Positions 1 to 64,000 of a stretch of 64,000 nucleotides of DNA are shown in pieces. The notes below the pieces were generated by a model. The model was not told the DNA's origin. It did no database searches and saw only the letters and a list, made by a program, of their open reading frames with translations. Each line of letters opens with the position of its first letter. The first letter of the stretch is position 1. The position numbers and the translations under genes were made by a program. Source of the DNA: Pseudomonadota bacterium (GTDB lineage Bacteria; Pseudomonadota; Gammaproteobacteria; Burkholderiales; Sulfuriferulaceae); contig JAJZUW010000003.1 of assembly GCA_021845925.1 (NCBI GenBank), positions 186,001-250,000 on the forward strand. The letters run 5' to 3'.

Positions 1-1337
1 CGCTGCCAGCCCGAGGCATTTGCCGGCAGCGGATCGATGGCTTGCCAGGCCACGCCGGACAGAATCAGCAGGGCGGACCAGAGCAGCATCCGGATCTCGG
101 CCGGCAGCAGCGGGCTGATCAGCCAGATGGCCATACCCAGCATCAGCACGCCAAACAACTGGCGAATGCCATTCATCCAGGCGCCGGCGCGCGGCAGAAT
201 GGCGCCGGACGTCAGACCAATCAGCAACAGCGGTGCGCCCATGCCGAGCGCCAGAAAAAACAGGGCACTGCCACCCAGCCAGAGGTCGCCGGTACGTGCG
301 ATCCAGGCCAGGGCGGCAGCCAGGGGCGGCGCGACGCATGGGCCGACAATCAATGCCGACAGCGCACCCATGGCAAACGTGCCGAGCAGATGGCCGCCCT
401 GGAACCGGTTGCTGAGTACGGTGAACCGGGTTTGCAGGCTGGCCGGCAACTGGAATTCGTACAGGCCGAACATCGACAGCGAGAACACGACAAACAGCAG
501 GGAAACCACGCCGAGTACCAGCGGACTTTGCAAACTGTTGGACAGCAGGGTGCCGGACAACGCTGCAGCCATGCCGGCCAGTGTGTAGGTGATTGCCATG
601 CCGGCAACGTAAGCCACGGACAACATGAACGAGCCCAGACGGGAATGCTGGTTCTGGCCCACAATGATGCCGGAGAGAATGGGAATCATCGGAAATACGC
701 AGGGGGTCAGGGATAGCAGCAGACCGGCGCTGAAGAAGGCAGCCAGGACCGTCAGCAGGGAACCGCTGCCGAGTATGCCAGCAATGCCGGTGGCGGAGCC
801 TGGTTGGGTCGTGCTGGCGGATACTGGTGTTGCGGTAGGTGCAGCTGGTGCCGTTGGTGCTTGGGCGGTTGCGGTTGCGGCTGCGGTTGCGGTTGCGGTT
901 GCGGCTGCGGCTGCGGTTGCGGCTGCGGCTGTGTCTGCAAACTGGCTATGATAATGAATCGGGGCATAGCAGATGCCTTGTTCGGAACAGCCTTGCGCCG
1001 TGACATCCAGCGTCACCGGCTGGTTGCCCTGACGGGTAAACGGCAGCACCACCGACAACTGGTGGTGAAAAATGGTCTCGCGACCCAGCACCGGATCGTC
1101 ACGCAGCTCGCCGGGGGGAATCACCGGTGTGCCGGCAGTGGCGCCATGCAGCGTGAATTGCAGCTTGTCGCGGTACAGATAGCATTTGTCGGCGATTTTC
1201 CAGGACACTTCAATATGACTGGCGTCAGTCATGTGTGCCGAATAGACGAATGCCTGAGCCGGATCAAGAAAACTGTCGGCCAGTGCTGGCTGGTGCCAGA
1301 ACAGGACAAGCAGGCAGAAAAGTCGCCAGATGCGCAT
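1..1337 (-). CDS. dsbD: DsbD thiol:disulfide interchange protein, partial (C-terminus off the left edge)
   Basis: Inner-membrane protein that carries electrons from cytoplasmic thioredoxin to periplasmic DsbC/DsbE-type proteins. The reading frame starts with MRIWRLF at 1337 and is still open at base 1. After a signal peptide (about residues 1-21) comes the periplasmic alpha domain with its cysteines in QGCSEQGIC, then an Ala/Thr-rich linker, then the transmembrane domain. That domain contains LTPCVFPM and GPCVAPP, which match the two membrane cysteines of the family. The C-terminal thioredoxin-like gamma domain should lie beyond the window edge. A perfect minus-strand -10 box (TATAAT) lies at 1402-1397. 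The family call is firm; completeness cannot be judged. A dsbC gene lies about 12 kb away. Confidence 0.9.
   Translation of the reverse strand, partial: MRIWRLFCLLVLFWHQPALADSFLDPAQAFVYSAHMTDASHIEVSWKIADKCYLYRDKLQFTLHGATAGTPVIPPGELRDDPVLGRETIFHHQLSVVLPFTRQGNQPVTLDVTAQGCSEQGICYAPIHYHSQFADTAAAATAAAAATATATAAATATAQAPTAPAAPTATPVSASTTQPGSATGIAGILGSGSLLTVLAAFFSAGLLLSLTPCVFPMIPILSGIIVGQNQHSRLGSFMLSVAYVAGMAITYTLAGMAAALSGTLLSNSLQSPLVLGVVSLLFVVFSLSMFGLYEFQLPASLQTRFTVLSNRFQGGHLLGTFAMGALSALIVGPCVAPPLAAALAWIARTGDLWLGGSALFFLALGMGAPLLLIGLTSGAILPRAGAWMNGIRQLFGVLMLGMAIWLISPLLPAEIRMLLWSALLILSGVAWQAIDPLPANASGWQ
866..937. repeat. Hexanucleotide repeat array inside dsbD
   Basis: About a dozen imperfect copies of GGTTGC or GGCTGC stand in tandem. 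On the coding strand they read as alternating GCA/GCC/ACC codons and give an Ala/Thr linker between the periplasmic and membrane domains of DsbD. Each unit is six bases, so a gain or loss changes linker length by two residues without a frameshift. Confidence 0.85.
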
Positions 1338-1540
1338 GCGGAAATCTCCAGAAACCGTTGTGATGGCAGACGGTGGTCAGGGCCATAAAATTCCCTATTA
1401 TAGATGCTTCGGCACGACAAAGATTCTCTCATCCCGTCGGGCCGTCGTCGTGATTGTGCAGGATTTGATCAGGGGGTGCCTGAAAGGTTCGCGACATCCG
1501 CTCCGGCTGGCGCAGACTCCCGAAGCGGATGCGTACGGGC

Positions 1541-1546
1541 TATAAT
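1541..1546 (+). promoter_or_regulatory. Probable -10 box of glmU
   Basis: A perfect TATAAT lies 33 bases before the glmU start. No good -35 hexamer is visible 16-18 bases upstream, so only the -10 is supported. The rest of the 240-base gap between the divergent dsbD and glmU genes shows nothing else clear. Confidence 0.5.
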
Positions 1547-1578
1547 AGGGCGCGCGAACACCATAACAAGGATCTGTC

Positions 1579-2952
1579 ATGAGCAATGCTCCGGATGTCA
1601 TCATTCTGGCCGCCGGCAAGGGGACCCGCATGCATTCGGTACAACCGAAGGTCATGCACCAGATCGCCGGCAAACCGATGCTGCAGTATGTGCTCGAGAC
1701 CGCTGCCGATCTGGATGCCACAACCATTTCGGTGGTGTATGGCCATGGTGGAGAACATGTTCCGCAGGCGTTTGCCGGCTGGGATGTCCGCTGGGTACGG
1801 CAGGACGAGCAGCTGGGGACAGGTCACGCAGCCCTGCAGGCCTTGCCGCATATTGGTGGTGACGGGGTGACGCTGGTGCTGTATGGCGATGTTCCCCTGC
1901 TGCAGGTCGAAACCCTGCGGCGACTGGTGACGCTGAGTCAGGGCGACCGTCTGGCAATTCTGACCCTGATGCTGGATGAGCCGGCCGGATATGGACGGAT
2001 CGTGCGCAATGACAATGGCAATATTGCCTGTATCGTCGAGGAAAAGGATGCCACGGATGACCAGAAACGCATCCGGGAAATCAACACCGGCGTCATGGCA
2101 ATTCCGTCCGCTGCCTTGCGGCGCTGGTTGCCGGCGTTGGAAAACCGCAACCGGCAGGCCGAATACTATCTCACCGATATCGTCCGGCTGGCGGCCGCCG
2201 AAGGTGTCGGCATCGTGAGCCTGCAACCAGACGATGAAAACGAGGTGCTCGGCATCAATGACCGTCGTCAGCTGGCTCAGGCCGAACGCGCGGTGCAACA
2301 GCGCACGGCAAACCGTTTGCTGCTGGAAGGCGTCACCCTGCTGGACCCCGCGCGCACGGATGTGCGAGGTCAGCTGACCTGTGGTTATGATGTCAGCATC
2401 GATATCGGCTGCGTTTTTCTGGGGCAGGTCGAACTGGGCGACCGCGTGCAGGTAGGGCCGTACTGTGTGCTCAAGGATGTGGTGGTGCGGGACGACACGG
2501 TGATTGCGGCGTTTTCACACCTGGATGGGGCGGAAATCGGTGAAAACACGCGCATTGGCCCGTTTGCGCGGCTGCGTCCCGGCACGCGGCTGGCAGCCGG
2601 CGTTCACATCGGCAATTTTGTTGAAATCAAAAACAGCCAGGTCGAATACGACAGCAAGATCAATCATTTGTCCTATGTTGGCGACAGCGTGGTCGGCCAC
2701 ACGGTCAATATTGGCGCCGGTACCATTACGGTTAACTATGACGGCGTGAACAAGAATCGCACCATCATTGGCAATGACGTGTTTGTCGGTTCCGGCAGTG
2801 AACTGATTGCTCCCCTGACGATAGGCGATGGCGCAACCATTGCGGCCGGCTCGACCATTACCCATGACGCCCCGGCGGGCAAACTGACGATTGCGCGGGA
2901 ACGGCAGGTGACCCATCCGACCTGGACGCGTCCGCAAAGGAAGGCGAAATAA
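1579..2952 (+). CDS. glmU: Bifunctional GlmU: GlcNAc-1-phosphate uridyltransferase / glucosamine-1-phosphate acetyltransferase
   Basis: Makes UDP-GlcNAc for peptidoglycan and LPS in the cytoplasm: it acetylates glucosamine-1-phosphate, then transfers UMP. The 457-residue length is normal. The N-terminal uridyltransferase domain has the nucleotide-binding loop LAAGKGTRM at about residues 11-19, and YGDVPLL marks the metal site. From about residue 250 the C-terminal half is a left-handed beta-helix of hexapeptide repeats, with the acetyltransferase segment around [14 protein letters not shown]. The start is preceded by AAGGA. glmS follows after two bases, so the two consecutive steps of the pathway are probably co-transcribed. 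Confidence 0.97.
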
Positions 2953-2954
2953 CG

Positions 2955-4784
2955 ATGTGCGGTGTTATCGGGGCGGTGGCCCAACGCAATGTGGTACCCA
3001 TTTTGCTGGAAGGCTTGCGGCGGCTGGAATACCGTGGTTATGATTCGGCCGGATTGGCGGTGGTCAATGGCGGACTGCGCCGGTTGCGTAGCGTTGGGAG
3101 AGTGGCCGGTTTGGCAGATGCGGCTCGCCAGGCGGCATTGCACGGGGAATGGGGCATCGCGCATACCCGGTGGGCAACCCATGGCGGGCCCAGCGAAGCC
3201 AACGCACATCCACATGCCAGTCATGACCGGGTTGCCGTGGTCCACAACGGCATCATTGAAAACCACAGCAGTCTGCGCGGAGAATTGCAGGCGCTGGGAT
3301 ATGAATTCCGCTCGGAGACCGATACTGAAGTCATCGCCCATCTGGTGCACCACTATCTGACCCAGAATGACGACCTGGCCGAGGCCACCCGCCTGACGGT
3401 GGCGCGTCTGCAGGGCACATACGCCATCCTGGTGCTGGACCGGGAGACGCCTCATCGTCTGCTGTGCGCGCGACACGGCAGCCCGCTGCTGATCGGTCTG
3501 GGGATCGAAGAAAACTTTGTTGCTTCGGATGTGTCGGCTCTGTTGCCGGTGACACAGCGCATGATCTATCTTGAAGATGACGACATTGCCGATTTGGGTC
3601 TGCTGTCGATCACGGTTACCGACCGGACTGGCCGTCCAGTGCAAAGACCGGCCGTGCAATCCGAAATGTCTGCCGAAATGGCTGAACTGGGCCCCTGGCG
3701 GCATTTCATGCAGAAGGAAATCCATGAGCAGCCACGTGCATTGACCGATACCTTGCAGGATGCCCTGATGGGCGAACATCTGCAGGCAGGCATGTTCGGA
3801 CCCGAGGCGGAAGACTGTCTGTCCCGTTGCCAGAGCGTACTGTTGCTTGCCTGCGGCACCAGTTACCATGCTGCACTGGTGGCAGGTTACTGGATCGAGG
3901 CATTGGCCGGCTTGCCATGCAAGGTTGAAATTGCCAGCGAATACCGTTACCGCGACAGCGTGGCCAATCCGCAGGCGCTGGTGGTGACGCTGTCGCAATC
4001 CGGAGAAACTGCCGACACGCTGGCTGCTTTACGCCATGCGCAAATGCTCGGACATGACATGACGCTTTGTATCTGCAATGTGCCCGAATCGTCGCTCGTA
4101 CGCGCTTCGCGGATGCGATTTATTACCCGCGCCGGTCCTGAAGTGGGCGTTGCATCGACCAAGGCATTTACCACCCAGTTGGCTTCGCTGTTCCTGCTCA
4201 CCCTGCTGCTGGCGCGTCTGCACGGACGCCTGTCGCCCGAACGGGAAAGCCAGTTCATGCACGATTTGCGCGCGCTGCCGGAGGCGGTTCGCCAGGTACT
4301 GGAGCTGGAGCCGGCTGTCAGTGAGTGGGCCGCCCGGTTTACCAGCAAACAGCACGCATTGTTTCTGGGTCGCGGGGTGCATTATCCGATTGCCCTCGAG
4401 GGTGCCCTCAAGCTGAAAGAAATCTCTTATATCCACGCCGAAGCCTATCCGGCTGGCGAGCTCAAGCACGGCCCGCTGGCGCTGGTGGACAGCGAAATGC
4501 CGGTCGTGGCCATCGCGCCGAACGACCAGTTGCTGGAAAAACTGAAATCCAATCTGCATGAAGTGGATGCCCGTGGCGGCGAACTGTATGTCTTCACCGA
4601 TGCAGATACCCATGTCGTCGAGGGTGCGGCAATGCATCAGATTCAACTGGCCGCGCATGCGGGCTGGCTGTCACCGATCCTGCACACCATTCCATTGCAG
4701 CTGCTGGCTTATCATGCCGCGCTGCAAAAGGGCACCGATGTTGACAAGCCGCGCAATCTGGCCAAATCGGTGACTGTCGAATGA
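2955..4784 (+). CDS. glmS: GlmS, glutamine-fructose-6-phosphate aminotransferase (isomerizing)
   Basis: First step of amino-sugar synthesis: fructose-6-phosphate plus glutamine gives glucosamine-6-phosphate. It begins MCGVIGAV, so removal of Met exposes the catalytic Cys of the N-terminal amidotransferase domain. RGYDSAGL and [13 protein letters not shown] are typical of that domain. Two SIS domains follow, with CGTSYHAA and SQSGETADT in the first. The C-terminus ends in the usual KSVTVE. The length (609) is standard. It lies two bases after glmU, and its stop overlaps the queD start by four bases (ATGA). Confidence 0.97.
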
Positions 4785-5206
4785 GCCGCATCAGCGCCAG
4801 CCGTTATCACGATATCAGTTGCGGTCATGTTGTGTTCGGCCATGAACACAAATGCCGCCATTTGCACGGACACAATTACCGGGTGCATTTCCGGGTATCC
4901 GGCGAGCGCGACGCCATCGGCCGGGTGCTCGATTTCGGCGTCATCAAAAGCCAGTTGTGCCAATGGCTGGAAACGCACTGGGATCATCGTTTTCTGGTCT
5001 GGCAGGAACATCCGATGGCGGCTGCCTTGCAGGCGGTGGACAACGCTGGCGTGCTGCTGGTGCCCTTCAACCCGACAGCAGAAAACATGGCGTGCTATCT
5101 GCTGGAAGAAATCGGACCGCGACAGCTGGCCGGTTTTCCGGTGCGGCTGGATCAGGTGATTGTGGAAGAAACGGCCAAATGCAGTGCGCAGGCAAATCAT
5201 GACTGA
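4781..5206 (+). CDS. queD: 6-pyruvoyl-tetrahydropterin synthase / QueD family
   Basis: Small (141 residues) T-fold enzyme. In bacteria this family usually converts dihydroneopterin triphosphate to 6-carboxytetrahydropterin for queuosine or other deazapurines. The zinc histidines are in SCGHVVFGH and HLHGHNY, and a catalytic-type Cys is in [16 protein letters not shown] and the DHRFL segment are also typical. The start overlaps the glmS stop (ATGA), suggesting translational coupling. No other queuosine gene is visible here, so the exact product (QueD or a pterin-pathway relative) is open. Confidence 0.85.
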
Positions 5207-6554
5207 TGGCCATGGCAAACGGGCTGTTGTTCTGGGCGCCAGCATCGCCGGCTTGTTGGCCGCACGGGTGCTGGGCAGGCATTTCGGGCAGGTTCTGGTT
5301 CTGGAACGCGATGAGCTGCCGGCGGACACGAGCCCAGGCCCCAGGCCCGGTACGGCGCAGGGACATCATGCCCATGTCCTGTTGCGACGGGGTTTGTCCG
5401 GCATGGAAGCCCTGCTGCCGGGGTTTGTCGAACGTCTGACCAGCAGTGGCGCGGTTTTGCTGGATGCAGGACGGGACTGGGCGGCAGTGTTTCCGCAAGG
5501 AGACTTTCCGAGGTTTGATGCCGGACTGGAATTCATTTGCGCCAGTCGCTGGCTGATGGAGCATGCGGTTCGGAATCTGGTGCTGGCCCAGCATGACAAC
5601 ATCGTGGTGCGGGATCATTGCCAGGTGTTGTCGGTGGCATTGTCAGCCACGCAGGCGCCCCGGATCAGGATTGAAGACCGGCAAACCCGCATCCGGGAGG
5701 AGCTGGTTGCCGATCTGGTGATCGATGCGACCGGCCGGAACAGCGCCGCTGAAAAATGGTTGGCGCAAAGCGGGTTCGGGCCGGTCGCTACCCACCTGAC
5801 CAAGCCGCTGCTCGGCTATGCAACCTGTGTGTATGAAGGCATCGAATCTGTTGGTGATGCCAGGGCAGCCCTCGTCATGGCGCGCGATCCTGACATGCCG
5901 CGTGGCGGTGTGTTATTTCCGGTGGAGGGTAACCGCCATATCTGCACCCTGTATGGGTTCGGAGATCATCCGCCGACCGGCGATCTGCAGGGTTATCTGG
6001 ATTTTGCGGCCAGTTTGCGATCCGATATCATTTTTCAGGCCATTCGGCACGCCAGACCGGTGCAGGAACTCAAGTCCTTCCGCAAGGATGAGTCGGTCTT
6101 CCGTGACTATGCTGCCCGGCAGACCGGCTGGCCAGCCGGTTTTCTGGTGACCGGGGATGCAGTTGCGTCCATCAATCCCATTTATGGACAGGGAATGACC
6201 AGTGCCGTGCTGGCGGCAGAAAACCTGGATCGCCTGCTGCAGCGTGACATGACAGCGGGCTGGTCGCGGGCCGCACAGCGCGCCATTGTTGACGCCATGC
6301 GCAAGGCCTGGAAAATTGCCGCCAGTGAAGACCTGCGCTGGCCAGAACCGGGCCAGCAAGCGGATATGGCGACGCGGCTCAATCACCGGATTGCCGATGC
6401 CATTGGCCGCGCGGCAAGCGTGGACAGGCAAGTGACCATGGCTTACATGCAGGTGCTGCACATGTTGCAACCACCCGAATCGATGCTGATGCCGTCAATG
6501 CTGTTTCGCATCTGGCGCGGTTCGCGACGCGTCAGATACGCCGCATCCGCCTAG
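5199..6554 (+). CDS. FAD-dependent oxidoreductase of the monooxygenase/halogenase-like fold
   Basis: A 451-residue flavoprotein. The N-terminal VVLGASIAGLLAARVLG is a Rossmann FAD-binding loop (GxGxxG variant with Ala/Ser), LVIDATGRNS is the second flavin motif, and FLVTGDAVASINPIYGQGM is the GD motif that contacts the FAD ribityl chain. These place it with PHBH-type hydroxylases, halogenases and geranylgeranyl-reductase relatives, but no substrate motif is recognisable. I chose the ATG at 5199, which overlaps the queD stop, over an upstream start at 5160 that would run deep into queD. It is the last gene of the glmU-glmS-queD run. Function unknown. Confidence 0.75.
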   Translation: MTDGHGKRAVVLGASIAGLLAARVLGRHFGQVLVLERDELPADTSPGPRPGTAQGHHAHVLLRRGLSGMEALLPGFVERLTSSGAVLLDAGRDWAAVFPQGDFPRFDAGLEFICASRWLMEHAVRNLVLAQHDNIVVRDHCQVLSVALSATQAPRIRIEDRQTRIREELVADLVIDATGRNSAAEKWLAQSGFGPVATHLTKPLLGYATCVYEGIESVGDARAALVMARDPDMPRGGVLFPVEGNRHICTLYGFGDHPPTGDLQGYLDFAASLRSDIIFQAIRHARPVQELKSFRKDESVFRDYAARQTGWPAGFLVTGDAVASINPIYGQGMTSAVLAAENLDRLLQRDMTAGWSRAAQRAIVDAMRKAWKIAASEDLRWPEPGQQADMATRLNHRIADAIGRAASVDRQVTMAYMQVLHMLQPPESMLMPSMLFRIWRGSRRVRYAASA

Positions 6555-6584
6555 TCCTGGCGTTTGCAGGGACACCCGCGCACG

Positions 6585-6968
6585 TCAGTCTGCGTCGACG
6601 ATCATTTTGCCAAACGGAAAAAATGATAGCTGGGCCAGCTTGATGTGCTGCCAGGCAAACGGAATGCCGATGAGGGTGACGGCAAGGGCGACAGCGGCCA
6701 GCAAATGGGCCAGCGCCAGCCACCAGCCCGCCAGCACAGCCCAGACCAGGTTGCCCAGCGCGCTGCTGGCCTGTCCGAGGCTGCTTTCCGGTTGGTCCAC
6801 GATCTGGCGGCCAAACGGCCACAGGGTGAATGCCCCGATGCGAAAGGCAGCCACGGCCCATGGCAGGCCAATGATGGTGATGGCGGCCAGCAGTCCGGCA
6901 AGGAACCAGGCCAGCGCCGACACAAAACCGCCGAAGACAAACCAGATCAGATTGGCCAGTGTACGCAT
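6585..6968 (-). CDS. yccF: YccF-family inner-membrane protein
   Basis: A 127-residue hydrophobic protein with two similar halves, each holding a membrane hairpin followed by a short polar stretch (LWPFGRQIVD in the first, FFPFGKMIVD at the end). This duplicated LIWFVFGG / GLPWAVA / PFG pattern is characteristic of YccF (DUF307). The biological role is not established. It lies downstream of the sox terminator on the same strand, so it probably has its own transcription. Confidence 0.85.
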   Translation of the reverse strand: MRTLANLIWFVFGGFVSALAWFLAGLLAAITIIGLPWAVAAFRIGAFTLWPFGRQIVDQPESSLGQASSALGNLVWAVLAGWWLALAHLLAAVALAVTLIGIPFAWQHIKLAQLSFFPFGKMIVDAD

Positions 6969-6980
6969 GGTGTTTACCCG

Positions 6981-7004
6981 AAAAAACCCCCGCGATGGCG
7001 GGGG
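6981..7004 (-). terminator. Rho-independent terminator of the sox operon
   Basis: On the minus strand a 7-bp GC stem (CCCCCGC / GCGGGGG, bases 6987-6993 and 6998-7004) with a 4-base loop is followed by six T residues (6986-6981). It lies 50 bases after the soxB stop, with no competing gene between, and closes the sigma/anti-sigma/soxYZB unit. Confidence 0.9.
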
Positions 7005-7054
7005 CGCTGGAGTGCATCATACCTGTTCATGCTGCCTTGTGGGCAACATGGTGG

Positions 7055-8782
7055 TTATTTTGCACAGCTGACAATGCCATGATTGCCTTCGACACCAATC
7101 AGGCTCGGTGTTAGTGGTTTGACGTTGCGAATGGTCTTCTGGTCGCGCAGCCAGCCGGCCACCACGTCCCAGATGGGTTCGCCCTGGGCACTGGCCGACA
7201 TTGGCGCCCAGCCGGCCACCTTGTACTTTTTGCTGGCGTCGATGGGTTTGCCGTGCAGCCGCATGTTGCTGATACGGTTGCCCATGCTGGCATTGGGCGT
7301 GCAGCTGTATTCCAGACCACCGACCCGCACCATGTCGCCGCCCTGTTGCCGGTAAGGATCCGGGTTGAACAGGTTGTCGCACACGTCTTCCATGATTCCC
7401 TTGATCTGGGCGCCGGTCATCATGTTGACTGTGGTGGCCGGATAGGTGATCGCGGTCTGGTCCATCAGATGTTCCATGGTGATGTGTTCGCCAGGCAGCA
7501 GGGTGGTTCCCCAGCGGAATCCTGGCGAAAAACCGATTTCGGCATCCTTGCTGGCCATCAGCGCATCCAGGATGACCTGGTCGAAGCTGCCGTTGAAATT
7601 GCCGCGACGGAACAGGGTATCTTCGGTCAGGGCCAGTTTTTCCTGCAGTTTGTCCAGATAGGGCGCGCGCGACTTGTCGATCAGTTGCGCCATTTCGGCA
7701 TCCGGCTTGAGCAGGTTGGCAAACACCGGCACCAGCTTGTAGCGGTAATCCTGGATCTTGCCATTGCGCACGTCGAAATCCAGCACGCCAACAAATTTGC
7801 CATTCGAACCGGCATTGGTGACCAGGGTCTGGCCGCCACTGTTTTTGACAATGGTCGGCGAGGGTACGCCATCATGGGTATGACCACCCAGAATGGCATC
7901 CATGCCATGCACCCGGCTGGCCAGTTTCAGATCGGTGTCCATGCCGTTGTGCGACAGCAGCACCACCACCTGAGCACCCTTGCCGCGCACTTCGTCGACC
8001 ATTGTTTGCAGGTGGTCTTCCTGAATGCCGAACGTCCAGTCGGGTATAAAGTGGCTCGGATTGGCAATCGGCGTGTAAGGAAAGGCCTGGCCAATGATGG
8101 CCACCTTGACCCCGTTGATGTCTCTCAGGCTGTAAGGCTTGAATACCGGATCGCCGAAATCGTTGGTGACCACATTCTGGGCCAGGAACTCGATGTGGCC
8201 TTTCAGTTCGTTGTTGACCAGCGATTGCACCCGGTCTGCACCCAGCGTGAACTCCCAGTGTGCCGTCATGATATCCACGCCGAGCAGTTTGCAGGCATCA
8301 ACCATGTCCTGTCCCTGGGTCCACAGCGTAGTGGCAGATCCCTGCCAGGTATCGCCGCCATCCAGCAGCAGGCTGCCCGGCCGGCTGGCGCGCAACTGCT
8401 TGATCAGGGTGGCAAGATGGGCAAAGCCGCCAACCTTGCCGTAAACGCGGGCGGCCTGGTTGAAGTCCAGGCAAGTCAATGCATAGGCATCCCGGCTGTG
8501 GGCAGGAATGCCAAAATGCCGGAGTAAATACTCCCCAGTCAGATGTGGTGGCTGGTTGAAGCTGCCACCGACGCCGATGTTGATCGATGGTTCACGGAAC
8601 CAGACCGGCATCAGTTGGGCATGGGTGTCAGTGATGTGCAACAGGGACACGTTGCCGAAGGCCGGGATCTGGTAAAACTGATTGTCTTCGGCGGCGGACA
8701 GCGCGCTTCGGCTGTCGAGCGCGAAGCCGGCGGCCGAGGCGGCAGCCAGCATCTGGAGAAACTCACGGCGACTGAGAGACAT
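7055..8782 (-). CDS. soxB: SoxB, periplasmic sulfate thiohydrolase of the Sox system
   Basis: SoxB hydrolyses the terminal sulfonate from thiosulfate bound to the SoxY cysteine, releasing sulfate; it is a dimanganese enzyme of the 5'-nucleotidase fold. HITDTHAQL (metal site), GGDTWQGSATT and GGHTHDGVP are visible. The 575-residue protein starts with a Tat-type leader (SRREFLQMLAAASAAGFAL), as expected for export after folding. I chose the start at 8782 because GGAGG stands eight bases before it; an upstream start at 8830 would lie inside soxZ. It is the last gene of the sox operon. soxAX and soxCD are not in the window. Confidence 0.96.
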   Translation of the reverse strand: MSLSRREFLQMLAAASAAGFALDSRSALSAAEDNQFYQIPAFGNVSLLHITDTHAQLMPVWFREPSINIGVGGSFNQPPHLTGEYLLRHFGIPAHSRDAYALTCLDFNQAARVYGKVGGFAHLATLIKQLRASRPGSLLLDGGDTWQGSATTLWTQGQDMVDACKLLGVDIMTAHWEFTLGADRVQSLVNNELKGHIEFLAQNVVTNDFGDPVFKPYSLRDINGVKVAIIGQAFPYTPIANPSHFIPDWTFGIQEDHLQTMVDEVRGKGAQVVVLLSHNGMDTDLKLASRVHGMDAILGGHTHDGVPSPTIVKNSGGQTLVTNAGSNGKFVGVLDFDVRNGKIQDYRYKLVPVFANLLKPDAEMAQLIDKSRAPYLDKLQEKLALTEDTLFRRGNFNGSFDQVILDALMASKDAEIGFSPGFRWGTTLLPGEHITMEHLMDQTAITYPATTVNMMTGAQIKGIMEDVCDNLFNPDPYRQQGGDMVRVGGLEYSCTPNASMGNRISNMRLHGKPIDASKKYKVAGWAPMSASAQGEPIWDVVAGWLRDQKTIRNVKPLTPSLIGVEGNHGIVSCAK

Positions 8783-8792
8783 GCGGCCTCCT

Positions 8793-9107
8793 TCAGGAAA
8801 GGGTGGTCTGACCGGCAAATTGTGTGCCAAGATTGTCGACGGCAGACACGCTGATGGTGTCGCCGGCCTTGGCGCCAGTGAGTTTCAGTTCCAGATACGG
8901 ATTTTTGGAAATGCCGATGCCCCATTGCGCCTGCATCACCGGTTTGCCATTGAGCGAGGCAGTGACCAGGTTGATGAAATGGGCGGGAATCAGTTGATGG
9001 GTGGCCGGGTCTTTCATCAGACCGGTATCCATTGGGTGGTGAATCAGAATCTTGACGTCTGCAATGCCATTGTCCAGCTTGGCGCGCATCATGATAGGTT
9101 GTGCCAT
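8793..9107 (-). CDS. soxZ: SoxZ, thiosulfate carrier-complex subunit
   Basis: SoxZ pairs with SoxY to form the periplasmic SoxYZ carrier that holds sulfur intermediates during thiosulfate oxidation. The 104-residue protein has the family pattern: RAKLDNGIADVKILIHHPMDTGL, then IPAHFI and a C-terminal immunoglobulin-like strand region (GDTISVSAVDNLG). It has no signal peptide, as is usual, because it is exported with SoxY. It stands between soxY (38 bases upstream) and soxB (10 bases downstream). Confidence 0.96.
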   Translation of the reverse strand: MAQPIMMRAKLDNGIADVKILIHHPMDTGLMKDPATHQLIPAHFINLVTASLNGKPVMQAQWGIGISKNPYLELKLTGAKAGDTISVSAVDNLGTQFAGQTTLS

Positions 9108-9145
9108 TTGGGTATCCTCGAATGTGGTAGTGGAATCAGATCAGA

Positions 9146-9616
9146 TCAGCCGCCGCAGCCGCCAGCGGTGACTTTGACCGATTTGGCGTTGATGTACACC
9201 TTGCCGCCCGCCTTGACAGCCACCTGCACCTGCGAAGTTTTGGCCATTTTGATGCGGGTGGATACAAACGGCATGGCTCCGGGCAGGAACTGGAATTCGG
9301 CGACCAGAGGATTCGGATTGTCCTGCGAGAAAATGGCGATCGAAGTGGTTCCCGGAATGTGGCTGGTGACTTCCACCGGAACCACGGCACCGTTTTCAGC
9401 AATGTCGGGCACTTTCAGTAGAATGTCGTTCGAGTGGGCAGCACCGGCGTAACCTGATTTTGCCATGGCATCAGCCATGTTTTTGGCGGTAAACGCTGCA
9501 CTGTTCCAGTCGGCGGCCAGGGCGCGGCCGATGTTGAGGAATCCGGTGGCAATCATGCCTCCGAGCAGGGCAAGTCTGGAGCCCTGTGTGAGAAATGCAC
9601 GGCGATCTTGTCTCAT
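9146..9616 (-). CDS. soxY: SoxY, sulfur-carrier subunit
   Basis: SoxY carries the thiosulfate-derived sulfur covalently on the Cys of its flexible C-terminal arm. The 156-residue protein ends in AGGCGG, so the carrier Cys is residue 154, as in all true SoxY. The N-terminus has a twin-arginine leader (RRAFLTQGSRLALLGG). It begins only 31 bases after the anti-sigma gene, with an AAGGAAC ribosome site, and no promoter fits in the gap. soxYZB are therefore probably read from the sigma-factor promoter. Confidence 0.96.
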   Translation of the reverse strand: MRQDRRAFLTQGSRLALLGGMIATGFLNIGRALAADWNSAAFTAKNMADAMAKSGYAGAAHSNDILLKVPDIAENGAVVPVEVTSHIPGTTSIAIFSQDNPNPLVAEFQFLPGAMPFVSTRIKMAKTSQVQVAVKAGGKVYINAKSVKVTAGGCGG

Positions 9617-9647
9617 GTTGTCTTGTTCCTTTTGGTCTGGTTGAAAA

Positions 9648-10388
9648 TCAGGTTCTCACGTAATCCCAGCCTTCGCGAACACGCCGGCTGATCTCTTCGA
9701 GAGCCGAACCGGCAATTTGCGTGTTGGGAATCAGATGAACGGGGATACCGCGTGCCTCCATCTCCTGCATGGTTTGCTGGCAGGCAAAAAGGAGCAGATT
9801 CGGGAAGCGAGCCTTCATTTGCTCGATGCGGTGTTCGAACGGGGTGGCGCCAGTCATCATCAGGTTAAGTCCACTGCCATTGGCCAGGATTTCCATCTGC
9901 AAGGGGCGGTTGTTCTTCCGGTAGGCTACCAGAAGGTTTTCGGTTTCGTCCAGTGCAGCCTGCAGACGGACCGGATTGGCGCTGCTGACCTGGACAATCA
10001 CCTTGTCTGGTTCCTGAGCCACATTGTCATTGCTGATGGTGCTGATCAGGCGGGTCAGCCTGGGTGATACGCTGCCGGCATGATGCTGCTCGGTGAGTGA
10101 TAACAGCCAGCCGGAAGACGCGCCAATCAGCAGCAGAAAGGATGCGGCCATCAGGGATTGGGTATAACCACGCTTCCAACGGCGTTTGGCAGTTTGGGCC
10201 GGATGCGAGTTGAGGTCGCTGTAGGCGTGTTGCAACAGACGCTTCACGCCCTGGGTTTCGCACAGGCGGTGCCGCAGAGAGGTGTCTTTTTCGATGGCTT
10301 CCAGCAAGTTGTTCCGGTCTGCCAGATCCAGTTCATCATCAATAAACGCATTGAGGTGTTCATCAGACCAAAAAATGGTATGCATCAT
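9648..10388 (-). CDS. Anti-sigma factor with a periplasmic DsrE-like sulfur domain
   Basis: A 246-residue single-pass membrane protein. The acidic N-terminus (SDEHLNAFIDDELD, then helices to about residue 60) resembles the sigma-binding domain of anti-ECF factors. One membrane segment spans about residues 78-98. Residues 128-246 resemble DsrE/TusD-type sulfur-transfer proteins, with the active-site-like Cys203 in LLFACQQTM and a C-terminal GWDYVR. The same C-terminal pattern (VACENTM, GWVYLR) occurs in the periplasmic protein at 12552-13001. The start overlaps the sigma gene stop (ATGA), the usual sigma/anti-sigma coupling, and soxYZB follow. I infer that it senses a sulfur species outside and releases the sigma factor. 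The domain order is visible; the sensing role is inference. Confidence 0.8.
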   Translation of the reverse strand: MMHTIFWSDEHLNAFIDDELDLADRNNLLEAIEKDTSLRHRLCETQGVKRLLQHAYSDLNSHPAQTAKRRWKRGYTQSLMAASFLLLIGASSGWLLSLTEQHHAGSVSPRLTRLISTISNDNVAQEPDKVIVQVSSANPVRLQAALDETENLLVAYRKNNRPLQMEILANGSGLNLMMTGATPFEHRIEQMKARFPNLLLFACQQTMQEMEARGIPVHLIPNTQIAGSALEEISRRVREGWDYVRT

Positions 10389-10945
10389 TTGACCCTCCTC
10401 AGATAGCCATGTTGCTGGCCGGCCGACGTGGCATGTTCCTGTAACAGCACCTGCAGGTTCTGGCGGGCGCGGCTCAGACGGCTCATCACCGTGCCAACCG
10501 GAATGTCGAGAATCCTGGCAACATCCATGTAGGAAAACTCTTCCAGATCCACCAGGGTAACCACTTGACGCTGGCCGACCGGCAGGCTGGCGACGGCTGC
10601 GCGCACCTGGAGCACCAGTTGCGAAAGTGTGTGCTCACCTTCCGGGGTGCGACCGTCGGCGGGCAGGCTGTCAGCCATGTCGTCGATATCTTCCGTGTTG
10701 ACCAGCTTGCGGAAATGATCCCGCCAGCAGTTGTGCAGGATGGAAAACAGCCAGCTGTCGAATTTTTCCGGGTCCTGCAACTGTTTGATGTTCTTCAGAC
10801 CGCGAATCAGGGTTTCCTGGGTCAGGTCTTCTGCCAGCTCCCGATTGCGGCTCCATGAATAAGCCACCCGGAACAGACGCGGACGAATCAGTTCGAACTG
10901 TTCGTCATGTGCGCCAGAGCGGCGAAACAGGGTGATGATATTCAT
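10385..10945 (-). CDS. ECF-family RNA polymerase sigma factor
   Basis: A 186-residue sigma-70 family protein with only regions 2 and 4. Region 2 spans SWSRNRELAEDLTQET to WLFSILHN, and region 4 is LPVGQRQVVTLVDLEEFSYMDVA with the helix-turn-helix IPVGTVMSRLSRARQNL. I chose the ATG at 10945 because GGAGG precedes it and an ECF promoter lies immediately upstream; a start at 11092 would run through that promoter and a terminator. Its stop overlaps the anti-sigma start. The operon continues into soxYZB, so it probably controls thiosulfate oxidation and itself. Confidence 0.92.
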   Translation of the reverse strand: MNIITLFRRSGAHDEQFELIRPRLFRVAYSWSRNRELAEDLTQETLIRGLKNIKQLQDPEKFDSWLFSILHNCWRDHFRKLVNTEDIDDMADSLPADGRTPEGEHTLSQLVLQVRAAVASLPVGQRQVVTLVDLEEFSYMDVARILDIPVGTVMSRLSRARQNLQVLLQEHATSAGQQHGYLRRVK

Positions 10946-10977
10946 GCGAGGGTTGCCTCCGTTCGAGCTTACCTGTG

Positions 10978-11007
10978 TTAGACGAGCCGGGATTGCAAAA
11001 TATTCCA
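10978..11007 (-). promoter_or_regulatory. ECF-type promoter of the sigma/anti-sigma/sox operon
   Basis: Reading on the minus strand, TGGAATA (11007-11001) is followed by 16 bases and CGTCTAA (10984-10978), about 33 bases before the sigma ATG. The same TGGAATA-N16-CGTC arrangement occurs before the dsrE-like gene (13060-13034). GGAA-type -35 and CGTC-type -10 elements are the hallmark of ECF promoters, so autoregulation is likely. Confidence 0.75.
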
Positions 11008-11036
11008 CTGAATAAATTGTCAGGAAAGGCCGGAAG

Positions 11037-11069
11037 AAAACGCCCCGGAAACAGACTGTTTCCGGGGCG
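11037..11069 (-). terminator. Terminator of the porin gene
   Basis: A perfect 14-bp inverted repeat (CGCCCCGGAAACAG at 11041-11054 and its complement at 11056-11069) lies 24 bases after the porin stop. On the minus strand it is followed by TTTTC. It separates the dsrE-like/porin unit from the sigma operon promoter. Confidence 0.88.
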
Positions 11070-11092
11070 TACCATGACAGTTCGACCAGCAA

Positions 11093-12469
11093 TCAGAAAG
11101 CGATGATAGCGTAAAGATCAAACTGGTTGCCAATGGCATTGCCGGTGCTCTCGGCCAGATTCAACCCTGCCTGACCATTGGCCTTGAGAATGGCCAGCGG
11201 ATTGGGCACGGTGAGCGAACGGTCAATGTAATCCACCGCAATCCGGGTCCAGCCGGTGATGTGGTATTGCAACGAAATGGCGCGGTTTTCGAAAATCCGT
11301 TCCTGTACCGCGATGTTGGGCAACCGGTCGTACCAGTCATAACGCAACACCGCTTCGATGTTTTTGGTCAGGAACCAGCCGACTGAGGCATCGTATCCAA
11401 ATGCGCGGTTTTGCTCACCGGGGTAGAAGGTGGCGTCATACTGCGCTGGCGTGACACCGGGAATCTGGTCGAATGCTGCGGGAGCCATGATGTTACCGGT
11501 ACCGGAAATGTATTCGAACTTGGCGCTCAGAGCATTCGGACGCATGTAACCCTTGCGGGCGGTCATACCGAAGCCGTCGCGGACCATCTGGTTGGACATG
11601 CCATTCATTTGCGGATTGGCTTCCTGGTACCAGACATAACCGGTGATGTCGTCACGGAAAATCCGGTCGGAATGCGGGCTCAGCAAATAAGATGCCTGAA
11701 TGCGGCCCGCATAGATCTGACCGTTGTCCGTGCCGGTTTCAAACTGGCGACCATATTCACCCAGCATCACGCCGTAGGCGACCTCGGTTTTCGGTGCGAC
11801 CATGAACCAGTTTTCCAGCTGCACGCCAGGGTAACGAAAACCGTTGTTGCCGGACAGGTAGTTGGATGGCACCTGGTAACCACCAGGCGTGCCCGTGCTG
11901 GTGTAGTGCATGTTGGCCTGATAGAACACCGGTTGCATCAGCTGGGCGGTGGCGCTGGTGAACAGGTCGAGGAAGTTGAATGTCATGAAGCCTTGCATGG
12001 CGTCTTCCGGGCCTGGCGCACGGATCACGCCAACTTCAAACCGGTTGCCCAGCGGCAGCATGTTGCTGAAGGTCAGGTTCGCGTCAATGATGCGTGGCGC
12101 GTAGTTGCCAAACGAGTAGGCATACGCGTTGTCGCCCGCTTCCACGCCGACATAATAAGAGATGTCCGGATTGATCAGGCCGCGGACCAGGAACCTCGCG
12201 CGCTGCAAGTAAGCCGAAGATGTGGAACCAGTACCGGTGGAATCGGTCTCACCGACATAATCCGGGCGGGGAATCAGGTGATTGGACGCCGGCGATGCGC
12301 TGATGTTGGTAAACACCGGTTGAATAAACCCGATGAAACGACCGGAACCCCAGGATGGAAATGCAACGGTTTGCAGGTCAAACCAGTTGTTGGCTTGGGC
12401 GGACGGTATGGCGCAGCACAGCAGGCTGGCGTATACCGTCCGCTTGAGCAGGACTTGGTATTTTTTCAT
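11093..12469 (-). CDS. Outer-membrane porin, phosphate-selective porin O/P-like
   Basis: A 458-residue protein with a signal peptide (cleavage after AIPSAQA, about residue 26), many alternating beta strands rich in aromatic residues, and a C-terminal Phe (LYAIIAF), the usual signal for BAM-mediated insertion. RARFLVRGLINPDISYYVGVE and the overall pattern resemble the OprO/OprP-like porins of sulfur- and iron-oxidising bacteria. No separate promoter of the ECF type is seen in the 82-base gap upstream, so it is probably read with the dsrE-like gene. The transported solute is not deducible; a sulfur oxyanion is a guess from context. Confidence 0.8.
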   Translation of the reverse strand: MKKYQVLLKRTVYASLLCCAIPSAQANNWFDLQTVAFPSWGSGRFIGFIQPVFTNISASPASNHLIPRPDYVGETDSTGTGSTSSAYLQRARFLVRGLINPDISYYVGVEAGDNAYAYSFGNYAPRIIDANLTFSNMLPLGNRFEVGVIRAPGPEDAMQGFMTFNFLDLFTSATAQLMQPVFYQANMHYTSTGTPGGYQVPSNYLSGNNGFRYPGVQLENWFMVAPKTEVAYGVMLGEYGRQFETGTDNGQIYAGRIQASYLLSPHSDRIFRDDITGYVWYQEANPQMNGMSNQMVRDGFGMTARKGYMRPNALSAKFEYISGTGNIMAPAAFDQIPGVTPAQYDATFYPGEQNRAFGYDASVGWFLTKNIEAVLRYDWYDRLPNIAVQERIFENRAISLQYHITGWTRIAVDYIDRSLTVPNPLAILKANGQAGLNLAESTGNAIGNQFDLYAIIAF

Positions 12470-12551
12470 GTTGCTCCTCTGATATTTTTATGCGGGTGGT
12501 CCCGCTTGTGTGGTCAAGTTGATATGACCTATGCAAAATCGAAAGCTTGGT

Positions 12552-13001
12552 TCATGGGCGAAGATAAACCCAGCCGGCTTCCTCCTTTTCGATCAGTTCC
12601 ACTGCTCCGGACGGCACATAGCCAATGTTAGGCAGCATGTCAGCATTGGTCAGGTGCTTGGCTTTCATGGTGTTTTCGCAGGCGACAATCTTGATGCCGC
12701 TGTCGAGCGCCTGGTTGATGTCATCGCCCAGCACCGATTCGAAACGCAACTGGTCAATTCCAGGACCAAGTGCCACCACTTCAATGTCGACATTCTGCTT
12801 GCCAAAGGTTTGCTGAACCTTTTTGGCGTTGGCCAGCAGCATGCGCCAGCGGTCAGCTGCGCTGTCAGAGATCTGGAACACGACATGATGATGCTTGACC
12901 GACGTGGTCTGCACGGCTGCATCATCGGCTTGAGCGGGCGGGACAGCCATGCCGGCTGTGAGCGCTACGGCGATTAGAGCGCAGCGCAACATGTTTTTCA
13001 T
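12552..13001 (-). CDS. Periplasmic DsrE/DsrF-like protein
   Basis: A 149-residue protein with a Sec signal peptide (cleaved about residue 25, PPAQA) and a DsrE-like Rossmann domain: HVVFQISDSAADRW, VDIEVVALGPG, and IKIVACENTM with the likely sulfur-binding Cys108. Cytoplasmic DsrE/TusD proteins pass sulfane sulfur from Cys to Cys; the periplasmic family has no settled function. Its domain matches the outer domain of the nearby anti-sigma factor, including the C-terminal GW-Y-R. An ECF-type promoter identical in spacing to that of the sigma operon precedes it. It may feed or compete with the sensor, which is inference. Confidence 0.85.
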   Translation of the reverse strand: MKNMLRCALIAVALTAGMAVPPAQADDAAVQTTSVKHHHVVFQISDSAADRWRMLLANAKKVQQTFGKQNVDIEVVALGPGIDQLRFESVLGDDINQALDSGIKIVACENTMKAKHLTNADMLPNIGYVPSGAVELIEKEEAGWVYLRP

Positions 13002-13033
13002 AGGGACTCCTTTTGAGATGGTGACATCTTGCT

Positions 13034-13060
13034 GACGTGGGGCAAAATAAATTTATTCCA
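13034..13060 (-). promoter_or_regulatory. ECF-type promoter of the dsrE-like/porin unit
   Basis: On the minus strand TGGAATA (13060-13054), 16 bases, then CGTC (13037-13034), about 33 bases before the ATG at 13001. Box sequence, spacing and distance match the promoter before the sigma gene, which puts this gene in the same regulon. Confidence 0.72.
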
Positions 13061-13169
13061 TCAGGTAGAAAATAATTTGCTTTCACCAGGCTATCGGAGT
13101 GAAGACGCTGCCACCAGCAGTTTGTGGTAACGCGGATGGCGGGGGATAACCTGGGTTGCTCAACTGATT

Positions 13170-13895
13170 TTACGGAGTTATCGATGGATTGTCAGTCAGT
13201 TCGCCCTGCAGGCTGCTTTTATCCAGCAGGCCGGGGTGCAGGCGGCCGTTGGCAAACATCAGCGTTGGCGTGACGCGTACGCCAAGCTGGCTGGCCAGGG
13301 CAGCGATCTGGTTCAGTCCGGAGGTGTCGCAATGACCCAGGCTGGCTGGTGCATGGTTGCGCAGTAACTGGTCTTCCCAAGCTCGTTGGCGGTCTTTTTG
13401 ACACCAGATTGCCCGTGCGATGGCTTCCGAGCCGGGCAGCAACGGAACCATGAACGTGTAAATGGTGATGTTGTTCATGTCGGCCAGCGTGTGTTCGAAT
13501 TTGCGACAGTAGGGGCATTGTGGGTCAGTAAATACAGCCAGTCGGGCCTTGCCGTTGCCCTTGACCCGTTTGATGGCCAGGTCGAACGGCAGTTTGTCGA
13601 AGGCGCTGCCATATAGCTGCTGACGGCGGGCTTCGGTCAGGTTGTGCATGTCAGCCAGATTGTAGATGTCGCCAGCAATCATGGTGTGCAAGTTCTCGTC
13701 GATATAGGCAATGTGATCGCTAAAATCAACTTCATAAAAATTCTTGATGGGTGCTGGATGAATGGCGAGAATCTTCTGGTAGGGAAACCGGTTTTGCACA
13801 GCTGCGCGGAAGCTGGCTTCATCTGCCTGCGCAGTGGACAGCATCGGCACTGCCAGGAGCAGGGCCAGCAGAAAAAAGATGGCTGGTTTGGGCAT
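13170..13895 (-). CDS. dsbC: DsbC/DsbG-type periplasmic disulfide isomerase
   Basis: A 241-residue protein: signal peptide to about residue 24 (STAQA), an N-terminal dimerisation domain, then a thioredoxin fold with the active site CPYC in FTDPQCPYCRKFE and the cis-Pro loop VTPTLMF. It corrects wrong disulfides in the periplasm and would be kept reduced by DsbD. CPYC rather than CGYC is found in DsbG and in many betaproteobacterial DsbC proteins, so the C/G distinction is uncertain. I chose the start at 13895, with GGAGG upstream; the frame stays open much further upstream but is not coding there. It lies just before the sulfur genes on the same strand. Confidence 0.88.
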   Translation of the reverse strand: MPKPAIFFLLALLLAVPMLSTAQADEASFRAAVQNRFPYQKILAIHPAPIKNFYEVDFSDHIAYIDENLHTMIAGDIYNLADMHNLTEARRQQLYGSAFDKLPFDLAIKRVKGNGKARLAVFTDPQCPYCRKFEHTLADMNNITIYTFMVPLLPGSEAIARAIWCQKDRQRAWEDQLLRNHAPASLGHCDTSGLNQIAALASQLGVRVTPTLMFANGRLHPGLLDKSSLQGELTDNPSITP

Positions 13896-14117
13896 GGTGG
13901 TGGTCTCCTCGACTGGTGAACCTGCTTGATGGTGAACAGTGCGACCGGTTGGCGGTGGCGTTGTGCGTGCTGTCCGGCTCTGGTTTTGATACATGATAGC
14001 CATGTCTCGCTGACTGGGGTACGCAAATGTGACAAACGCCAGTTTCAGGGTGGCTGATGAAAAAGTGCGGCAAAATATTCCCTGTGGCCGGATTGCAGGA
14101 CGCCTGCTGACGAGCCA

Positions 14118-14146
14118 TTGCCGCCCGCAGCACAAACAGGTAAAAT
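14118..14146 (+). promoter_or_regulatory. Sigma-70 promoter of the glycine-riboswitch/gcv operon
   Basis: TTGCCG (14118-14123), a 17-base spacer and TAAAAT (14141-14146). It lies about 80 bases before the first riboswitch aptamer and in the same direction. The rest of 13896-14231 shows no gene. Confidence 0.6.
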
Positions 14147-14229
14147 GCGTGCGTCCGCTGACCCGGTTTGCCAGGCAGGTGCTTCTGTCACTTCGTCGCG
14201 CAAGCAGCAGCCACTGGCTGCGGGGTGAC

Positions 14230-14437
14230 ATCGCGGGAGAATGCGTGATTATCACGCTGCCGAAGGCGCAATCCACCCATAACCGCTCAGGCTCCCGAAC
14301 CGCGATTCGCTGCAGGCTGCGTTGCCTGCCGGACAACTCTGGAGAGTGATGGCAACATCCACCGAAGGGGCACGCGGCGTTCCGCCGTAATCTCTCAGGT
14401 AAGGAAACCAGCTGGTTTCCGCAAGGACAGGGGGGTG
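14230..14437 (+). promoter_or_regulatory. Tandem glycine riboswitch
   Basis: Two aptamers stand in series before gcvT. Aptamer 1 (about 14232-14337) has GCGGGAGA, GCTGCCGAAGGCGCAA, CGCTCAGGCTCCCG and CCGGACAAC. Aptamer 2 (about 14338-14431) has TCTGGAGAG, CCACCGAAGGGGCA, ATCTCTCAGGTAA and AAGGACAGGGG. These are the conserved glycine-aptamer blocks in the right order. In bacteria this RNA usually switches on the glycine cleavage genes when glycine is abundant, and the genes downstream are exactly those. Confidence 0.93.
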
Positions 14438-14459
14438 ACACGAAACCAAATTGGTTTCG
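14403..14459 (+). promoter_or_regulatory. Possible expression platform of the glycine riboswitch
   Basis: A hairpin inside aptamer 2 (GGAAACCAGCTGGTTTCC, 14403-14420) is followed by a second palindrome (CGAAACCAAATTGGTTTCG, 14441-14459). The arms share GAAACCA/TGGTTTC, so the arms could pair within or between hairpins. No T-run follows, so simple intrinsic termination is not supported. The alternate pairing is inference. Confidence 0.45.
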
Positions 14460-14558
14460 TCCGTCCGGTTCGACCTGGGTAACCCGAATATCCGCTATTG
14501 TGTTTGTATCAGGGTTTCCGTCGTCACCGGTTTGCGAGTTGACCGACAGGGAGAGCCC

Positions 14559-15632
14559 ATGCTCAGGCAAACGGTACTGAATGCTGTTCATCGCGCGTCC
14601 GGCGCAAAAATGGTGGATTTTGGTGGCTGGGATATGCCACTGCACTATGGCTCGCAAATCAGCGAGCACAATAAAGTCCGTGCGGAAGCTGGCATGTTCG
14701 ATGTCAGTCACATGCGTGTCGTCGATCTGAGCGGATCGGGAGTGCGTGACTGGTTGCGCCATCTGCTGGCCAACGATGTCGCCCGGCTGACCGTGCCCGG
14801 ACGTGCGCTGTATTCCTGCATGCTCAACCCACAGGGCGGCGTGATTGATGATCTGATTGTGTACTGGGTGGGCGAAGATCGCTATCGCATGGTGATCAAT
14901 GCTGCCACCACCGACAAGGATCTGGCCTGGATGCAACAGCAGGCTGTCGGTCTGACGGTGGATATCCGGCCACGCGAAGATCTGGCCATGATTGCTGTGC
15001 AGGGACCGCAGGCACGCGAAAAGGTCTGGCAGGCGCTGGCCGGTTCACGCGCAGTCAGTGAAACACTCAAACCGTTTCATGCCGCCTGGCTGGGCGACTG
15101 GTTCATTGCGCGAACCGGATATACCGGCGAGGATGGCTTCGAAATCATGTTGCCGGCAGCGCAGGCTGCCGGTTTCTGGCAGAGCCTGGCGGCGGCCGGC
15201 GTGGCACCTTGTGGACTGGGCGCCCGCGATACGTTACGTCTGGAAGCCGGCATGAATCTGTATGGCCAGGATATGGACGAAACCACTACGCCGCTGGAAA
15301 CCGGGCTCGGCTGGACGGTCTGGTTGCGCGACGAGCGCGATTTCATCGGTCGTTCCGCACTGGTCGAGCCCCGGCGCCAGCAGGTGGGTCTGGTATTGCT
15401 CGACAAAGGCGTCATGCGCGCGCATGGCGAGGTGCAGACCTCGGCTGGCAACGGTGAAATCACCAGTGGCAGCTTCTCGCCTTCTCTCAACCGGTCGATC
15501 GCCTTGGCTCGCGTTCCCGCCGGCGTGCCGATCGGAGAAATTGTCCGTATCGCTGTGCGTGATAAACTCCTCGCTGCAAAGGTGGTGCGTTACCCCTTTG
15601 TGCGGAACGGTCAAAGCCAGATTGATCTCTGA
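14559..15632 (+). CDS. gcvT: GcvT, glycine cleavage system T protein (aminomethyltransferase)
   Basis: Takes the aminomethyl group from lipoylated GcvH, releases ammonia and makes 5,10-methylene-tetrahydrofolate. The 357-residue length is normal. [24 protein letters not shown] is the folate-domain start; [18 protein letters not shown] and [22 protein letters not shown] are family blocks, the last holding the substrate-binding Asp. I chose the ATG at 14559, after AGGGAGA, because an earlier in-frame start would lie in the riboswitch expression platform. First gene of gcvT-gcvH-gcvPA-gcvPB. Confidence 0.97.
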
Positions 15633-15665
15633 TCCGCAACCCCATTTCCCAGCCCAGGAGCAACC

Positions 15666-16055
15666 ATGAACATTCCTGCCGAACTGAAATATTCCGAAAC
15701 ACACGAGTGGATCAAGTGCAATGCCGACGGCAGCCTGACCATAGGCATTACCGATCACGCCCAGGACTTGCTGGGCGACATGGTTTTTGTTGAAAACCCC
15801 GTACCTGGCCGGCACCTGGCTGCCGGCGAGGAATGCGGCGTGCTGGAATCGGTGAAAGCAGCATCCGACCTGTACGCCCCGGTCGCCGGCGAAGTGCTGT
15901 CGGTGAACACCGATCTGGAAACTGCCCCGGAAGCCATCAATCAGGATGCCTATGCTGCCTGGATGTTTACCATGAAACCCGACAATCCCGCCGATGTGGA
16001 CGCGTTGCTGGATGCAGAAGCCTATCGCCGGTTCATTGAAAGCGAACAACACTGA
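15666..16055 (+). CDS. gcvH: GcvH, glycine cleavage system H protein
   Basis: The 129-residue lipoyl carrier that shuttles the aminomethyl group between the P, T and L proteins. The lipoylated Lys is in [19 protein letters not shown] near the N-terminus and the hybrid-motif fold around it are standard. The ribosome site is CAGGAG, seven bases before the ATG. The gcvPA start follows its stop after one base. Confidence 0.97.
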
Positions 16056-16056
16056 C

Positions 16057-17406
16057 ATGCCGTTTATTCCCCATACCGAACAAGATGTCGCAGCCATGCT
16101 GGCTGTGATTGGTGCCGACAGTCCAGACCGCCTGTTTGATGAAATTCCGGCCGGACTCGATCACCGGTCTGACCAGCAGACCGCGCCTGCGCTCAATGAA
16201 ATGCAGGTCACTCGCCTGATGAATGCGCGCGCAGCGCGTGATGCCCAGCCACTGAATTTCATCGGGGCAGGCGCTTACGAGCATCATGTGCCGGCCGCCG
16301 TCTGGCAGCTGGCCACGCGCGGGGAATTCTATACCGCCTATACGCCATACCAGGCCGAGGCCTCGCAGGGAACGTTGCAGCTGATCTACGAATACCAGAG
16401 CATGATGACGGCACTGACCGGCATGGAGGTGTCCAATGCTTCGCTGTACGATGGCGCCAGCGCATTGGCCGAAGCCGTCCTCATGGCTGTGCGTGTACAA
16501 AAGGGTGCCAGCAACCGCGTACTGATGCCGAAAACGGTTTCGCCTATCTGGCGCAAGGTGATTCATACGCTGGTCAAAAATCAAGGTATTGAACTGGTTG
16601 AACTCGGGTATGACGCCGCGACCGGCACCACCCCGTTGCCTGAAAACGAAAGGGACTTTGCTGCCCTGGTCGTGCCGCAACCCAACTTTTTCGGTCAGCT
16701 CGAAGAAGTGGACCAGCTGACCGACTGGGCGCATCAGGCTGGCGGGCAGGTGATTGCGGTGGTCAATCCGGTATCACTGGCGGTGCTGAAACCGCCTGGT
16801 CAATGGGGAAGTCGTGGCGCTGACATTGCAGTGGGCGATGGACAGCCACTCGGCGCGCCGCTGTCCAATGGTGGGCCGTATTACGGTTTTCTGACCTGTC
16901 GCCAGTCGCTGGTGCGTCAGATGCCCGGGCGTCTGGTGGGCGCAACCGTCGATCTGGACGGCAAGACCGGCTATACGCTGACTCTGCAGGCACGCGAGCA
17001 GCATATCCGGCGTGCCAAGGCGACATCCAATATCTGTACCAACCAGGGTTTGGTGGTGGCGGCGTCCACCATTTTCATGAGCCTGGTCGGGCCGCAGGGA
17101 TTGCGTGGCATGGCGCTGCAAAGCTGGCGCAACACCACCGATCTGATCAACCGGGCAACTGGTCTGCCAAGTGTGCAGCGGGCATTTGCCGGTACCTCGT
17201 TTCACGAAGCCGTCCTCCGGTTCGATCGGCCGCTGGCGCCGGTGCTTAAATCCATGCGGGCGGACGGTATTCTGGCCGGTCTGGACCTGGGGCGCGATTA
17301 TCCGGAACTTGGCCCTGCCTTGCTGGTTTGCGCCACCGAAACCAAAACAGGTGAAGACCTGCAGCAATATGTCGATGCCTTGCTGGCAGCCATGGAAAGG
17401 GTTTGA
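16057..17406 (+). CDS. gcvPA: GcvPA, glycine decarboxylase subunit 1
   Basis: The N-terminal half of the P protein, encoded separately as in the two-subunit type of glycine decarboxylase. [40 protein letters not shown] and the GASALAEA segment are typical of this subunit, which has the aminotransferase fold but lacks the PLP Lys. It is 449 residues long. I chose the ATG at 16057, one base after gcvH; an earlier in-frame start would lie inside gcvH. It works with GcvPB, whose start region overlaps its stop. Confidence 0.96.
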
Positions 17407-17408
17407 GC

Positions 17409-18857
17409 ATGGAACTGATTTTTTCACTCAGTCAGCCCGGCCGCGCAGCGCATGCGCAGATACCGGAAGGCAATGTCGTTACTTCCGGCTTGCCAGAACA
17501 TCTGCTGCGCGATGTGCCGCCAGCATTGCCGGAACTGTCCGAACTGGACGTGGTGCGGCATTACACGCGGCTCAGCCAGCAGAATTTCTCCATCGACACC
17601 CATTTCTATCCGCTCGGGTCCTGTACCATGAAATACAACCCGCGCGTATGCAACAGCCTGGCCATGTTGCCAGGATTTATCGACCGGCATCCGCTGGCGC
17701 CGGAAGATACAGGTCAGGGCTATCTGCAAAGCCTGCACGAGCTGCAGGAACTGCTGGCCGATGTTACTGGCATGGCAGCCGTTTCGCTGGCTCCCATGGC
17801 CGGTTCGCAGGGCGAATTTGCCGGCGTGGCGATGATCCGCGCCTGGCACGATTCGCGCGGCGATCATGCCCGCCGGGAAATCATCGTGCCGGATGCGGCA
17901 CATGGCACTAACCCGGCCACGGCAGCCATGTGTGGCTATACTGTGCGCGAGATACCCACCGATGCCGGCGGCAATGTCGATCTGGAGGCTCTGCGCGCGG
18001 CGGTGGGGCCGCAAACTGCCGGCCTGATGCTGACAAATCCGTCCACATTGGGTGTTTTTGAACAGAAAATCGTCGAAATTGCAGCGATCATGCATGAAGC
18101 CGGTGGCTTGCTGTATTACGATGGCGCCAATCTGAATGCGATTCTCGGGCGCATCAAGCCCGGTGACATGGGATTCGACGTCATCCACATCAACCTGCAC
18201 AAGACCTTTGCCACGCCGCATGGTGGTGGTGGTCCTGGTTCCGGACCCGTCGGCGTATCCGCCCGCCTGCTGCCGTTTCTGCCCGTTCCGCACATTGTGC
18301 GCCATGGCAACCAGTACCGGCTGGCCGATGAACACGACTTTCCGCAAACCATCGGCCGACTGAGCGGGTTTCACGGCAATGCCGGCGTTCTGCTGCGCGC
18401 CTACACCTATGCGAGAATGCTGGGCAGTGCCGGATTCGAGCGGGTCTCCCAGTACGCAACCCTGAACGCAAATTACCTGATGACGCGTTTGCAGCAAGCC
18501 GGATTTGATCTGGCCTACCCAGAACGGCGAGCCAGTCATGAATTTATCATCACGCTGAAACGCCTGAAGGATGAAACCGGCATCACCGCCATGGATTTCG
18601 CCAAACGCCTGCTCGATTATGGCTTCCATGCGCCAACCACCTATTTCCCGCTGCTGGTGCCGGAATGCCTGCTGATCGAACCCACCGAAACCGAATCCAA
18701 AGCCACGCTGGATGCTTTTGTTGACGCCATGGTCGCCGTGGCCGGTGAAGCACGCACCAGTCCGGAGATGGTCAAAACCGCACCCCACCGTTTGCCGGTG
18801 CGGCGGTTGGATGATGTCAGGGCCGCGCGCGAGCCCAATCTGGCTTTTCGCGAGTAA
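17409..18857 (+). CDS. gcvPB: GcvPB, glycine decarboxylase subunit 2 (PLP-binding)
   Basis: The catalytic half of the P protein: it decarboxylates glycine and passes the methylamine to lipoyl-GcvH. The PLP Lys is in [27 protein letters not shown] and [13 protein letters not shown] are further family blocks. The protein is 482 residues from the ATG at 17409. A TTG at 17403 overlapping the gcvPA stop is an alternative start two codons earlier. Last gene of the operon. No gcvL is in the window; the E3 subunit is usually shared and encoded elsewhere. Confidence 0.96.
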
Positions 18858-18904
18858 AAGCGGCTGCGGGGGCCGTCTGCATTGTTGCGCGGTGCTCGGT
18901 CGGT

Positions 18905-19284
18905 CGCCATATGGATTCTGCGACTTCGCGTCGCTTCGCGCAGAATGACGGTGTTTGGCACGTGGAATGCCAATGACGTTGCGACATTTCGTACGCAGTC
19001 CTGGACTTGCAGTTCCGGTACCTCCTTTCGTCATTCCACGCGCAATCGCGCAATCACAGCCCGGTACCTCCTTTCGTCATTCCGCGCGCAGTCGCGGAAT
19101 CCACAGATCCGGCATACACCTTCATCATTCCGTATGCAGTTACGGAATCCCCAGACCCGCTGAGGTTCGTGTCAACAAGGCATGGATTCTGCGACATCGC
19201 TTCGCTCTGCGCAGAATGACGGTGGTGGGTGTGCAGAATAACGATAACGCCGCGTCATTCCGCGCGCAGTCGCGGAATCCAGAA
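18905..19284. repeat. Cluster of REP-like palindromic repeats
   Basis: The 480 bases between gcvPB and the AhpD-like gene contain no gene but hold six related palindromes of about 28-39 bases. The core is CGTCATTCCGCG...CGCGGAATCC. Four copies read in one direction (about 19029-19056, 19075-19102, 19122-19150, 19252-19280). Two read in the other and have a longer loop (18913-18951 and 19184-19222). A direct repeat, CCGGTACCTCCTTTCGTCATTCC with small changes, brackets the first two forward units. The alternating orientation is typical of REP/BIME clusters between operons. Confidence 0.85.
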
Positions 19285-19337
19285 ATCCGGTATGATGGTT
19301 TCGGGACATGTCCCCGACCGGATCAGAAGGAGGCAAC

Positions 19338-19790
19338 ATGACACAACGTTATGACGTGCATCAGGTGTCGCCGGAAGCTTACCAGGCCATGCTGGCGCTG
19401 GGTCGTCAGGCGCGCAACAGTGGGCTGGAACCCGGGTTGATCGAGCTGGTCAAGATCCGCATTTCGCAGATCAACGGTTGTGCATTCTGTCTGGCACTGC
19501 ATCTCGACAAGGCGCGCAGGCTGGAACTCAGCGAATCGCAGCTGCACTTGCTGGCCGTGTGGCGCGAAGTACCCGTGTTCAACGAGCGCGAGCGAGCGGC
19601 ACTGGCGTTTGCCGAATGTCTCAACCGTTTGCCGGAAACCGGAGTGCCGGACGCGCTGTTTGAAGAAACCAGCCGGCATTTTCCGCTGGCCGATGTATCT
19701 GCACTGGCATTTGTGGTGGTTGAAATTGGCAGCTGGAACCGGCTGATGGTGGCATCGCGTACGCCGCCGCTGGCGGAACATCTGTTATAG
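19338..19790 (+). CDS. Carboxymuconolactone decarboxylase / AhpD-like protein
   Basis: A 150-residue protein of the AhpD-like fold. The key signature is NGCAFCLALH, a CxxCxxxH motif preceded by the usual helix (LVKIRISQIN); in AhpD these residues form a peroxidase/disulfide site. WREVPVFNERERAALAFAE is the second typical block. An AAGGAGG ribosome site stands seven bases before the ATG. Such proteins often act in hydroperoxide or thiol metabolism, but the substrate is unknown. It converges with livF and overlaps its end by six bases. Confidence 0.85.
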   Translation: MTQRYDVHQVSPEAYQAMLALGRQARNSGLEPGLIELVKIRISQINGCAFCLALHLDKARRLELSESQLHLLAVWREVPVFNERERAALAFAECLNRLPETGVPDALFEETSRHFPLADVSALAFVVVEIGSWNRLMVASRTPPLAEHLL

Positions 19791-20495
19791 CCCCAGATAG
19801 GCTGCTTGTACCTGTGCATTGTCCAGCAGACTACCGCTGTCGCCGGTAAGTGTGATTCGTCCGGACTCCATGACCAGCCCGCGCTGACAAAATCCGAGAG
19901 CCAGTCGGGCATTCTGCTCGACCAGCAGCAGGGCCACGCCCTGACGACAAGCCTTTTCCAGGCTATCGAAAACTGCATTAACCATGACCGGCGCAAGACC
20001 CATGCTGGGTTCGTCCAGCAGCAGCAGGCGTGGCTTGCCGAGCAGCGCTCGCTGGATGGCGAGCAGCTGCTGTTCGCCGCCGGACAACTGGCCGCCACGC
20101 TGGTGGCGTCGTTCGGCCAGGCGGGGAAATTGCTGCAGGATGTTGTCGATGTCGGTTTGTACGGCTGCGGTGTCTTTGCGCAACCAGGCGCCGAGCTGCA
20201 GGTTTTCCAGCACAGACAGTTGTTTGAAAATGCCGCGGCCTTCCGGTACCAGTGCAATGCCCTGCGCCGCGACAAAGTGTGGTGGCTTGCGCGTGATGGC
20301 TACCGAATCTGTGTGCATGCTGCCGCTGGCGGGCAGCAGCCCGGCAATGGCCTTGAGCAGGGAGGTCTTGCCCGCACCGTTGGCGCCGATCAGACACAAG
20401 CGTTCGCCTGGCTGGATGACAAACGAAACCTGCTGCACTGCATGCAGCTTGCCGTAGTGCACCGAGACCTTGTCCAGAGTCAGGATCGGCTTCAT
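19785..20495 (-). CDS. livF: LivF-type ABC transporter ATPase
   Basis: One of two ATPases of a branched-chain amino acid (HAAT-type) importer. The Walker A is GANGAGKTS, the signature QLSGGEQQLLAIQRAL, and the Walker B LLLLDEPSMGLAP. The 236-residue length and the short C-terminus are LivF-like. I chose the start at 20495, which overlaps the livG stop (ATGA). Last gene of livK-H-M-G-F. Confidence 0.93.
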   Translation of the reverse strand: MKPILTLDKVSVHYGKLHAVQQVSFVIQPGERLCLIGANGAGKTSLLKAIAGLLPASGSMHTDSVAITRKPPHFVAAQGIALVPEGRGIFKQLSVLENLQLGAWLRKDTAAVQTDIDNILQQFPRLAERRHQRGGQLSGGEQQLLAIQRALLGKPRLLLLDEPSMGLAPVMVNAVFDSLEKACRQGVALLLVEQNARLALGFCQRGLVMESGRITLTGDSGSLLDNAQVQAAYLGL

Positions 20496-21259
20496 GTTTC
20501 TGTTCCCAGCCAGGCCTGGATCACGCGTGGATGTTGCCGGATTCGTTCGGGTTCGTCCACCGTGACCAGTTCGCCAAAATCCAGAACGGCAATGCGCTGG
20601 CAAAGTTGCATCATCAGTTTGACGTCGTGCTCGATCACCAGCACCGTGAGGTTGAACCCGGCACGCAATTGCTGGATCAGCTCGCGCAGTTGTTCCCGTT
20701 CGGCCGGATTCATGCCGGCAGCCGGTTCGTCCAGCGCCAGCAGGCGTGGCTGGCTGGCCAGTGCGCGAGCGATTTCCAGCCGGCGCTGGTCGCCATAGGA
20801 AAGGTTGGCCGCCAGGGTATTGCTGTGGCGGGAGATGCCGACCTGATCCAGCAGCTCTGCAGCGTGCCTGCGCGCCTGCGCTTCTTCGCGGCGGGTAGCC
20901 GCATTGCGCAGAATGGCGCCGATCACGCCGGAACGGGTGCAGCTGTGTTGGCCAACCAGTACATTTTCCAGCGCGGTCATGCCGGAAAACAGGCGGATGT
21001 TCTGGAAAGTGCGCGCGATGCCCAGTTGCAGGATGCGGTGGGGCGGTTGCCGATCGAGAGGTTTTCCGGCAAAGATGATATGTCCGGACGAAGGTGGCAG
21101 CACACCGGTCAGCACGTTGAACAGAGTGGTTTTGCCAGCGCCGTTTGGTCCGATCAGGCCGAATATTTCATCCTGTCGAATGGCGAAGGAAACGTCAGTG
21201 AGTGCTTGCACACCACCGAAGTTACGGCTGACGTGATCGATTTGCAGCAGTTCGGTCAT
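20492..21259 (-). CDS. livG: LivG-type ABC transporter ATPase
   Basis: The second ATPase of the importer, 255 residues. The Walker A is GPNGAGKTT, the signature LSYGDQRRLEIARAL, and the Walker B LLALDEPAAGMNP. The C-terminal tail is the LivG type (VTVDEPERIRQHPRVIQAWLG). Its ends overlap livM and livF by four bases each, so the whole set is translationally coupled. Confidence 0.94.
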   Translation of the reverse strand: MTELLQIDHVSRNFGGVQALTDVSFAIRQDEIFGLIGPNGAGKTTLFNVLTGVLPPSSGHIIFAGKPLDRQPPHRILQLGIARTFQNIRLFSGMTALENVLVGQHSCTRSGVIGAILRNAATRREEAQARRHAAELLDQVGISRHSNTLAANLSYGDQRRLEIARALASQPRLLALDEPAAGMNPAEREQLRELIQQLRAGFNLTVLVIEHDVKLMMQLCQRIAVLDFGELVTVDEPERIRQHPRVIQAWLGTET

Positions 21260-22314
21260 GGCCGGTCTCCGGCGTATTCGCGCTGATGGCGACGTGACCG
21301 GATGAGACCGGCTGGCCGGATCAGCATCATGGCCACCAGAGCCAGCCCGAAGATCAGCATGCGCAGGTCATTCGGGTCCACGATCACATGGCCCAGGTGA
21401 TTGAGCTGCCAGTCTCCCAGCATGCGCAGGGCCTCTGGCAAAACCGTGAGGGTGATGGCGCCCAGCACCACGCCATACACATTGCCCATGCCACCCAGCA
21501 CGATCATGCACAGAATCATCACCGATTCCATCAGGTTGAAACTTTCCGGGCTGACAAATCCCTGGAAACCGGCAAACAGCCCTCCGGCCAGACCGCCGAA
21601 CGTGGCGCCCATGGCAAACGCCAGCAGCTTGAAATTGCGCAGATGAATGCCGCTGGCAGCAGCAGCCAGTTCGTCTTCGCGGATGGCGGCCCAGGCGCGA
21701 CCCACGCGGGAATCCTGCAGACGCAGGGCGATAAACATCACCAGCAAGGTGAGGGCCAGAAACAGGTAGTAATACTGTACCGGTCCGGTCAGGCCCGGCA
21801 GCATGGTCGTGTGGTTGTGTGAAAAGGAAAACGTGCCCAGATGCACCGAGTCGATCAGACATATGCCCTGCGGACCGTTGGTGATGTTGACCGGTTCGTT
21901 CAGATTGTTCAGGAAGATACGGATGATTTCGCCGAATCCCAGCGTGACAATCGCCAGATAATCACCACGCAGGCGCAGGGTCGGTGCACCCAGCAGCACA
22001 CCAGACAGGCCGGCACAGGCCGCACCGATCGGCAGTACAGCCCACAATGGCCAGTGCAGGCCAAACTGCGGTGAATCCAGCAGTGCGTAGACGTAGGCGC
22101 CAACGGCATAGAAGGCGATATAGCCCAGGTCGAGCAGACCGGCATATCCGACCACGATGTTGAGACCGAGCGCCAGCATGCTGTACAGCAGTGCCATGTC
22201 AATAATGCGCACCCAGCTGCGGCCGATGCCGGCCTGCAGCAGGAATGGCAATGCCAGCAGGCCGATGGCCAGTGCGGCATAGGTGGACCAGGCAGAGCGG
22301 CGGCTGTGGCTCAT
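21256..22314 (-). CDS. livM: LivM-type ABC transporter permease
   Basis: A 352-residue permease with about ten hydrophobic segments. LGLNIVVGYAGLLDLGYIAFYAVGAY and LRGDYLAIVTLGFGEIIR are hallmarks of LivM. The C-terminus is arginine-rich. Four-base overlaps with livH and livG. Confidence 0.93.
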   Translation of the reverse strand: MSHSRRSAWSTYAALAIGLLALPFLLQAGIGRSWVRIIDMALLYSMLALGLNIVVGYAGLLDLGYIAFYAVGAYVYALLDSPQFGLHWPLWAVLPIGAACAGLSGVLLGAPTLRLRGDYLAIVTLGFGEIIRIFLNNLNEPVNITNGPQGICLIDSVHLGTFSFSHNHTTMLPGLTGPVQYYYLFLALTLLVMFIALRLQDSRVGRAWAAIREDELAAAASGIHLRNFKLLAFAMGATFGGLAGGLFAGFQGFVSPESFNLMESVMILCMIVLGGMGNVYGVVLGAITLTVLPEALRMLGDWQLNHLGHVIVDPNDLRMLIFGLALVAMMLIRPAGLIRSRRHQREYAGDRP

Positions 22315-23234
22315 GCCCGGTCCGCCGTGTTCTGGCCCAGCAGTCCGGCCGGACGAATGATCAGGACAGCGATCAGGACAAGGAATGCAAACACATCCTG
22401 ATAGTTGCTGCCGAATACGCCATGCGTCAGGCTGCCGATGTAGCCGGCACCCAGGCTTTCAATCACGCCCAGCAACAAGCCACCCAGCATGGCGCCACGC
22501 AGGTTGCCAATGCCGCCGAGCACGGCCGCTGAAAACGCTTTCAGACCAAGCAAGAACCCCATGTAATAATGGGCGAGACCATAGTAAGCGCTTACCAGAA
22601 AGCCGCCGATCGCGGCCAGTGCCGAACCCAGAATGAAGGTCAGCGAAATGATGTGGTTGGCATCGATACCCATCAGCCCGGCCAGTTGTGGCGATTGTGC
22701 GGTGGCCCGCATGGCCCGGCCAAGCGAAGTGCGTCGCACCAGGTTGTCCAGCACCAGCATCAGGATGCCGGCCGTGACCAGTATGATCAGCTGCACGTCG
22801 GTCACCCGCGCGCCATGCACGTCAAACCAGCCTTGCGGCAGCAGAGGCGGAAAGCTGATGTATTCGCGTCCCCAGATCAGCATGGCCAGGTTCTGCAGCA
22901 CGATGGATACCCCGATGGCCGTGATCAGTGGCGCCAGGCGGGGCGCATGGCGCAACGGACGGTAGGCGACGCGTTCGATCGCATAGCCCAGTACCGAACA
23001 GCCGGCCATGGCGGTCAGCAAGCCGGCCAGCAGGACGATGGGTACCGGCAGGCCGGAACCGGCCAGATGGGTGATGACCGCCAACGCCAGCATGGCCCCG
23101 ATCATGGTGATTTCACCATGGGCAAAGTTGATCAGCTCAAGAATGCCGTACACCATGGTGTAACCCAGCGCGATGAGAGCGTACACACTACCCAGCACCA
23201 GACCATTGATCAATTGTTGCAGCAGAATATCCAT
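22311..23234 (-). CDS. livH: LivH-type ABC transporter permease
   Basis: A 307-residue permease. It begins LLQQLINGLVLGSVYALIALGYTMVYGILELINFAHGE, which is the classic LivH N-terminus, and has about eight membrane segments. It lies nine bases after the binding-protein gene and overlaps livM by four. Confidence 0.94.
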   Translation of the reverse strand: MDILLQQLINGLVLGSVYALIALGYTMVYGILELINFAHGEITMIGAMLALAVITHLAGSGLPVPIVLLAGLLTAMAGCSVLGYAIERVAYRPLRHAPRLAPLITAIGVSIVLQNLAMLIWGREYISFPPLLPQGWFDVHGARVTDVQLIILVTAGILMLVLDNLVRRTSLGRAMRATAQSPQLAGLMGIDANHIISLTFILGSALAAIGGFLVSAYYGLAHYYMGFLLGLKAFSAAVLGGIGNLRGAMLGGLLLGVIESLGAGYIGSLTHGVFGSNYQDVFAFLVLIAVLIIRPAGLLGQNTADRA

Positions 23235-23243
23235 GTCGGCCTG

Positions 23244-24413
23244 TCAGTGGGATGCCGGGAGCGGAGCCGGTCCGGTGATGGTGGTAACCGGTTGCCACTT
23301 GCCCTGGTTGACCTGATACAAAGTGACGGCACCGGTTTGCAGATCGCCGTGTTCATCAAACCGGATGTTTCCGGTGACGCCACGGTAATCGGTGGATGCC
23401 AGCATGGGCAGGTATCTGGCCGGGTCTGGCGAATTGGCCCGTTTCATGGCGTCCACCATGACGTATACCGCGTCATACGCATAAGGAGCATAGTTCTGGA
23501 TCGGGCCGAAACGGGCGGTAAAGTGTTTCCTGAACTGTGCGCCTCCCGGCATCTGGTCCAGTGGCAGCCCCGGGTTGGAAGCCACGTCTCCATTGGCTGC
23601 TGCACCGGCCAGATGGACGAACTGGCTGGTTTCCATGCCGTCACCGCCCAGCAGTCGCGCGGTCAGTCCCAGCTGGCGCATCTGGCGGGCCAGCGGGCCG
23701 GCTTGCGGGTCCATGCCGCCAAAAAATACCACCTGCGGCTGGTGTGCCTTGATACTGGTCAGAATGGCCAGAAAGTCGGTTGAATGGTCGGTGGTGTATT
23801 CGCGATCAACAATCTGCGCACCATCCGTCACCGCCGCACGGGCAAATTCGTCGGCCAGCCCCTGGCCGTAGGCGGTGCGGTCATCTACCACGGCAATGCG
23901 CGTGGCATGCAGGTAGCGGGTGGCATATTGCGCCAGCGCCGCGCCTTGCTGACTGTCATTGGTCATCACCCGATAGGCGGTTTTAAAACCGAGATGCGTG
24001 TAGGCAATGGCTGTGGAGGAAGGCGAAATCTGCGGGATGCCCGCATCGTCATACACCTTGGCTGCCGGAATGCTGGCGCCCGAGTTCAGATGGCCGATCA
24101 CCCCGGCCACATCGTCATCGGCCAGTTGCTGCGCCACCGTGGTGGCCACCCTGGGGTCGGCCTGGTCGTCTTCGACCAGCAGTTGCAGCCGCCAGGTTTT
24201 GCCGGCCAGCCGTACGCCACCGGCAGCGTTGATTTCATCGACGGCCAGTTGCGCACCGTTGGCGTTGTCCTGTCCGAGATGCGCCTGCGGACCGGTGAGC
24301 GGGGAGGCCGAGCCAATGCGGATGATGTTGCCTGGCGGCGTGTTGCTCCCGCAACCCGCCAGCAACGCGCCAAACAACAGCGCTGGCAGGGTGGGCAAAA
24401 ACAACGACTTCAT
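23244..24413 (-). CDS. livK: LivK-like substrate-binding lipoprotein
   Basis: The extracytoplasmic binding protein of the importer, 389 residues. It has a lipoprotein signal with the lipobox LLAGC (residues about 18-22), then a type I periplasmic-binding fold: IRIGSASPLTGPQAHLGQDNANGAQLAVDEINAAGG is the standard opening. I chose the ATG at 24413 because it gives a clean lipoprotein signal. Ligands of this family range from branched-chain amino acids to urea and short amides, so the solute is uncertain. Confidence 0.9.
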   Translation of the reverse strand: MKSLFLPTLPALLFGALLAGCGSNTPPGNIIRIGSASPLTGPQAHLGQDNANGAQLAVDEINAAGGVRLAGKTWRLQLLVEDDQADPRVATTVAQQLADDDVAGVIGHLNSGASIPAAKVYDDAGIPQISPSSTAIAYTHLGFKTAYRVMTNDSQQGAALAQYATRYLHATRIAVVDDRTAYGQGLADEFARAAVTDGAQIVDREYTTDHSTDFLAILTSIKAHQPQVVFFGGMDPQAGPLARQMRQLGLTARLLGGDGMETSQFVHLAGAAANGDVASNPGLPLDQMPGGAQFRKHFTARFGPIQNYAPYAYDAVYVMVDAMKRANSPDPARYLPMLASTDYRGVTGNIRFDEHGDLQTGAVTLYQVNQGKWQPVTTITGPAPLPASH

Positions 24414-24527
24414 GCAGGGCTCCGCAACAACAGGCATCAGACCACGAACTTATAGCACAAACCAGACCAGGACGAAACCGGCACGGGCGCATGCGACACC
24501 ACTTTTGCGGATGATGTGGTCAGACAG

Positions 24528-24839
24528 CTACTGCGCCAGTACCCACTTGACCAGTGCTTTCAGATCGTCCGGATTGGCCTGTGGGTTGGGTGGCATGGGA
24601 TAGTTGCCCCAGTTGCCGGCACCACCGTGCTGGACTTTGTACAGCAGCTTGTCAAATGCCTGCGGATCGTTGCGATACCGCTCGGCAACGGCGTGAAACG
24701 GGGGGCCGATTTTCTTTTGCTGAATGTCGTGGCAGGTCAGGCAGGCGTTCTGGGCGGCCAGGGTCATGCCGGGGTCTTCGGCATGGGCGATTCCGGTGGT
24801 GACGAGCAGACAGGCGGCAAGCAGGAGGCTGGCTTTCAT
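24528..24839 (-). CDS. Small periplasmic class I cytochrome c
   Basis: A 103-residue protein with a signal peptide (cleaved after IAHA, about residue 20) and one haem site, CLTCH (Cys33, Cys36, His37). Met82 in NYPMPPNP is the likely sixth ligand. Size and motif match c551/c552-type electron carriers that pass electrons to terminal oxidases. Its start overlaps the parA-like stop by four bases, so it is read with ilvD and parA. Confidence 0.9.
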   Translation of the reverse strand: MKASLLLAACLLVTTGIAHAEDPGMTLAAQNACLTCHDIQQKKIGPPFHAVAERYRNDPQAFDKLLYKVQHGGAGNWGNYPMPPNPQANPDDLKALVKWVLAQ

Positions 24840-25495
24840 AGGTATTCCGTCAGTTCTTCAGGGAGTTTATCGACTGGTGGTTGCTGGTCGATCCAGTTTA
24901 GCAGGGCAAGCCAGGGTTCGCGCAGCCGGTCGGTGGCACGGGCCGGCAGATCGGCAATTCCGCGGCCTTCAAAGGCAGCGTTGATATAGTGCTGGCTGTC
25001 CTGAAGATGGGTGATCAGCGGCAGGGATTGTTGCTGCAGCCAGTCTTCCAGCTGGCGGGCGGCGCGGGTGCGCGGAGTGACGCGCATGCCGACTGCGCCG
25101 GCCAGGGTTTTTTCCTTGCGAATGGCTTTTTCTTCGCCAAGTGCCCGGAGAAATTCGTCACTGGCGGAGATGTCGAAAGCGGAAGGCGCAACGGGCACGA
25201 TCACCTGTCGGGCAAGTTTCAGCATGCGCGACAGCATTTTGCCGTGCAAACCGGCCGCGCTGTCGATGATCAGCCAGCCGGTCTGCGATCCCTGGTTCTG
25301 GGCTGGCTGATAGGGCCAGATGGCAGGCAGACTGGCCGGACGACTGGCCAGCCAGCGGCGTGCAGATTGCTGGCGATCAAGATCCAGCAGGCGGACGTTG
25401 TCTCCACGTGCGGCAAGCAGGCTGGCCAGGTTGACGGCAAGCGTGGTTTTTCCACTGCCGCCTTTCGGGTTGGCAATCAGCAGGGTGCGGATCAT
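24836..25495 (-). CDS. ParA/MinD-type ATPase (orphan)
   Basis: A 219-residue ATPase with the deviant Walker A motif [10 protein letters not shown] near the N-terminus and a Walker B-like WLIIDSAAG. ParA-type proteins position cargo on the nucleoid or membrane. There is no ParB, MinE or McdB-like partner next to it. Instead it is joined by four-base overlaps to ilvD (upstream) and a cytochrome c gene (downstream). The cargo is unknown. It is distinct in sequence from the carboxysome-linked ATPase at 46349-46984. Confidence 0.85.
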
Positions 25496-27351
25496 TCCTT
25501 GGGTTCGATCTGGCTGACATCACGCACCGCGCCGGTGGCTGCCGATGTGGTCAGGGCAGCATAGGCACGCAGTGCCGGCGAAACCTTGCGCTGTCGTTTG
25601 ATGGCCGGGTGCCATGCGGCACGGCCGCGCGCCTGCATGACGGCCCGGCGACTGGCCAGGATTTCGTCACTGACCTCGACATGAATCCTGCGCGCAGGGA
25701 TATCGATTTCAATCATGTCGCCTTCTTCCACCAGACCGATATTGCCGCCTTCAGCAGCTTCCGGTGACACGTGACCGATGCTGAGGCCGGAGGTGCCGCC
25801 CGAAAAACGGCCATCGGTAATCAGCGCGCAGGCCTTGCCGAGGCCTTTGGATTTCAGGTAGGCGGTCGGGTAGAGCATTTCCTGCATGCCCGGTCCTCCT
25901 TTGGGGCCTTCGTAACGGATCAGAACGATATCGCCGGGTTTGATGCTGTCATTCAGGATGCCTTCCACGGCGCCGTCCTGCGATTCGAAAATGCGCGCCG
26001 GACCACGGAAGCGAAAAATGCTTTCGTCCACACCGGCCGTTTTGACAATGCAGCCGTCCAGCGCCAGATTGCCATACAGAATGGCCAGGCCGCCTTCCAG
26101 GCTGTAGGCATGCTGCATGTCGCGAATGCAACCATGGGTGCGGTCGGTATCCAGATCCGGCCAGCGCTTGTCCTGGCTGAAAGCAACCTGGGTGGGCACG
26201 CCGCCGGGCGCCGCACGGTAAAACTGGCGTACGGCATCACTGCTTGTTCTGCGGATATCCCATTCTTCCAGCGCAGCGCCAAGGCTGGCGCTGTGCACGG
26301 TCGGCAGGTCGCGGTGAATCAGTCCGGCGCGGTCCAGTTCGCCCAGAATGGCGAATACGCCGCCGGCACGGTGAACGTCTTCCATGTGGTACAGCGGTGT
26401 CGACGGCGCGACCTTGCACAGGTTGGGCACGCGTCGGCTCATGCGGTCGATGTCCTGCATGCGGAAGGGCACCCCGGCCTCACTGGCAGCGGCCAGCAGA
26501 TGCAGCACGGTGTTGGTGGAACCGCCCATGGCGATATCCAGTGCAATGGCATTTTCAAAGGCGGAAAAACTGGCAATCGAACGCGGCAACACGGATTCGT
26601 CGTTGCCTTCATAGTAGCGGCGCGCCAGCTCCACGATCAGCCGGCCGGCCTTGAGAAACAGTTGCTTGCGGTCAGCGTGGGTGGCAAGCACCGAGCCATT
26701 GCCCGGCAGGCTGAGCCCCAGCGCTTCGGTCAGGCAGTTCATCGAATTGGCGGTGAACATGCCGGAGCAGGAGCCGCAGGTCGGGCAGGCCGAGCGTTCA
26801 ACCTGTTCCACCGTGGCATCGCTTTCATTGCTGTTGGCGGCCAGCACCATGGCGTCCACCAGATCGAGTTTGGCTGTCTTGCCGTGCAGTACGGTCTTGC
26901 CGGACTCCATCGGACCACCGGAAACGAAAACCACCGGAATGTTGAGGCGCAGCGCGGCCATCAGCATGCCGGGCGTGATCTTGTCGCAATTGGACAGACA
27001 GACCAGCGCATCCGCGCAGTGGGCATTGACCATGTATTCGACACTGTCTGCGATGAGATCGCGCGACGGCAGCGAGTACAGCATGCCGTCGTGTCCCATC
27101 GCGATGCCGTCGTCGATGGCGATGGTATTGAATTCCTTGGCGACGCCGCCGGCGGCCTCGACTTCGCGTGCGATCAGCTGGCCAAGATCTTTCAGGTGGA
27201 CATGGCCGGGCACGAACTGGGTGAACGAATTGGCAATGGCGATGATGGGTTTGCTGAAATCATCGTCCTTCATGCCGGTGGCGCGCCACAGCGCGCGCGC
27301 GCCGGCCATGTTGCGACCATGGGTGGATGTGCGTGAACGGTATGCTGGCAT
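25492..27351 (-). CDS. ilvD: IlvD, dihydroxy-acid dehydratase
   Basis: Iron-sulfur enzyme of isoleucine, valine and pantothenate synthesis; dehydrates 2,3-dihydroxy acids to 2-keto acids. The 619-residue protein opens [21 protein letters not shown], close to other proteobacterial IlvD. Cluster cysteines lie in [12 protein letters not shown] and [42 protein letters not shown] is the C-terminal signature. I chose the start at 27351 by that N-terminus. The divergent lgt starts 59 bases away. Confidence 0.97.
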
Positions 27352-27409
27352 GTTTTCTTCATCAACTGGTGCGATAATACCGGCTATTCTAACCCGATTC
27401 GGGAACGTC

Positions 27410-28198
27410 ATGCTCGTTTACCCTCACTTCAATCCGGTGGCTTTTTCACTGGGTCCTCTCTCTGTGCGCTGGTATGGGCTCATGTATATGCTGGCCTTCA
27501 TTCTGGTGCTGGTGCTCGGACGTGCGCAGATTCGCCGGCAGCCGCAATCCGCGTGGACGACCCAGATGCTGGACGATGTCCTGTCATGGGGGGTGCTCGG
27601 CGTGGTGCTTGGCGGCCGGCTCGGTTACGTGCTGTTCTACAAGCCGGCGTTTTATCTGGCGCACCCCTTGCAGGTGTTTTATGTCTGGCAGGGCGGCATG
27701 TCGTTCCATGGCGGCTTTCTTGGCGTGTTGCTGGCCATGTGGCTGTTTGCCAGACGACACGGCCGTTCCTGGCTGTCCATCACCGATTTCATTGCGCCGC
27801 TGGTGCCTCTTGGTCTGGGGGCCGGCCGTATTGGCAATTTCATCAATGGCGAATTGTGGGGTCGTCCTACCGATGTGCCGTGGGCCATGGTTTTTCCGCA
27901 GGTGGACCTGCAACCGCGCCACCCTTCGCAGCTGTATGAGTTTGGCCTGGAAGGATTGACCCTGTTTGTCATCCTATGGTGGTTTTCCAGTCGTTCCCGG
28001 CCGGTGGGTGCGGTTTCGGCCCTGTTTCTGATTGGCTATGGCAGTTTCCGTTTTCTGGCCGAATTCACCCGCGAACCGGACGATTTTCTGGGCCTGCTGG
28101 CGCTCGGGCTCAGCATGGGGCAGTGGTTGTCGTTGCCGATGATTCTGGCCGGCATTGCCATGATGGTGTGGGCGTACCGGCGCAAGGCCGCTCAATGA
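27410..28198 (+). CDS. lgt: Lgt, prolipoprotein diacylglyceryl transferase
   Basis: Inner-membrane enzyme that adds diacylglycerol to the lipobox Cys of prolipoproteins. The protein is 262 residues with about seven membrane segments. [17 protein letters not shown] is the Lgt signature, and SFHGGFLG and RHPSQLYE are also conserved. The reading frame extends far upstream but only the ATG at 27410 gives the Lgt N-terminus. Its stop overlaps the oxyR start (ATGA). Confidence 0.96.
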
Positions 28199-29112
28199 CC
28201 CTGACCGAGTTGCGCTACATTGTTGCGGTAGCCCGCGAACGACACTTCAGCCGTGCTGCCGAGGCCTGTTTTGTGTCGCAACCCACGTTGAGCGTTGCAA
28301 TCCGCAAGCTGGAAGAAGAGCTGGGCGTGGTGCTGTTCGAACGTGCAAACAACGAGATTGCCGTAACCCCGGTTGGTGAGCGGATTATCGAGCAGGCGGC
28401 CCGCGTGCTGGAAGAGGTGCAGGCGATCCGGCAGATGGCCCGCGACGGCGCCAATGATCTGGTTGGCCCCCTCCGTCTGGGGGCGATTTACACCATAGCG
28501 CCGTATCTGCTGCCGGAACTGATTCCGGCGCTGCATCGCATCGCGCCGCAGATGCCATTGCTGCTGGAAGAAAACTTCACGTTCCGGCTGACCGAACGGC
28601 TCAGACAGGGTGAGCTGGATGCCATTCTGGTGGCCCTGCCCTACGACGAGCCAGGTCTGCGCGTGCGCGTCCTGTACGAAGAACCGTTCCGGGTGGTGTT
28701 GCCGGACGACCATCCCTGGGTTGGCCGTGCGGCGATTCCGGCCGATGAACTGACACCGGAAAACATGTTGTTGCTGGGTGTGGGGCACTGTTTCCGTGAT
28801 CAGGTTCTGGAAGCCTGTCCGGCGCTCAACCGCAGTCTGTCGCATGCCGGGGCCCAGCAGACCTTGCAGTCGGGCAGTCTGGAAACCATCCGCTACATGG
28901 TGGCTTCGGGTGCTGGCATTTCGGTGATGCCGTGTACCGCCACCCGGCGCCAGTCCATCGATGGTCTGGTGTACAAGCCGTTCGAGGCACCGGCGCCACG
29001 TCGCCAGGTGGCGCTGGCCTGGCGCAAGAGTTTTCCCCGGATCGCGGCCATGGAAGTGCTGGCCGAGGCCGTGGCCGCCTGTTCACTGAATTGCATGGAC
29101 AATAGTCAGTAG
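28195..29112 (+). CDS. oxyR: OxyR, peroxide-sensing LysR-type regulator
   Basis: A 305-residue LysR-family activator. The N-terminal helix-turn-helix is [25 protein letters not shown]. The sensor segment [14 protein letters not shown] places the redox cysteines at residues 199 and 208, the same numbers as in E. coli OxyR. The disulfide formed by peroxide switches on defence genes. It is coupled to lgt by an ATGA overlap. An OxyR-type operator begins in its last codons, and the rubrerythrin cluster follows. Confidence 0.95.
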
Positions 29113-29138
29113 CTATTGCGAATATTGCAATAATCAAT
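29102..29138 (+). promoter_or_regulatory. OxyR operator before the rubrerythrin gene
   Basis: Four tetramers stand at exact seven-base intervals: ATAG (29102), CTAT (29113), ATTG (29124) and CAAT (29135). The classical OxyR site is ATAG-N7-CTAT-N7-ATAG-N7-CTAT, so spacing is perfect and the second half is a symmetric variant. The site starts inside the oxyR stop region and ends at a plausible promoter. Confidence 0.8.
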
Positions 29139-29166
29139 TGGAACAATCGGGTGGTTCTGTTTAGCA
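29138..29166 (+). promoter_or_regulatory. Likely promoter of the rubrerythrin cluster
   Basis: TTGGAA (29138-29143), 17 bases, TTAGCA (29161-29166). It directly abuts the OxyR operator, the position expected for an OxyR-activated promoter. Confidence 0.5.
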
Positions 29167-29216
29167 TGTCAACCATGGAGCAACCGCTCCGTATGCCAAC
29201 CAGAAGGAGAGCCATC

Positions 29217-29681
29217 ATGAGTGTTACCGTCCAGAATCTGGAAGCCGCGTTTGCCGGTGAATCCATGGCCCACATCAAATACCTGTACTTTGCCCGCATC
29301 TGTCGCGCCGCCGGCGATGAAGCAACCGCCAGGGTGTTCGAGGAAACGGCGGCCCAGGAAGTGTTGCATGCCTTCGGTCATCTCGATCTGCTGTATCCGG
29401 CCAGCAGCATGTCGCCAGCACGTTGCCTGGAAATGGCCATCGAAGGTGAAACCTACGAATACACCGAAATGTACCCGTCGTTCCGGCATGCCGCCATGGA
29501 AGAAGGTCAGCATGAAGCCGTGGCCGAAATCGACGGCCAGATTGCCGAATCGAAGGAACATGCAGCCCAGTTCCGCGCGACCCTGGAGAAAGCGGCCAAG
29601 CGGTTTGCTGCCCTGGCAAAAGTCGAAGAAAAGCACGCCCGGCATTACCAGGAAACGCTGGATCAGGTGCGCGCAGCCTGA
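29217..29681 (+). CDS. Rubrerythrin (diiron domain only)
   Basis: A 154-residue ferritin-like diiron protein that reduces hydrogen peroxide. Iron ligands are expected in NLEAAFAGESMAH, FEETAAQEVLHA, AIEGETYEYTEMYP and the EEKHARHY helix. There is no C-terminal rubredoxin domain (sulerythrin-like), which fits the separate rubredoxin gene that follows. AAGGAGA stands before the ATG at 29217. It is the first gene after the OxyR operator. Confidence 0.92.
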   Translation: MSVTVQNLEAAFAGESMAHIKYLYFARICRAAGDEATARVFEETAAQEVLHAFGHLDLLYPASSMSPARCLEMAIEGETYEYTEMYPSFRHAAMEEGQHEAVAEIDGQIAESKEHAAQFRATLEKAAKRFAALAKVEEKHARHYQETLDQVRAA

Positions 29682-29742
29682 ACGGCTGAGCCGGTTCCCC
29701 TGATGCAGAACGAAACCAGTCCCTGATTGAAAGGAATGCACC

Positions 29743-29907
29743 ATGAAAAAGTACCAGTGTGTGGTTTGCGGATTCATTTATGACGAAGCGGCAGGCATGC
29801 CGGAAGAAGGCATTGTGGCGGGAACGCTGTGGACGGATATCCCGGAAGACTGGGCGTGTCCGGACTGCGGTGTTGCCAAGGCGGATTTTGAAATGGTGGA
29901 AATCTGA
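29743..29907 (+). CDS. Rubredoxin
   Basis: A 54-residue protein with two CxxC knuckles, CVVCG and CPDCG, that bind one iron, and the usual [11 protein letters not shown] stretch. It would carry electrons from the reductase encoded next to the rubrerythrin encoded before. AAAGGAA stands before the ATG. Confidence 0.97.
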
Positions 29908-29967
29908 GATGGCCTGTCCGGCTCGTCTTCATGACGGGCCCGGCCGTGTCAGCATATGGAGGAAAGC

Positions 29968-31110
29968 ATGGAACCGATCATCATCGTCGGCAGTGGCATG
30001 GCAGGCTATGGCCTGGCCAGGGAATTCCGCAAGCGGAACAGCGAACAGCCGGTAACCATTCTGACTGCCGATGATGGCGCGGTGTACAGCAAGCCATTGT
30101 TGTCCACGGCGCTGGCGCAGGGACAGGTGGCCGATCAACTGCAGCAACACACGGCAGAAGCGCTTGCCGGTCAGCTTGGTGTGCAGATCCGCACGCAGAC
30201 TCGCGTAGAGCGAATCGATACCGGCTCGCGTCAGGTGCAGGTGGATGGCGGCTGTCTGTCCTACCGGCATCTGGTACTGGCGCTGGGCGCCGATCCGGTT
30301 GATCCCGGACTGGCCGGCGATGCGGCGGACCGGGTGATGAGCGTGAATGACCTGCAGGATTACCGCCGGTTTCGCAACCGCTTGCAGGGCAAACGACGGG
30401 TGGTGATTCTGGGGGGTGGTCTGATTGGGTGTGAATTTGCCAATGATCTCATTCTGGCCGGATATGAAGTGGATCTGGTCCACCCGCGTGAATGGCCGCT
30501 GGAGCGGTTGTTGCCACCGGCACTTGGTCGGGTGTTTGTCGACCAGACGCGCGAACGCGGGCTCAACTGGCATTTGCAGCGCAAGGCGCGGGCGGTGTGG
30601 CATGCCGGTGATGATGTCCGGGTGGAGCTTGACAATGGTGACAGTCTGACTGCCGATCTGGTGCTGTCAGCCATCGGGTTGCGGCCACGCACCAACCTGG
30701 CGCAGGACGCCGGATTGCAGGTGGCGCGTGGCATCGTGGTGGATCGTCGGCTGAATGCATCGGTGCCGGCGGTATCTGCCATCGGGGATTGCGCTGAGGT
30801 TGACGGGCTGGTGCTGCCGTTTGTTCAGCCCTTGCTGGCACAGGCGCGTACTCTGGCCGCCTTGCTGGCCGGCGAAGACACTGTGCTGGCCTATCCGGCC
30901 ATGCCTGTGACCATCAAGACACCGATTCTGCCGCTGGTGGTGGGAGGTGCGACACCGGAGCCGGCCCAGAACTGGCAGACCGACACCGTGGAAGGTGGTT
31001 GGCGCTCCTGTCTGTATGCGGCTGATGGCAGCCTTCAGGGGTTTGCGCTGGCCGGCGCGGCTACCCGCGAACGGGCGACACTGTCCAGATTGCTGTCACC
31101 GTTGCTGTAG
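29968..31110 (+). CDS. Rubredoxin-NAD(+) reductase-like flavoprotein
   Basis: A 380-residue FAD/NAD(P)H oxidoreductase. FAD site IIVGSGMAGYGLAREF at the N-terminus, NADH site RVVILGGGLIGCEFANDL in the middle, and the second FAD motif VSAIGDCAEVDG. Length and order match AlkT/RubB-type reductases. With rubredoxin and rubrerythrin next door it completes an NADH peroxidase chain. GGAGG is eight bases before the ATG at 29968. Confidence 0.9.
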   Translation: MEPIIIVGSGMAGYGLAREFRKRNSEQPVTILTADDGAVYSKPLLSTALAQGQVADQLQQHTAEALAGQLGVQIRTQTRVERIDTGSRQVQVDGGCLSYRHLVLALGADPVDPGLAGDAADRVMSVNDLQDYRRFRNRLQGKRRVVILGGGLIGCEFANDLILAGYEVDLVHPREWPLERLLPPALGRVFVDQTRERGLNWHLQRKARAVWHAGDDVRVELDNGDSLTADLVLSAIGLRPRTNLAQDAGLQVARGIVVDRRLNASVPAVSAIGDCAEVDGLVLPFVQPLLAQARTLAALLAGEDTVLAYPAMPVTIKTPILPLVVGGATPEPAQNWQTDTVEGGWRSCLYAADGSLQGFALAGAATRERATLSRLLSPLL

Positions 31111-31130
31111 CCGGCGCGTCGTAGTCCGGT

Positions 31131-31499
31131 TCAGGACTGGTTTTGCTGCTCGGCGATTTCCTTGTGCACGGCTGCCATGTCGAGCTCTTTGGCTTTGCCG
31201 ATCAGGTCATCCAGCGCGGAGGCGGGCAACGAACCAGGTTGCGAGAAGATGATGACTTTTTCACGGAAAATCATCAGGGTGGGAATGGAACGGATCTGAA
31301 AACTGGCAGCCAGACCTTGTTCTTCTTCGGTGTTGACCTTGGCAAACACGATGTCGGGATATTTTTCCGAAGCCGCTTCGAAGATGGGCGCAAAGGCACG
31401 GCAGGGGCCGCACCATGGGGCCCAGAAATCAACCAGAATGAAATTGTTGTCGAGAATGGTGGATTCAAAGTTGTCTTGCGTGAGTTCCAGAACAGCCAT
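31131..31499 (-). CDS. trxA: Thioredoxin
   Basis: A 122-residue cytoplasmic thioredoxin: active site WAPWCGPC (Cys30, Cys33), cis-Pro loop SIPTLMIF. There is no signal peptide. The C-terminus is about 14 residues longer than E. coli TrxA and ends in a polar helix. I chose the start at 31499 (MAVLELTQDNF). It converges with the rubredoxin reductase gene. Confidence 0.93.
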   Translation of the reverse strand: MAVLELTQDNFESTILDNNFILVDFWAPWCGPCRAFAPIFEAASEKYPDIVFAKVNTEEEQGLAASFQIRSIPTLMIFREKVIIFSQPGSLPASALDDLIGKAKELDMAAVHKEIAEQQNQS

Positions 31500-31584
31500 G
31501 TCTTGCTCCTGTAGTAACATGCGTCACATTAACATGAGTTGTATGCCCTGACCAGACCGGTTGGTGATCTGTCCGGCAGCAAAA

Positions 31585-31601
31585 TGCGACAAATCGTCGC
31601 A
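31585..31601. promoter_or_regulatory. RegA/PrrA-type palindrome before regB
   Basis: TGCGAC-AAATC-GTCGCA, a perfect 6-bp dyad with a 5-base spacer, 41 bases before the regB start. RegA-family regulators bind GCGNC-N(variable)-GNCGC sites, which this fits. It suggests autoregulation. Confidence 0.75.
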
Positions 31602-31641
31602 GTGGCGGACAAGAGGGTCAAACCCCGTTACAATCATCGTC

Positions 31642-32949
31642 ATGATTCGTCCCGTTTCCGCTCCCAGTCTGGCATCTGCCGGTAGCCTGCTGCGCGATAT
31701 CCTGGCGTTGCGCGTGTACGGCCTGCTGGCCCAGATTGTGGTGGTTGTGGTGGCCGTGATCGTGCTGCATGCCGATTTGTCATTGCGCCCGCTGGGCTTG
31801 CTGATCGTGCTTGGCGGCATGTTTGCCGGCTGGACGGCCTACCGGTTGCGCCGTGGCTGGCCGGTGACATTGCTGGAATGTTTTTTCCAGCTGCTGACCG
31901 ACATTCTGTTGTTGACATTCCTGCTCTATTTTTCTGGTGGAGCAGCCAATCCGTTCGTTTCCCTGTATCTGCTGCCGATCATGATCGGTGCCACCGCCTT
32001 GCCGTCCCGCCTGGCCTGGCTGCTGTCGCTGTCCGGCCTGCTGTCCTACAGCGCCCTGATGGCCTGGCACCAGCCGCTGGTTCTGCCGCCTGGCAGCGCG
32101 GCGTTTCATCTGCATGTGCTTGGCATGTGGCTCAATTTCATTCTGAGTACCATATTGATTACCTACTTTATTGGTCGCATGGCCATTGGCTTGCGCCGGC
32201 GCGACGGGCAACTGGCCCGTGTGCGCGAACAACGTCTGCGCGATGAGCAGATTGTTGCCATTGGCAGCCTCGCGGCGGGCGCAGCGCATGAGCTGTCGAC
32301 ACCGCTGGCCACCATGAATGTGATTGCCGGTGAACTGCTGCATGCGCATTCCGGCGACGCTGCGCTGGCTGACCAGCTGGAATTGCTGCGTTCGCAAATC
32401 CGGGTATGCAAGCAGGTGCTGACCCGGTTGACCAGGGCAGACCGGGCAGGACAGGCAGGCCGGGCGGATTCGGGCCAGGTGGTGCGATTGGATGAATGGC
32501 TGGCAGCACGGCTGGATGAATGGCAGGTCATGCGGCCGCAGGTGTCGCTGGACCTGCGCTGGCTGGGTTCGGGAGACATGCCTCGCTTCATTGCCGGGGA
32601 TGCCCTCGGGCAGGCCTTGCTCAACCTGTGCAACAATGCCGCGGATGCGGGCCATGAACAGGTCGAGATCGAAGCCGACTGGGATCTGCGACAGATCCGG
32701 CTGGATATTCTGGACCGCGGCACAGGATTTCCGGAAGAGATTCCGGTCGGAACGGCAATTTTTACCACCAAGCAGGCGCAGGGCGGAAGTGGCATCGGCC
32801 TGTTGCTGGCCAATGCCAGCATCGAACAGTATGGCGGACAGGTCAGCCTGTCCGCTCGGCCAGATGGCGGTGCCTGCGTAACCGTCATGTTGCCGGTGTT
32901 TGATCCAGTCACGGAGGAAACCCATGCGTCGCCTGTTGCTGGTCGATGA
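31642..32949 (+). CDS. regB: RegB/PrrB-type redox sensor histidine kinase
   Basis: A 435-residue membrane kinase with about six hydrophobic segments, the RegB quinone-binding signature GGAANPF (residues 99-105), the H-box GAAHELSTPLAT with His216, and the redox Cys256 in IRVCKQVL. The ATP domain has N-box NLCNNAADA and G-box DRGTGFP. RegB senses the redox state of the quinone pool and directs RegA, which controls CO2 fixation, respiration and other redox pathways. regA starts inside its 3' end. Confidence 0.93.
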   Translation: MIRPVSAPSLASAGSLLRDILALRVYGLLAQIVVVVVAVIVLHADLSLRPLGLLIVLGGMFAGWTAYRLRRGWPVTLLECFFQLLTDILLLTFLLYFSGGAANPFVSLYLLPIMIGATALPSRLAWLLSLSGLLSYSALMAWHQPLVLPPGSAAFHLHVLGMWLNFILSTILITYFIGRMAIGLRRRDGQLARVREQRLRDEQIVAIGSLAAGAAHELSTPLATMNVIAGELLHAHSGDAALADQLELLRSQIRVCKQVLTRLTRADRAGQAGRADSGQVVRLDEWLAARLDEWQVMRPQVSLDLRWLGSGDMPRFIAGDALGQALLNLCNNAADAGHEQVEIEADWDLRQIRLDILDRGTGFPEEIPVGTAIFTTKQAQGGSGIGLLLANASIEQYGGQVSLSARPDGGACVTVMLPVFDPVTEETHASPVAGR

Positions 32950-33454
32950 TGACAGCGTGTTTGCCGGGGTCATGCAGGCGGCTTTGATCCGGCGGGGTTT
33001 CGAGGTCCGCGTGGCTCATGCCACCGAACCGGCGCTGGCCCTGTTGTCCGACTGGCTGCCGGATGACGCCATTGTTGATCTGCGCATGCCAGGCAGTTCA
33101 GGTCTTGCGCTGATCAGTGGCTTGCGCAAGGCCAATCCGGCCATGCGGATTGTCATGCTGACCGGTTATGCGAGCATTGCGACTGCAGTCGAGGCCATCA
33201 AACTGGGCGCAACACATTATCTGGCCAAGCCGGCCGATGTGGATGACATCGTGGCGGCGCTGGAACGTGACCGTGGTGATGCCGGCATCGCGCCTTCCGC
33301 GCGGCCTCTTTCGGTGGAGCGTCTGGAATGGGAGCACATCCAGAAGGTGCTTGCCGAAAACGAGGGCAATGTATCGGCCACGGCCCGGGCATTGGGCATG
33401 CACCGCCGGACCTTGCAGCGCAAACTGTTCAAGCGGCCGGTGCGTGATGACTGA
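32924..33454 (+). CDS. regA: RegA/PrrA-type response regulator
   Basis: A 176-residue regulator: receiver domain (LLLVDDDSVFAG, phospho-Asp52 in AIVDLRMPG, Lys in YLAKPAD) and a Fis-type helix-turn-helix at the C-terminus (EGNVSATARALGMHRRTLQRKL), the hallmark of RegA. Its ATG lies 26 bases before the regB stop, so the two are coupled. Two perfect palindromes of its likely binding type flank the pair. Confidence 0.94.
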   Translation: MRRLLLVDDDSVFAGVMQAALIRRGFEVRVAHATEPALALLSDWLPDDAIVDLRMPGSSGLALISGLRKANPAMRIVMLTGYASIATAVEAIKLGATHYLAKPADVDDIVAALERDRGDAGIAPSARPLSVERLEWEHIQKVLAENEGNVSATARALGMHRRTLQRKLFKRPVRDD

Positions 33455-33466
33455 CTGCGCTTGATA

Positions 33467-33483
33467 TGCGACAACGTGTCGCA
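33467..33483. promoter_or_regulatory. RegA-type palindrome before the outer-membrane protein gene
   Basis: TGCGAC-AACGT-GTCGCA, the same dyad and spacer length as the site before regB, 54 bases before the next start. It suggests that the outer-membrane protein and tlpA-like genes are RegA targets. Confidence 0.75.
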
Positions 33484-33536
33484 TTCCGTGGCTGAAGCCT
33501 GCTCTTTATAATTCCCCCCGGTCAAACGGGGGCAAG

Positions 33537-34619
33537 ATGAGACAACAGATTTGGATTCATTGGCTGCTGGCAGCCGCGCTGTTTACGCCGTTGCCGGCAC
33601 TGGCTTGCGCCACCTGCGGATGTACGCTGAGCAGTCAGGCGGCTACCGGATATGCGGCAGAAACGGGTCAAACCGGCAGTTCCGGCTGGACACTGGGGAT
33701 CGAATACAGTTATATCGACCAGAGCCAGATGCGCGCGGGCATGTCGGCCATTTCACCTGCACAGGCCGCCGTGCTGACCAACGGCGTTTCGGGTGCCAGC
33801 GCTGCCAGTCCTGGCCCGCAGGAAATCGAAAAACGGACCATCAACCGTTATACCAACGTGGCGTTGACCTATGCTGCCAACCCAGAGTGGAACTATACCG
33901 TCATCCTGCCTTATATCGATCGTTCGCATGGCACCTGGGGCAATGTGTCTGGCGACCGGATCAATGCTGCCAATGTCAGCGATGCCACCGCTTCGGGGCT
34001 CGGCGACATGCAGTGGATCGCCACGTGGCAGGGCTGGTTGCCGACGCATAATCTGGGGTTGCAACTGGGCGTGAAACTGCCCACTGGTGCATATGGCAAC
34101 CAGAACGTCGACACGGGAATCCCGGTTGGCAGGTCGCCAACCCTGTTTGTCAGCGGGCCCAATGCCGGAGCCCCACTGGATGCCAGTCTGCAGCCTGGTA
34201 CCGGCAGTACGGATCTGATTCTGGGTGCGTTTTACGAGCAGCCAGTCAGCCAGAACCTGGATGTGTTTGTTCAAGGGCGCTACCAGGTGGCCATGTTTGA
34301 ACAGTTGAACCAGCCGGGAGCCAATTTCCGGCCTGGCAATCTGGGTGTGCTGAGTCTGGGTTTGCGTTATGAAAAACACCAGGACTGGACTCCGCAGGTG
34401 CAGCTGAACGTTTCGCGCAAGAGTCATGATATGGGCGCTCTGGCTGACGCAACCGATACGGCAGGTACGGTGATTTATCTCAGTCCAGGTATCAGTGTCA
34501 GGGTGCTGCGGACGCTGGGTGTGTATACTTTCATCCAGGTTCCTGTCTACAGCCAGCTGGACGGCTATCAGCTGTTTCCCCGCTGGACCGGAACGGTGGG
34601 TATGAGTTACGGATTCTGA
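33537..34619 (+). CDS. Outer-membrane beta-barrel protein with an N-terminal CATCGC motif
   Basis: A 360-residue protein: signal peptide to about residue 23 (PLPALA), then CATCGC right at the mature N-terminus, then a long run of amphipathic strands ending in GMSYGF with the terminal Phe of outer-membrane barrels. The CxxCxC motif could bind a metal or be redox active. The Cys at +1 does not fit a lipobox (Ala at -3). It is followed after one base by a tlpA-like thiol protein, and a RegA-type site lies upstream. A transport role is likely; the substrate is unknown. Confidence 0.75.
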   Translation: MRQQIWIHWLLAAALFTPLPALACATCGCTLSSQAATGYAAETGQTGSSGWTLGIEYSYIDQSQMRAGMSAISPAQAAVLTNGVSGASAASPGPQEIEKRTINRYTNVALTYAANPEWNYTVILPYIDRSHGTWGNVSGDRINAANVSDATASGLGDMQWIATWQGWLPTHNLGLQLGVKLPTGAYGNQNVDTGIPVGRSPTLFVSGPNAGAPLDASLQPGTGSTDLILGAFYEQPVSQNLDVFVQGRYQVAMFEQLNQPGANFRPGNLGVLSLGLRYEKHQDWTPQVQLNVSRKSHDMGALADATDTAGTVIYLSPGISVRVLRTLGVYTFIQVPVYSQLDGYQLFPRWTGTVGMSYGF

Positions 34620-34620
34620 A

Positions 34621-35169
34621 TTGCAGACTGGACAACGACTTCTCGGATTGTGCTGCGTGCTGGCATGGCTGGCAGGGGCGCTGCCGTCCATGCCGGCGCA
34701 GGCAGATGCGGTGACGGGACAGCCGGCGCCAGACCTGGTGCTGCACGGTATTGACGGACATGATTACCGGTTGTCTGCCTTGCGCGGCAAGGTTGTCATT
34801 GTCACGTTCTGGGCAACCTGGTGCGCACCCTGTCAGGAAGAATTGCCTGTGTTGTCCAGCTTTGCCAAAGCGCATGCCGGTGATGGATTGCGAGTGCTGG
34901 CGTTTGCGCTGGATGGTCCGGACACCTTGCCACAGGTGCGCAACACGGCAAGGACCCTGGTTTTTCCGGTCGGTTTGCTGGGCAGCAGCTGGGCCGGCGA
35001 GTACGGACGCATCTGGCGGATTCCGGTCAGTTTTGTGCTCGATCGCCAAGGTCGCCTGGTATACAACAGCCTGAGCAGCAACGGATCGGCCTGGGATCGC
35101 GCGACTCTGCAACAGCGTATTCTGCCATTGTTGCAGGCCGGTCCCGCAGGACACACTGCCTTCCGTTGA
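34621..35169 (+). CDS. TlpA/ResA-type periplasmic thioredoxin-like protein
   Basis: A 182-residue protein with a signal peptide (about residues 1-29) and a thioredoxin fold: FWATWCAPCQEELP is the active site (WCAPC) and RIPVSFVLD the cis-Pro loop. This family reduces periplasmic cysteines, for example in cytochrome c or metal-site assembly. The start is probably the TTG at 34621, one base after the preceding stop; no ATG gives a proper signal peptide. Pairing with a CATCGC outer-membrane protein suggests that those cysteines are its client, which is inference. Confidence 0.82.
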   Translation: MQTGQRLLGLCCVLAWLAGALPSMPAQADAVTGQPAPDLVLHGIDGHDYRLSALRGKVVIVTFWATWCAPCQEELPVLSSFAKAHAGDGLRVLAFALDGPDTLPQVRNTARTLVFPVGLLGSSWAGEYGRIWRIPVSFVLDRQGRLVYNSLSSNGSAWDRATLQQRILPLLQAGPAGHTAFR

Positions 35170-35370
35170 AAATCATCCGCGTTTCTGGTTTGTCGAATCA
35201 TGGCATTCCTGATGAGAATATCATCCCATAGCCCTGTTTTTTGGTGTAATCTTCGTCTGTAAGATTTGTTTTGCAAGCCTGTTGCCCGATGCGCTGGCCT
35301 GTGAAGCAGAATCCTGGCTCTGGCCAGGCGATATTGCCGACAGATTCGTCCTGCGGACAGACAGGTGATT

Positions 35371-36684
35371 ATGTTCAAAAATTGGTTTCGGTCAGGCAAG
35401 GAACATCCTGATCCGGTTGCGCACGGGGAAGAAAGTGCAGCCCTGCATCAACTGGCAGGCAGTTCGGCGTTTCTGTTGCGCCAGCCGGTTCTGGATCGCA
35501 CGCAGAAGATTATCGGTTATGATGTGGCCTTCCGGCGGCCGGACAACGATCCGGGTTCGGACCAGGTGCTGGACGAACTGCATGAAGATACGCTGGCCAA
35601 GCTGGAACAGCTTGAATTTTCACAGAACAGCCCGGAAAAACTGATGTTTGTCCGGTTGAAGGCGGGCTTGCTAAAAGATGTCGGCCAGACATTTGCCACC
35701 AACAATCGTCTGGTGCTGGTGCTGGATAGCTGGCATCAGATGAACCAGGAAACGCTGCTCCAGGATTGTCAGGCCTGTGTCCGCAGTGGCTGGCAACTGG
35801 CCATCGACAATCTCCCCGAACAGCTGGAATCCAGCCAGTTGCTGCCTCTGCTGTCCTGGTTGCGTTTTGATCTGCGCCGCTACAGTGCCGTTGACCTGGA
35901 ACAGCAACTCAGACATCTGCGTCATCATGCCGGCTTGCGCCTGCTGGCCAGACAGGTTGAAACCGAAGACGATTTCGAAGCATCCCAGGCATTGGGTTTT
36001 GACGCCTGCCAGGGGTATTTCTTTACCCGGGTCAGGTTGAACCAGCAGCGGCGTATCGATCATGACCGGATTCGCGTGATGCGCATGCTGAACCTGCTGG
36101 CGCAGAATGTCGAGCTGAAAGAGCTCGAATCCGTCATGCGCCGGGATGCGATTCTGTCCTACAAACTGCTGATGTACATCAATTCGCCGCTGAATGGACT
36201 CGATCATCCGCTGGAATCGATCAGTCAGGCGCTCATGTTTCTTGGCTATGGTCCCCTGTACCGCTGGCTGACCGTGCTGTTGTTCACCAGTGGAACCCGG
36301 CATGCGCGCGACCGGGCCATCCTGCAGCAAGCCCTGGTGCGCGCCAGGCTGATGGAATTGCTGGCCAGCCATGCCGGCTTGGGTCATGAAGCCGAATCCC
36401 TGTTCTTGACCGGCATGATCTCGATGCTGGACGCATTGCTGAATGTACCGATTGATCAGGCGATCGAGCCGCTCATGCTGTCCGAGCCCATCACGCAGGC
36501 GCTTACCCAGCGGACCGGTCGCTATGCGTCCTATCTTGATCTGGCGCTGGCACTGGAAACCGGAGACTGGTACCAGGCCGACGACCGGTCGCGGGCAATC
36601 GGCCTGAATGCGGACACCATCAATCCGTTGCTGGTGGAGGCCATGGGCTGGGCCAGCTCGCTGGACAGTCTGCCGGTGGATTGA
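35371..36684 (+). CDS. EAL-like/HDOD signalling protein, first of two paralogs
   Basis: A 437-residue protein of the YuxH type: an EAL-like domain (about residues 30-220) then an HDOD domain (about 225-400; MRRDAILSYKLLMYINSPLNGL is the HDOD core). The catalytic EAL triplet is replaced (IIGYDVAFRR instead of xEALxR), and other c-di-GMP phosphodiesterase motifs are not evident. It is probably a binding or scaffold protein, not an enzyme. I chose the ATG at 35371 over a GTG at 35365. A close paralog follows. Confidence 0.82.
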   Translation: MFKNWFRSGKEHPDPVAHGEESAALHQLAGSSAFLLRQPVLDRTQKIIGYDVAFRRPDNDPGSDQVLDELHEDTLAKLEQLEFSQNSPEKLMFVRLKAGLLKDVGQTFATNNRLVLVLDSWHQMNQETLLQDCQACVRSGWQLAIDNLPEQLESSQLLPLLSWLRFDLRRYSAVDLEQQLRHLRHHAGLRLLARQVETEDDFEASQALGFDACQGYFFTRVRLNQQRRIDHDRIRVMRMLNLLAQNVELKELESVMRRDAILSYKLLMYINSPLNGLDHPLESISQALMFLGYGPLYRWLTVLLFTSGTRHARDRAILQQALVRARLMELLASHAGLGHEAESLFLTGMISMLDALLNVPIDQAIEPLMLSEPITQALTQRTGRYASYLDLALALETGDWYQADDRSRAIGLNADTINPLLVEAMGWASSLDSLPVD

Positions 36685-36782
36685 AGGCTTGTGGCGGGCT
36701 GTGCGTGCTGCCGTGGCCGGATGTTGTGGGTGTTAATTTCGTTGGAGCCTGACTGCAGGCCGGACTGTCAGACGGAGAAATC

Positions 36783-38150
36783 ATGATTCCATCCTGGATG
36801 AAACTCTTGCGGCGTAATCAGCCGGAGGTGCCTGCGCCGAAACCGGCAGAAGCCGGTCCGGTTGCCCCGGCGACGGAAGATCCGACCGAAGATGATGCTG
36901 CGCCGGTCCCTTCGCCAATTGGTCGTTATCTGTTGCGTCAGCCCATTCTTGACAAGGCGCAGCGCATCATCGGTTATGAACTGGCATTGCGAAACCAGTT
37001 GGGTGTGGATGTGTCCGTCAGTACGCAGACGCTGGCGGATGAAACCTTGTTGTCCAGTGTGGTTCAGCTTGATTTGCGCAGCCAGGCCGGACGACGGCAC
37101 ATTTTTGTCACTCTGGGGCCGGATCTGCTTGACAGCAGCTGGATCGGCATGCTGCCAGCCGCCATGGTCGTGCTGATGATCGATGTCAGCCGCGTGTCTC
37201 GGGATGCCGTCGCGCCATTGCTGGCGGTCTGCCAGAAACGTGCTGCCGATGGTTTTCAGATCGGCCTGTGCAATCTGCCGGATGATGACTGGATTGCGCC
37301 CCTGTTGCCGCGCGTGCAATGGCTGAAATTCGATCTGCGTCAGCTGGATGCGATTGCCTTCAGCCAGCAGGTGGAACATCTGCGTAGCCAGTGCCAGGCC
37401 AGGATACTGGTGTCCAATGTCGATACCCAGGATGACTTCCAGGCCGCTGGCAATCTTGGATTCGATGCTTTTCAGGGATTTTATTTCGCCACCCGCAATC
37501 CGCAGGCGCCCCAACGGATTGACAGCGATCGTCTGCGCATCATGGAGTTGCTCAACCTGGCGGCCAGCAAGGCACCATATCCGGAGCTGGAGCAGGGAAT
37601 CAAGCATGATGTGCTGTTGTCCTACCGACTGCTGACCTACATCAATTCGCCGCTCAATCCACTGGCGCGAAAAATCGATTCGATTGCCCAGGCGCTGATG
37701 TATCTGGGCTATGAGCCCCTGTACCGCTGGCTGACGCTACTGCTTTACGTCAAGGAAGAAGACGGCTCGCCTACCGATGCGGCACTGTTGCAGAATGCAC
37801 TGGTGCGCGGTCGGATCATGGAAACGCTGGGCAGGCGCTATCTGACAGCGGAGGATGCCGACAGTCTGTTTGTCACCGGCATGTTTTCCCTGCTGGATGT
37901 GCTGCTGAATGTGCCAATGGCAGAAGCGCTTGCCCAGTTGAGCCTGCGTGACAACGTCAGCCGAGCGCTGCTGGAAGGGCATGGCCCTTACGCGCCTTAT
38001 CTGAGGCTGGCGATCGCGTTCGAGGATGCAGACCAGCAAACCCTGTCCGTGCTGGCCCAGGATCTGTTGCTGGACCCGGTGGCGCTGAATGGCATGCACT
38101 ACGAAGCCATCAACTGGGCCATGCAGCTGGGGGCGCCGGATCGCCAGTAA
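36783..38150 (+). CDS. EAL-like/HDOD signalling protein, second paralog
   Basis: A 455-residue paralog of the preceding protein with the same architecture. A Pro/Ala/Glu-rich N-terminus (residues about 15-40) leads into an EAL-like domain whose motif is again degenerate (IIGYELALRN), then HDOD (IKHDVLLSYRLLTYINSPLNPL). Conserved stretches such as RQPxLDxxQxIIGY and LGYxPLYRWLT occur in both. The tandem arrangement points to a local duplication. Signalling role and partners are unknown. Confidence 0.82.
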   Translation: MIPSWMKLLRRNQPEVPAPKPAEAGPVAPATEDPTEDDAAPVPSPIGRYLLRQPILDKAQRIIGYELALRNQLGVDVSVSTQTLADETLLSSVVQLDLRSQAGRRHIFVTLGPDLLDSSWIGMLPAAMVVLMIDVSRVSRDAVAPLLAVCQKRAADGFQIGLCNLPDDDWIAPLLPRVQWLKFDLRQLDAIAFSQQVEHLRSQCQARILVSNVDTQDDFQAAGNLGFDAFQGFYFATRNPQAPQRIDSDRLRIMELLNLAASKAPYPELEQGIKHDVLLSYRLLTYINSPLNPLARKIDSIAQALMYLGYEPLYRWLTLLLYVKEEDGSPTDAALLQNALVRGRIMETLGRRYLTAEDADSLFVTGMFSLLDVLLNVPMAEALAQLSLRDNVSRALLEGHGPYAPYLRLAIAFEDADQQTLSVLAQDLLLDPVALNGMHYEAINWAMQLGAPDRQ

Positions 38151-38290
38151 CAGGCTGTTGAAAAACGATTGCGCTTGGCAATACGTTGTTAAAAAGTGGC
38201 TCAAAATCCTCATTTACGCAATGTAAACTGCGGTTTTTTGCCCCTTTTTGCCTCGTCTTGCCTGCGCTCATGACGTTTTTCAACGGCCTG
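38151..38290. mobile_element. Small inverted-repeat (MITE-like) element
   Basis: A 140-base non-coding block bounded by 17-base terminal inverted repeats, CAGGCTGTTGAAAAACG (38151-38167) and its complement with one mismatch (38274-38290). It begins directly after the stop of the EAL-like/HDOD gene. The interior is AT-rich compared with its surroundings (CGGTTTTTTGCCCC). No transposase is encoded. It may also serve as a bidirectional terminator for the converging genes. Confidence 0.7.
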
Positions 38291-38314
38291 GCAAGCGGCG
38301 GTTAACACCTGGTG

Positions 38315-38800
38315 TCAGTCTGGGACGCGTTCTCCGTCAGCCAGAATGCCGGTGTAGTCCAGACCGTTGTCGTGCAGGGCAATGCCGGCGTCGACCTGGT
38401 GACCGTCCGGCATCACCTGGATGCGAAAATGCCAGCGCTGGTCAAATTCCTGCAGAATCCACCACAGGTCGGACGGATGCAGCAGATTGCTCCCGCTCTG
38501 CAGGTGGCGGATGCGCAGCACCTGTTGCTGCTCGACGCGAACCAGTAAGGGCAAAGGCAGGTTGTGTGGAAGGATGTGCCGGCTGGCAATCCATTCCACT
38601 GGCGTCAGACGGGTATGTCCGATCTGGCGGACATCCAGTCGCAGGTGTGCGCCACCACCAGCCAGAGCCGTCAGTTCACCAGTCCACCAGGCCGGTAGTC
38701 CGGCATGCAGGATCAGGGTCCTGCCGGTAAACCGGCTGAAAAAGGCTTCCGTCTGTTCGGCAGCCTTGTTGCCGGTCAGTCGTTGCCACCAGGACAGCAT
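38315..38800 (-). CDS. Hypothetical protein, 161 residues
   Basis: I do not recognise this protein. It begins MLSWWQRLTGNKAAEQTEAFF, has no signal peptide or membrane segment, is rich in Leu, His and Trp, and has a WWILQEFDQRWHF stretch near residue 115. It lies five bases after the small gene 38806-39108 on the same strand, so the two are probably an operon, downstream of the cbbR that faces dabB. Codon use looks like that of its neighbours. A role linked to carbon uptake is only suggested by position. Confidence 0.6.
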   Translation of the reverse strand: MLSWWQRLTGNKAAEQTEAFFSRFTGRTLILHAGLPAWWTGELTALAGGGAHLRLDVRQIGHTRLTPVEWIASRHILPHNLPLPLLVRVEQQQVLRIRHLQSGSNLLHPSDLWWILQEFDQRWHFRIQVMPDGHQVDAGIALHDNGLDYTGILADGERVPD

Positions 38801-38805
38801 GCTGG

Positions 38806-39108
38806 TCAGTCTTCATCAAACAGTTCGGGATCCCAGCCTTCCTGGCGGGCACGATCGATGGCCTGGGTGTAGATGCGGGTATGCCGTTCGCGCAGTTCGG
38901 ACGGCAGGCGACTAGGCAGGTTGCCATAGACATCCCATTCCCTGGCGACCTGGTCGGCCAGAATCTGCATCTGGTCCAGTCCCCAGTCGGTGCAGTCTTC
39001 GGATTCGGGAATCAGGCTGAATACCCAGGCATCCTTGACGATGCGGCCGAGGTGGGTCATGCCGCCTTCGCTGTCGCGCGCAAGACCGGGATATACGTTT
39101 GATTTCAT
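38806..39108 (-). CDS. Hypothetical acidic protein, 100 residues
   Basis: Unrecognised. An acidic soluble protein (MKSNVYPGLARDSEGGMTHL..., ending WDPELFDED) with no membrane segment or signal peptide. I chose the ATG at 39108 because GGAGA stands nine bases before it; an in-frame ATG at 39123 has no ribosome site. It lies between cbbR (39143-40066) and the gene 38315-38800, all on the minus strand. Confidence 0.6.
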   Translation of the reverse strand: MKSNVYPGLARDSEGGMTHLGRIVKDAWVFSLIPESEDCTDWGLDQMQILADQVAREWDVYGNLPSRLPSELRERHTRIYTQAIDRARQEGWDPELFDED

Positions 39109-39142
39109 TGATTGATTCTCCATAGTGACTGACAGCACCGCC

Positions 39143-40066
39143 TCAGATGGCAGGATTTTCGCCGGCAGGAACCAGCAAATCGGTGTGTTGTCGCAAAAAT
39201 TGTTCAAAGGTTTGTGCTGCCACGGAAGGCTGTTTGCCTTTCGGCCGCAACAGATACCAGGAGCCCATGACCGGAAATCCGGTGACATCGAGCACAGTGA
39301 CTTCGCGTGCCGTGGCATCCTGAGTCAACGCACTGCTCGACAATAGCGCAAGTCCCAGTCCGCCCGCAACTGCCTGCCGTATGGCAATATTGCTGCTCAG
39401 TTCGATACGGATCTTGAGCGGGCACTGGTGTTCGGCAAAAATGCGTTCGACTGTGATGCGTGTACCGGAACCCTGTTCGCGGACAATGAACGGCTCGCTG
39501 GCGAGTTCGCGGAAGTCCAGCTGTTTGCGTCCGGCCAGCGGATGGCCGGCTGGCGCAATGATGACCAGCGGATTCTGCATGAACGGGATGCATTCGCCGT
39601 CAAAATCCTCCGGCGGAAGCCCCATGATGTACATGTCGTCCATGTTGTGCGCAAGCCGGTCAAGCAACACGCTGCGGCTGACCATTTCGAGAGCGATGCC
39701 GATACCTGGATAGGCCTTGGCAAACGGGCCCAGTATTCGTGGCATGAAGTACTTGGTTGTGGTGACCGTGGCAATCTTCAGCTGGCCTTCCTTCAGTCCT
39801 TTCAGGTTGGCAATGCCCTGTTCGAAGCGGGTCCATGCCTGTAACCATTCGCTGCAGGTGGCATACAGCTGTTCGCCGGCTTCGGTCAGAAAAACTTTCT
39901 TGCCCAGCTGTTCAAGCAGTGCCAGACCGATTTCCTCGTGCAGTTGCCGGATGAGCTTGGATGCGGTGGGTTGCGAGATTTGCATCTCTTCTGCTGCCCG
40001 GGAAAAACTTTTCAAGCGTGCAACAGCCTCAAATACCTGGAGCTGCCGCATCGTGACGTGCATCAT
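39143..40066 (-). CDS. cbbR: CbbR-type LysR regulator beside the dab operon
   Basis: A 307-residue LysR-family regulator. The N-terminus MRQLQVFEAVARLKSFSRAAEEMQISQPTASKLIRQL is the CbbR-like helix-turn-helix, followed by the effector domain (GLKEGQLKIATVTTTKYFMP; FIVREQGSGTR). CbbR proteins activate CO2-fixation and carbon-concentrating genes in response to Calvin-cycle metabolites. It is divergent from dabB with 119 bases between. A palindrome 23-41 bases upstream of its start is a likely operator. The start could be either of two adjacent ATGs (40066 or 40063). Confidence 0.88.
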   Translation of the reverse strand: MMHVTMRQLQVFEAVARLKSFSRAAEEMQISQPTASKLIRQLHEEIGLALLEQLGKKVFLTEAGEQLYATCSEWLQAWTRFEQGIANLKGLKEGQLKIATVTTTKYFMPRILGPFAKAYPGIGIALEMVSRSVLLDRLAHNMDDMYIMGLPPEDFDGECIPFMQNPLVIIAPAGHPLAGRKQLDFRELASEPFIVREQGSGTRITVERIFAEHQCPLKIRIELSSNIAIRQAVAGGLGLALLSSSALTQDATAREVTVLDVTGFPVMGSWYLLRPKGKQPSVAAQTFEQFLRQHTDLLVPAGENPAI

Positions 40067-40088
40067 GGCGAGCGCCTTTCCATAGCCA

Positions 40089-40107
40089 TATGTGTATAGT
40101 ATACATA
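40089..40107. promoter_or_regulatory. Likely CbbR operator between cbbR and dabB
   Basis: TATGTGTATAGTATACATA, an imperfect dyad (seven of nine positions symmetrical) containing a T-N11-A LysR box. It lies in the AT-rich divergent intergenic region, where LysR regulators normally bind. Confidence 0.5.
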
Positions 40108-40185
40108 AAAACAATTCATTTTAGTTTTTGATTTGCCCCTTTTACACTGCGAAGATTGTGACCGGTAGAACCAGGTCAGGGGGTA

Positions 40186-41877
40186 ATGATGAATATGCTG
40201 TCCGTATTGCCGGTGCTGCCGTTTGCTCTGTTTTTGCTGTCTTCGGTTACGGCAACCCTGTTTTCCGCTCGTCTGGGCAGACGGGTGGCCCGGTTGAGTG
40301 TGGTGTTCAGCGTGCTGGCCACCATGGCGGCGTTGCTGGAACTGACCCTCTATCTGCGTGAAGGCGAACCCCACTGGCTGAGCAGCGGCGCGGCATGGGG
40401 CAGCCTCTGTCTGGACCCGCTCAGCATCATCATGAGCGTGGTGGTAGCCGGCATCAGTCTGGTGGTGCATGTCTATTCCGTGCGTTACATGGCTGAAGAG
40501 CCGGGATACGGCCGATTCTACATTCTGCTCGATCTGATGACTGCCGCCATTCTGCTGATGGTGGCGGCAGGCGATCTGGTTACACTGCTGGTGAGCTGGC
40601 ACCTGGTTGGCATCGTGCTGTATTTTCTGCTGGGCCATGACCAGACCCGGCAGGCTTCCCAGCGATATGCGTTCTGGGCGCTGATCACCTACCGTATTGG
40701 GGATCTGCCGCTGGTGCTGGCAGCGGTTCTGCTCTATCAGTCGTTCGGCACGCTGGCACTGCCCGAACTGTTTGGCCGGATTGCAGCCCATCCCGATGCC
40801 ACGACCTTGCTTGGATTGCCATTAACGGAAACGGTCGGCCTGTTGGTAGCCCTGTCTGCGTTTGCCCGTTCAGCGCAGTTTCCGCTGCACAACTGGTTGC
40901 CCTACACCATGGAAGGCCCGACCCCTGTGTCGGCGCTGATGCACGCCGGCATCGTCAACGCCGGAGGATTCCTGATCAACCGTTTTGCGCCACTGTTCGT
41001 GCACACCCAGAGCGTGCTGCATCTGGTATTTGCAGTGGGTCTGGTCACTGCTGTGCTGGGTTCGGTACTCATGCTGACCCAGAACGACATCAAAAAATCC
41101 CTTGGTTATTCCACCATGGGCCAGATGGGCTTCATGTTCGTCGAATGTGGCGTGGGGGCGTTTTCGTTGGCGATCTATCACCTGATTGCCCATGGCCTGT
41201 TCAAGGGCACCATGTTTCTGGGTGCCGGCGGCGTGATCGGGGATGCCCGTCGCCATGATGGGGTCCCGCATGATGATGTTTACACGTTTGTGGTGGAACG
41301 CAAGACAGATGCCTCGCGTTTGCCATGGCTGGTGGCGGTGACGATTACCGTTGTGGTGCCGTTGGCCATTCTCGGTTTTTCGCACTGGCTGGTGAGTGGG
41401 CATTTTGTCGGACAACAGGGTGCGGTGATCCTGCTGTTTTTCGGTTGGGCCACCGGGGCACAGTTGTTGCTGGCTACCCATCGGCTGCAGGCTGACAGTC
41501 CCTTGCGCCAGATGGCGATGATCATTCTGTCGCTGGCGATTGTGGTGGTCGCCTACACCCTGATCGAACATGGCTTTGGCCTGTTCCTGTATCCGGACAG
41601 CGCCATGCGCGATGGTCTTTATGCTGCTGCAAGCGTTCCGCTGGGTGTGTTTGGCGTCATGATGGGTATCCTGACCGTGGCGATTGTGATGGGCTGGCTG
41701 GCGACTTACTCCAGCAAGTCCGCACCCGAATGGCGACCGGGTCGTCTGGCCAGAGCCAGACTGATGCTGTATTCGCTGGTTTCCCGCGAGTTTTATGTGG
41801 CCGATGTGCATGGACAGCTGACGCAGCTGGTGCTGGCGGCATCGCGAAAGCTCAATTTGCTGGCGAGGTGGGTCTGA
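40186..41877 (+). CDS. dabB: DabB, NuoL-like membrane subunit of the inorganic-carbon pump
   Basis: A 563-residue protein with about 14 membrane segments, related to the proton-pumping subunits of complex I: LHNWLPYTMEGPTPVSALMHAGIVNAGGFLI and KKSLGYSTMGQMGFM are shared with NuoL. In the Dab (DAC) transporter, DabB carries cations across the membrane to energise CO2 hydration by DabA. Neighbours dabA and a PII-like gene, and the absence of other nuo genes, make DabB the right call rather than complex I. GGGGG precedes the ATG at 40186. Confidence 0.93.
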   Translation: MMNMLSVLPVLPFALFLLSSVTATLFSARLGRRVARLSVVFSVLATMAALLELTLYLREGEPHWLSSGAAWGSLCLDPLSIIMSVVVAGISLVVHVYSVRYMAEEPGYGRFYILLDLMTAAILLMVAAGDLVTLLVSWHLVGIVLYFLLGHDQTRQASQRYAFWALITYRIGDLPLVLAAVLLYQSFGTLALPELFGRIAAHPDATTLLGLPLTETVGLLVALSAFARSAQFPLHNWLPYTMEGPTPVSALMHAGIVNAGGFLINRFAPLFVHTQSVLHLVFAVGLVTAVLGSVLMLTQNDIKKSLGYSTMGQMGFMFVECGVGAFSLAIYHLIAHGLFKGTMFLGAGGVIGDARRHDGVPHDDVYTFVVERKTDASRLPWLVAVTITVVVPLAILGFSHWLVSGHFVGQQGAVILLFFGWATGAQLLLATHRLQADSPLRQMAMIILSLAIVVVAYTLIEHGFGLFLYPDSAMRDGLYAAASVPLGVFGVMMGILTVAIVMGWLATYSSKSAPEWRPGRLARARLMLYSLVSREFYVADVHGQLTQLVLAASRKLNLLARWV

Positions 41878-41879
41878 CA

Positions 41880-42625
41880 TGATAGCCAAGCTGTTTCTGG
41901 CAGCGGTGTTCTTGCCGCTGTATCCATTGAGCATTCCGCAAAATGCGCTGGTAATGCGCATGAAATCACCCTGGTTGCGCGCCATTCTGTTGCTGGTCTG
42001 GCCACAGATCGGGGTGGCTGTTTTGCAGGCAGCACCAGCGGATATCTCCAATGGACTGGTCATCTGGGCCATGGCAAGTGCCGGATTCTATGCCCTGCGC
42101 TTGCTGACGGTGCGCGATCTTGGCCTGTGGGCCAGCATGCTGGCGAGTTCGGCGCTGGCCCTGGTCTGGGGCCTGGCGGCCAATGGCGCAGATGTCTGGA
42201 GTCTCCGTCTTTTTGCGTTGTCATTCAGTTTGCCGGCAGCATTGCTGGTTTTGCTGGCCGGCCAGCTGACGCTGCGGTTCGGTGCAGCCTACAGTGGCCT
42301 GTATGGGGGACTGGCAGACAGCCAGCCCAGACTGGCCGCGCTGCTGGTGTCCAGCGTGCTGGCGGCGATTGCCACCCCGCTGTTTCCCGGTTTTTTTGGC
42401 ATGCTGACGCTGCTGCATACCCTGGACTGGGGGTTTGATTTCGGATTGCTGCTGGTCTGGCTGCTGTGGAGCTGGGCGGGCTTTCTGTTGCTGCAGGGAT
42501 TCCTGTTTGGGCCGGTACGGCAGGCAGCACGTCCGGACCTGTCCGGCAGGGCAACGGCAGGTTTTGTCTTTTTGCTGGTGGTGCTGGTTCTGGCCGGACT
42601 GGCACTGCGAGGGGGTGGATTGTGA
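41880..42625 (+). CDS. Membrane protein between dabB and dabA
   Basis: A 248-residue hydrophobic protein with about seven membrane segments, starting two bases after dabB and overlapping dabA (GTGA). The segment PLFPGFFGMLTLLHTLDWGF recalls NuoM/N-like antiporter subunits, but the protein is half their size. The best-studied Dab complex has only DabA and DabB. This gene may be an extra ion-conducting subunit, or a diverged fragment of one, kept in the operon. The call is by context; homology is only suggested. Confidence 0.65.
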
Positions 42626-45600
42626 AACTGGCTCTCGGTCAGCAACTTAAAGTTCGTACGATGGTGCAGATGGCCGGAGAGCCGATTCCCAATTTCTGGC
42701 CCATGCGCACTTTTATTCATCACAATCCGCTGTTTGGCCTGGAGCACATGGCGTTTGCCGATGCAGTGGCCGAAGGGCAGCGATTGTTTCATGCCCGTGG
42801 CTACCTGCCGCGCGCGCAGTATCAGCGCTATCTGTCCGACAACCGGATCGACCGCACCGAGCTGTCAGCCCGGATCCGGCAGTTTCTGGCCGGAGAACCG
42901 GCCATCGGCGACCTCGACCTGCCGGCAGTCCTGCAGGCATTGATGACGGCCTGTCCGGAATCGCTGGTGGACAGGCTGCAGCTGGCCGATGCGGACGATG
43001 TGCTGGCCAGCCTGTCCGGCCAGGCTCCGCCGGTATCGGATGAAGACACCATGGTGCAGGCACGGCGGCTGCTGGCAGAAACGCACGACATTGAACCGCT
43101 GTACGTCAGTCTGGACCGGTTGTTCGGGAGCGAAATCGGCATCACGCTGGACGAACTGGTGGTCAAGAGCTGCCTCGATTTTTTTGATGAAGGCCAGTCG
43201 TCCTGGCAGATGCCAGGTCGTGAAAAAGGGTTCTACCATGCCTGGAGTGCGGTGGCCCGTCACAACCTGCGTCTGTTCATTCGTGGTATGCATATCAGCA
43301 ACATTCTGGAGCAGGATGACAGTCCGGAAGGCGTGATCAGTTACGTCATGCATGAACTGGGCGTTCCGGAAGATGACTGGATGGCCTGGTTTACGCGTGA
43401 ACTGACCCGATTGCATGGCTGGAGCGGGTTTATCCGCTGGCGCTCGACAGCCAAGCATTATTACTGGGGAAGGCGTTATCCGGCTGATCTGGTGGATTAT
43501 CTGGCGGTGCGCCTGGTGCTTGGACTGGCCCTGCTGCGCGAACATGCCCAGCGTCGCCGCCTGCCCGGGACTGTCGGCGAATTGCGTGATTTCGTCAATG
43601 CGCATCCGGAACAGGCGTGGTTGCGGATGGAATTGTATGGCGGTTCCGTGCTGCCCGAAATGGCGCATGCCGTTGAGGATGCCATCGACAGCCGGAACGA
43701 TGTTCGCGCCAGAAAGCTGTTTCCCGATTATCTGGCCCGCAAGCGCGCGCATGAGGCTGGCTTTGTGGCGGCCAGGCTAACAAGGCTGGCCGGCCAGGCG
43801 GGGTGTGCAAAAAGCCTGATGCGGCTGGACATGGCTGGCATGGATCGTCTGCTCGGCCTGCTGAAACGGTTTGAAGCCGCCGAAGGAAGTATCTGGCTGC
43901 AGGCCCATGAGGCCAATTACCGGCAACGGCTGCTGGCGGGTATTGATCTGGGAACGACGCCGGCGCGGGAAAAACGCCCGTTTGTTCAGGCCATGTTCTG
44001 TATTGATGTCCGTTCGGAACGAATCCGGCGGCATCTGGAACACCTCGGGGATTACCAGACGTATGGCATTGCCGGCTTCTTTGGCGTGCCGGCCAGTTTT
44101 GTTGGCCTGGACAAGGGCAGCGAGACTCATCTGGCGCCAGTTGTCGTGACGCCGAAAAATCTGGTGCTTGAATTATCGATTGCCCGCCATGCAGATGATG
44201 AGGCGTTTGTTTCGGTGCTGGAACAGGTTTTTCACGATCTCAAGGCATCCGTGTTATCGCCGTTTGTCACGGTGGAAGCCATTGGTCTGCTGTTCGGCCT
44301 CGATATGTTTGGCAAGAGTCTGGCCCCGCTGGCGTACAGCCAGTGGCGTCAACGGCTGCAACCGGAACGGCTGGACAGCCGGCTGCTGCTTGACAAGCTG
44401 TCGCGCGAGCAGGCCGAATCGATTATCCGCGTGCTGCAGCGTGCCATGATCGTCAAGGCGGTCAACCGGGAACTCGGCATTGGCCGCGAACACCTGACCG
44501 ATGAAATCGTGCGTGAATTGCGTGAAACAGCGCTGGAGAACCGGGAGGGCAGTACCGGGTTTGCGCGTCAGTTTGGTCTGGATGCAACTGCCGAACAGCA
44601 TTTTATCGAGCGTCTGCGCCGGGTGTACCACATCAATTCCGGCGATGCGCGGATCCAGCTCGAACAGTTGGGCCGTATCGGTTATACGCTGGACGAACAG
44701 GTTCGTTTCGTGAGCACAGCCTTGCGATCCATCGGCCTGACCAGCGGATTTTCCCGTTTTGTCCTGTTGACCGGTCATGGCAGCACGTCAGAGAACAACC
44801 CGTATGAGTCGGCGCTGGATTGCGGCGCCTGTGGCGGCAATCACGGAGTGGTCAGTGCGCGCCTGCTGGCGCAGATCGCCAACCGCACCTCGGTACGCGA
44901 GCGTTTGCGCCAGAACGGAATCGCCATCGATGATGACGTCTGGTTCGTGCCGGCATTCCACAACACGACCACCGACGAAATTCGTCTGTTTGACCTCGAT
45001 CTGTTGCCACCGGGACATCTGGTTTACATCGAGCGGTTGATGAACGGACTGTCCGCAGCCTCGCGTCTTTCGGCTGCCGAACGTTTGCGGACGCTCGATT
45101 ACAACGACGCGCCGGCGGCTGATCCGGCGCGTGCTTACCGGGATGCCCGCCGCAACGCCATGGATTGGTCCCAGGTGCGTCCAGAGTGGGGTTTGTCAGG
45201 CAACGCCGCGTTCGTGATTGGTCGTCGCCATGTCACCGGGCATCTGGACCTGCAGGGGCGTGTTTTCCTGCATTCCTACAACTGGCAGGAAGACAGCAAG
45301 GCCCGTTTGCTGGAAAACATTCTCACCGGTCCGCTGGTGGTCGGCCAGTGGATCAACATGGAGCATTATTTTTCGGCGGTCGACAACGAGCATTATGGCA
45401 GTGGCAGCAAGGTGTACCACAACGTCGCCGGCCGGTTTGGCGTGATGACCGGCAATCTGTCCGATTTGCGTACGGGGCTGCCGTCACAGACCGTGCTGAA
45501 AAACGGCGCGCCTTACCATGAACCCCTACGCTTGCTGACGCTGATCGAAGCGCCGTTCGAACATGCCAGACGGGCGGTGGAAGGTATCGTCAAAGTTCGC

Positions 45601-45744
45601 AATCTGGTGTACAACGGCTGGATCCGCATGGTGATAGCAGACCCGCAAACCGGCATTTTCCACCTGTTCGAAGACGGCAGCTGGCAACAGCAACGTGTCG
45701 GTGCGACCAGACCTGCATCTGTTGAAAAGGAGTTCACAGCATGA
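42622..45744 (+). CDS. dabA: DabA, carbonic-anhydrase-like subunit of the inorganic-carbon pump
   Basis: A 1040-residue DUF2309 protein that couples CO2 hydration to ion flow through DabB and so accumulates bicarbonate in the cytoplasm. Predicted zinc/active residues are Cys460 and Asp462 in FCIDVRSER, His719 in LLTGHGS and Cys734 in DCGACGGNHG. Their order, and the 15-residue spacing of the last two, match the characterised DabA. At over 1000 residues it is of the long type. The start is a GTG overlapping the preceding stop; earlier in-frame ATGs lie inside that gene. Its stop overlaps the next gene (ATGA). Confidence 0.94.
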   Translation: MKLALGQQLKVRTMVQMAGEPIPNFWPMRTFIHHNPLFGLEHMAFADAVAEGQRLFHARGYLPRAQYQRYLSDNRIDRTELSARIRQFLAGEPAIGDLDLPAVLQALMTACPESLVDRLQLADADDVLASLSGQAPPVSDEDTMVQARRLLAETHDIEPLYVSLDRLFGSEIGITLDELVVKSCLDFFDEGQSSWQMPGREKGFYHAWSAVARHNLRLFIRGMHISNILEQDDSPEGVISYVMHELGVPEDDWMAWFTRELTRLHGWSGFIRWRSTAKHYYWGRRYPADLVDYLAVRLVLGLALLREHAQRRRLPGTVGELRDFVNAHPEQAWLRMELYGGSVLPEMAHAVEDAIDSRNDVRARKLFPDYLARKRAHEAGFVAARLTRLAGQAGCAKSLMRLDMAGMDRLLGLLKRFEAAEGSIWLQAHEANYRQRLLAGIDLGTTPAREKRPFVQAMFCIDVRSERIRRHLEHLGDYQTYGIAGFFGVPASFVGLDKGSETHLAPVVVTPKNLVLELSIARHADDEAFVSVLEQVFHDLKASVLSPFVTVEAIGLLFGLDMFGKSLAPLAYSQWRQRLQPERLDSRLLLDKLSREQAESIIRVLQRAMIVKAVNRELGIGREHLTDEIVRELRETALENREGSTGFARQFGLDATAEQHFIERLRRVYHINSGDARIQLEQLGRIGYTLDEQVRFVSTALRSIGLTSGFSRFVLLTGHGSTSENNPYESALDCGACGGNHGVVSARLLAQIANRTSVRERLRQNGIAIDDDVWFVPAFHNTTTDEIRLFDLDLLPPGHLVYIERLMNGLSAASRLSAAERLRTLDYNDAPAADPARAYRDARRNAMDWSQVRPEWGLSGNAAFVIGRRHVTGHLDLQGRVFLHSYNWQEDSKARLLENILTGPLVVGQWINMEHYFSAVDNEHYGSGSKVYHNVAGRFGVMTGNLSDLRTGLPSQTVLKNGAPYHEPLRLLTLIEAPFEHARRAVEGIVKVRNLVYNGWIRMVIADPQTGIFHLFEDGSWQQQRVGATRPASVEKEFTA

Positions 45745-46067
45745 CCAACCTGAATCTCAGCCCGGTCAAGAAAATCGAGATCATTCTCGAAGGACAGCAC
45801 CAGGAGTTCGCCACCGACCTGCTCGACCGCGCCGGCGTGACCGGTTATACCATTGTCGGCAATCTGTCCGGTCGCGGGCGCCACGGTTTCCATGAAGGAC
45901 ACATCATGTTCAATGAAGATGACGTCCTGATCATGATTATCGTTGCGGTTCCACCAGAGCTGGTCGAACCGATTCTGGAAGGCTTCGAGCCGTTTTTCAA
46001 CAAGCATACCGGCGTGGTGTTCATTTCCGATATCCAGGTCAGCCGGCTGGTCAAGTTCAAGAACTGA
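45741..46067 (+). CDS. PII-like protein of the CPII type
   Basis: A 108-residue PII-fold protein: KKIEIILEGQHQEFATDLLDRAGVTGYTIV, a loop rich in Gly (GNLSGRGRHGFHEG), and PELVEPILEGFEPFF. The classical uridylylated T-loop Tyr is absent. The described carboxysome-linked CPII binds adenine nucleotides and bicarbonate and lies next to bicarbonate transporters and cso genes, as here. It overlaps the dabA stop by four bases, so it probably tunes Dab activity to carbon or energy status. That role is inference. Confidence 0.85.
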   Translation: MTNLNLSPVKKIEIILEGQHQEFATDLLDRAGVTGYTIVGNLSGRGRHGFHEGHIMFNEDDVLIMIIVAVPPELVEPILEGFEPFFNKHTGVVFISDIQVSRLVKFKN

Positions 46068-46093
46068 CGGACAGTCTGCCCAGCGGCGAGAGT

Positions 46094-46116
46094 AGGGCCC
46101 GTTGCGAACGGACCCT
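46094..46116. terminator. Hairpin between the converging dab and mcd operons
   Basis: AGGGCCCGTT-GCG-AACGGACCCT forms a nine-pair stem with one mismatch. It lies between the CPII-like stop (+) and the mcdB stop (-). There is no clear T-run, so its strength as a terminator is uncertain. Confidence 0.45.
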
Positions 46117-46139
46117 GGTTGGCCTGCCGCCAGTGCGTT

Positions 46140-46352
46140 TCAGTCAGGCCAGACGCTCATTGGTGGTGTGCCGGCCGGCTTGTTGCCGGTTGCCGGTTTG
46201 GCGGCTGGTTTTGCGGCCGGTCGGGTGCGCGGGGCAGGTCTGGCTGCGGCAGCGGGAGCTGCTGCCGGTGCCTCTGGCGAGGTGGTGGGTGCGGTTTCTC
46301 CGGTTTTGGCCGGGCTGATGCTGGCTTTGAGTTTGTCCTGCATTCTGTTCAT
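46140..46352 (-). CDS. mcdB: McdB-like carboxysome-positioning adaptor
   Basis: A 70-residue, low-complexity protein: a short charged N-terminus (MNRMQDKLKASISP), a long Pro/Ala/Lys-rich middle, and the C-terminus PPMSVWPD. Alpha-type McdB proteins are small, disordered and carry a conserved Trp near the C-terminus (here Trp68). They link carboxysomes to the McdA gradient on the nucleoid. The start overlaps the mcdA stop (ATGA). Sequence alone would not identify it; the McdA partner and cso genes nearby do. Confidence 0.75.
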   Translation of the reverse strand: MNRMQDKLKASISPAKTGETAPTTSPEAPAAAPAAAARPAPRTRPAAKPAAKPATGNKPAGTPPMSVWPD

Positions 46353-46984
46353 GTCTGTAATACCTCATCCAGGATGGTTTCGATTTCGTCTGCCGCCTGA
46401 CGGCCGCGGCCGCCCAGCTGGTAGACACTCTTGCCCTCAAGCATGGCCACCCGGTAGGCCGCGCGGCGTTTGACCTGTGTACCGAGTATGGGCAATTCCA
46501 GTTGATGCAGCACTTGCGCCATGGCGCGTGACAGGGCGCTGCTGTTTTCGACCTGGTTGAGCAGGATCCAGGCCTTGAGTCCAGGGTTGATCTGCCGGAT
46601 TTCGCGCAAGGTTCCGGCCACGGCATGGCTGGCCCACAAATCAAGGGGGGATGGCAGGATCGGAATGATGACATGGCTGGACTGCTGCAGGACTTCCCGG
46701 GTGATGTGCATGTCCAGGGATGGCGGGCAGTCGGTGACCAGATAGTCGGCACCGGACATCAGACCGGTCAGATTCAGGGGCGTGTCGGCCGGTTTGACCA
46801 CCAGCTGCCGGCTGGCATCCGGTTCGGCCCAGCTGGCCCAGTGGGTCAGGGCGCCCTGCGGATCGGCATCCACCAGACAGACCATGCCACGTCGGGCAAG
46901 ACCGGCGGCCAGGTTGAGCGCCAGCGTGGACTTGCCGCACCCTCCCTTCAGATTGGCCAGAGCAATGCGGTGCGCGGACATCAT
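46349..46984 (-). CDS. mcdA: McdA-like ParA ATPase for carboxysome distribution
   Basis: A 211-residue ParA-family ATPase with the deviant Walker A ANLKGGCGKST and a Walker B-like YLVTDCPPSLD. McdA binds DNA and ATP and, with McdB, spaces carboxysomes along the nucleoid so daughter cells inherit them. It is joined by four-base overlaps to an acRAF-like gene upstream and the small McdB-like gene downstream, within 1.7 kb of csoS2. This gene order is known from proteobacterial alpha-carboxysome loci. Confidence 0.85.
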   Translation of the reverse strand: MMSAHRIALANLKGGCGKSTLALNLAAGLARRGMVCLVDADPQGALTHWASWAEPDASRQLVVKPADTPLNLTGLMSGADYLVTDCPPSLDMHITREVLQQSSHVIIPILPSPLDLWASHAVAGTLREIRQINPGLKAWILLNQVENSSALSRAMAQVLHQLELPILGTQVKRRAAYRVAMLEGKSVYQLGGRGRQAADEIETILDEVLQT

Positions 46985-47268
46985 TCTGCCGGACCCGCTG
47001 CCAGCCGGGTCACGGCATCGGCGAGCTGGAAGTCGGCATCCGTCAGTTTGCCGGAATCCGACGCAATCGAAACATTGACATGCGTTTTGCTGAAATTCAG
47101 ATCGGGAAACCGGCCGGTCCTTTCCGACAGGACTGTCATCCGGTCAAGGAATGCGCGTGTTTCCGGATAACTGGCAAATTCGAAACGGCGGGTCAGTATG
47201 CCCTGGCGTTCCTGGGCCTGCCAGCCATCGGCCTGTGAAACGGCGGGTTGCGGGATTGATTCGCTCAT
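46981..47268 (-). CDS. acRAF-like (pterin dehydratase fold) RuBisCO assembly factor
   Basis: A 95-residue protein of the pterin-4a-carbinolamine dehydratase fold: RRFEFASYPETRAFLDRMTVLSERTGRFPDLNFSKTHVNVSI. In true dehydratases the pre-strand motif has two adjacent catalytic His; here it is RFPD, so enzyme activity is doubtful. In alpha-carboxysome loci such PCD-like proteins (acRAF) help RuBisCO assembly. Its stop overlaps the mcdA start. Confidence 0.82.
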   Translation of the reverse strand: MSESIPQPAVSQADGWQAQERQGILTRRFEFASYPETRAFLDRMTVLSERTGRFPDLNFSKTHVNVSIASDSGKLTDADFQLADAVTRLAAGPAE

Positions 47269-47425
47269 CCGGATCTCCTGATGATGGTCACATGGTGCCA
47301 GCCAGTCTGCCGTTCTTCGACGGTCTGCCAGGCTGGTCGGGTATGGCGTGTTCCAGACCCCGATGTGTTTACTTTACCCGGTTTGGTCAATTAATTTAAG
47401 TAAATGTTGCTGATGATATTCATAT

Positions 47426-47443
47426 CGTTTCATTTATGAAACG
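47426..47443. promoter_or_regulatory. Palindrome in the gap before acRAF-mcdAB
   Basis: CGTTTCAT-TT-ATGAAACG, a perfect 8-bp dyad in an AT-rich stretch (47379-47443) between the second cbbR and the acRAF-mcdAB operon. It may be an operator. No T-run follows, so a terminator is less likely. Nothing else is evident in this 222-base gap. Confidence 0.4.
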
Positions 47444-47490
47444 GCGACACAGCTTCTGTCCGGCACGGCACGACCGGCCGGCGGTGTGCC

Positions 47491-48423
47491 TCATGCTTCC
47501 TGCAGCAGCAGCGGGTCTTTCGGAAAGTGAACGATGCGGTGCGCCTCGTTCAGCACAAAATCATGAAATGCCATGGCAATGGGCGACAGGCGCTTGCCGT
47601 TGCGGGTCACCAGATACCATTCCTTCATGATCGGAAAACCCTCCACGCTCAGAATGGCCAGCTTTTTCAATGTCAGTTCGAATTCCAGCGTGTGCAGTGA
47701 AACAATGCCAAGACCGAGTCCTGCAATGACGGCGTGTTTGATCGCCTCATTGCGGGTCATTTCCATCGAGGTGTTCAGCGTGATGTTGCGGTCCTGGAAA
47801 AACCGTTCCACGGCATTGCGCGTGCCGGATCCACGCTCGCGCAGGATGAAGTTTTCATCGACGAGATCGGCAAGCGGTATCCGCTTTCGTTTGACCAGCG
47901 GATGGTCAGGACGGGCAATGATCACCAGCGGATTCTGCATGAAAGCACGATGGGCGAGTGGAATGGCGTCCGGTGGTGTTCCCATGAACGCCATGTCAGG
48001 CACGTTGTCCTGCAGGGCGCTGATCAGGTTTTCCCGGTTGGTGATCTGCAGATCGACCTGGACGCCGTCGTGCTGTTTGATGAATTCCGCCAGCAGATAG
48101 GGCGCGAAGTATTTGCAGGTGGCAGTGGCATACAGGGTCAGCGCGCCACGCTTGACACCCTTCATGTCGTCGATGACCGATTCGATATCGCGGAACTGCT
48201 GCGCGATATTGCGGCTGAAAGCGTACATCTCCCGGCCGGCTTCAGTCAGGAAAATGCGTTTGCCCATCTGCTCGAACAAAGGCATGCCGACTTCATCTTC
48301 CAGTTGCTTGATCTGGGTGGATACGGCGGGTTGTGTCAGGTGCAATTCTTCGGATGCGCGCGTGAAACTGGAATGGCGGGCAACGGCCTCGAGCAGTTTC
48401 AGCTGCCGGAATGTGACGTTCAT
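47491..48423 (-). CDS. cbbR: CbbR-type LysR regulator beside the cso operon
   Basis: A 310-residue LysR regulator: MNVTFRQLKLLEAVARHSSFTRASEELHLTQPAVSTQIKQLEDEVG is the DNA-binding domain, and FILRERGSGTRNAVERFF the effector domain. It is similar to, but clearly different from, the CbbR proteins at 39143 and 53816. It diverges from csoS2 across a 185-base AT-rich region, so it probably controls the carboxysome operon. Confidence 0.88.
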   Translation of the reverse strand: MNVTFRQLKLLEAVARHSSFTRASEELHLTQPAVSTQIKQLEDEVGMPLFEQMGKRIFLTEAGREMYAFSRNIAQQFRDIESVIDDMKGVKRGALTLYATATCKYFAPYLLAEFIKQHDGVQVDLQITNRENLISALQDNVPDMAFMGTPPDAIPLAHRAFMQNPLVIIARPDHPLVKRKRIPLADLVDENFILRERGSGTRNAVERFFQDRNITLNTSMEMTRNEAIKHAVIAGLGLGIVSLHTLEFELTLKKLAILSVEGFPIMKEWYLVTRNGKRLSPIAMAFHDFVLNEAHRIVHFPKDPLLLQEA

Positions 48424-48465
48424 GGCGACTCCTGGATGATGATCAGAGGTTCCCTGACGGTCAAT

Positions 48466-48488
48466 ATATCTATTTCAGTGAATGATAT
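48466..48488. promoter_or_regulatory. Likely CbbR operator before csoS2
   Basis: ATATC-N13-GATAT with the inner dyad TTCAGTGAA. It lies 43-65 bases upstream of the divergent cbbR start, in the region between it and csoS2. The long T-rich run and TATTAT at 48510-48515 could be the csoS2 -10 region. Confidence 0.45.
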
Positions 48489-48608
48489 CAATAAAATTAA
48501 TTCATTTTTTATTATGCTCGACTGATCGTAATATCTCATCCAAGGGCAAGTCAACGGATGCCTGACACAACTTCCTATCCGAAGCTGAAGCAAAAGGAAT
48601 CATGATCC

Positions 48609-50447
48609 ATGAGCCAAGCGACTGAACAAAATGCGACCCAGCGCATGAGCGGCCGAGAGGCTGCGCTTGCGCGGAGGCGAGCGATGTCGCTGGGAGGCAA
48701 GTCCGCCATTGCGGCCGGCTCGTCCTCCAGCGCAGCAAGCTCCGCTCCGCCGGCAAAAGCCGCGCCAGCGCCGGTCGTCCATCAGCAGCCCGCCGAGATC
48801 CCGGCAGCTGCGCCAGTAACGACAGAAGCGCATGTCTGTACCTGTCAGCAACGGGCCGCTGAGCCAGTCGCTGCACCAATCCAGCCTGCGCCCATTTCCG
48901 AAGCCCGCAAGCGTCGCATGGAGCGGTCGCTAGTTGGTCGTGGCAATGCACCTGTGGCCCGTCCGACCGGACGTGTGCGACCGGCGCCTGCCAAGGTCGA
49001 AACCGGAACAACCCTGTCTGGTTCCGAAGTCACCGGTACCCAGGTCGAGCGGACCACCCGTGTGACCGGTAACGAACCGGGCAGCTGCCGTGCAGTGACC
49101 GGCACCGAATACATTGGCGCCGAGCAGTACGCGTCGTTCTGTGCTTCGGTACCTAGCCCGGCACCGGCCAAAGTGGCAACCACCAGTACCAGTCGTGGAC
49201 GTAGCGTGACTGGCACCGAAGTCGGGCGCAGTTCGCGGGTAACGGGCGACGAAAACGGCACCTGCAAGCGTGTGACCGGTACCGAGTACCTGTCTGCCGA
49301 ACAGGCCAGCCAGTTTTGCGGAACCACGCCGGAACCAGCACCCGAAAAAGTCATCATGGGCCGCACCATGGGCCGCAACCCGGTAACGGGTGATGATGGC
49401 GGGCGTGCCAACCGGGTGACCGGCGGAGAGGCGGGAGCTGCAAGCCGGATAACCGGTGGCATTTACGCCAATCCAGTCGTGCAGCGTCCCCAGGACAACA
49501 GCTCAAAAAAAGCGTTGACCAGTCATCCGAGCGTTGGCAGCGCGGTGAGAAGCACCCTACCGGTGCGCTCGCCGAGCCTTATCAGCGCTGAAGCTTCGGC
49601 TTCTTCACGGGTGACTGGTTCACGTTATCTGACTGACAGTCCTTTTGTTGCGTATCGTCGCGAGCGGCCGTACCAGCCGCCCGCGATGCTGGGCGCAACC
49701 CGAACCCTGGCCGGTGACCAGGTCACAGGAATGGTGATGGCTATGCCGAGCAGAATGACAGGCGATGAATATCGCGCCAGCAAACCGGTGACAGGCACTT
49801 CGTCCATCGCAGTCGAGCATCTGGTAGCGCGTGATGCGGCCGAATCGCCGGCCATGCGGGTGACTGAAGCCGGCTATGTGCATCCACGCGCCAGGGCCCA
49901 GCAGGAACCGGCGCGCACGGCCAACAACCTGATGCAACAGGTTGAGCCGGCAAGACCGGTGGCTTCGGGGCAGTTTTCCATGCAGCAGCCTGCCATGGCT
50001 TCCCGCGATCGCCGGGAAACCCGGATTACCGGCAATGCATGGGGTGGCGGTTCGAACATCAGTGGTTCGATGGCTCGGGCAACCGGACTCATTTCCGGCA
50101 CGCCGGAATTTCGTTACCGCGATGAATCCGTCGTGCAGCCGGTGGTCGTGGCTGCAAGTGAAGCGGCACCAGCGGAACCGGCAAGCCAGCCGGCCACGGC
50201 CGGACGCATTACCGGGGAAGGCCGCGAGCGGCTGATCACTGGTGATGCCTGGGATCGTGGCGACCGGGTAACCGGAACGGAAGGCCAGTCGGCCAGCCGG
50301 CGCAATCCGACGATGCGGGGGATTCCTCCGGTGATGCGGGCGCCGCGTCAGGCAGAAAAGCCGGAAACGTCCGACATCCGGATTACGGGCGGCAGTGGCA
50401 ACGCCAAGGGTGCAACGGTGACGTTGTCCGGCGGCGCACGTGGTTAA
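48609..50447 (+). CDS. csoS2: CsoS2, alpha-carboxysome scaffold protein (short form)
   Basis: A disordered repeat protein that links RuBisCO to the shell. Visible parts: two N-type repeats (residues 14-31, GREAALARRRAMSLGGK; 97-112, SEARKRRMERSLVGRG); two complete M repeats (about 130-189 and 190-248), each with VTG-x-E...G-x-C...VTGTEY...EQ...FC; a third degenerate M repeat (about 250-290) without Cys; and a C-terminal region of RITG/VTG blocks ending GNAKGATVTLSGGARG. At 612 residues it is well below the 750-900 usual for the family, because N and M repeats are missing. Cysteine pairs are at 160/178 and 219/237. First gene of the cso operon, facing a cbbR. Confidence 0.94.
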   Translation: MSQATEQNATQRMSGREAALARRRAMSLGGKSAIAAGSSSSAASSAPPAKAAPAPVVHQQPAEIPAAAPVTTEAHVCTCQQRAAEPVAAPIQPAPISEARKRRMERSLVGRGNAPVARPTGRVRPAPAKVETGTTLSGSEVTGTQVERTTRVTGNEPGSCRAVTGTEYIGAEQYASFCASVPSPAPAKVATTSTSRGRSVTGTEVGRSSRVTGDENGTCKRVTGTEYLSAEQASQFCGTTPEPAPEKVIMGRTMGRNPVTGDDGGRANRVTGGEAGAASRITGGIYANPVVQRPQDNSSKKALTSHPSVGSAVRSTLPVRSPSLISAEASASSRVTGSRYLTDSPFVAYRRERPYQPPAMLGATRTLAGDQVTGMVMAMPSRMTGDEYRASKPVTGTSSIAVEHLVARDAAESPAMRVTEAGYVHPRARAQQEPARTANNLMQQVEPARPVASGQFSMQQPAMASRDRRETRITGNAWGGGSNISGSMARATGLISGTPEFRYRDESVVQPVVVAASEAAPAEPASQPATAGRITGEGRERLITGDAWDRGDRVTGTEGQSASRRNPTMRGIPPVMRAPRQAEKPETSDIRITGGSGNAKGATVTLSGGARG

Positions 50448-50471
50448 TGGCAGAGAAGAGGGCATCAGGAC

Positions 50472-52070
50472 ATGAATACCCGTAACCGGCCGGAACGGAT
50501 GCAAAACCGGGTGCAAACTGCACCAGTGGCGATGGCCATGACCAGCGTACCGGTCACCCACGCCCTGGTGACGACCTGGCCGCAGCGTCCCAGTTTTTGC
50601 CCGCCGGGCAGCCATGTCGATGCGCGTGGTGAATGCGTGCCCGATACGGCGGCAACTGGCGCGCACCCCCTGGAAATGGTGGTGCAGAACCAGAAGCTGG
50701 CCGAGTACGAACGGACCGTAAGGGCACGTTTTGCTGCCATCGTGCCAGTGCTGAAACGCATTTCGGCGCTGCAGCATGAAGAAGATTTTGTTGCACGCGG
50801 GCAGTCGATTGCCCGTGAAGAATTCGGTTTTGAATTGCCAGGGCAGGTGCTTGATGATGCCTGGGTGTCCGGGCTGGACATGAAGCAGCTGTATGGCGAA
50901 AGCGTGCTGAGCACCTTCAACCGGCTGGCGGATGGTTTGCCGATGCCGCTTGAACTGGATGCAGAAGAAGCGCGTCGTATGTTGCAGTTCTTTATTGAAT
51001 GCGGATTTCACGAGGTCGATTTCAGTCCGTGCGCGGACGGTCGTCTGAAAGGCTTGCTGCAATATATCCTGCGTTTGCCGCAGGGTGCGGTTCGCCGGGT
51101 GCAGTCTTATGCCGGAGCGATGTTTGACGTGGAGAGCAATGTCCGTCACTGGGCGGATACCGAATTGCGTCGCTACCGGGAAGGCGTGCCAACGTTGTCG
51201 GATGCGGGCACCCGCTACCTTAAGGTGGCTGTGTACCACTACAGCAGCTCTGATCCGGCACACGAAGGATGTGCTGCTCACGGCAGCAATGAACTGGGTG
51301 CCGCCGAAGCGGCGCTTGGCAAGCTGAAGGCTTTTCGCACAGCGATCGAGAACCAGTTCTGCTGTGGCGCTTCGGTGGCGACCTTGCTGGTTGGTGTGGA
51401 TACCGATACCGACAGCATCAAGGTGCACATACCGGATGCGCATGGCGAAATGAGCCTGTACCGGCTGGTTGACAATGCGCGTCTGTATGAAGAAACGGCG
51501 GGCATGAAGGCAGACCAGGCCAGAAGTCATCTGCTGGCAGCCATTGACAAGGCGGCAGCAGCCGGTGGCTGGGCACAGGGGAATGGTGCACCGGAAGCAG
51601 GCATGCGTCGGCTGATTGCCCGGTTGCTGGAAAACAACTGCTCGCAGATCGCCTATGTCAGACAGGAACATGGCGGTCGCTATCGGGATATTGGTCACCA
51701 GGAACGGCTGATCTGCGTGGGAGAGGGATTTGATACCCTGCAGTTGCGTAATCTGACCTATCTGGCCCAGCTGTATACCGTGGAAGAAGGTGCAAACGAT
51801 CTGGATGTGGGCATCCGCATTTTTACCGGACTGAACATCCGTCACGGTCTGCCGGTGCCGATAGCCATCCACTATCGCTATGACGCCGACGTACCGGGTG
51901 CCCGTGAGCGCGCAGTCGAACGCTGCAGACGGATTCACGAAGCCATCCGCTCCAGGTACAGCCGGCTGGCAGAACAGGGAATGATCGCCTGCGGACTGAC
52001 CGTGCAAGCCAAGAAAGCCGGCAGTCCGCTGGAAAAAGTGGACATCATCGAAGCAGTCGCAGGACATTGA
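50472..52070 (+). CDS. csoSCA: CsoSCA, carboxysomal carbonic anhydrase
   Basis: Converts bicarbonate to CO2 inside the carboxysome (epsilon/beta-like carbonic anhydrase). The 532-residue protein has the expected zinc ligands Cys187 (FSPCADGR), His256 (VYHYSSSD) and Cys267 (HEGCAAHG), with Asp189 and Arg191 as the catalytic pair. The spacings 69 and 11 equal those of the Halothiobacillus enzyme. The N-terminal 70 residues are poorly ordered, as expected for the part that contacts RuBisCO or CsoS2. Second gene of the operon. Confidence 0.96.
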   Translation: MNTRNRPERMQNRVQTAPVAMAMTSVPVTHALVTTWPQRPSFCPPGSHVDARGECVPDTAATGAHPLEMVVQNQKLAEYERTVRARFAAIVPVLKRISALQHEEDFVARGQSIAREEFGFELPGQVLDDAWVSGLDMKQLYGESVLSTFNRLADGLPMPLELDAEEARRMLQFFIECGFHEVDFSPCADGRLKGLLQYILRLPQGAVRRVQSYAGAMFDVESNVRHWADTELRRYREGVPTLSDAGTRYLKVAVYHYSSSDPAHEGCAAHGSNELGAAEAALGKLKAFRTAIENQFCCGASVATLLVGVDTDTDSIKVHIPDAHGEMSLYRLVDNARLYEETAGMKADQARSHLLAAIDKAAAAGGWAQGNGAPEAGMRRLIARLLENNCSQIAYVRQEHGGRYRDIGHQERLICVGEGFDTLQLRNLTYLAQLYTVEEGANDLDVGIRIFTGLNIRHGLPVPIAIHYRYDADVPGARERAVERCRRIHEAIRSRYSRLAEQGMIACGLTVQAKKAGSPLEKVDIIEAVAGH

Positions 52071-52079
52071 GGTGCTGGT

Positions 52080-52328
52080 ATGAAGATCATGCAAGTGGAA
52101 AAAACGCTGGTATCAACCAACCGGATTCAGGAGATGGGTAACCGTCCGCTTCTGGTGGTGAAAGAAAAAAGTGGTGGTCGCAGCGTGGCGGTAGATGCGA
52201 TCGGTTGCATTCCGGGTGACTGGGTCATTTGCGTAGGCAGTTCGGCAGCACGCGAAGCCGCAGGTGCGAAGGACTTTCCGAGCGACCTGACCATCATTGG
52301 CATCATCGATCGCTGGGAGGAGGCATGA
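52080..52328 (+). CDS. csoS4A: CsoS4A, pentameric vertex shell protein
   Basis: An 82-residue BMV-fold protein: MKIMQVEKTLVSTNRIQEMGNRPLLVV and CIPGDWVICVGSSAAREAAG are the family blocks. Pentamers of CsoS4 close the vertices of the icosahedral shell. It lies nine bases after csoSCA and its stop is one base before the csoS4B start. Confidence 0.95.
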   Translation: MKIMQVEKTLVSTNRIQEMGNRPLLVVKEKSGGRSVAVDAIGCIPGDWVICVGSSAAREAAGAKDFPSDLTIIGIIDRWEEA

Positions 52329-52329
52329 C

Positions 52330-52587
52330 ATGGACATTATGCGTGTGGTTTCCGATCTGGTCGTTACCCGCCGCATCGCCGGTCTGCAGAAAATATCCCT
52401 GCTGATCCTGGCCGATGCCAAGGGCAAGCTGTCAGTTGCGGTGGATCCGGTTGGCGTGCCGCCGGGTAAATGGGTCATCACCGCTGCCGGATCAGCAGCA
52501 CGCTATGCTGCCGGCAATTACAAGATTCTCACAGACCTGACGGTATGCGGAATCATCGATCAGTGGGAAGAAGGTTCGCCAGCCTGA
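52330..52587 (+). CDS. csoS4B: CsoS4B, pentameric vertex shell protein
   Basis: An 85-residue paralog of CsoS4A: MDIMRVVSDLVVTRRIAGLQKISLLIL and VPPGKWVITAAGSAARYAAG. I chose the ATG at 52330, one base after the csoS4A stop, with GGGAGGAGG just upstream; an earlier in-frame ATG is inside csoS4A. Confidence 0.94.
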   Translation: MDIMRVVSDLVVTRRIAGLQKISLLILADAKGKLSVAVDPVGVPPGKWVITAAGSAARYAAGNYKILTDLTVCGIIDQWEEGSPA

Positions 52588-52638
52588 CAGGCTGACGTTC
52601 CAGGGTGAAAGCATTATTTTTTGGCAAAGGAGAAAAAA

Positions 52639-52947
52639 ATGGCAACTGCAACAACAGGTATCGCACTGGGCATGATTGAAACCCGTGGTCTGGTTCCGGC
52701 AATCGAAGCCGCCGACGCCATGACCAAAGCTGCTGAAGTTCGTCTGATTGGCCGTCAGTTTGTTGGTGGCGGTTACGTGACCGTTCTGGTCCGTGGCGAA
52801 ACCGGCGCTGTCAACGCAGCTGTTCGTGCTGGCGCTGATGCCTGCGAACGCGTTGGTGATGGCCTGGTGGCTGCTCACATCATCGCTCGCGTTCACAGCG
52901 AAGTGGAAGGCATTCTGCCAACTTCGGCGGATGCACCCATCCTCTGA
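52639..52947 (+). CDS. csoS1: CsoS1, hexameric shell protein, copy 1
   Basis: A 102-residue BMC-domain protein that tiles the shell facets: GIALGMIETRGLVPAIEAADAMTKAAEVRLIG, then YVTVLVRGETGAVNAAV. The start is the ATG at 52639; AAAGGAG stands upstream. It has a short unique C-terminal tail (SADAPIL). Protein and DNA are nearly identical to the next gene over most of the length. Confidence 0.96.
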   Translation: MATATTGIALGMIETRGLVPAIEAADAMTKAAEVRLIGRQFVGGGYVTVLVRGETGAVNAAVRAGADACERVGDGLVAAHIIARVHSEVEGILPTSADAPIL

Positions 52948-53000
52948 TCAGCCCATGGCTGGAAAACGAAATTTTATTTGACTGGCAAGGAGAAATGAAA

Positions 53001-53297
53001 ATGGCAACAACAACCAATGGTATCGCTCTGGGCATGATTGAAACCCGTGGTCTGGTTCCGGCAATCGAAGCTGCCGACGCCATGACCAAGGCTGCTGAAG
53101 TACGTCTGATTGGCCGCCAGTTCGTGGGTGGTGGTTACGTGACCGTTCTGGTGCGTGGCGAAACCGGCGCCGTCAACGCTGCTGTTCGCGCTGGCGCTGA
53201 TGCCTGCGAACGCGTTGGTGATGGCCTGGTGGCTGCTCACATCATCGCTCGCGTTCACAGCGAAGTCGAAGGCATTCTGCCGACGCCTTCCAACTGA
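53001..53297 (+). CDS. csoS1: CsoS1, hexameric shell protein, copy 2
   Basis: A 98-residue BMC protein, almost the same as copy 1 from residue 6 to 94, ending LPTPSN. I chose the ATG at 53001 because AAGGAG is eight bases upstream; the ATG at 52995 would be too close to it. The A/B/C lettering of csoS1 genes cannot be assigned from sequence. No longer CsoS1D-type gene is in the window. Confidence 0.95.
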   Translation: MATTTNGIALGMIETRGLVPAIEAADAMTKAAEVRLIGRQFVGGGYVTVLVRGETGAVNAAVRAGADACERVGDGLVAAHIIARVHSEVEGILPTPSN

Positions 53298-53322
53298 GCG
53301 CAACTGAAGTGGCAATGACTGA

Positions 53323-53348
53323 CTGTCCGGGATGACCATCCCGGACAG
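53323..53348 (+). repeat. Strong hairpin between csoS1 and the ferritin-like gene
   Basis: A perfect 12-bp inverted repeat (CTGTCCGGGATG / CATCCCGGACAG) with a two-base loop. No T-run follows, so it is more likely a transcript-stabilising or processing hairpin that separates the abundant shell-protein message from the downstream gene than a simple terminator. Confidence 0.6.
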
Positions 53349-53374
53349 CGGGTCAGACCAGGAGGATTGCATCC

Positions 53375-53809
53375 ATGATGACAGATGCCAGACTGACAGG
53401 CTATCTCAATCGGGCTGCCGCACACGAGCTGGGCGCAGTCCAGCAGTATCTGGCGCAAGCCAGGTTGTTGCACTACTGGGGAATACAGGATCTTGCGCAA
53501 CAGTTTGAAGCCGATGCGCAGGAGGAATTGACGCATTTCAGTCTGTTGGCTGATGCGCTGGTGAGTCTGGGTTCGGCTCCGCAGGCAGGGTTGCTGCCTG
53601 CAGCCCGTCTCGGTCGCACCTTGCAGGAAATGCTGGTGCTCAATTGCGAGCTTGAAGTCTCTGCAATCCGGCTGTACGAAGAAGCCGCTGGCTATTGCGC
53701 TCGCTGGCGGGATGCTCGTCACCAGGAGCTGTTTGCACATCTGGCGCGCGACGAAGCCGAACATCTGCAAATGCTGGAACAGATGTTGCGCCAGCCGCGC
53801 GCAGCCTGA
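53375..53809 (+). CDS. Ferritin-like (bacterioferritin-type) carboxysome-operon protein
   Basis: A 144-residue four-helix protein: LTGYLNRAAAHELGAVQQYLAQARLL, FEADAQEELTHFSLLADAL, LNCELEVSAIRLYEEAAGYC and LFAHLARDEAEHLQMLEQML. The Glu and His positions match a diiron site. Such genes commonly close alpha-carboxysome operons, but their function there is not settled. GGAGGA precedes the ATG at 53375. It converges with the third cbbR, six bases away. Confidence 0.85.
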   Translation: MMTDARLTGYLNRAAAHELGAVQQYLAQARLLHYWGIQDLAQQFEADAQEELTHFSLLADALVSLGSAPQAGLLPAARLGRTLQEMLVLNCELEVSAIRLYEEAAGYCARWRDARHQELFAHLARDEAEHLQMLEQMLRQPRAA

Positions 53810-53815
53810 TCATGG

Positions 53816-54730
53816 TCAGGCCGATCCCGGCCCGATCAGGTTGGCAGCCTCCTCCAGCAGAAAACGCCGGAATGCCATGGCGCTGCCGGACAGGCGTTTT
53901 TCGCGGCGATGCACAATGTACCAGTGGCGCCGGATGGGCATGTGCTGCACGTCCAGAACTGCCAGCCTGCGGGCTTCCAGTTCGAGTTCGACGGTATGCA
54001 GTGAAACCACGCCCAGGCCAAGGCCGGCCTGAACAGCCTGTTTGATGGCCTCGCTACTGTTCATTTCCATGCCGGGAATGTAAGTCAGTTCGTGTTCGGT
54101 GAAAAACCGTTCCATGGCAATGCGGGTGCCCGAGCCGGCCTCGCGAACCAGGAATACCTTGTCCCGCAGGCTTTGCAGCGGGATGTCGCGTTCGCTGGCA
54201 AGTGGATGATCGACGGGGGCAATGACCACCAGCGGATTGTCCATGAACGACTCGGCGATCAGGTCGAGATCGCCGGGCGGCTTGCCCATGATGGCCAGCT
54301 CGATTTCGTTGCTGACCAGTTGCGCCAGCAGGGCCTGACGGTTGGTCACGTCAAGACTGACGGTGACGTCGGGATAACGTTTGAAGAATGTGGCCAGCAG
54401 CTTGGGGGCCACGTAGTTGGCGGTGCTGGCGACGGCAATTTTCAGTTTGCCGCGTTTCAGGCCCTTGAGTTCGGACAGAACTGCTTCGGCTTCGCCGAGC
54501 TGTTCGGCAATGGTACGCGCATAGTGGTATAGCTCGTGGCCGGCTTCGGTGAGAAAGATCTTCTTGCCCAGTTGTTCGAACAGCGGCATGCCGACGTTGT
54601 CTTCCAGCTGGCGGATCTGCATGGAAACCGCCGGTTGGGAAAGATGGAGTTCCTCGGCCGCCCTGGTGAAGCTCAGGTGTCTGGATACCGACGAAAAAAT
54701 GCTCAATTGACGGAAGGTTAGATGTAGCAT
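53816..54730 (-). CDS. cbbR: CbbR-type LysR regulator beside cbbLSQO
   Basis: A 304-residue LysR regulator with the CbbR-like N-terminus MLHLTFRQLSIFSSVSRHLSFTRAAEELHLSQPAVSMQIRQLEDNVG and effector domain FLVREAGSGTRIAMERFF. It diverges from cbbL over 207 bases and is the best candidate activator of RuBisCO expression. It is more like the cso-side regulator than the dab-side one in the recognisable stretches. Confidence 0.9.
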   Translation of the reverse strand: MLHLTFRQLSIFSSVSRHLSFTRAAEELHLSQPAVSMQIRQLEDNVGMPLFEQLGKKIFLTEAGHELYHYARTIAEQLGEAEAVLSELKGLKRGKLKIAVASTANYVAPKLLATFFKRYPDVTVSLDVTNRQALLAQLVSNEIELAIMGKPPGDLDLIAESFMDNPLVVIAPVDHPLASERDIPLQSLRDKVFLVREAGSGTRIAMERFFTEHELTYIPGMEMNSSEAIKQAVQAGLGLGVVSLHTVELELEARRLAVLDVQHMPIRRHWYIVHRREKRLSGSAMAFRRFLLEEAANLIGPGSA

Positions 54731-54762
54731 ATCCCCATGCCAGCGTCACTGGAATTGTTTAG

Positions 54763-54779
54763 GCATTGGCATATAATGC
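54763..54779. promoter_or_regulatory. Likely CbbR operator before cbbL
   Basis: GCATT-N7-AATGC, a dyad containing a T-N11-A LysR box, 33-49 bases before the divergent cbbR start. A second AT-rich stretch (54818-54858) lies closer to cbbL and could hold the activation site. Confidence 0.45.
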
Positions 54780-54867
54780 AACCTGCCGGATGGATCTTGC
54801 GCCAAAGCATAAGGTCTATATTATCATAACAATCAGGATTATTGACTGTTATTTATGTCGGCGCATC

Positions 54868-54876
54868 TGCTATAGT
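54868..54876 (+). promoter_or_regulatory. Extended -10 promoter element of cbbL
   Basis: TG-C-TATAGT: an extended -10 box 62 bases before the cbbL start. No good -35 hexamer at standard spacing, which fits a CbbR-activated promoter. Confidence 0.5.
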
Positions 54877-54937
54877 TTGGGCCATGTCGCAACAAGACAT
54901 AGCCTGGTCTGTTTTTAGTTAATTTGTGGAGGTTGTT

Positions 54938-56359
54938 ATGGCAGTAAAAACATACAACGCCGGTGTGAAAGAGTATCGCCAGACTTACTGGATGCCCGAG
55001 TACACCCCGCTGGACACCGATATTCTTGCATGTTTCAAGATCACACCCCAAGCCGGCGTTGATCGTGAAGAAGCCGCAGCCGCTGTTGCCGCCGAGTCTT
55101 CGACCGGTACCTGGACCACCGTCTGGACCGACCTGCTGACCGACCTGGATTACTACAAGGGCCGTGCGTATGCCATTGAAGACGTGCCTGGCGACGACAC
55201 CTGTTTCTACGCATTCATTGCTTACCCGATCGACCTGTTCGAAGAAGGTTCCGTGGTCAACGTGTTCACCTCGCTGGTGGGCAACGTGTTCGGTTTCAAG
55301 GCAGTTCGTGCCCTGCGTCTGGAAGACGTGCGCTTCCCGATCGCCTATGTGAAGACCTGTGGCGGTCCTCCTCACGGCATCCAGGTCGAACGCGACGTGA
55401 TGAACAAATATGGCCGTCCGCTGCTGGGTTGCACCATCAAGCCGAAGCTGGGTCTGTCTGCCAAGAACTACGGCCGTGCCGTGTACGAATGTCTGCGTGG
55501 CGGTCTGGACTTCACCAAGGACGACGAAAACGTCAACAGCCAGCCGTTCATGCGCTGGCGTCAGCGTTTCGATTTCGTGATGGAAGCCATCAACAAGGCT
55601 GAACGCGAAACCGGCGAACGCAAGGGTCACTACCTGAACGTGACCGCCCCGACCCCGGAAGAAATGTACAAGCGTGCCGAGTACGCCAAGGAAATCGGCG
55701 CACCGATCATCATGCACGACTACATCACCGGCGGTTTCTGTGCCAATACCGGCCTGGCCAACTGGTGTCGTGACAACGGTGTTCTGCTGCACATCCACCG
55801 CGCCATGCACGCCGTTCTGGACCGCAACCCGCACCACGGTATCCACTTCCGCGTGCTGACCAAGATCCTGCGTCTGTCGGGTGGTGATCACCTGCACTCC
55901 GGTACCGTTGTGGGCAAGCTGGAAGGCGACCGCGAAGCAACTCTGGGCTGGATCGACATGATGCGCGAAAGCTTCATCAAGGAAGACCGCAGCCGTGGCA
56001 TCTTCTTTGACCAGGACTGGGGCTCCATGCCTGGCGTTCTGCCGGTCGCTTCTGGTGGTATTCACGTCTGGCACATGCCTGCTCTGGTGAACATCTTCGG
56101 TGATGATTCCGTTCTGCAATTTGGTGGTGGTACCCTGGGTCACCCATGGGGCAACGCTGCCGGTGCAGCTGCCAACCGCGTTGCTCTGGAAGCTTGCGTC
56201 GAAGCCCGTAACCGTGGCGTCGCCATCGAGCGCGAAGGCAAGGAAGTGCTGACCAAGGCCGCTGCCAACAGCCCAGAACTGAAGATCGCCATGGAAACCT
56301 GGAAAGAGATCAAGTTCGAGTTCGACACTGTCGACAAGCTGGACGTGGCTCACAAGTAA
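54938..56359 (+). CDS. cbbL: CbbL, RuBisCO large subunit (form IA)
   Basis: Fixes CO2 on ribulose-1,5-bisphosphate. The 473-residue sequence is form [24 protein letters not shown]. The catalytic Lys is in TIKPKLGLS, the carbamylated Lys in [11 protein letters not shown], and loop 6 in [21 protein letters not shown] is also standard. I chose the ATG at 54938 (GGAGG six bases upstream). Downstream cbbS carries the insertion of the cbbQO-associated type. First gene of cbbLSQO. Confidence 0.97.
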
Positions 56360-56446
56360 GCATTTGCAGTAGAACGGTCCGCGTGTGGCCCATCCCGGCG
56401 CACGCGGGCGGACTGTACACTGAATACTTTCCCGAAAGGAATATCA

Positions 56447-56803
56447 ATGTCTGAAGTACTGGATTACAAAAGCCGTCTGAGCGATCCCGCCAGCCGCAAG
56501 TTCGAGACCTTCTCCTACCTGCCGGCGATGACCAACGACGAAATCCGCAAACAGGTCGAATACATCGTGAGCAAAGGCTGGAATCCGGCTATCGAGCACA
56601 CCGAACCCGAGCATCTGATGGACTCTTACTGGTACATGTGGAAGCTGCCGATGTTTGGCGAAACCGATGTGACCCGTATCCTGGGCGAAGCAGAAGCCTG
56701 CCACAAGGCCAACCCGAACAACCACGTTCGTCTGGTCGGCTACGACAACTTTGCCCAAAGCCAGGGTGCCTCCATGGTGATCTTCCGCGGCAAGACTGTG
56801 TAA
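56447..56803 (+). CDS. cbbS: CbbS, RuBisCO small subunit (cbbQO-associated type)
   Basis: A 118-residue small subunit. The N-terminal stretch [20 protein letters not shown] has about six more residues than carboxysomal (IAc) CbbS proteins and matches the IAq type that occurs with cbbQ and cbb[16 protein letters not shown] and [12 protein letters not shown] are standard. AAAGGAA precedes the ATG. Confidence 0.95.
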
Positions 56804-56827
56804 GCAGCCAACGGCGAGAACAACACG

Positions 56828-56890
56828 CCCCCGCCGTGCACCCGGCCCGTGTTCAGCACAGGACCGGGCATTGCGGGGGTTTGTTTTTCT
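56828..56890 (+). terminator. Terminator/attenuator between cbbS and cbbQ
   Basis: A nested stem: CCCCCGC (56828-56834) pairs with GCGGGGG (56873-56879) and an inner CCCGG/CCGGG pair lies between. It is followed by TTTGTTTTTC. It should let most transcripts stop after cbbLS while a fraction reads into cbbQO, which fits the large difference in protein need. Confidence 0.7.
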
Positions 56891-56964
56891 TCAAAGACGC
56901 CGCAGGGCGACGCCTCTGAAGCAAAACAGACCATACCAGCAGAATCTCGTGAAAGGACAGTGAA

Positions 56965-57768
56965 ATGAGCGACATCATGGAACAGTACCGGGTCAAGAAG
57001 GAACCTTACTATCGTTCCGTCGGCGATGAAGTGCAGCTGTACGAAGCAGCTTATTCAGTACGCATGCCGATGATGCTGAAAGGGCCAACAGGTTGTGGTA
57101 AAACCCGTTTCGTCGAATACATGGCCTGGAAACTGGGCAAGCCTCTCATCACGGTTGCCTGTAACGAAGACATGACTGCATCCGATCTGGTTGGCCGCTT
57201 CCTGCTCGATGCCAGCGGTACCCGCTGGCAGGATGGTCCGCTGGCCATTGCCGCCCGTCATGGCGCCATTTGCTATCTGGACGAAGTGGTCGAAGCGCGC
57301 CAGGACACCACAGTGGTGATTCACCCGCTGACCGATGCGCGTCGTGCGCTTCCGCTGGAGAAAAAGGGCGAGCTGATCGAAGCACATCCGGATTTTCAGC
57401 TGGTGATCTCCTACAATCCTGGCTACCAGAGCCTGATGAAGGATCTCAAGCAATCCACCAAGCAACGTTTCGGTGGACTGGATTTCAATTATCCGGAACA
57501 TGGCATCGAACAGGAAATCGTGGCGCACGAAGGCGGTGTCAATGCCGAAGTGGCCGACAAGCTGGTATCGATTGCCGAGCGTGCACGTAATCTGAAGGGA
57601 CACGGTCTGGATGAGGGCATTTCCACACGTATGCTGATCTACGCAGCATCGCTGATCGCGCGCAATGTCGAACCCAGCGCTGCCTGTCGTGTCGCGCTGG
57701 TACGTCCGATTACCGATGACCCTGACATGCGTGATGCACTGGATGCGGCGGTAAGCACCTACTTCTGA
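56965..57768 (+). CDS. cbbQ: CbbQ, MoxR-type AAA+ ATPase of the RuBisCO activase
   Basis: A 267-residue AAA+ protein: Walker [10 protein letters not shown] (about residue 40), Walker [11 protein letters not shown], and sensor VISYNPGYQ. With CbbO it forms the CbbQO activase that removes inhibitory sugar phosphates from form I RuBisCO. GAAAGGAC precedes the ATG. Confidence 0.95.
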
Positions 57769-57914
57769 CGCATCTTCCGGTAACTGGCGGGTATGACCCC
57801 GCCAGACCCGCGCAAATCGGTTAGGGCTGCGCACTCTACGCGCGTCAGCCGCGGCCAGGAACATGCGCGGCTGCCGGAGCATATCGGAAACCGCTCCCAC
57901 AAGAGGGAAGAGCT

Positions 57915-60287
57915 ATGTCGATTCATCTGGAAGATTACGAGGAATTCCTCGCTGAACTGTCAGAGCAGTCGCGTGAAATTCTGCAAACCACCTGGCAGGA
58001 TGCTGCCCGGGTGTTCAGTCCGCTGGGGTTGCAGCGCTATATGGATGGCGCTGCTTCGCTGAAGAATCTTGGCCGCGGTCAGGAACTGGTAACCACCTAT
58101 ATCGAGAATGCGCCGGCCGTCGCACGCGCTGTTGGCGAAGATGTGGTGCCGGACATGGTGTATGCCGCCATGATGATGGCGTCGAAGACCAGCGGAACCG
58201 TGATCGACCTCATGCTGTCGACAGCGCCGTTTGCTGCCGAACGTCTGGGCGATGCCGAACTGTTCAAGAAATACCTGCAACTGGTCAATAACCTTTTGGC
58301 CAGCGCGCCGCGCGGCGTCAAGCCGATGCTCGACAACCTGGAAAAGCTGTTTTCCCAGCTCACTCTGGGTGGATTGCGCCGCTGGGCAAACTGGGGTGCG
58401 CAAGCGCACCGGACCAACTACGAAGAGCAGGTGCGTTATTTCGGTTTGCAGACGCCGGAATCGCTGGCCATCATGCAGCAGGAGCGCAAAGGCACGCTGC
58501 TGGTCGATGTCCACCGGCGGATCAACATGTACCTGCGTGCGCTGTGGGGCCGCGATTTTTTCATGCGACCGACTTCAGGTGACTTTGAAAAGCGTGAAGG
58601 CTACAAGCCCTACATTGCCGACTATTTGCTGCATATTCCCGACGCATTTGATGATTTTGTCATCAAGGATGCCGATGGCAATGAAATCGAGCGGGTCAAT
58701 GGACTGGAAATGTACCGTGCGGCAACCGCGCACTGCGCGGCACACGTGATGTATACCACCGAGCCAATTTCTGCGGAAAATCTGAATCCCCTGCAGATTG
58801 CCGTGATTTCGGTGATTGAAGATGCCCGGGTCGAGCGCAATGCCATCCGACGTTTTCCCGGACTGGCCCAGCTGTGGTCACGCCTGCATGTGATCACGCC
58901 GAAGCAGGACAAGACAGTTGGCGATTACCTGAACCGGATTGCCCGGGCGTTGCTTGACCCGGCTTACCAGGATGACCACCCGCTGGTCGTCAAGGCGCGT
59001 GAGCTGTTTGCCGCCGAGCAGGAACGTCTGGCCGACAACCAGATGTCGTGGGATATCGGCGTTCAGCTGGCTCACGAATTCACCCAGATGCGCATGTCGT
59101 TCCAGCCGCGCACCGATGTGCTGGTAGCGCCATATCTGGATGACAACCGTTATTTCTGGCAGTTTGAGGAATTCGATCCGGACAAGGCTGCCACTGCCGG
59201 TTACGACTCCGTCCAGCAAGTACGCAAATATGTGAGCGTCATGGAAATGGTCAACGAGGTGGATACCGAGCTGGCCGGCGATGATGCGCAGGAAGTCTGG
59301 GTGCTGGCAACCGAACTGTTCCCGTATGAGAACATTGGCGAATCCAGTGGCGGAAAATCCTGGAATGACATGGAAGGCCGCGAACCGATGGCGGCACCGG
59401 TGCACTATCCGGAATGGGATTACCAGATCCAGCTGGAGCGACCCACCTGGACCACTATCATGGAAAAGCGGGCCAAGGCGGGTGATCTGCAGATCATTGA
59501 AGACATTGCCTCGCAATACAAGCGCGAAATCCAGCGCATGAAATTCCTTCTGGATGCCATGCAGCCGCAAGGCGTTCAGCGCATCCGCAAGCTGGAAGAC
59601 GGCGACGAGGTGGACATCAATGCTGCGATCCGGTCGATGATCGAAATCCGCATGGGCATGCAGCCCGATCCGCGCATCATGATGCGCTCGGTGCGCAAGA
59701 CCCGCGACATTTCAGTCATGGTGCTGGTTGACCTGTCCGAATCCACCAATGACAAGGTGGCGGGCCAGGATCACACCGTGCTGGATCTGACCCGTCAGGC
59801 CTGCGTGCTGCTGGCCGACGCCATCAGCAAGATTGGCGATCCGTTTGCCATCCACGGTTTCTGCTCGGATGGCCGTCACGAGGTGGAGTACTACCGCTTC
59901 AAGGATTTCGACCAGCCGTACGATGAGGTGCCCAAAGCCAGACTGGCTGGCATGACTGGCCAGTTGTCCACCCGGATGGGAGCAGCGGTGCGCCATGCAG
60001 CCCATTACCTGAAGCAGCAGCGGTCCGCCAAAAAGCTGATGCTGGTCATTACCGATGGTGAACCGGCAGATATCGATGTACGTGATCCACAGTATTTGCG
60101 CAATGACACCAAAAAGGCAGTCGAGGAAGCTGGCCGCAATGGCATCATCACCTACTGCATGAGTCTCGATCCGCGTGCCGATCAGTATGTGTCACGGATT
60201 TTTGGCGCACGCAACTACATGGTTGTCGATCATGTTGAGCGGCTGCCAGAAAAGCTGCCTTTGCTCTACGCAGGTTTGACACGCTGA
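57915..60287 (+). CDS. cbbO: CbbO, VWA-domain subunit of the RuBisCO activase
   Basis: A 790-residue adaptor with a C-terminal von Willebrand A domain; the MIDAS motif is VLVDLSESTND (DxSxS) with later VITDGEPAD. CbbO binds RuBisCO through this domain and is driven by CbbQ hexamers. The long N-terminal part is helical and of the expected length. GAGGGAAGAG precedes the ATG. Last gene of the cbbLSQO operon. Confidence 0.94.
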   Translation: MSIHLEDYEEFLAELSEQSREILQTTWQDAARVFSPLGLQRYMDGAASLKNLGRGQELVTTYIENAPAVARAVGEDVVPDMVYAAMMMASKTSGTVIDLMLSTAPFAAERLGDAELFKKYLQLVNNLLASAPRGVKPMLDNLEKLFSQLTLGGLRRWANWGAQAHRTNYEEQVRYFGLQTPESLAIMQQERKGTLLVDVHRRINMYLRALWGRDFFMRPTSGDFEKREGYKPYIADYLLHIPDAFDDFVIKDADGNEIERVNGLEMYRAATAHCAAHVMYTTEPISAENLNPLQIAVISVIEDARVERNAIRRFPGLAQLWSRLHVITPKQDKTVGDYLNRIARALLDPAYQDDHPLVVKARELFAAEQERLADNQMSWDIGVQLAHEFTQMRMSFQPRTDVLVAPYLDDNRYFWQFEEFDPDKAATAGYDSVQQVRKYVSVMEMVNEVDTELAGDDAQEVWVLATELFPYENIGESSGGKSWNDMEGREPMAAPVHYPEWDYQIQLERPTWTTIMEKRAKAGDLQIIEDIASQYKREIQRMKFLLDAMQPQGVQRIRKLEDGDEVDINAAIRSMIEIRMGMQPDPRIMMRSVRKTRDISVMVLVDLSESTNDKVAGQDHTVLDLTRQACVLLADAISKIGDPFAIHGFCSDGRHEVEYYRFKDFDQPYDEVPKARLAGMTGQLSTRMGAAVRHAAHYLKQQRSAKKLMLVITDGEPADIDVRDPQYLRNDTKKAVEEAGRNGIITYCMSLDPRADQYVSRIFGARNYMVVDHVERLPEKLPLLYAGLTR

Positions 60288-60325
60288 ACGAACTGATCCG
60301 GTTTGGTGGCGTGATTGCCAGCCGG

Positions 60326-60769
60326 TCAGTGCTCCACCACCGGTGGAGGCCACAGTGCAGTGCCGGGTGGGAATGCCTCATCGAAGCGGGCCAGCATCTC
60401 AGTGTCGCCCAGACTGGCGATTCGTTTCCGCAGCAGAGCCAGATCCGCATTGAAGATGTCTTCGGCAAACCGGAAGCAGTCTTCCGCGCTGCCCGACTCC
60501 AGAATGCGCGTTTGGAGCCTGCTGTTGACCGCGCCAACAATATCACGGGCAAAACGCAGGCAGAGTTCGGTCGTGCCGTGCTGGATCACACAGGATTCCA
60601 GTGCCGGAATATCTGCGGTCATGATGTCACGGGCAAACCGGTAACAGGTTTCCGCATCGTGGCGACGTAGCAGTTCTGCCTGTGCCCGCGCCACGTCCAG
60701 CTGGTCATGACGGGCGGCTTCCAGGATGTCGTCGCCGCTTGCCCTGGCAAGCCAGTCGGTATCATTCAT
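60326..60769 (-). CDS. Protein of three 28-residue repeats, unknown function
   Basis: A 147-residue acidic, Cys-containing protein I do not recognise. Residues 42-69, 70-97 and 98-125 are three copies of a 28-residue unit that starts CYRFARDI, CLRFARDI and CFRFAEDI, so Cys, Arg-Phe-Ala and Asp-Ile recur at fixed positions. It should fold as a short solenoid of helices. No signal or membrane segment. The start overlaps the end of the copper ATPase gene by eight bases on the same strand; cbbO converges on it. I chose the ATG at 60769 because an earlier start would extend into the ATPase gene. Confidence 0.7.
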   Translation of the reverse strand: MNDTDWLARASGDDILEAARHDQLDVARAQAELLRRHDAETCYRFARDIMTADIPALESCVIQHGTTELCLRFARDIVGAVNSRLQTRILESGSAEDCFRFAEDIFNADLALLRKRIASLGDTEMLARFDEAFPPGTALWPPPVVEH

Positions 60770-62936
60770 TGAGCGCCGTTTCGACAAGAGTAGGCCGCCA
60801 GCGACGCAGCAGCAGGGCGCTGGTAACGACACTCACACTACTGAACGCCATGGCGCCACCGGCAATGGCAGGATTCAGCAGGCCGGCTGCTGCCAGTGGC
60901 AGGCCAAACAGGTTATAGATGAACGCCCAGAACAGGTTGCGCCACAATGTGTTCCAGGTTTTGCGTGAAATATCCAGCGCTGCCGGCACCAGTAGGAGAT
61001 TGCTGCGCATCAGGGTAATGCCGGCACTGTCCATGGCAATGTCGCTGCCACTGCCCATGGCCATGCCAACGTCGGCAGCCGTGAGTGCAGGCGCATCGTT
61101 GATGCCATCGCCAACCATGGCAACCACGCCATATTGATCGCGCAGTCGCGCAATGGCGGCCAGTTTGCCGGCCGGGTCCAGATCGGCGGCATGCTGGTCA
61201 ACGCCAAGCTGCCGCGCCAGATGGCCGGCAATGCCAGCATGATCTCCCGTCAGCATGCAGGTGTATACCCCCAGATCACGCAGCTGTTGTATGGCGGAGA
61301 TGGCTTCCGGCCGCAGCGGGTCGGCAAAACCGAAGCGGCCGACAATGTCGCGCACGCCGTTTTGCTCGCGAACCAGCCATGACATGGTTTCGATATTGTC
61401 TGGCAAAGGGTCTGGCTGGCCAAGTCCCAGTTCGGCGAGCAGGCGGCCATTGCCCATCCACCATGTTATGTGATCGAGTTCACCATAAATGCCGCGGCCG
61501 ATCAGGCTCTGGCTGTTGGTGACAAGGCGCAGGGCCAGTTGGCGCGAGTCCGCCGCAGTGCGCAATGCCAGCGAAAGTGGGTGGTTGCTCTGTTGTTGAA
61601 GACTGGCAGCCAGCACCAGCAATTCGTCTTGAGCCAGATCGGCAAGAGGCGTCACGCCGGTTAAAGCAGGCTTGCCAACAGTCAGCGTGCCGGTCTTGTC
61701 AAACGCAACGCAACGCACGCGATGAGCTGTTTCCAGCACCGTTGCGTCACGGATCAGAATGCCATGGCGGGCGGCAACACCCGTGCCGGCCATGATGGCG
61801 GTTGGCGTGGCCAGACCAAGCGCACACGGACAGGCAATGACCATCACGGCCACGGCATTGAGAATGGCATTCTGCCAGCCTGCGCCGACCATCAGCCAGC
61901 CGGCCAGTGTCAGCATGGCAAGTGCAAGAACCACGGGCACGAATACGGCGCTGATGCGGTCAGCCAGTCGCTGGACTGGTGGCTTGACTGTCTGCGCACG
62001 CTCCACCTGTTCGATGATGCGGGCCAATACGGTCTGGTTGCCGCAGGCAGTGACCTCAACCTCCAGCGCTCCCTGGATATTCAGGGTTCCGGCGGTCACA
62101 CTGGCTCCGGGCTGCTTGTCTACCGGCATGCTTTCGCCGGTGAGCATGGATTCATCAGTGCTGGACTGACCAGCCAGAACCAGACCATCGGCGGGCAGGC
62201 GTTCGCCCGGCCGGATCAGCATCCGGTCGCCAACACGCAACTGCTCGAGCGGGATGTCGATTTCCGTGTCCTCACGGCGCACCCGTGCAGAATCGGGACG
62301 CAGTTGCGCCAGCCCCCGTATGGCCGAAGCGGTGGCCTTGCGCGCGCGAACTTCCAGCCATTTTCCAAACAGTACCAGGGTAATGACCGTGGCCGAGGCT
62401 TCAAAATAGAGCGTTTCCGACTGGTGAACCAGTTTCCAGACCGATAAGCCCCAGGCGGCGCTGGTGCCCAGGGCAACCAGCAGGTCCATGTTGCCGGAGC
62501 CAGCGCGGGCCGCATGCCAGCCTGCGCGGTAGAACCGCCAGCCGAGCCAGAACTGTACCGGGGTTGCCAGCAGGAATTGCAGCCAGCCCGGCAGGCCAAA
62601 GCGTATTCCGGCCAGCATGGCGAACATGGGCATATTCAGGGGCAGGGTAAGCAGCCCTGCCATCAGGACATGCAGCCAGGTCCGGTCAACCGGCTCGGCA
62701 GCAGATCGGGCTTCGGATTTCTCGGTTGCTTCGAATCCCGTGTTTGTCACCGCTTCCAGCAGGCTGGCAACCTGCACCGATGGCAAGGTCACCAGTCTGG
62801 CCTCTTCCGTGGCCAGATTCACCGTGACCGAGGTGACGCCAGGAACTGCCGCCAGCGCTCGCTCCAGACGGCTCACACAGGAAGCGCAGGTCATTCCTCG
62901 TATAGCGAGCTGGTGTTCGGTTCCGGAGTCGGTCAT
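60762..62936 (-). CDS. copA: CopA-type copper-translocating P1B ATPase
   Basis: A 724-residue ATPase that exports Cu(I). It has one N-terminal heavy-metal domain (IRGMTCASCVSRLE), eight membrane segments, the CPC ion motif (ACPCALGLATP), the phosphorylated Asp in FDKTGTLTVG, TGES in the actuator domain, and GDGINDAPAL. A His-Pro motif for P1B (NHPLSLAL) is present. I chose the ATG at 62936, with GGAGG upstream; an in-frame ATG at 62948 would overlap the neighbour. Some CPC ATPases supply copper to oxidases rather than detoxify, so export versus assembly is open. Confidence 0.93.
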   Translation of the reverse strand: MTDSGTEHQLAIRGMTCASCVSRLERALAAVPGVTSVTVNLATEEARLVTLPSVQVASLLEAVTNTGFEATEKSEARSAAEPVDRTWLHVLMAGLLTLPLNMPMFAMLAGIRFGLPGWLQFLLATPVQFWLGWRFYRAGWHAARAGSGNMDLLVALGTSAAWGLSVWKLVHQSETLYFEASATVITLVLFGKWLEVRARKATASAIRGLAQLRPDSARVRREDTEIDIPLEQLRVGDRMLIRPGERLPADGLVLAGQSSTDESMLTGESMPVDKQPGASVTAGTLNIQGALEVEVTACGNQTVLARIIEQVERAQTVKPPVQRLADRISAVFVPVVLALAMLTLAGWLMVGAGWQNAILNAVAVMVIACPCALGLATPTAIMAGTGVAARHGILIRDATVLETAHRVRCVAFDKTGTLTVGKPALTGVTPLADLAQDELLVLAASLQQQSNHPLSLALRTAADSRQLALRLVTNSQSLIGRGIYGELDHITWWMGNGRLLAELGLGQPDPLPDNIETMSWLVREQNGVRDIVGRFGFADPLRPEAISAIQQLRDLGVYTCMLTGDHAGIAGHLARQLGVDQHAADLDPAGKLAAIARLRDQYGVVAMVGDGINDAPALTAADVGMAMGSGSDIAMDSAGITLMRSNLLLVPAALDISRKTWNTLWRNLFWAFIYNLFGLPLAAAGLLNPAIAGGAMAFSSVSVVTSALLLRRWRPTLVETALNE

Positions 62937-62949
62937 GGGGGCCTCCATC

Positions 62950-64000
62950 TCACTGCGCCGGCTGCAGCCGGTGATAAAGCGCAAACCGTTCCACGTGATT
63001 GCCCATGCGGCTGCCCTGCCAGACCATCTGCCAGCCAGGCAGCGTGGCGGCTGTGGTCGAATTGTCGGGTTCTTCGGTAAGCAGCCAACGACAGGTGCGC
63101 GGGTGTCCGCCCACTTCGCGCAGGGTTTGCAGGCCAAGATAATAATCGAACATGGCACGGGCACCGTCTTCAACATGGCGGCTTGCCACGCAGCCTCGCA
63201 CCGGTAATGCGGGTTGCAGCGAACTGGCTACGCCCGCATAACCCAGACGTTGATCCATGGGCGATACAAACAGGAAAGCGGCCAGTCCCCAGGCCAGAGT
63301 CATGCCGGCTGCCCAGGCCAGCAGCGGGCGGTGGGGTGATTTCTTCATGCGCAGCAGCAGAACTATCCACAGCAGGCAATAAAATACCGCCAGCAAAAAA
63401 GGAACCGGATGAAAATTGCCAATGTAGCCCGGCTGCAAGCTGTGCAGATGGCGGGCAAGATGGGCCGGAAAGCCGAGATCCAAAGCGCTCCAGTACACCC
63501 AGGCAGTGATGGCGAGCACGCCAAAGGTCATGATGGCGAACCAGTACAGAGCATTGGCAGCGCCACGGCGCAACGTAGCCGTGCCGCCGGCGGCCAGCAA
63601 TGCCAGTGGCAGCAGCAAAGGCAATCCGCGATCAGGGTCAGGATTGTGCGTCAGGCTGAGAACAACGAGCGTGGCAAAAAACAGCGCCAGCGGCAAGATG
63701 ACGCCGGGCGACAGCATCGTGTGCTGGCGTTTGCTCTGCCAGAGGGTCCAAAGCGCCAGTGGCCAGGCTGGCCAGGCAAACCAGGGCAGAAATTTGAGAT
63801 AGTACAGGCTGGGTGTGCCCGGCGGCTTGTGAAAAAACACAAACTGGTGCAACTGGCTCTGCAGCCAGGCCTGCCACAAGCCAGGCAACATGCTGTGCAG
63901 CTGCCAAGGCCATAGCAGCAGCCAGGGCGATGCCGCCAGCAAGGTGGTCAATGCCGCGCGCAGCGTGCTGGTGTTTCGCCAGGTCGGACTGGCCAACGGC
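62950..64000 (-). CDS. ArnT/PMT-like membrane glycosyltransferase, partial (N-terminus off the right edge)
   Basis: The frame is open to base 64000 and stops at 62950, giving about 350 C-terminal residues. It has about seven hydrophobic segments and then a soluble tail. KPPGTPSLYYLKFLPWFAWP resembles the family-39 glycosyltransferases (ArnT/YkcB-like) that use lipid-linked sugars at the outer face of the membrane. The N-terminal catalytic Asp/Glu motif is not in the window, so the family call is tentative. It stops 13 bases before copA. Confidence 0.6.
   Translation of the reverse strand, partial: PLASPTWRNTSTLRAALTTLLAASPWLLLWPWQLHSMLPGLWQAWLQSQLHQFVFFHKPPGTPSLYYLKFLPWFAWPAWPLALWTLWQSKRQHTMLSPGVILPLALFFATLVVLSLTHNPDPDRGLPLLLPLALLAAGGTATLRRGAANALYWFAIMTFGVLAITAWVYWSALDLGFPAHLARHLHSLQPGYIGNFHPVPFLLAVFYCLLWIVLLLRMKKSPHRPLLAWAAGMTLAWGLAAFLFVSPMDQRLGYAGVASSLQPALPVRGCVASRHVEDGARAMFDYYLGLQTLREVGGHPRTCRWLLTEEPDNSTTAATLPGWQMVWQGSRMGNHVERFALYHRLQPAQ

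Follow-up and report, generated by a model that had tools for sequence, protein, structure and literature searches.

Does a matched pair of promoter boxes mark out a sulfur regulon in this stretch of DNA, and if it does, what signal would such a regulon answer to? The sensing of external sulfur by the regulators of sulfur oxidizers has been described as poorly understood (PMC11582611). In the window, by which we mean the whole 64-kb stretch analyzed here, the original prediction placed TGGAATA-N16-CGTC upstream of an ECF sigma factor gene and of a dsrE-like gene, and proposed that the sigma factor controls both its own gene and the dsrE-like and porin genes.

Two matched boxes head two gene units

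A scan of the window for TGGAATA-N15..17-CGTC returned exactly two matches, both with N16 spacing, against 0.04 matches expected by chance; none of 100 shuffles contained two matches. Thus the matched pair upstream of the two genes was confirmed, as was the statement that the window holds no third copy. The first box, given originally as 11007-10978, is a real site, but it ends at 10981 rather than 10978. The distance of about 33 bases from box to ATG was close, the exact gaps from CGTC being 35 bases for the sigma gene (ATG at 10945) and 32 bases for the dsrE-like gene (ATG at 13001). The features of the locus are as follows.

13034..13060, minus strand: predicted ECF26-type promoter of the dsrE-porin unit (TGGAATA-N16-CGTC; conservation)
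12552..13001, minus strand: dsrE-like gene (149 aa; signal peptide by eye; DsrE domain)
11093..12469, minus strand: porin-like gene, second in the dsrE unit (458 aa)
11040..11070, minus strand: intrinsic-terminator-like hairpin closing the dsrE-porin unit (14 pairs, T-rich tail)
10981..11007, minus strand: predicted ECF26-type promoter of the sigma unit (TGGAATA-N16-CGTC; conservation)
10385..10945, minus strand: ECF sigma factor gene (186 aa; regions 2 and 4)
9648..10388, minus strand: predicted anti-sigma factor gene (246 aa; TM-like helix, DsrE domain)
9146..9616, minus strand: soxY (TIGR04488 over cut-off)
8793..9107, minus strand: soxZ (TIGR04490 over cut-off)
7055..8782, minus strand: soxB (TIGR04486 over cut-off)
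6986..7005, minus strand: terminator-like hairpin closing the sigma-sox unit (8 pairs, T-rich tail)

The sequence gives good support to an arrangement in two co-oriented predicted units, dsrE-porin and sigma-antisigma-soxY-soxZ-soxB, each headed by one box. The anti-sigma gene overlaps the sigma gene by 4 bp, and gaps of 31, 38, and 10 bases precede soxY, soxZ, and soxB, which lie on the same strand. Gene spacing and the closing hairpins suggest that the genes of each unit are co-transcribed. As the box of the sigma gene heads a unit running through soxY-soxZ-soxB, the sox genes would be part of the regulon here. The regulon first proposed lacked soxYZB; these genes, the DsrE domain of the anti-sigma factor, and the known ECF26 promoter type are added by the present analysis.

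The porin-like protein has no Pfam match of its own, and a related porin (L054) matches Porin_O_P. Between dsrE and the porin gene (12468-12560, minus strand) lies a stable small hairpin, GCGGGACCACCCGC, followed by AT-rich sequence (z -3.4), which might reduce expression of the porin relative to dsrE. Elsewhere in the window (14224-14440, plus strand), ordinary tandem glycine riboswitch aptamers were found upstream of glycine-cleavage genes.

The promoter is conserved at orthologous sigma loci

We assembled 91 distinct loci from beta- and gammaproteobacteria, each holding orthologues of both the sigma and the anti-sigma gene, made up of relatives of the window's genome and named contigs, including Gallionella, Sulfuricella, Sulfurimicrobium, Sulfuritalea, Thiobacillus, Thiohalobacter, Thiogranum, Halothiobacillus, and others. 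Upstream of the sigma gene, the exact motif was present at 55 loci and a copy with one mismatch at 20 more (75/91 in total, with equal spacing), compared with 0.2% of shuffled upstream regions at one mismatch or fewer. The N16 model left 12 of the 91 loci with at least four mismatches, some of them contig ends and some having N15 spacing. Over the loci, the consensus was KGGAATAWW-N14-CGTC, mostly with TTA next, and the spacers were near-random (31% mean identity) while the boxes stayed fixed.

About 120 of the 122 exact KGGAATA-N16-CGTC sites at these loci precede genes for sigma (71, plus three for which the first start codon had been taken in the wrong frame), dsrE (38), dsbC-like (3), soxY (2), porin (2), or the YeeE-type Sulf_transp (1) proteins, and two sites could be given to no gene. 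The neighbors of the sigma gene were dsrE at 65 loci, a porin at 41, and soxB, soxY, or soxZ at 21-22, all of them minimum counts, as some of the contigs are short. Because only about 22 of the 91 loci include sox genes, dsrE/porin is taken as the core target. At soxYZB in G004 and G009, the leading gene is DsrE-like and has identical boxes, at N15 spacing, in front of it. In G004 (L040:4885-8741), two further DsrE-like genes flank the sox cluster, one of them being that which heads soxYZB behind the N15 motif.

The window's own genome (2.34 Mb) has two more exact N16 copies beyond the window (C5:91625 and C6:28676) and one N15 copy, and the reversed pattern, used as a control, matches once. 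Genomes of the genus usually carried 2-4 exact sites, several-fold more than the roughly 0.7 matches per genome of the reversed pattern. Many exact matches in the genus fall inside coding frames, and these were left aside. The motif is therefore not frequent at random positions, the outcome named at the start as a refutation. Unlinked dsrE genes in the genus likewise carry the motif. Together with the 38 sites upstream of dsrE and the conservation at 75 of 91 sigma genes, this conservation strongly supports the predicted autoregulation and control of dsrE/porin. Judged from sequence, we consider it very likely that the promoters and the regulon are as proposed.

The C5 and C6 copies lie 135 and 344 bases upstream of RND-transporter paralogues. 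Exact copies linked to RND genes occur in three genomes, G000 (the window's own; C5:91625-91651, L001, and C6:28676-28702, L002), G004, and G009, with L067 and L071 as the further loci. RND transporters were rejected as regulon members: the C5 site is missing in the closest relative (G005), and the genome count is near chance. The exact motif at L079 (G011:C1:1521885-1521911) lies 30 bases upstream of a gene that may belong to the regulon as well; it encodes a HAD-like protein in which a Tat-type signal was recognized by eye.

The sigma factor and the ECF26 promoter type

The 186-residue sigma protein matches Sigma70_r2 and r4_2 over the Pfam cut-offs and TIGR02937 over its cut-off, which fits an ECF (group IV) factor. 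Only one other ECF-like match was found in its genome, 34% identical to the window's sigma. NF009164 is the best NCBIfam model for this protein, for three orthologues, and for the ECF26 factor RpoE6 of pSymA, all below the cut-off. Both window boxes have the GGAAT (-35) and CGTC (-10) elements of ECF26 promoters (PMC6527743), and the mapped rpoE4 promoter of Sinorhizobium meliloti is TGGAATA-N16-CGTC (PMC6180224), identical to the window promoters in boxes and spacing. We infer that this sigma factor reads these promoters.

The anti-sigma factor ends in a periplasmic DsrE domain

The first 60 residues of the anti-sigma factor are helical and resemble zf-HC2 weakly in 8 of 19 orthologues. This N-terminal domain is followed by a TM-like helix (residues ~74-97 in the predicted model) and by a periplasmic DsrE domain (residues ~125-245), which retrieves stand-alone DsrE proteins in searches. 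Profile comparison of the C-terminal domain with the dsrE family gave 99.5% probability, and hmmsearch matched the domain to PDB 1L1S (E 6.6e-15). Consistently, Foldseek placed the domain model (pLDDT ~96) with 1L1S (TM 0.89 on the target), 2PD2, and 2HY5.

Cys203 of the anti-sigma factor is invariant in 43 sequences and aligns with Cys108 of the dsrE-like protein, which is invariant among 13 relatives and aligns in turn with a cysteine in 1L1S and 2PD2. The alignment of the domains, including these residues, indicates that the putative sensor domain of the anti-sigma factor and the DsrE product of the second promoter are distant paralogues. By position, Cys203 and Cys108 would be the sulfur-carrying cysteines. 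The 43 sequences all keep another cysteine as well, Cys43 of the N-terminal domain, perhaps as a zinc-site remnant or a second sensing residue. A literature search, which covered part of the literature, found no description of a DsrE-domain anti-sigma factor. We think it probable that the DsrE domain is the input sensor of the circuit.

The anti-sigma factor co-occurs with SoxB

Among 300 genomes of the order, 37 encode the full-length anti-sigma factor, and all 37 encode SoxB, compared with 104 of the 263 genomes lacking it (Fisher 4e-14 over ten families, a statistic that ignores relatedness). In the window's own genome (99.94% complete), neither SoxA nor SoxX passes the family cut-off, and the copy before soxXA, suggested originally as a supporting check, was for this reason not seen. 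A weak SoxA match in this genome was discarded, since on inspection its long frame resembles a cytochrome with several domains. Sister species that have the whole sox cluster showed no exact motif next to SoxA.

In seven genomes (G000, G002, G004, G005, G006, G009, and G015), no SoxA reaches the family cut-off, whereas 11 sister species have SoxA. Most of the seven carry soxYZB beside the sigma gene, and the window's own genome has this operon without a recognizable SoxXA.

A proposed positive-feedback switch and its alternatives

The best overall explanation, to which we give a probability of about 0.8, is a sulfur-substrate switch in which sigma drives positive feedback through both boxes. 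In this model, sigma (10945-10385) would read both boxes and transcribe dsrE-porin (13034 to ~11040) and sigma-antisigma-soxYZB (10981 to ~6986), while the anti-sigma factor would hold sigma at the inner membrane. The sulfur substrate would be sensed by the periplasmic DsrE domain of the anti-sigma factor; the likeliest means are transfer of a sulfane-sulfur or thiosulfonate group to Cys203, or docking of a loaded DsrE-like protein. Sigma, once freed, would amplify its own operon, the periplasmic DsrE protein, the porin, and the Sox proteins, closing the loop. The chemical signal and the step that releases sigma, whether conformational change or proteolysis, are both proposals. Sulfur loading of Cys203 is a plausible trigger, at somewhat under even odds. 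We hold with similar reserve the fuller version, in which a TM anti-sigma factor has adopted a sulfur-carrier fold as its periplasmic sensor, Cys203 may be loaded directly or by DsrE/SoxYZ, and the intermediates would set the release.

Two other readings of the signal, each unlikely to about the same degree, were weighed against this model. The circuit could answer sulfite in the ECF26 manner, with the DsrE domain as a mere periplasmic platform for regulated proteolysis, given that RpoE4, whose promoter is identical, responds like RpoE1 to compounds that generate sulfite, thiosulfate and taurine among them (PMC3511301; PMC6180224). However, no gene for a sulfite-oxidizing enzyme stands behind the motif at the loci examined, where the targets encode DsrE-like, porin, dsbC-like, Sox, and Sulf_transp proteins, and an invariant Cys203 would be superfluous in a mere platform.

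RseB binds RseA. By analogy, the stand-alone DsrE protein could bind the DsrE domain of the anti-sigma factor as a negative-feedback component or co-sensor, the signal being envelope or redox stress. DsrE is indeed the most constant neighbor and target (65 of 91 loci; 38 sites), it is distantly paralogous to the putative sensor domain, and the targets sometimes include a dsbC-like gene; the strict co-occurrence with SoxB and the sox genes under the same promoter nevertheless favor a sulfur signal. That the boxes are random likenesses and other promoters drive the genes is extremely improbable: although about 0.7 exact matches per genome arise at random by the reversed control, this is exceeded in the genus, only 0.04 matches were expected in the window, and spacing and gene position are fixed over the 91 loci (75 with the motif) while the spacers have diverged.

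The sulfur-substrate switch would thus be a widely conserved circuit joining an ECF26-type promoter, a DsrE-domain anti-sigma factor, dsrE, a porin, and sox genes. It offers concrete points for testing, namely Cys203 and the two promoters, and its motif lets the regulon be read across dozens of sulfur-oxidizer genomes. If sulfur loading is indeed the trigger, the anti-sigma factor would represent a class of envelope sulfane-sulfur sensor common to many beta- and gammaproteobacterial sulfur oxidizers.

Comparison with known systems

Both the promoter type and ECF control of sulfur oxidation, in ECF26 and in Arcobacter (PMC3445524), are already known; what appears new here is a membrane anti-sigma factor whose C-terminal part is a periplasmic DsrE domain carrying an invariant cysteine. 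The ECF26 systems, S. meliloti RpoE1/RpoE4 and Starkeya novella SigE, likewise combine GGAAT/CGTC boxes with a sulfur-compound regulon, and autoregulation, as proposed here, is found in S. meliloti. They also have a downstream anti-sigma factor with an N-terminal domain, a TM helix, and a periplasmic part, the layout predicted here as well (PMC6180224; PMC6527743; PMC3511301). The ECF26 anti-sigma factor has an RsiW-like C-terminal part, whereas here a DsrE domain takes its place, without a match to the anti-sigma factor beside rpoE6. The ECF26 target is a sulfite dehydrogenase, in contrast to dsrE, the porin, and soxYZB in the window, and by its sequence the sigma factor is a candidate member of ECF26.

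The DsrE/DsrF-like proteins (PDB 1L1S and 2PD2; DsrEFH) share their fold and conserved family cysteine with the domain described here, which differs in being periplasmic and, in the anti-sigma factor, fused to a TM-like helix and a domain resembling that of anti-sigma factors. In Arcobacter butzleri, mutants showed that the ECF factors sigma2 and sigma7 act on sox genes (PMC3445524); ECF control of sox genes is what the two systems would share. Those sox genes lie outside the sigma operon, and soxYZB lies inside it here. In Hyphomicrobium denitrificans, the repressors SoxR and sHdrR with SoxT1B exert sulfur-responsive control of sox genes, for which sulfur loading of the regulator is assumed (PMC11582611). 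The proposed circuit would have this responsiveness in common, but where SoxR/sHdrR is a cytoplasmic repressor fed by a transporter, the sensor proposed here is periplasmic and would need no sulfur import.
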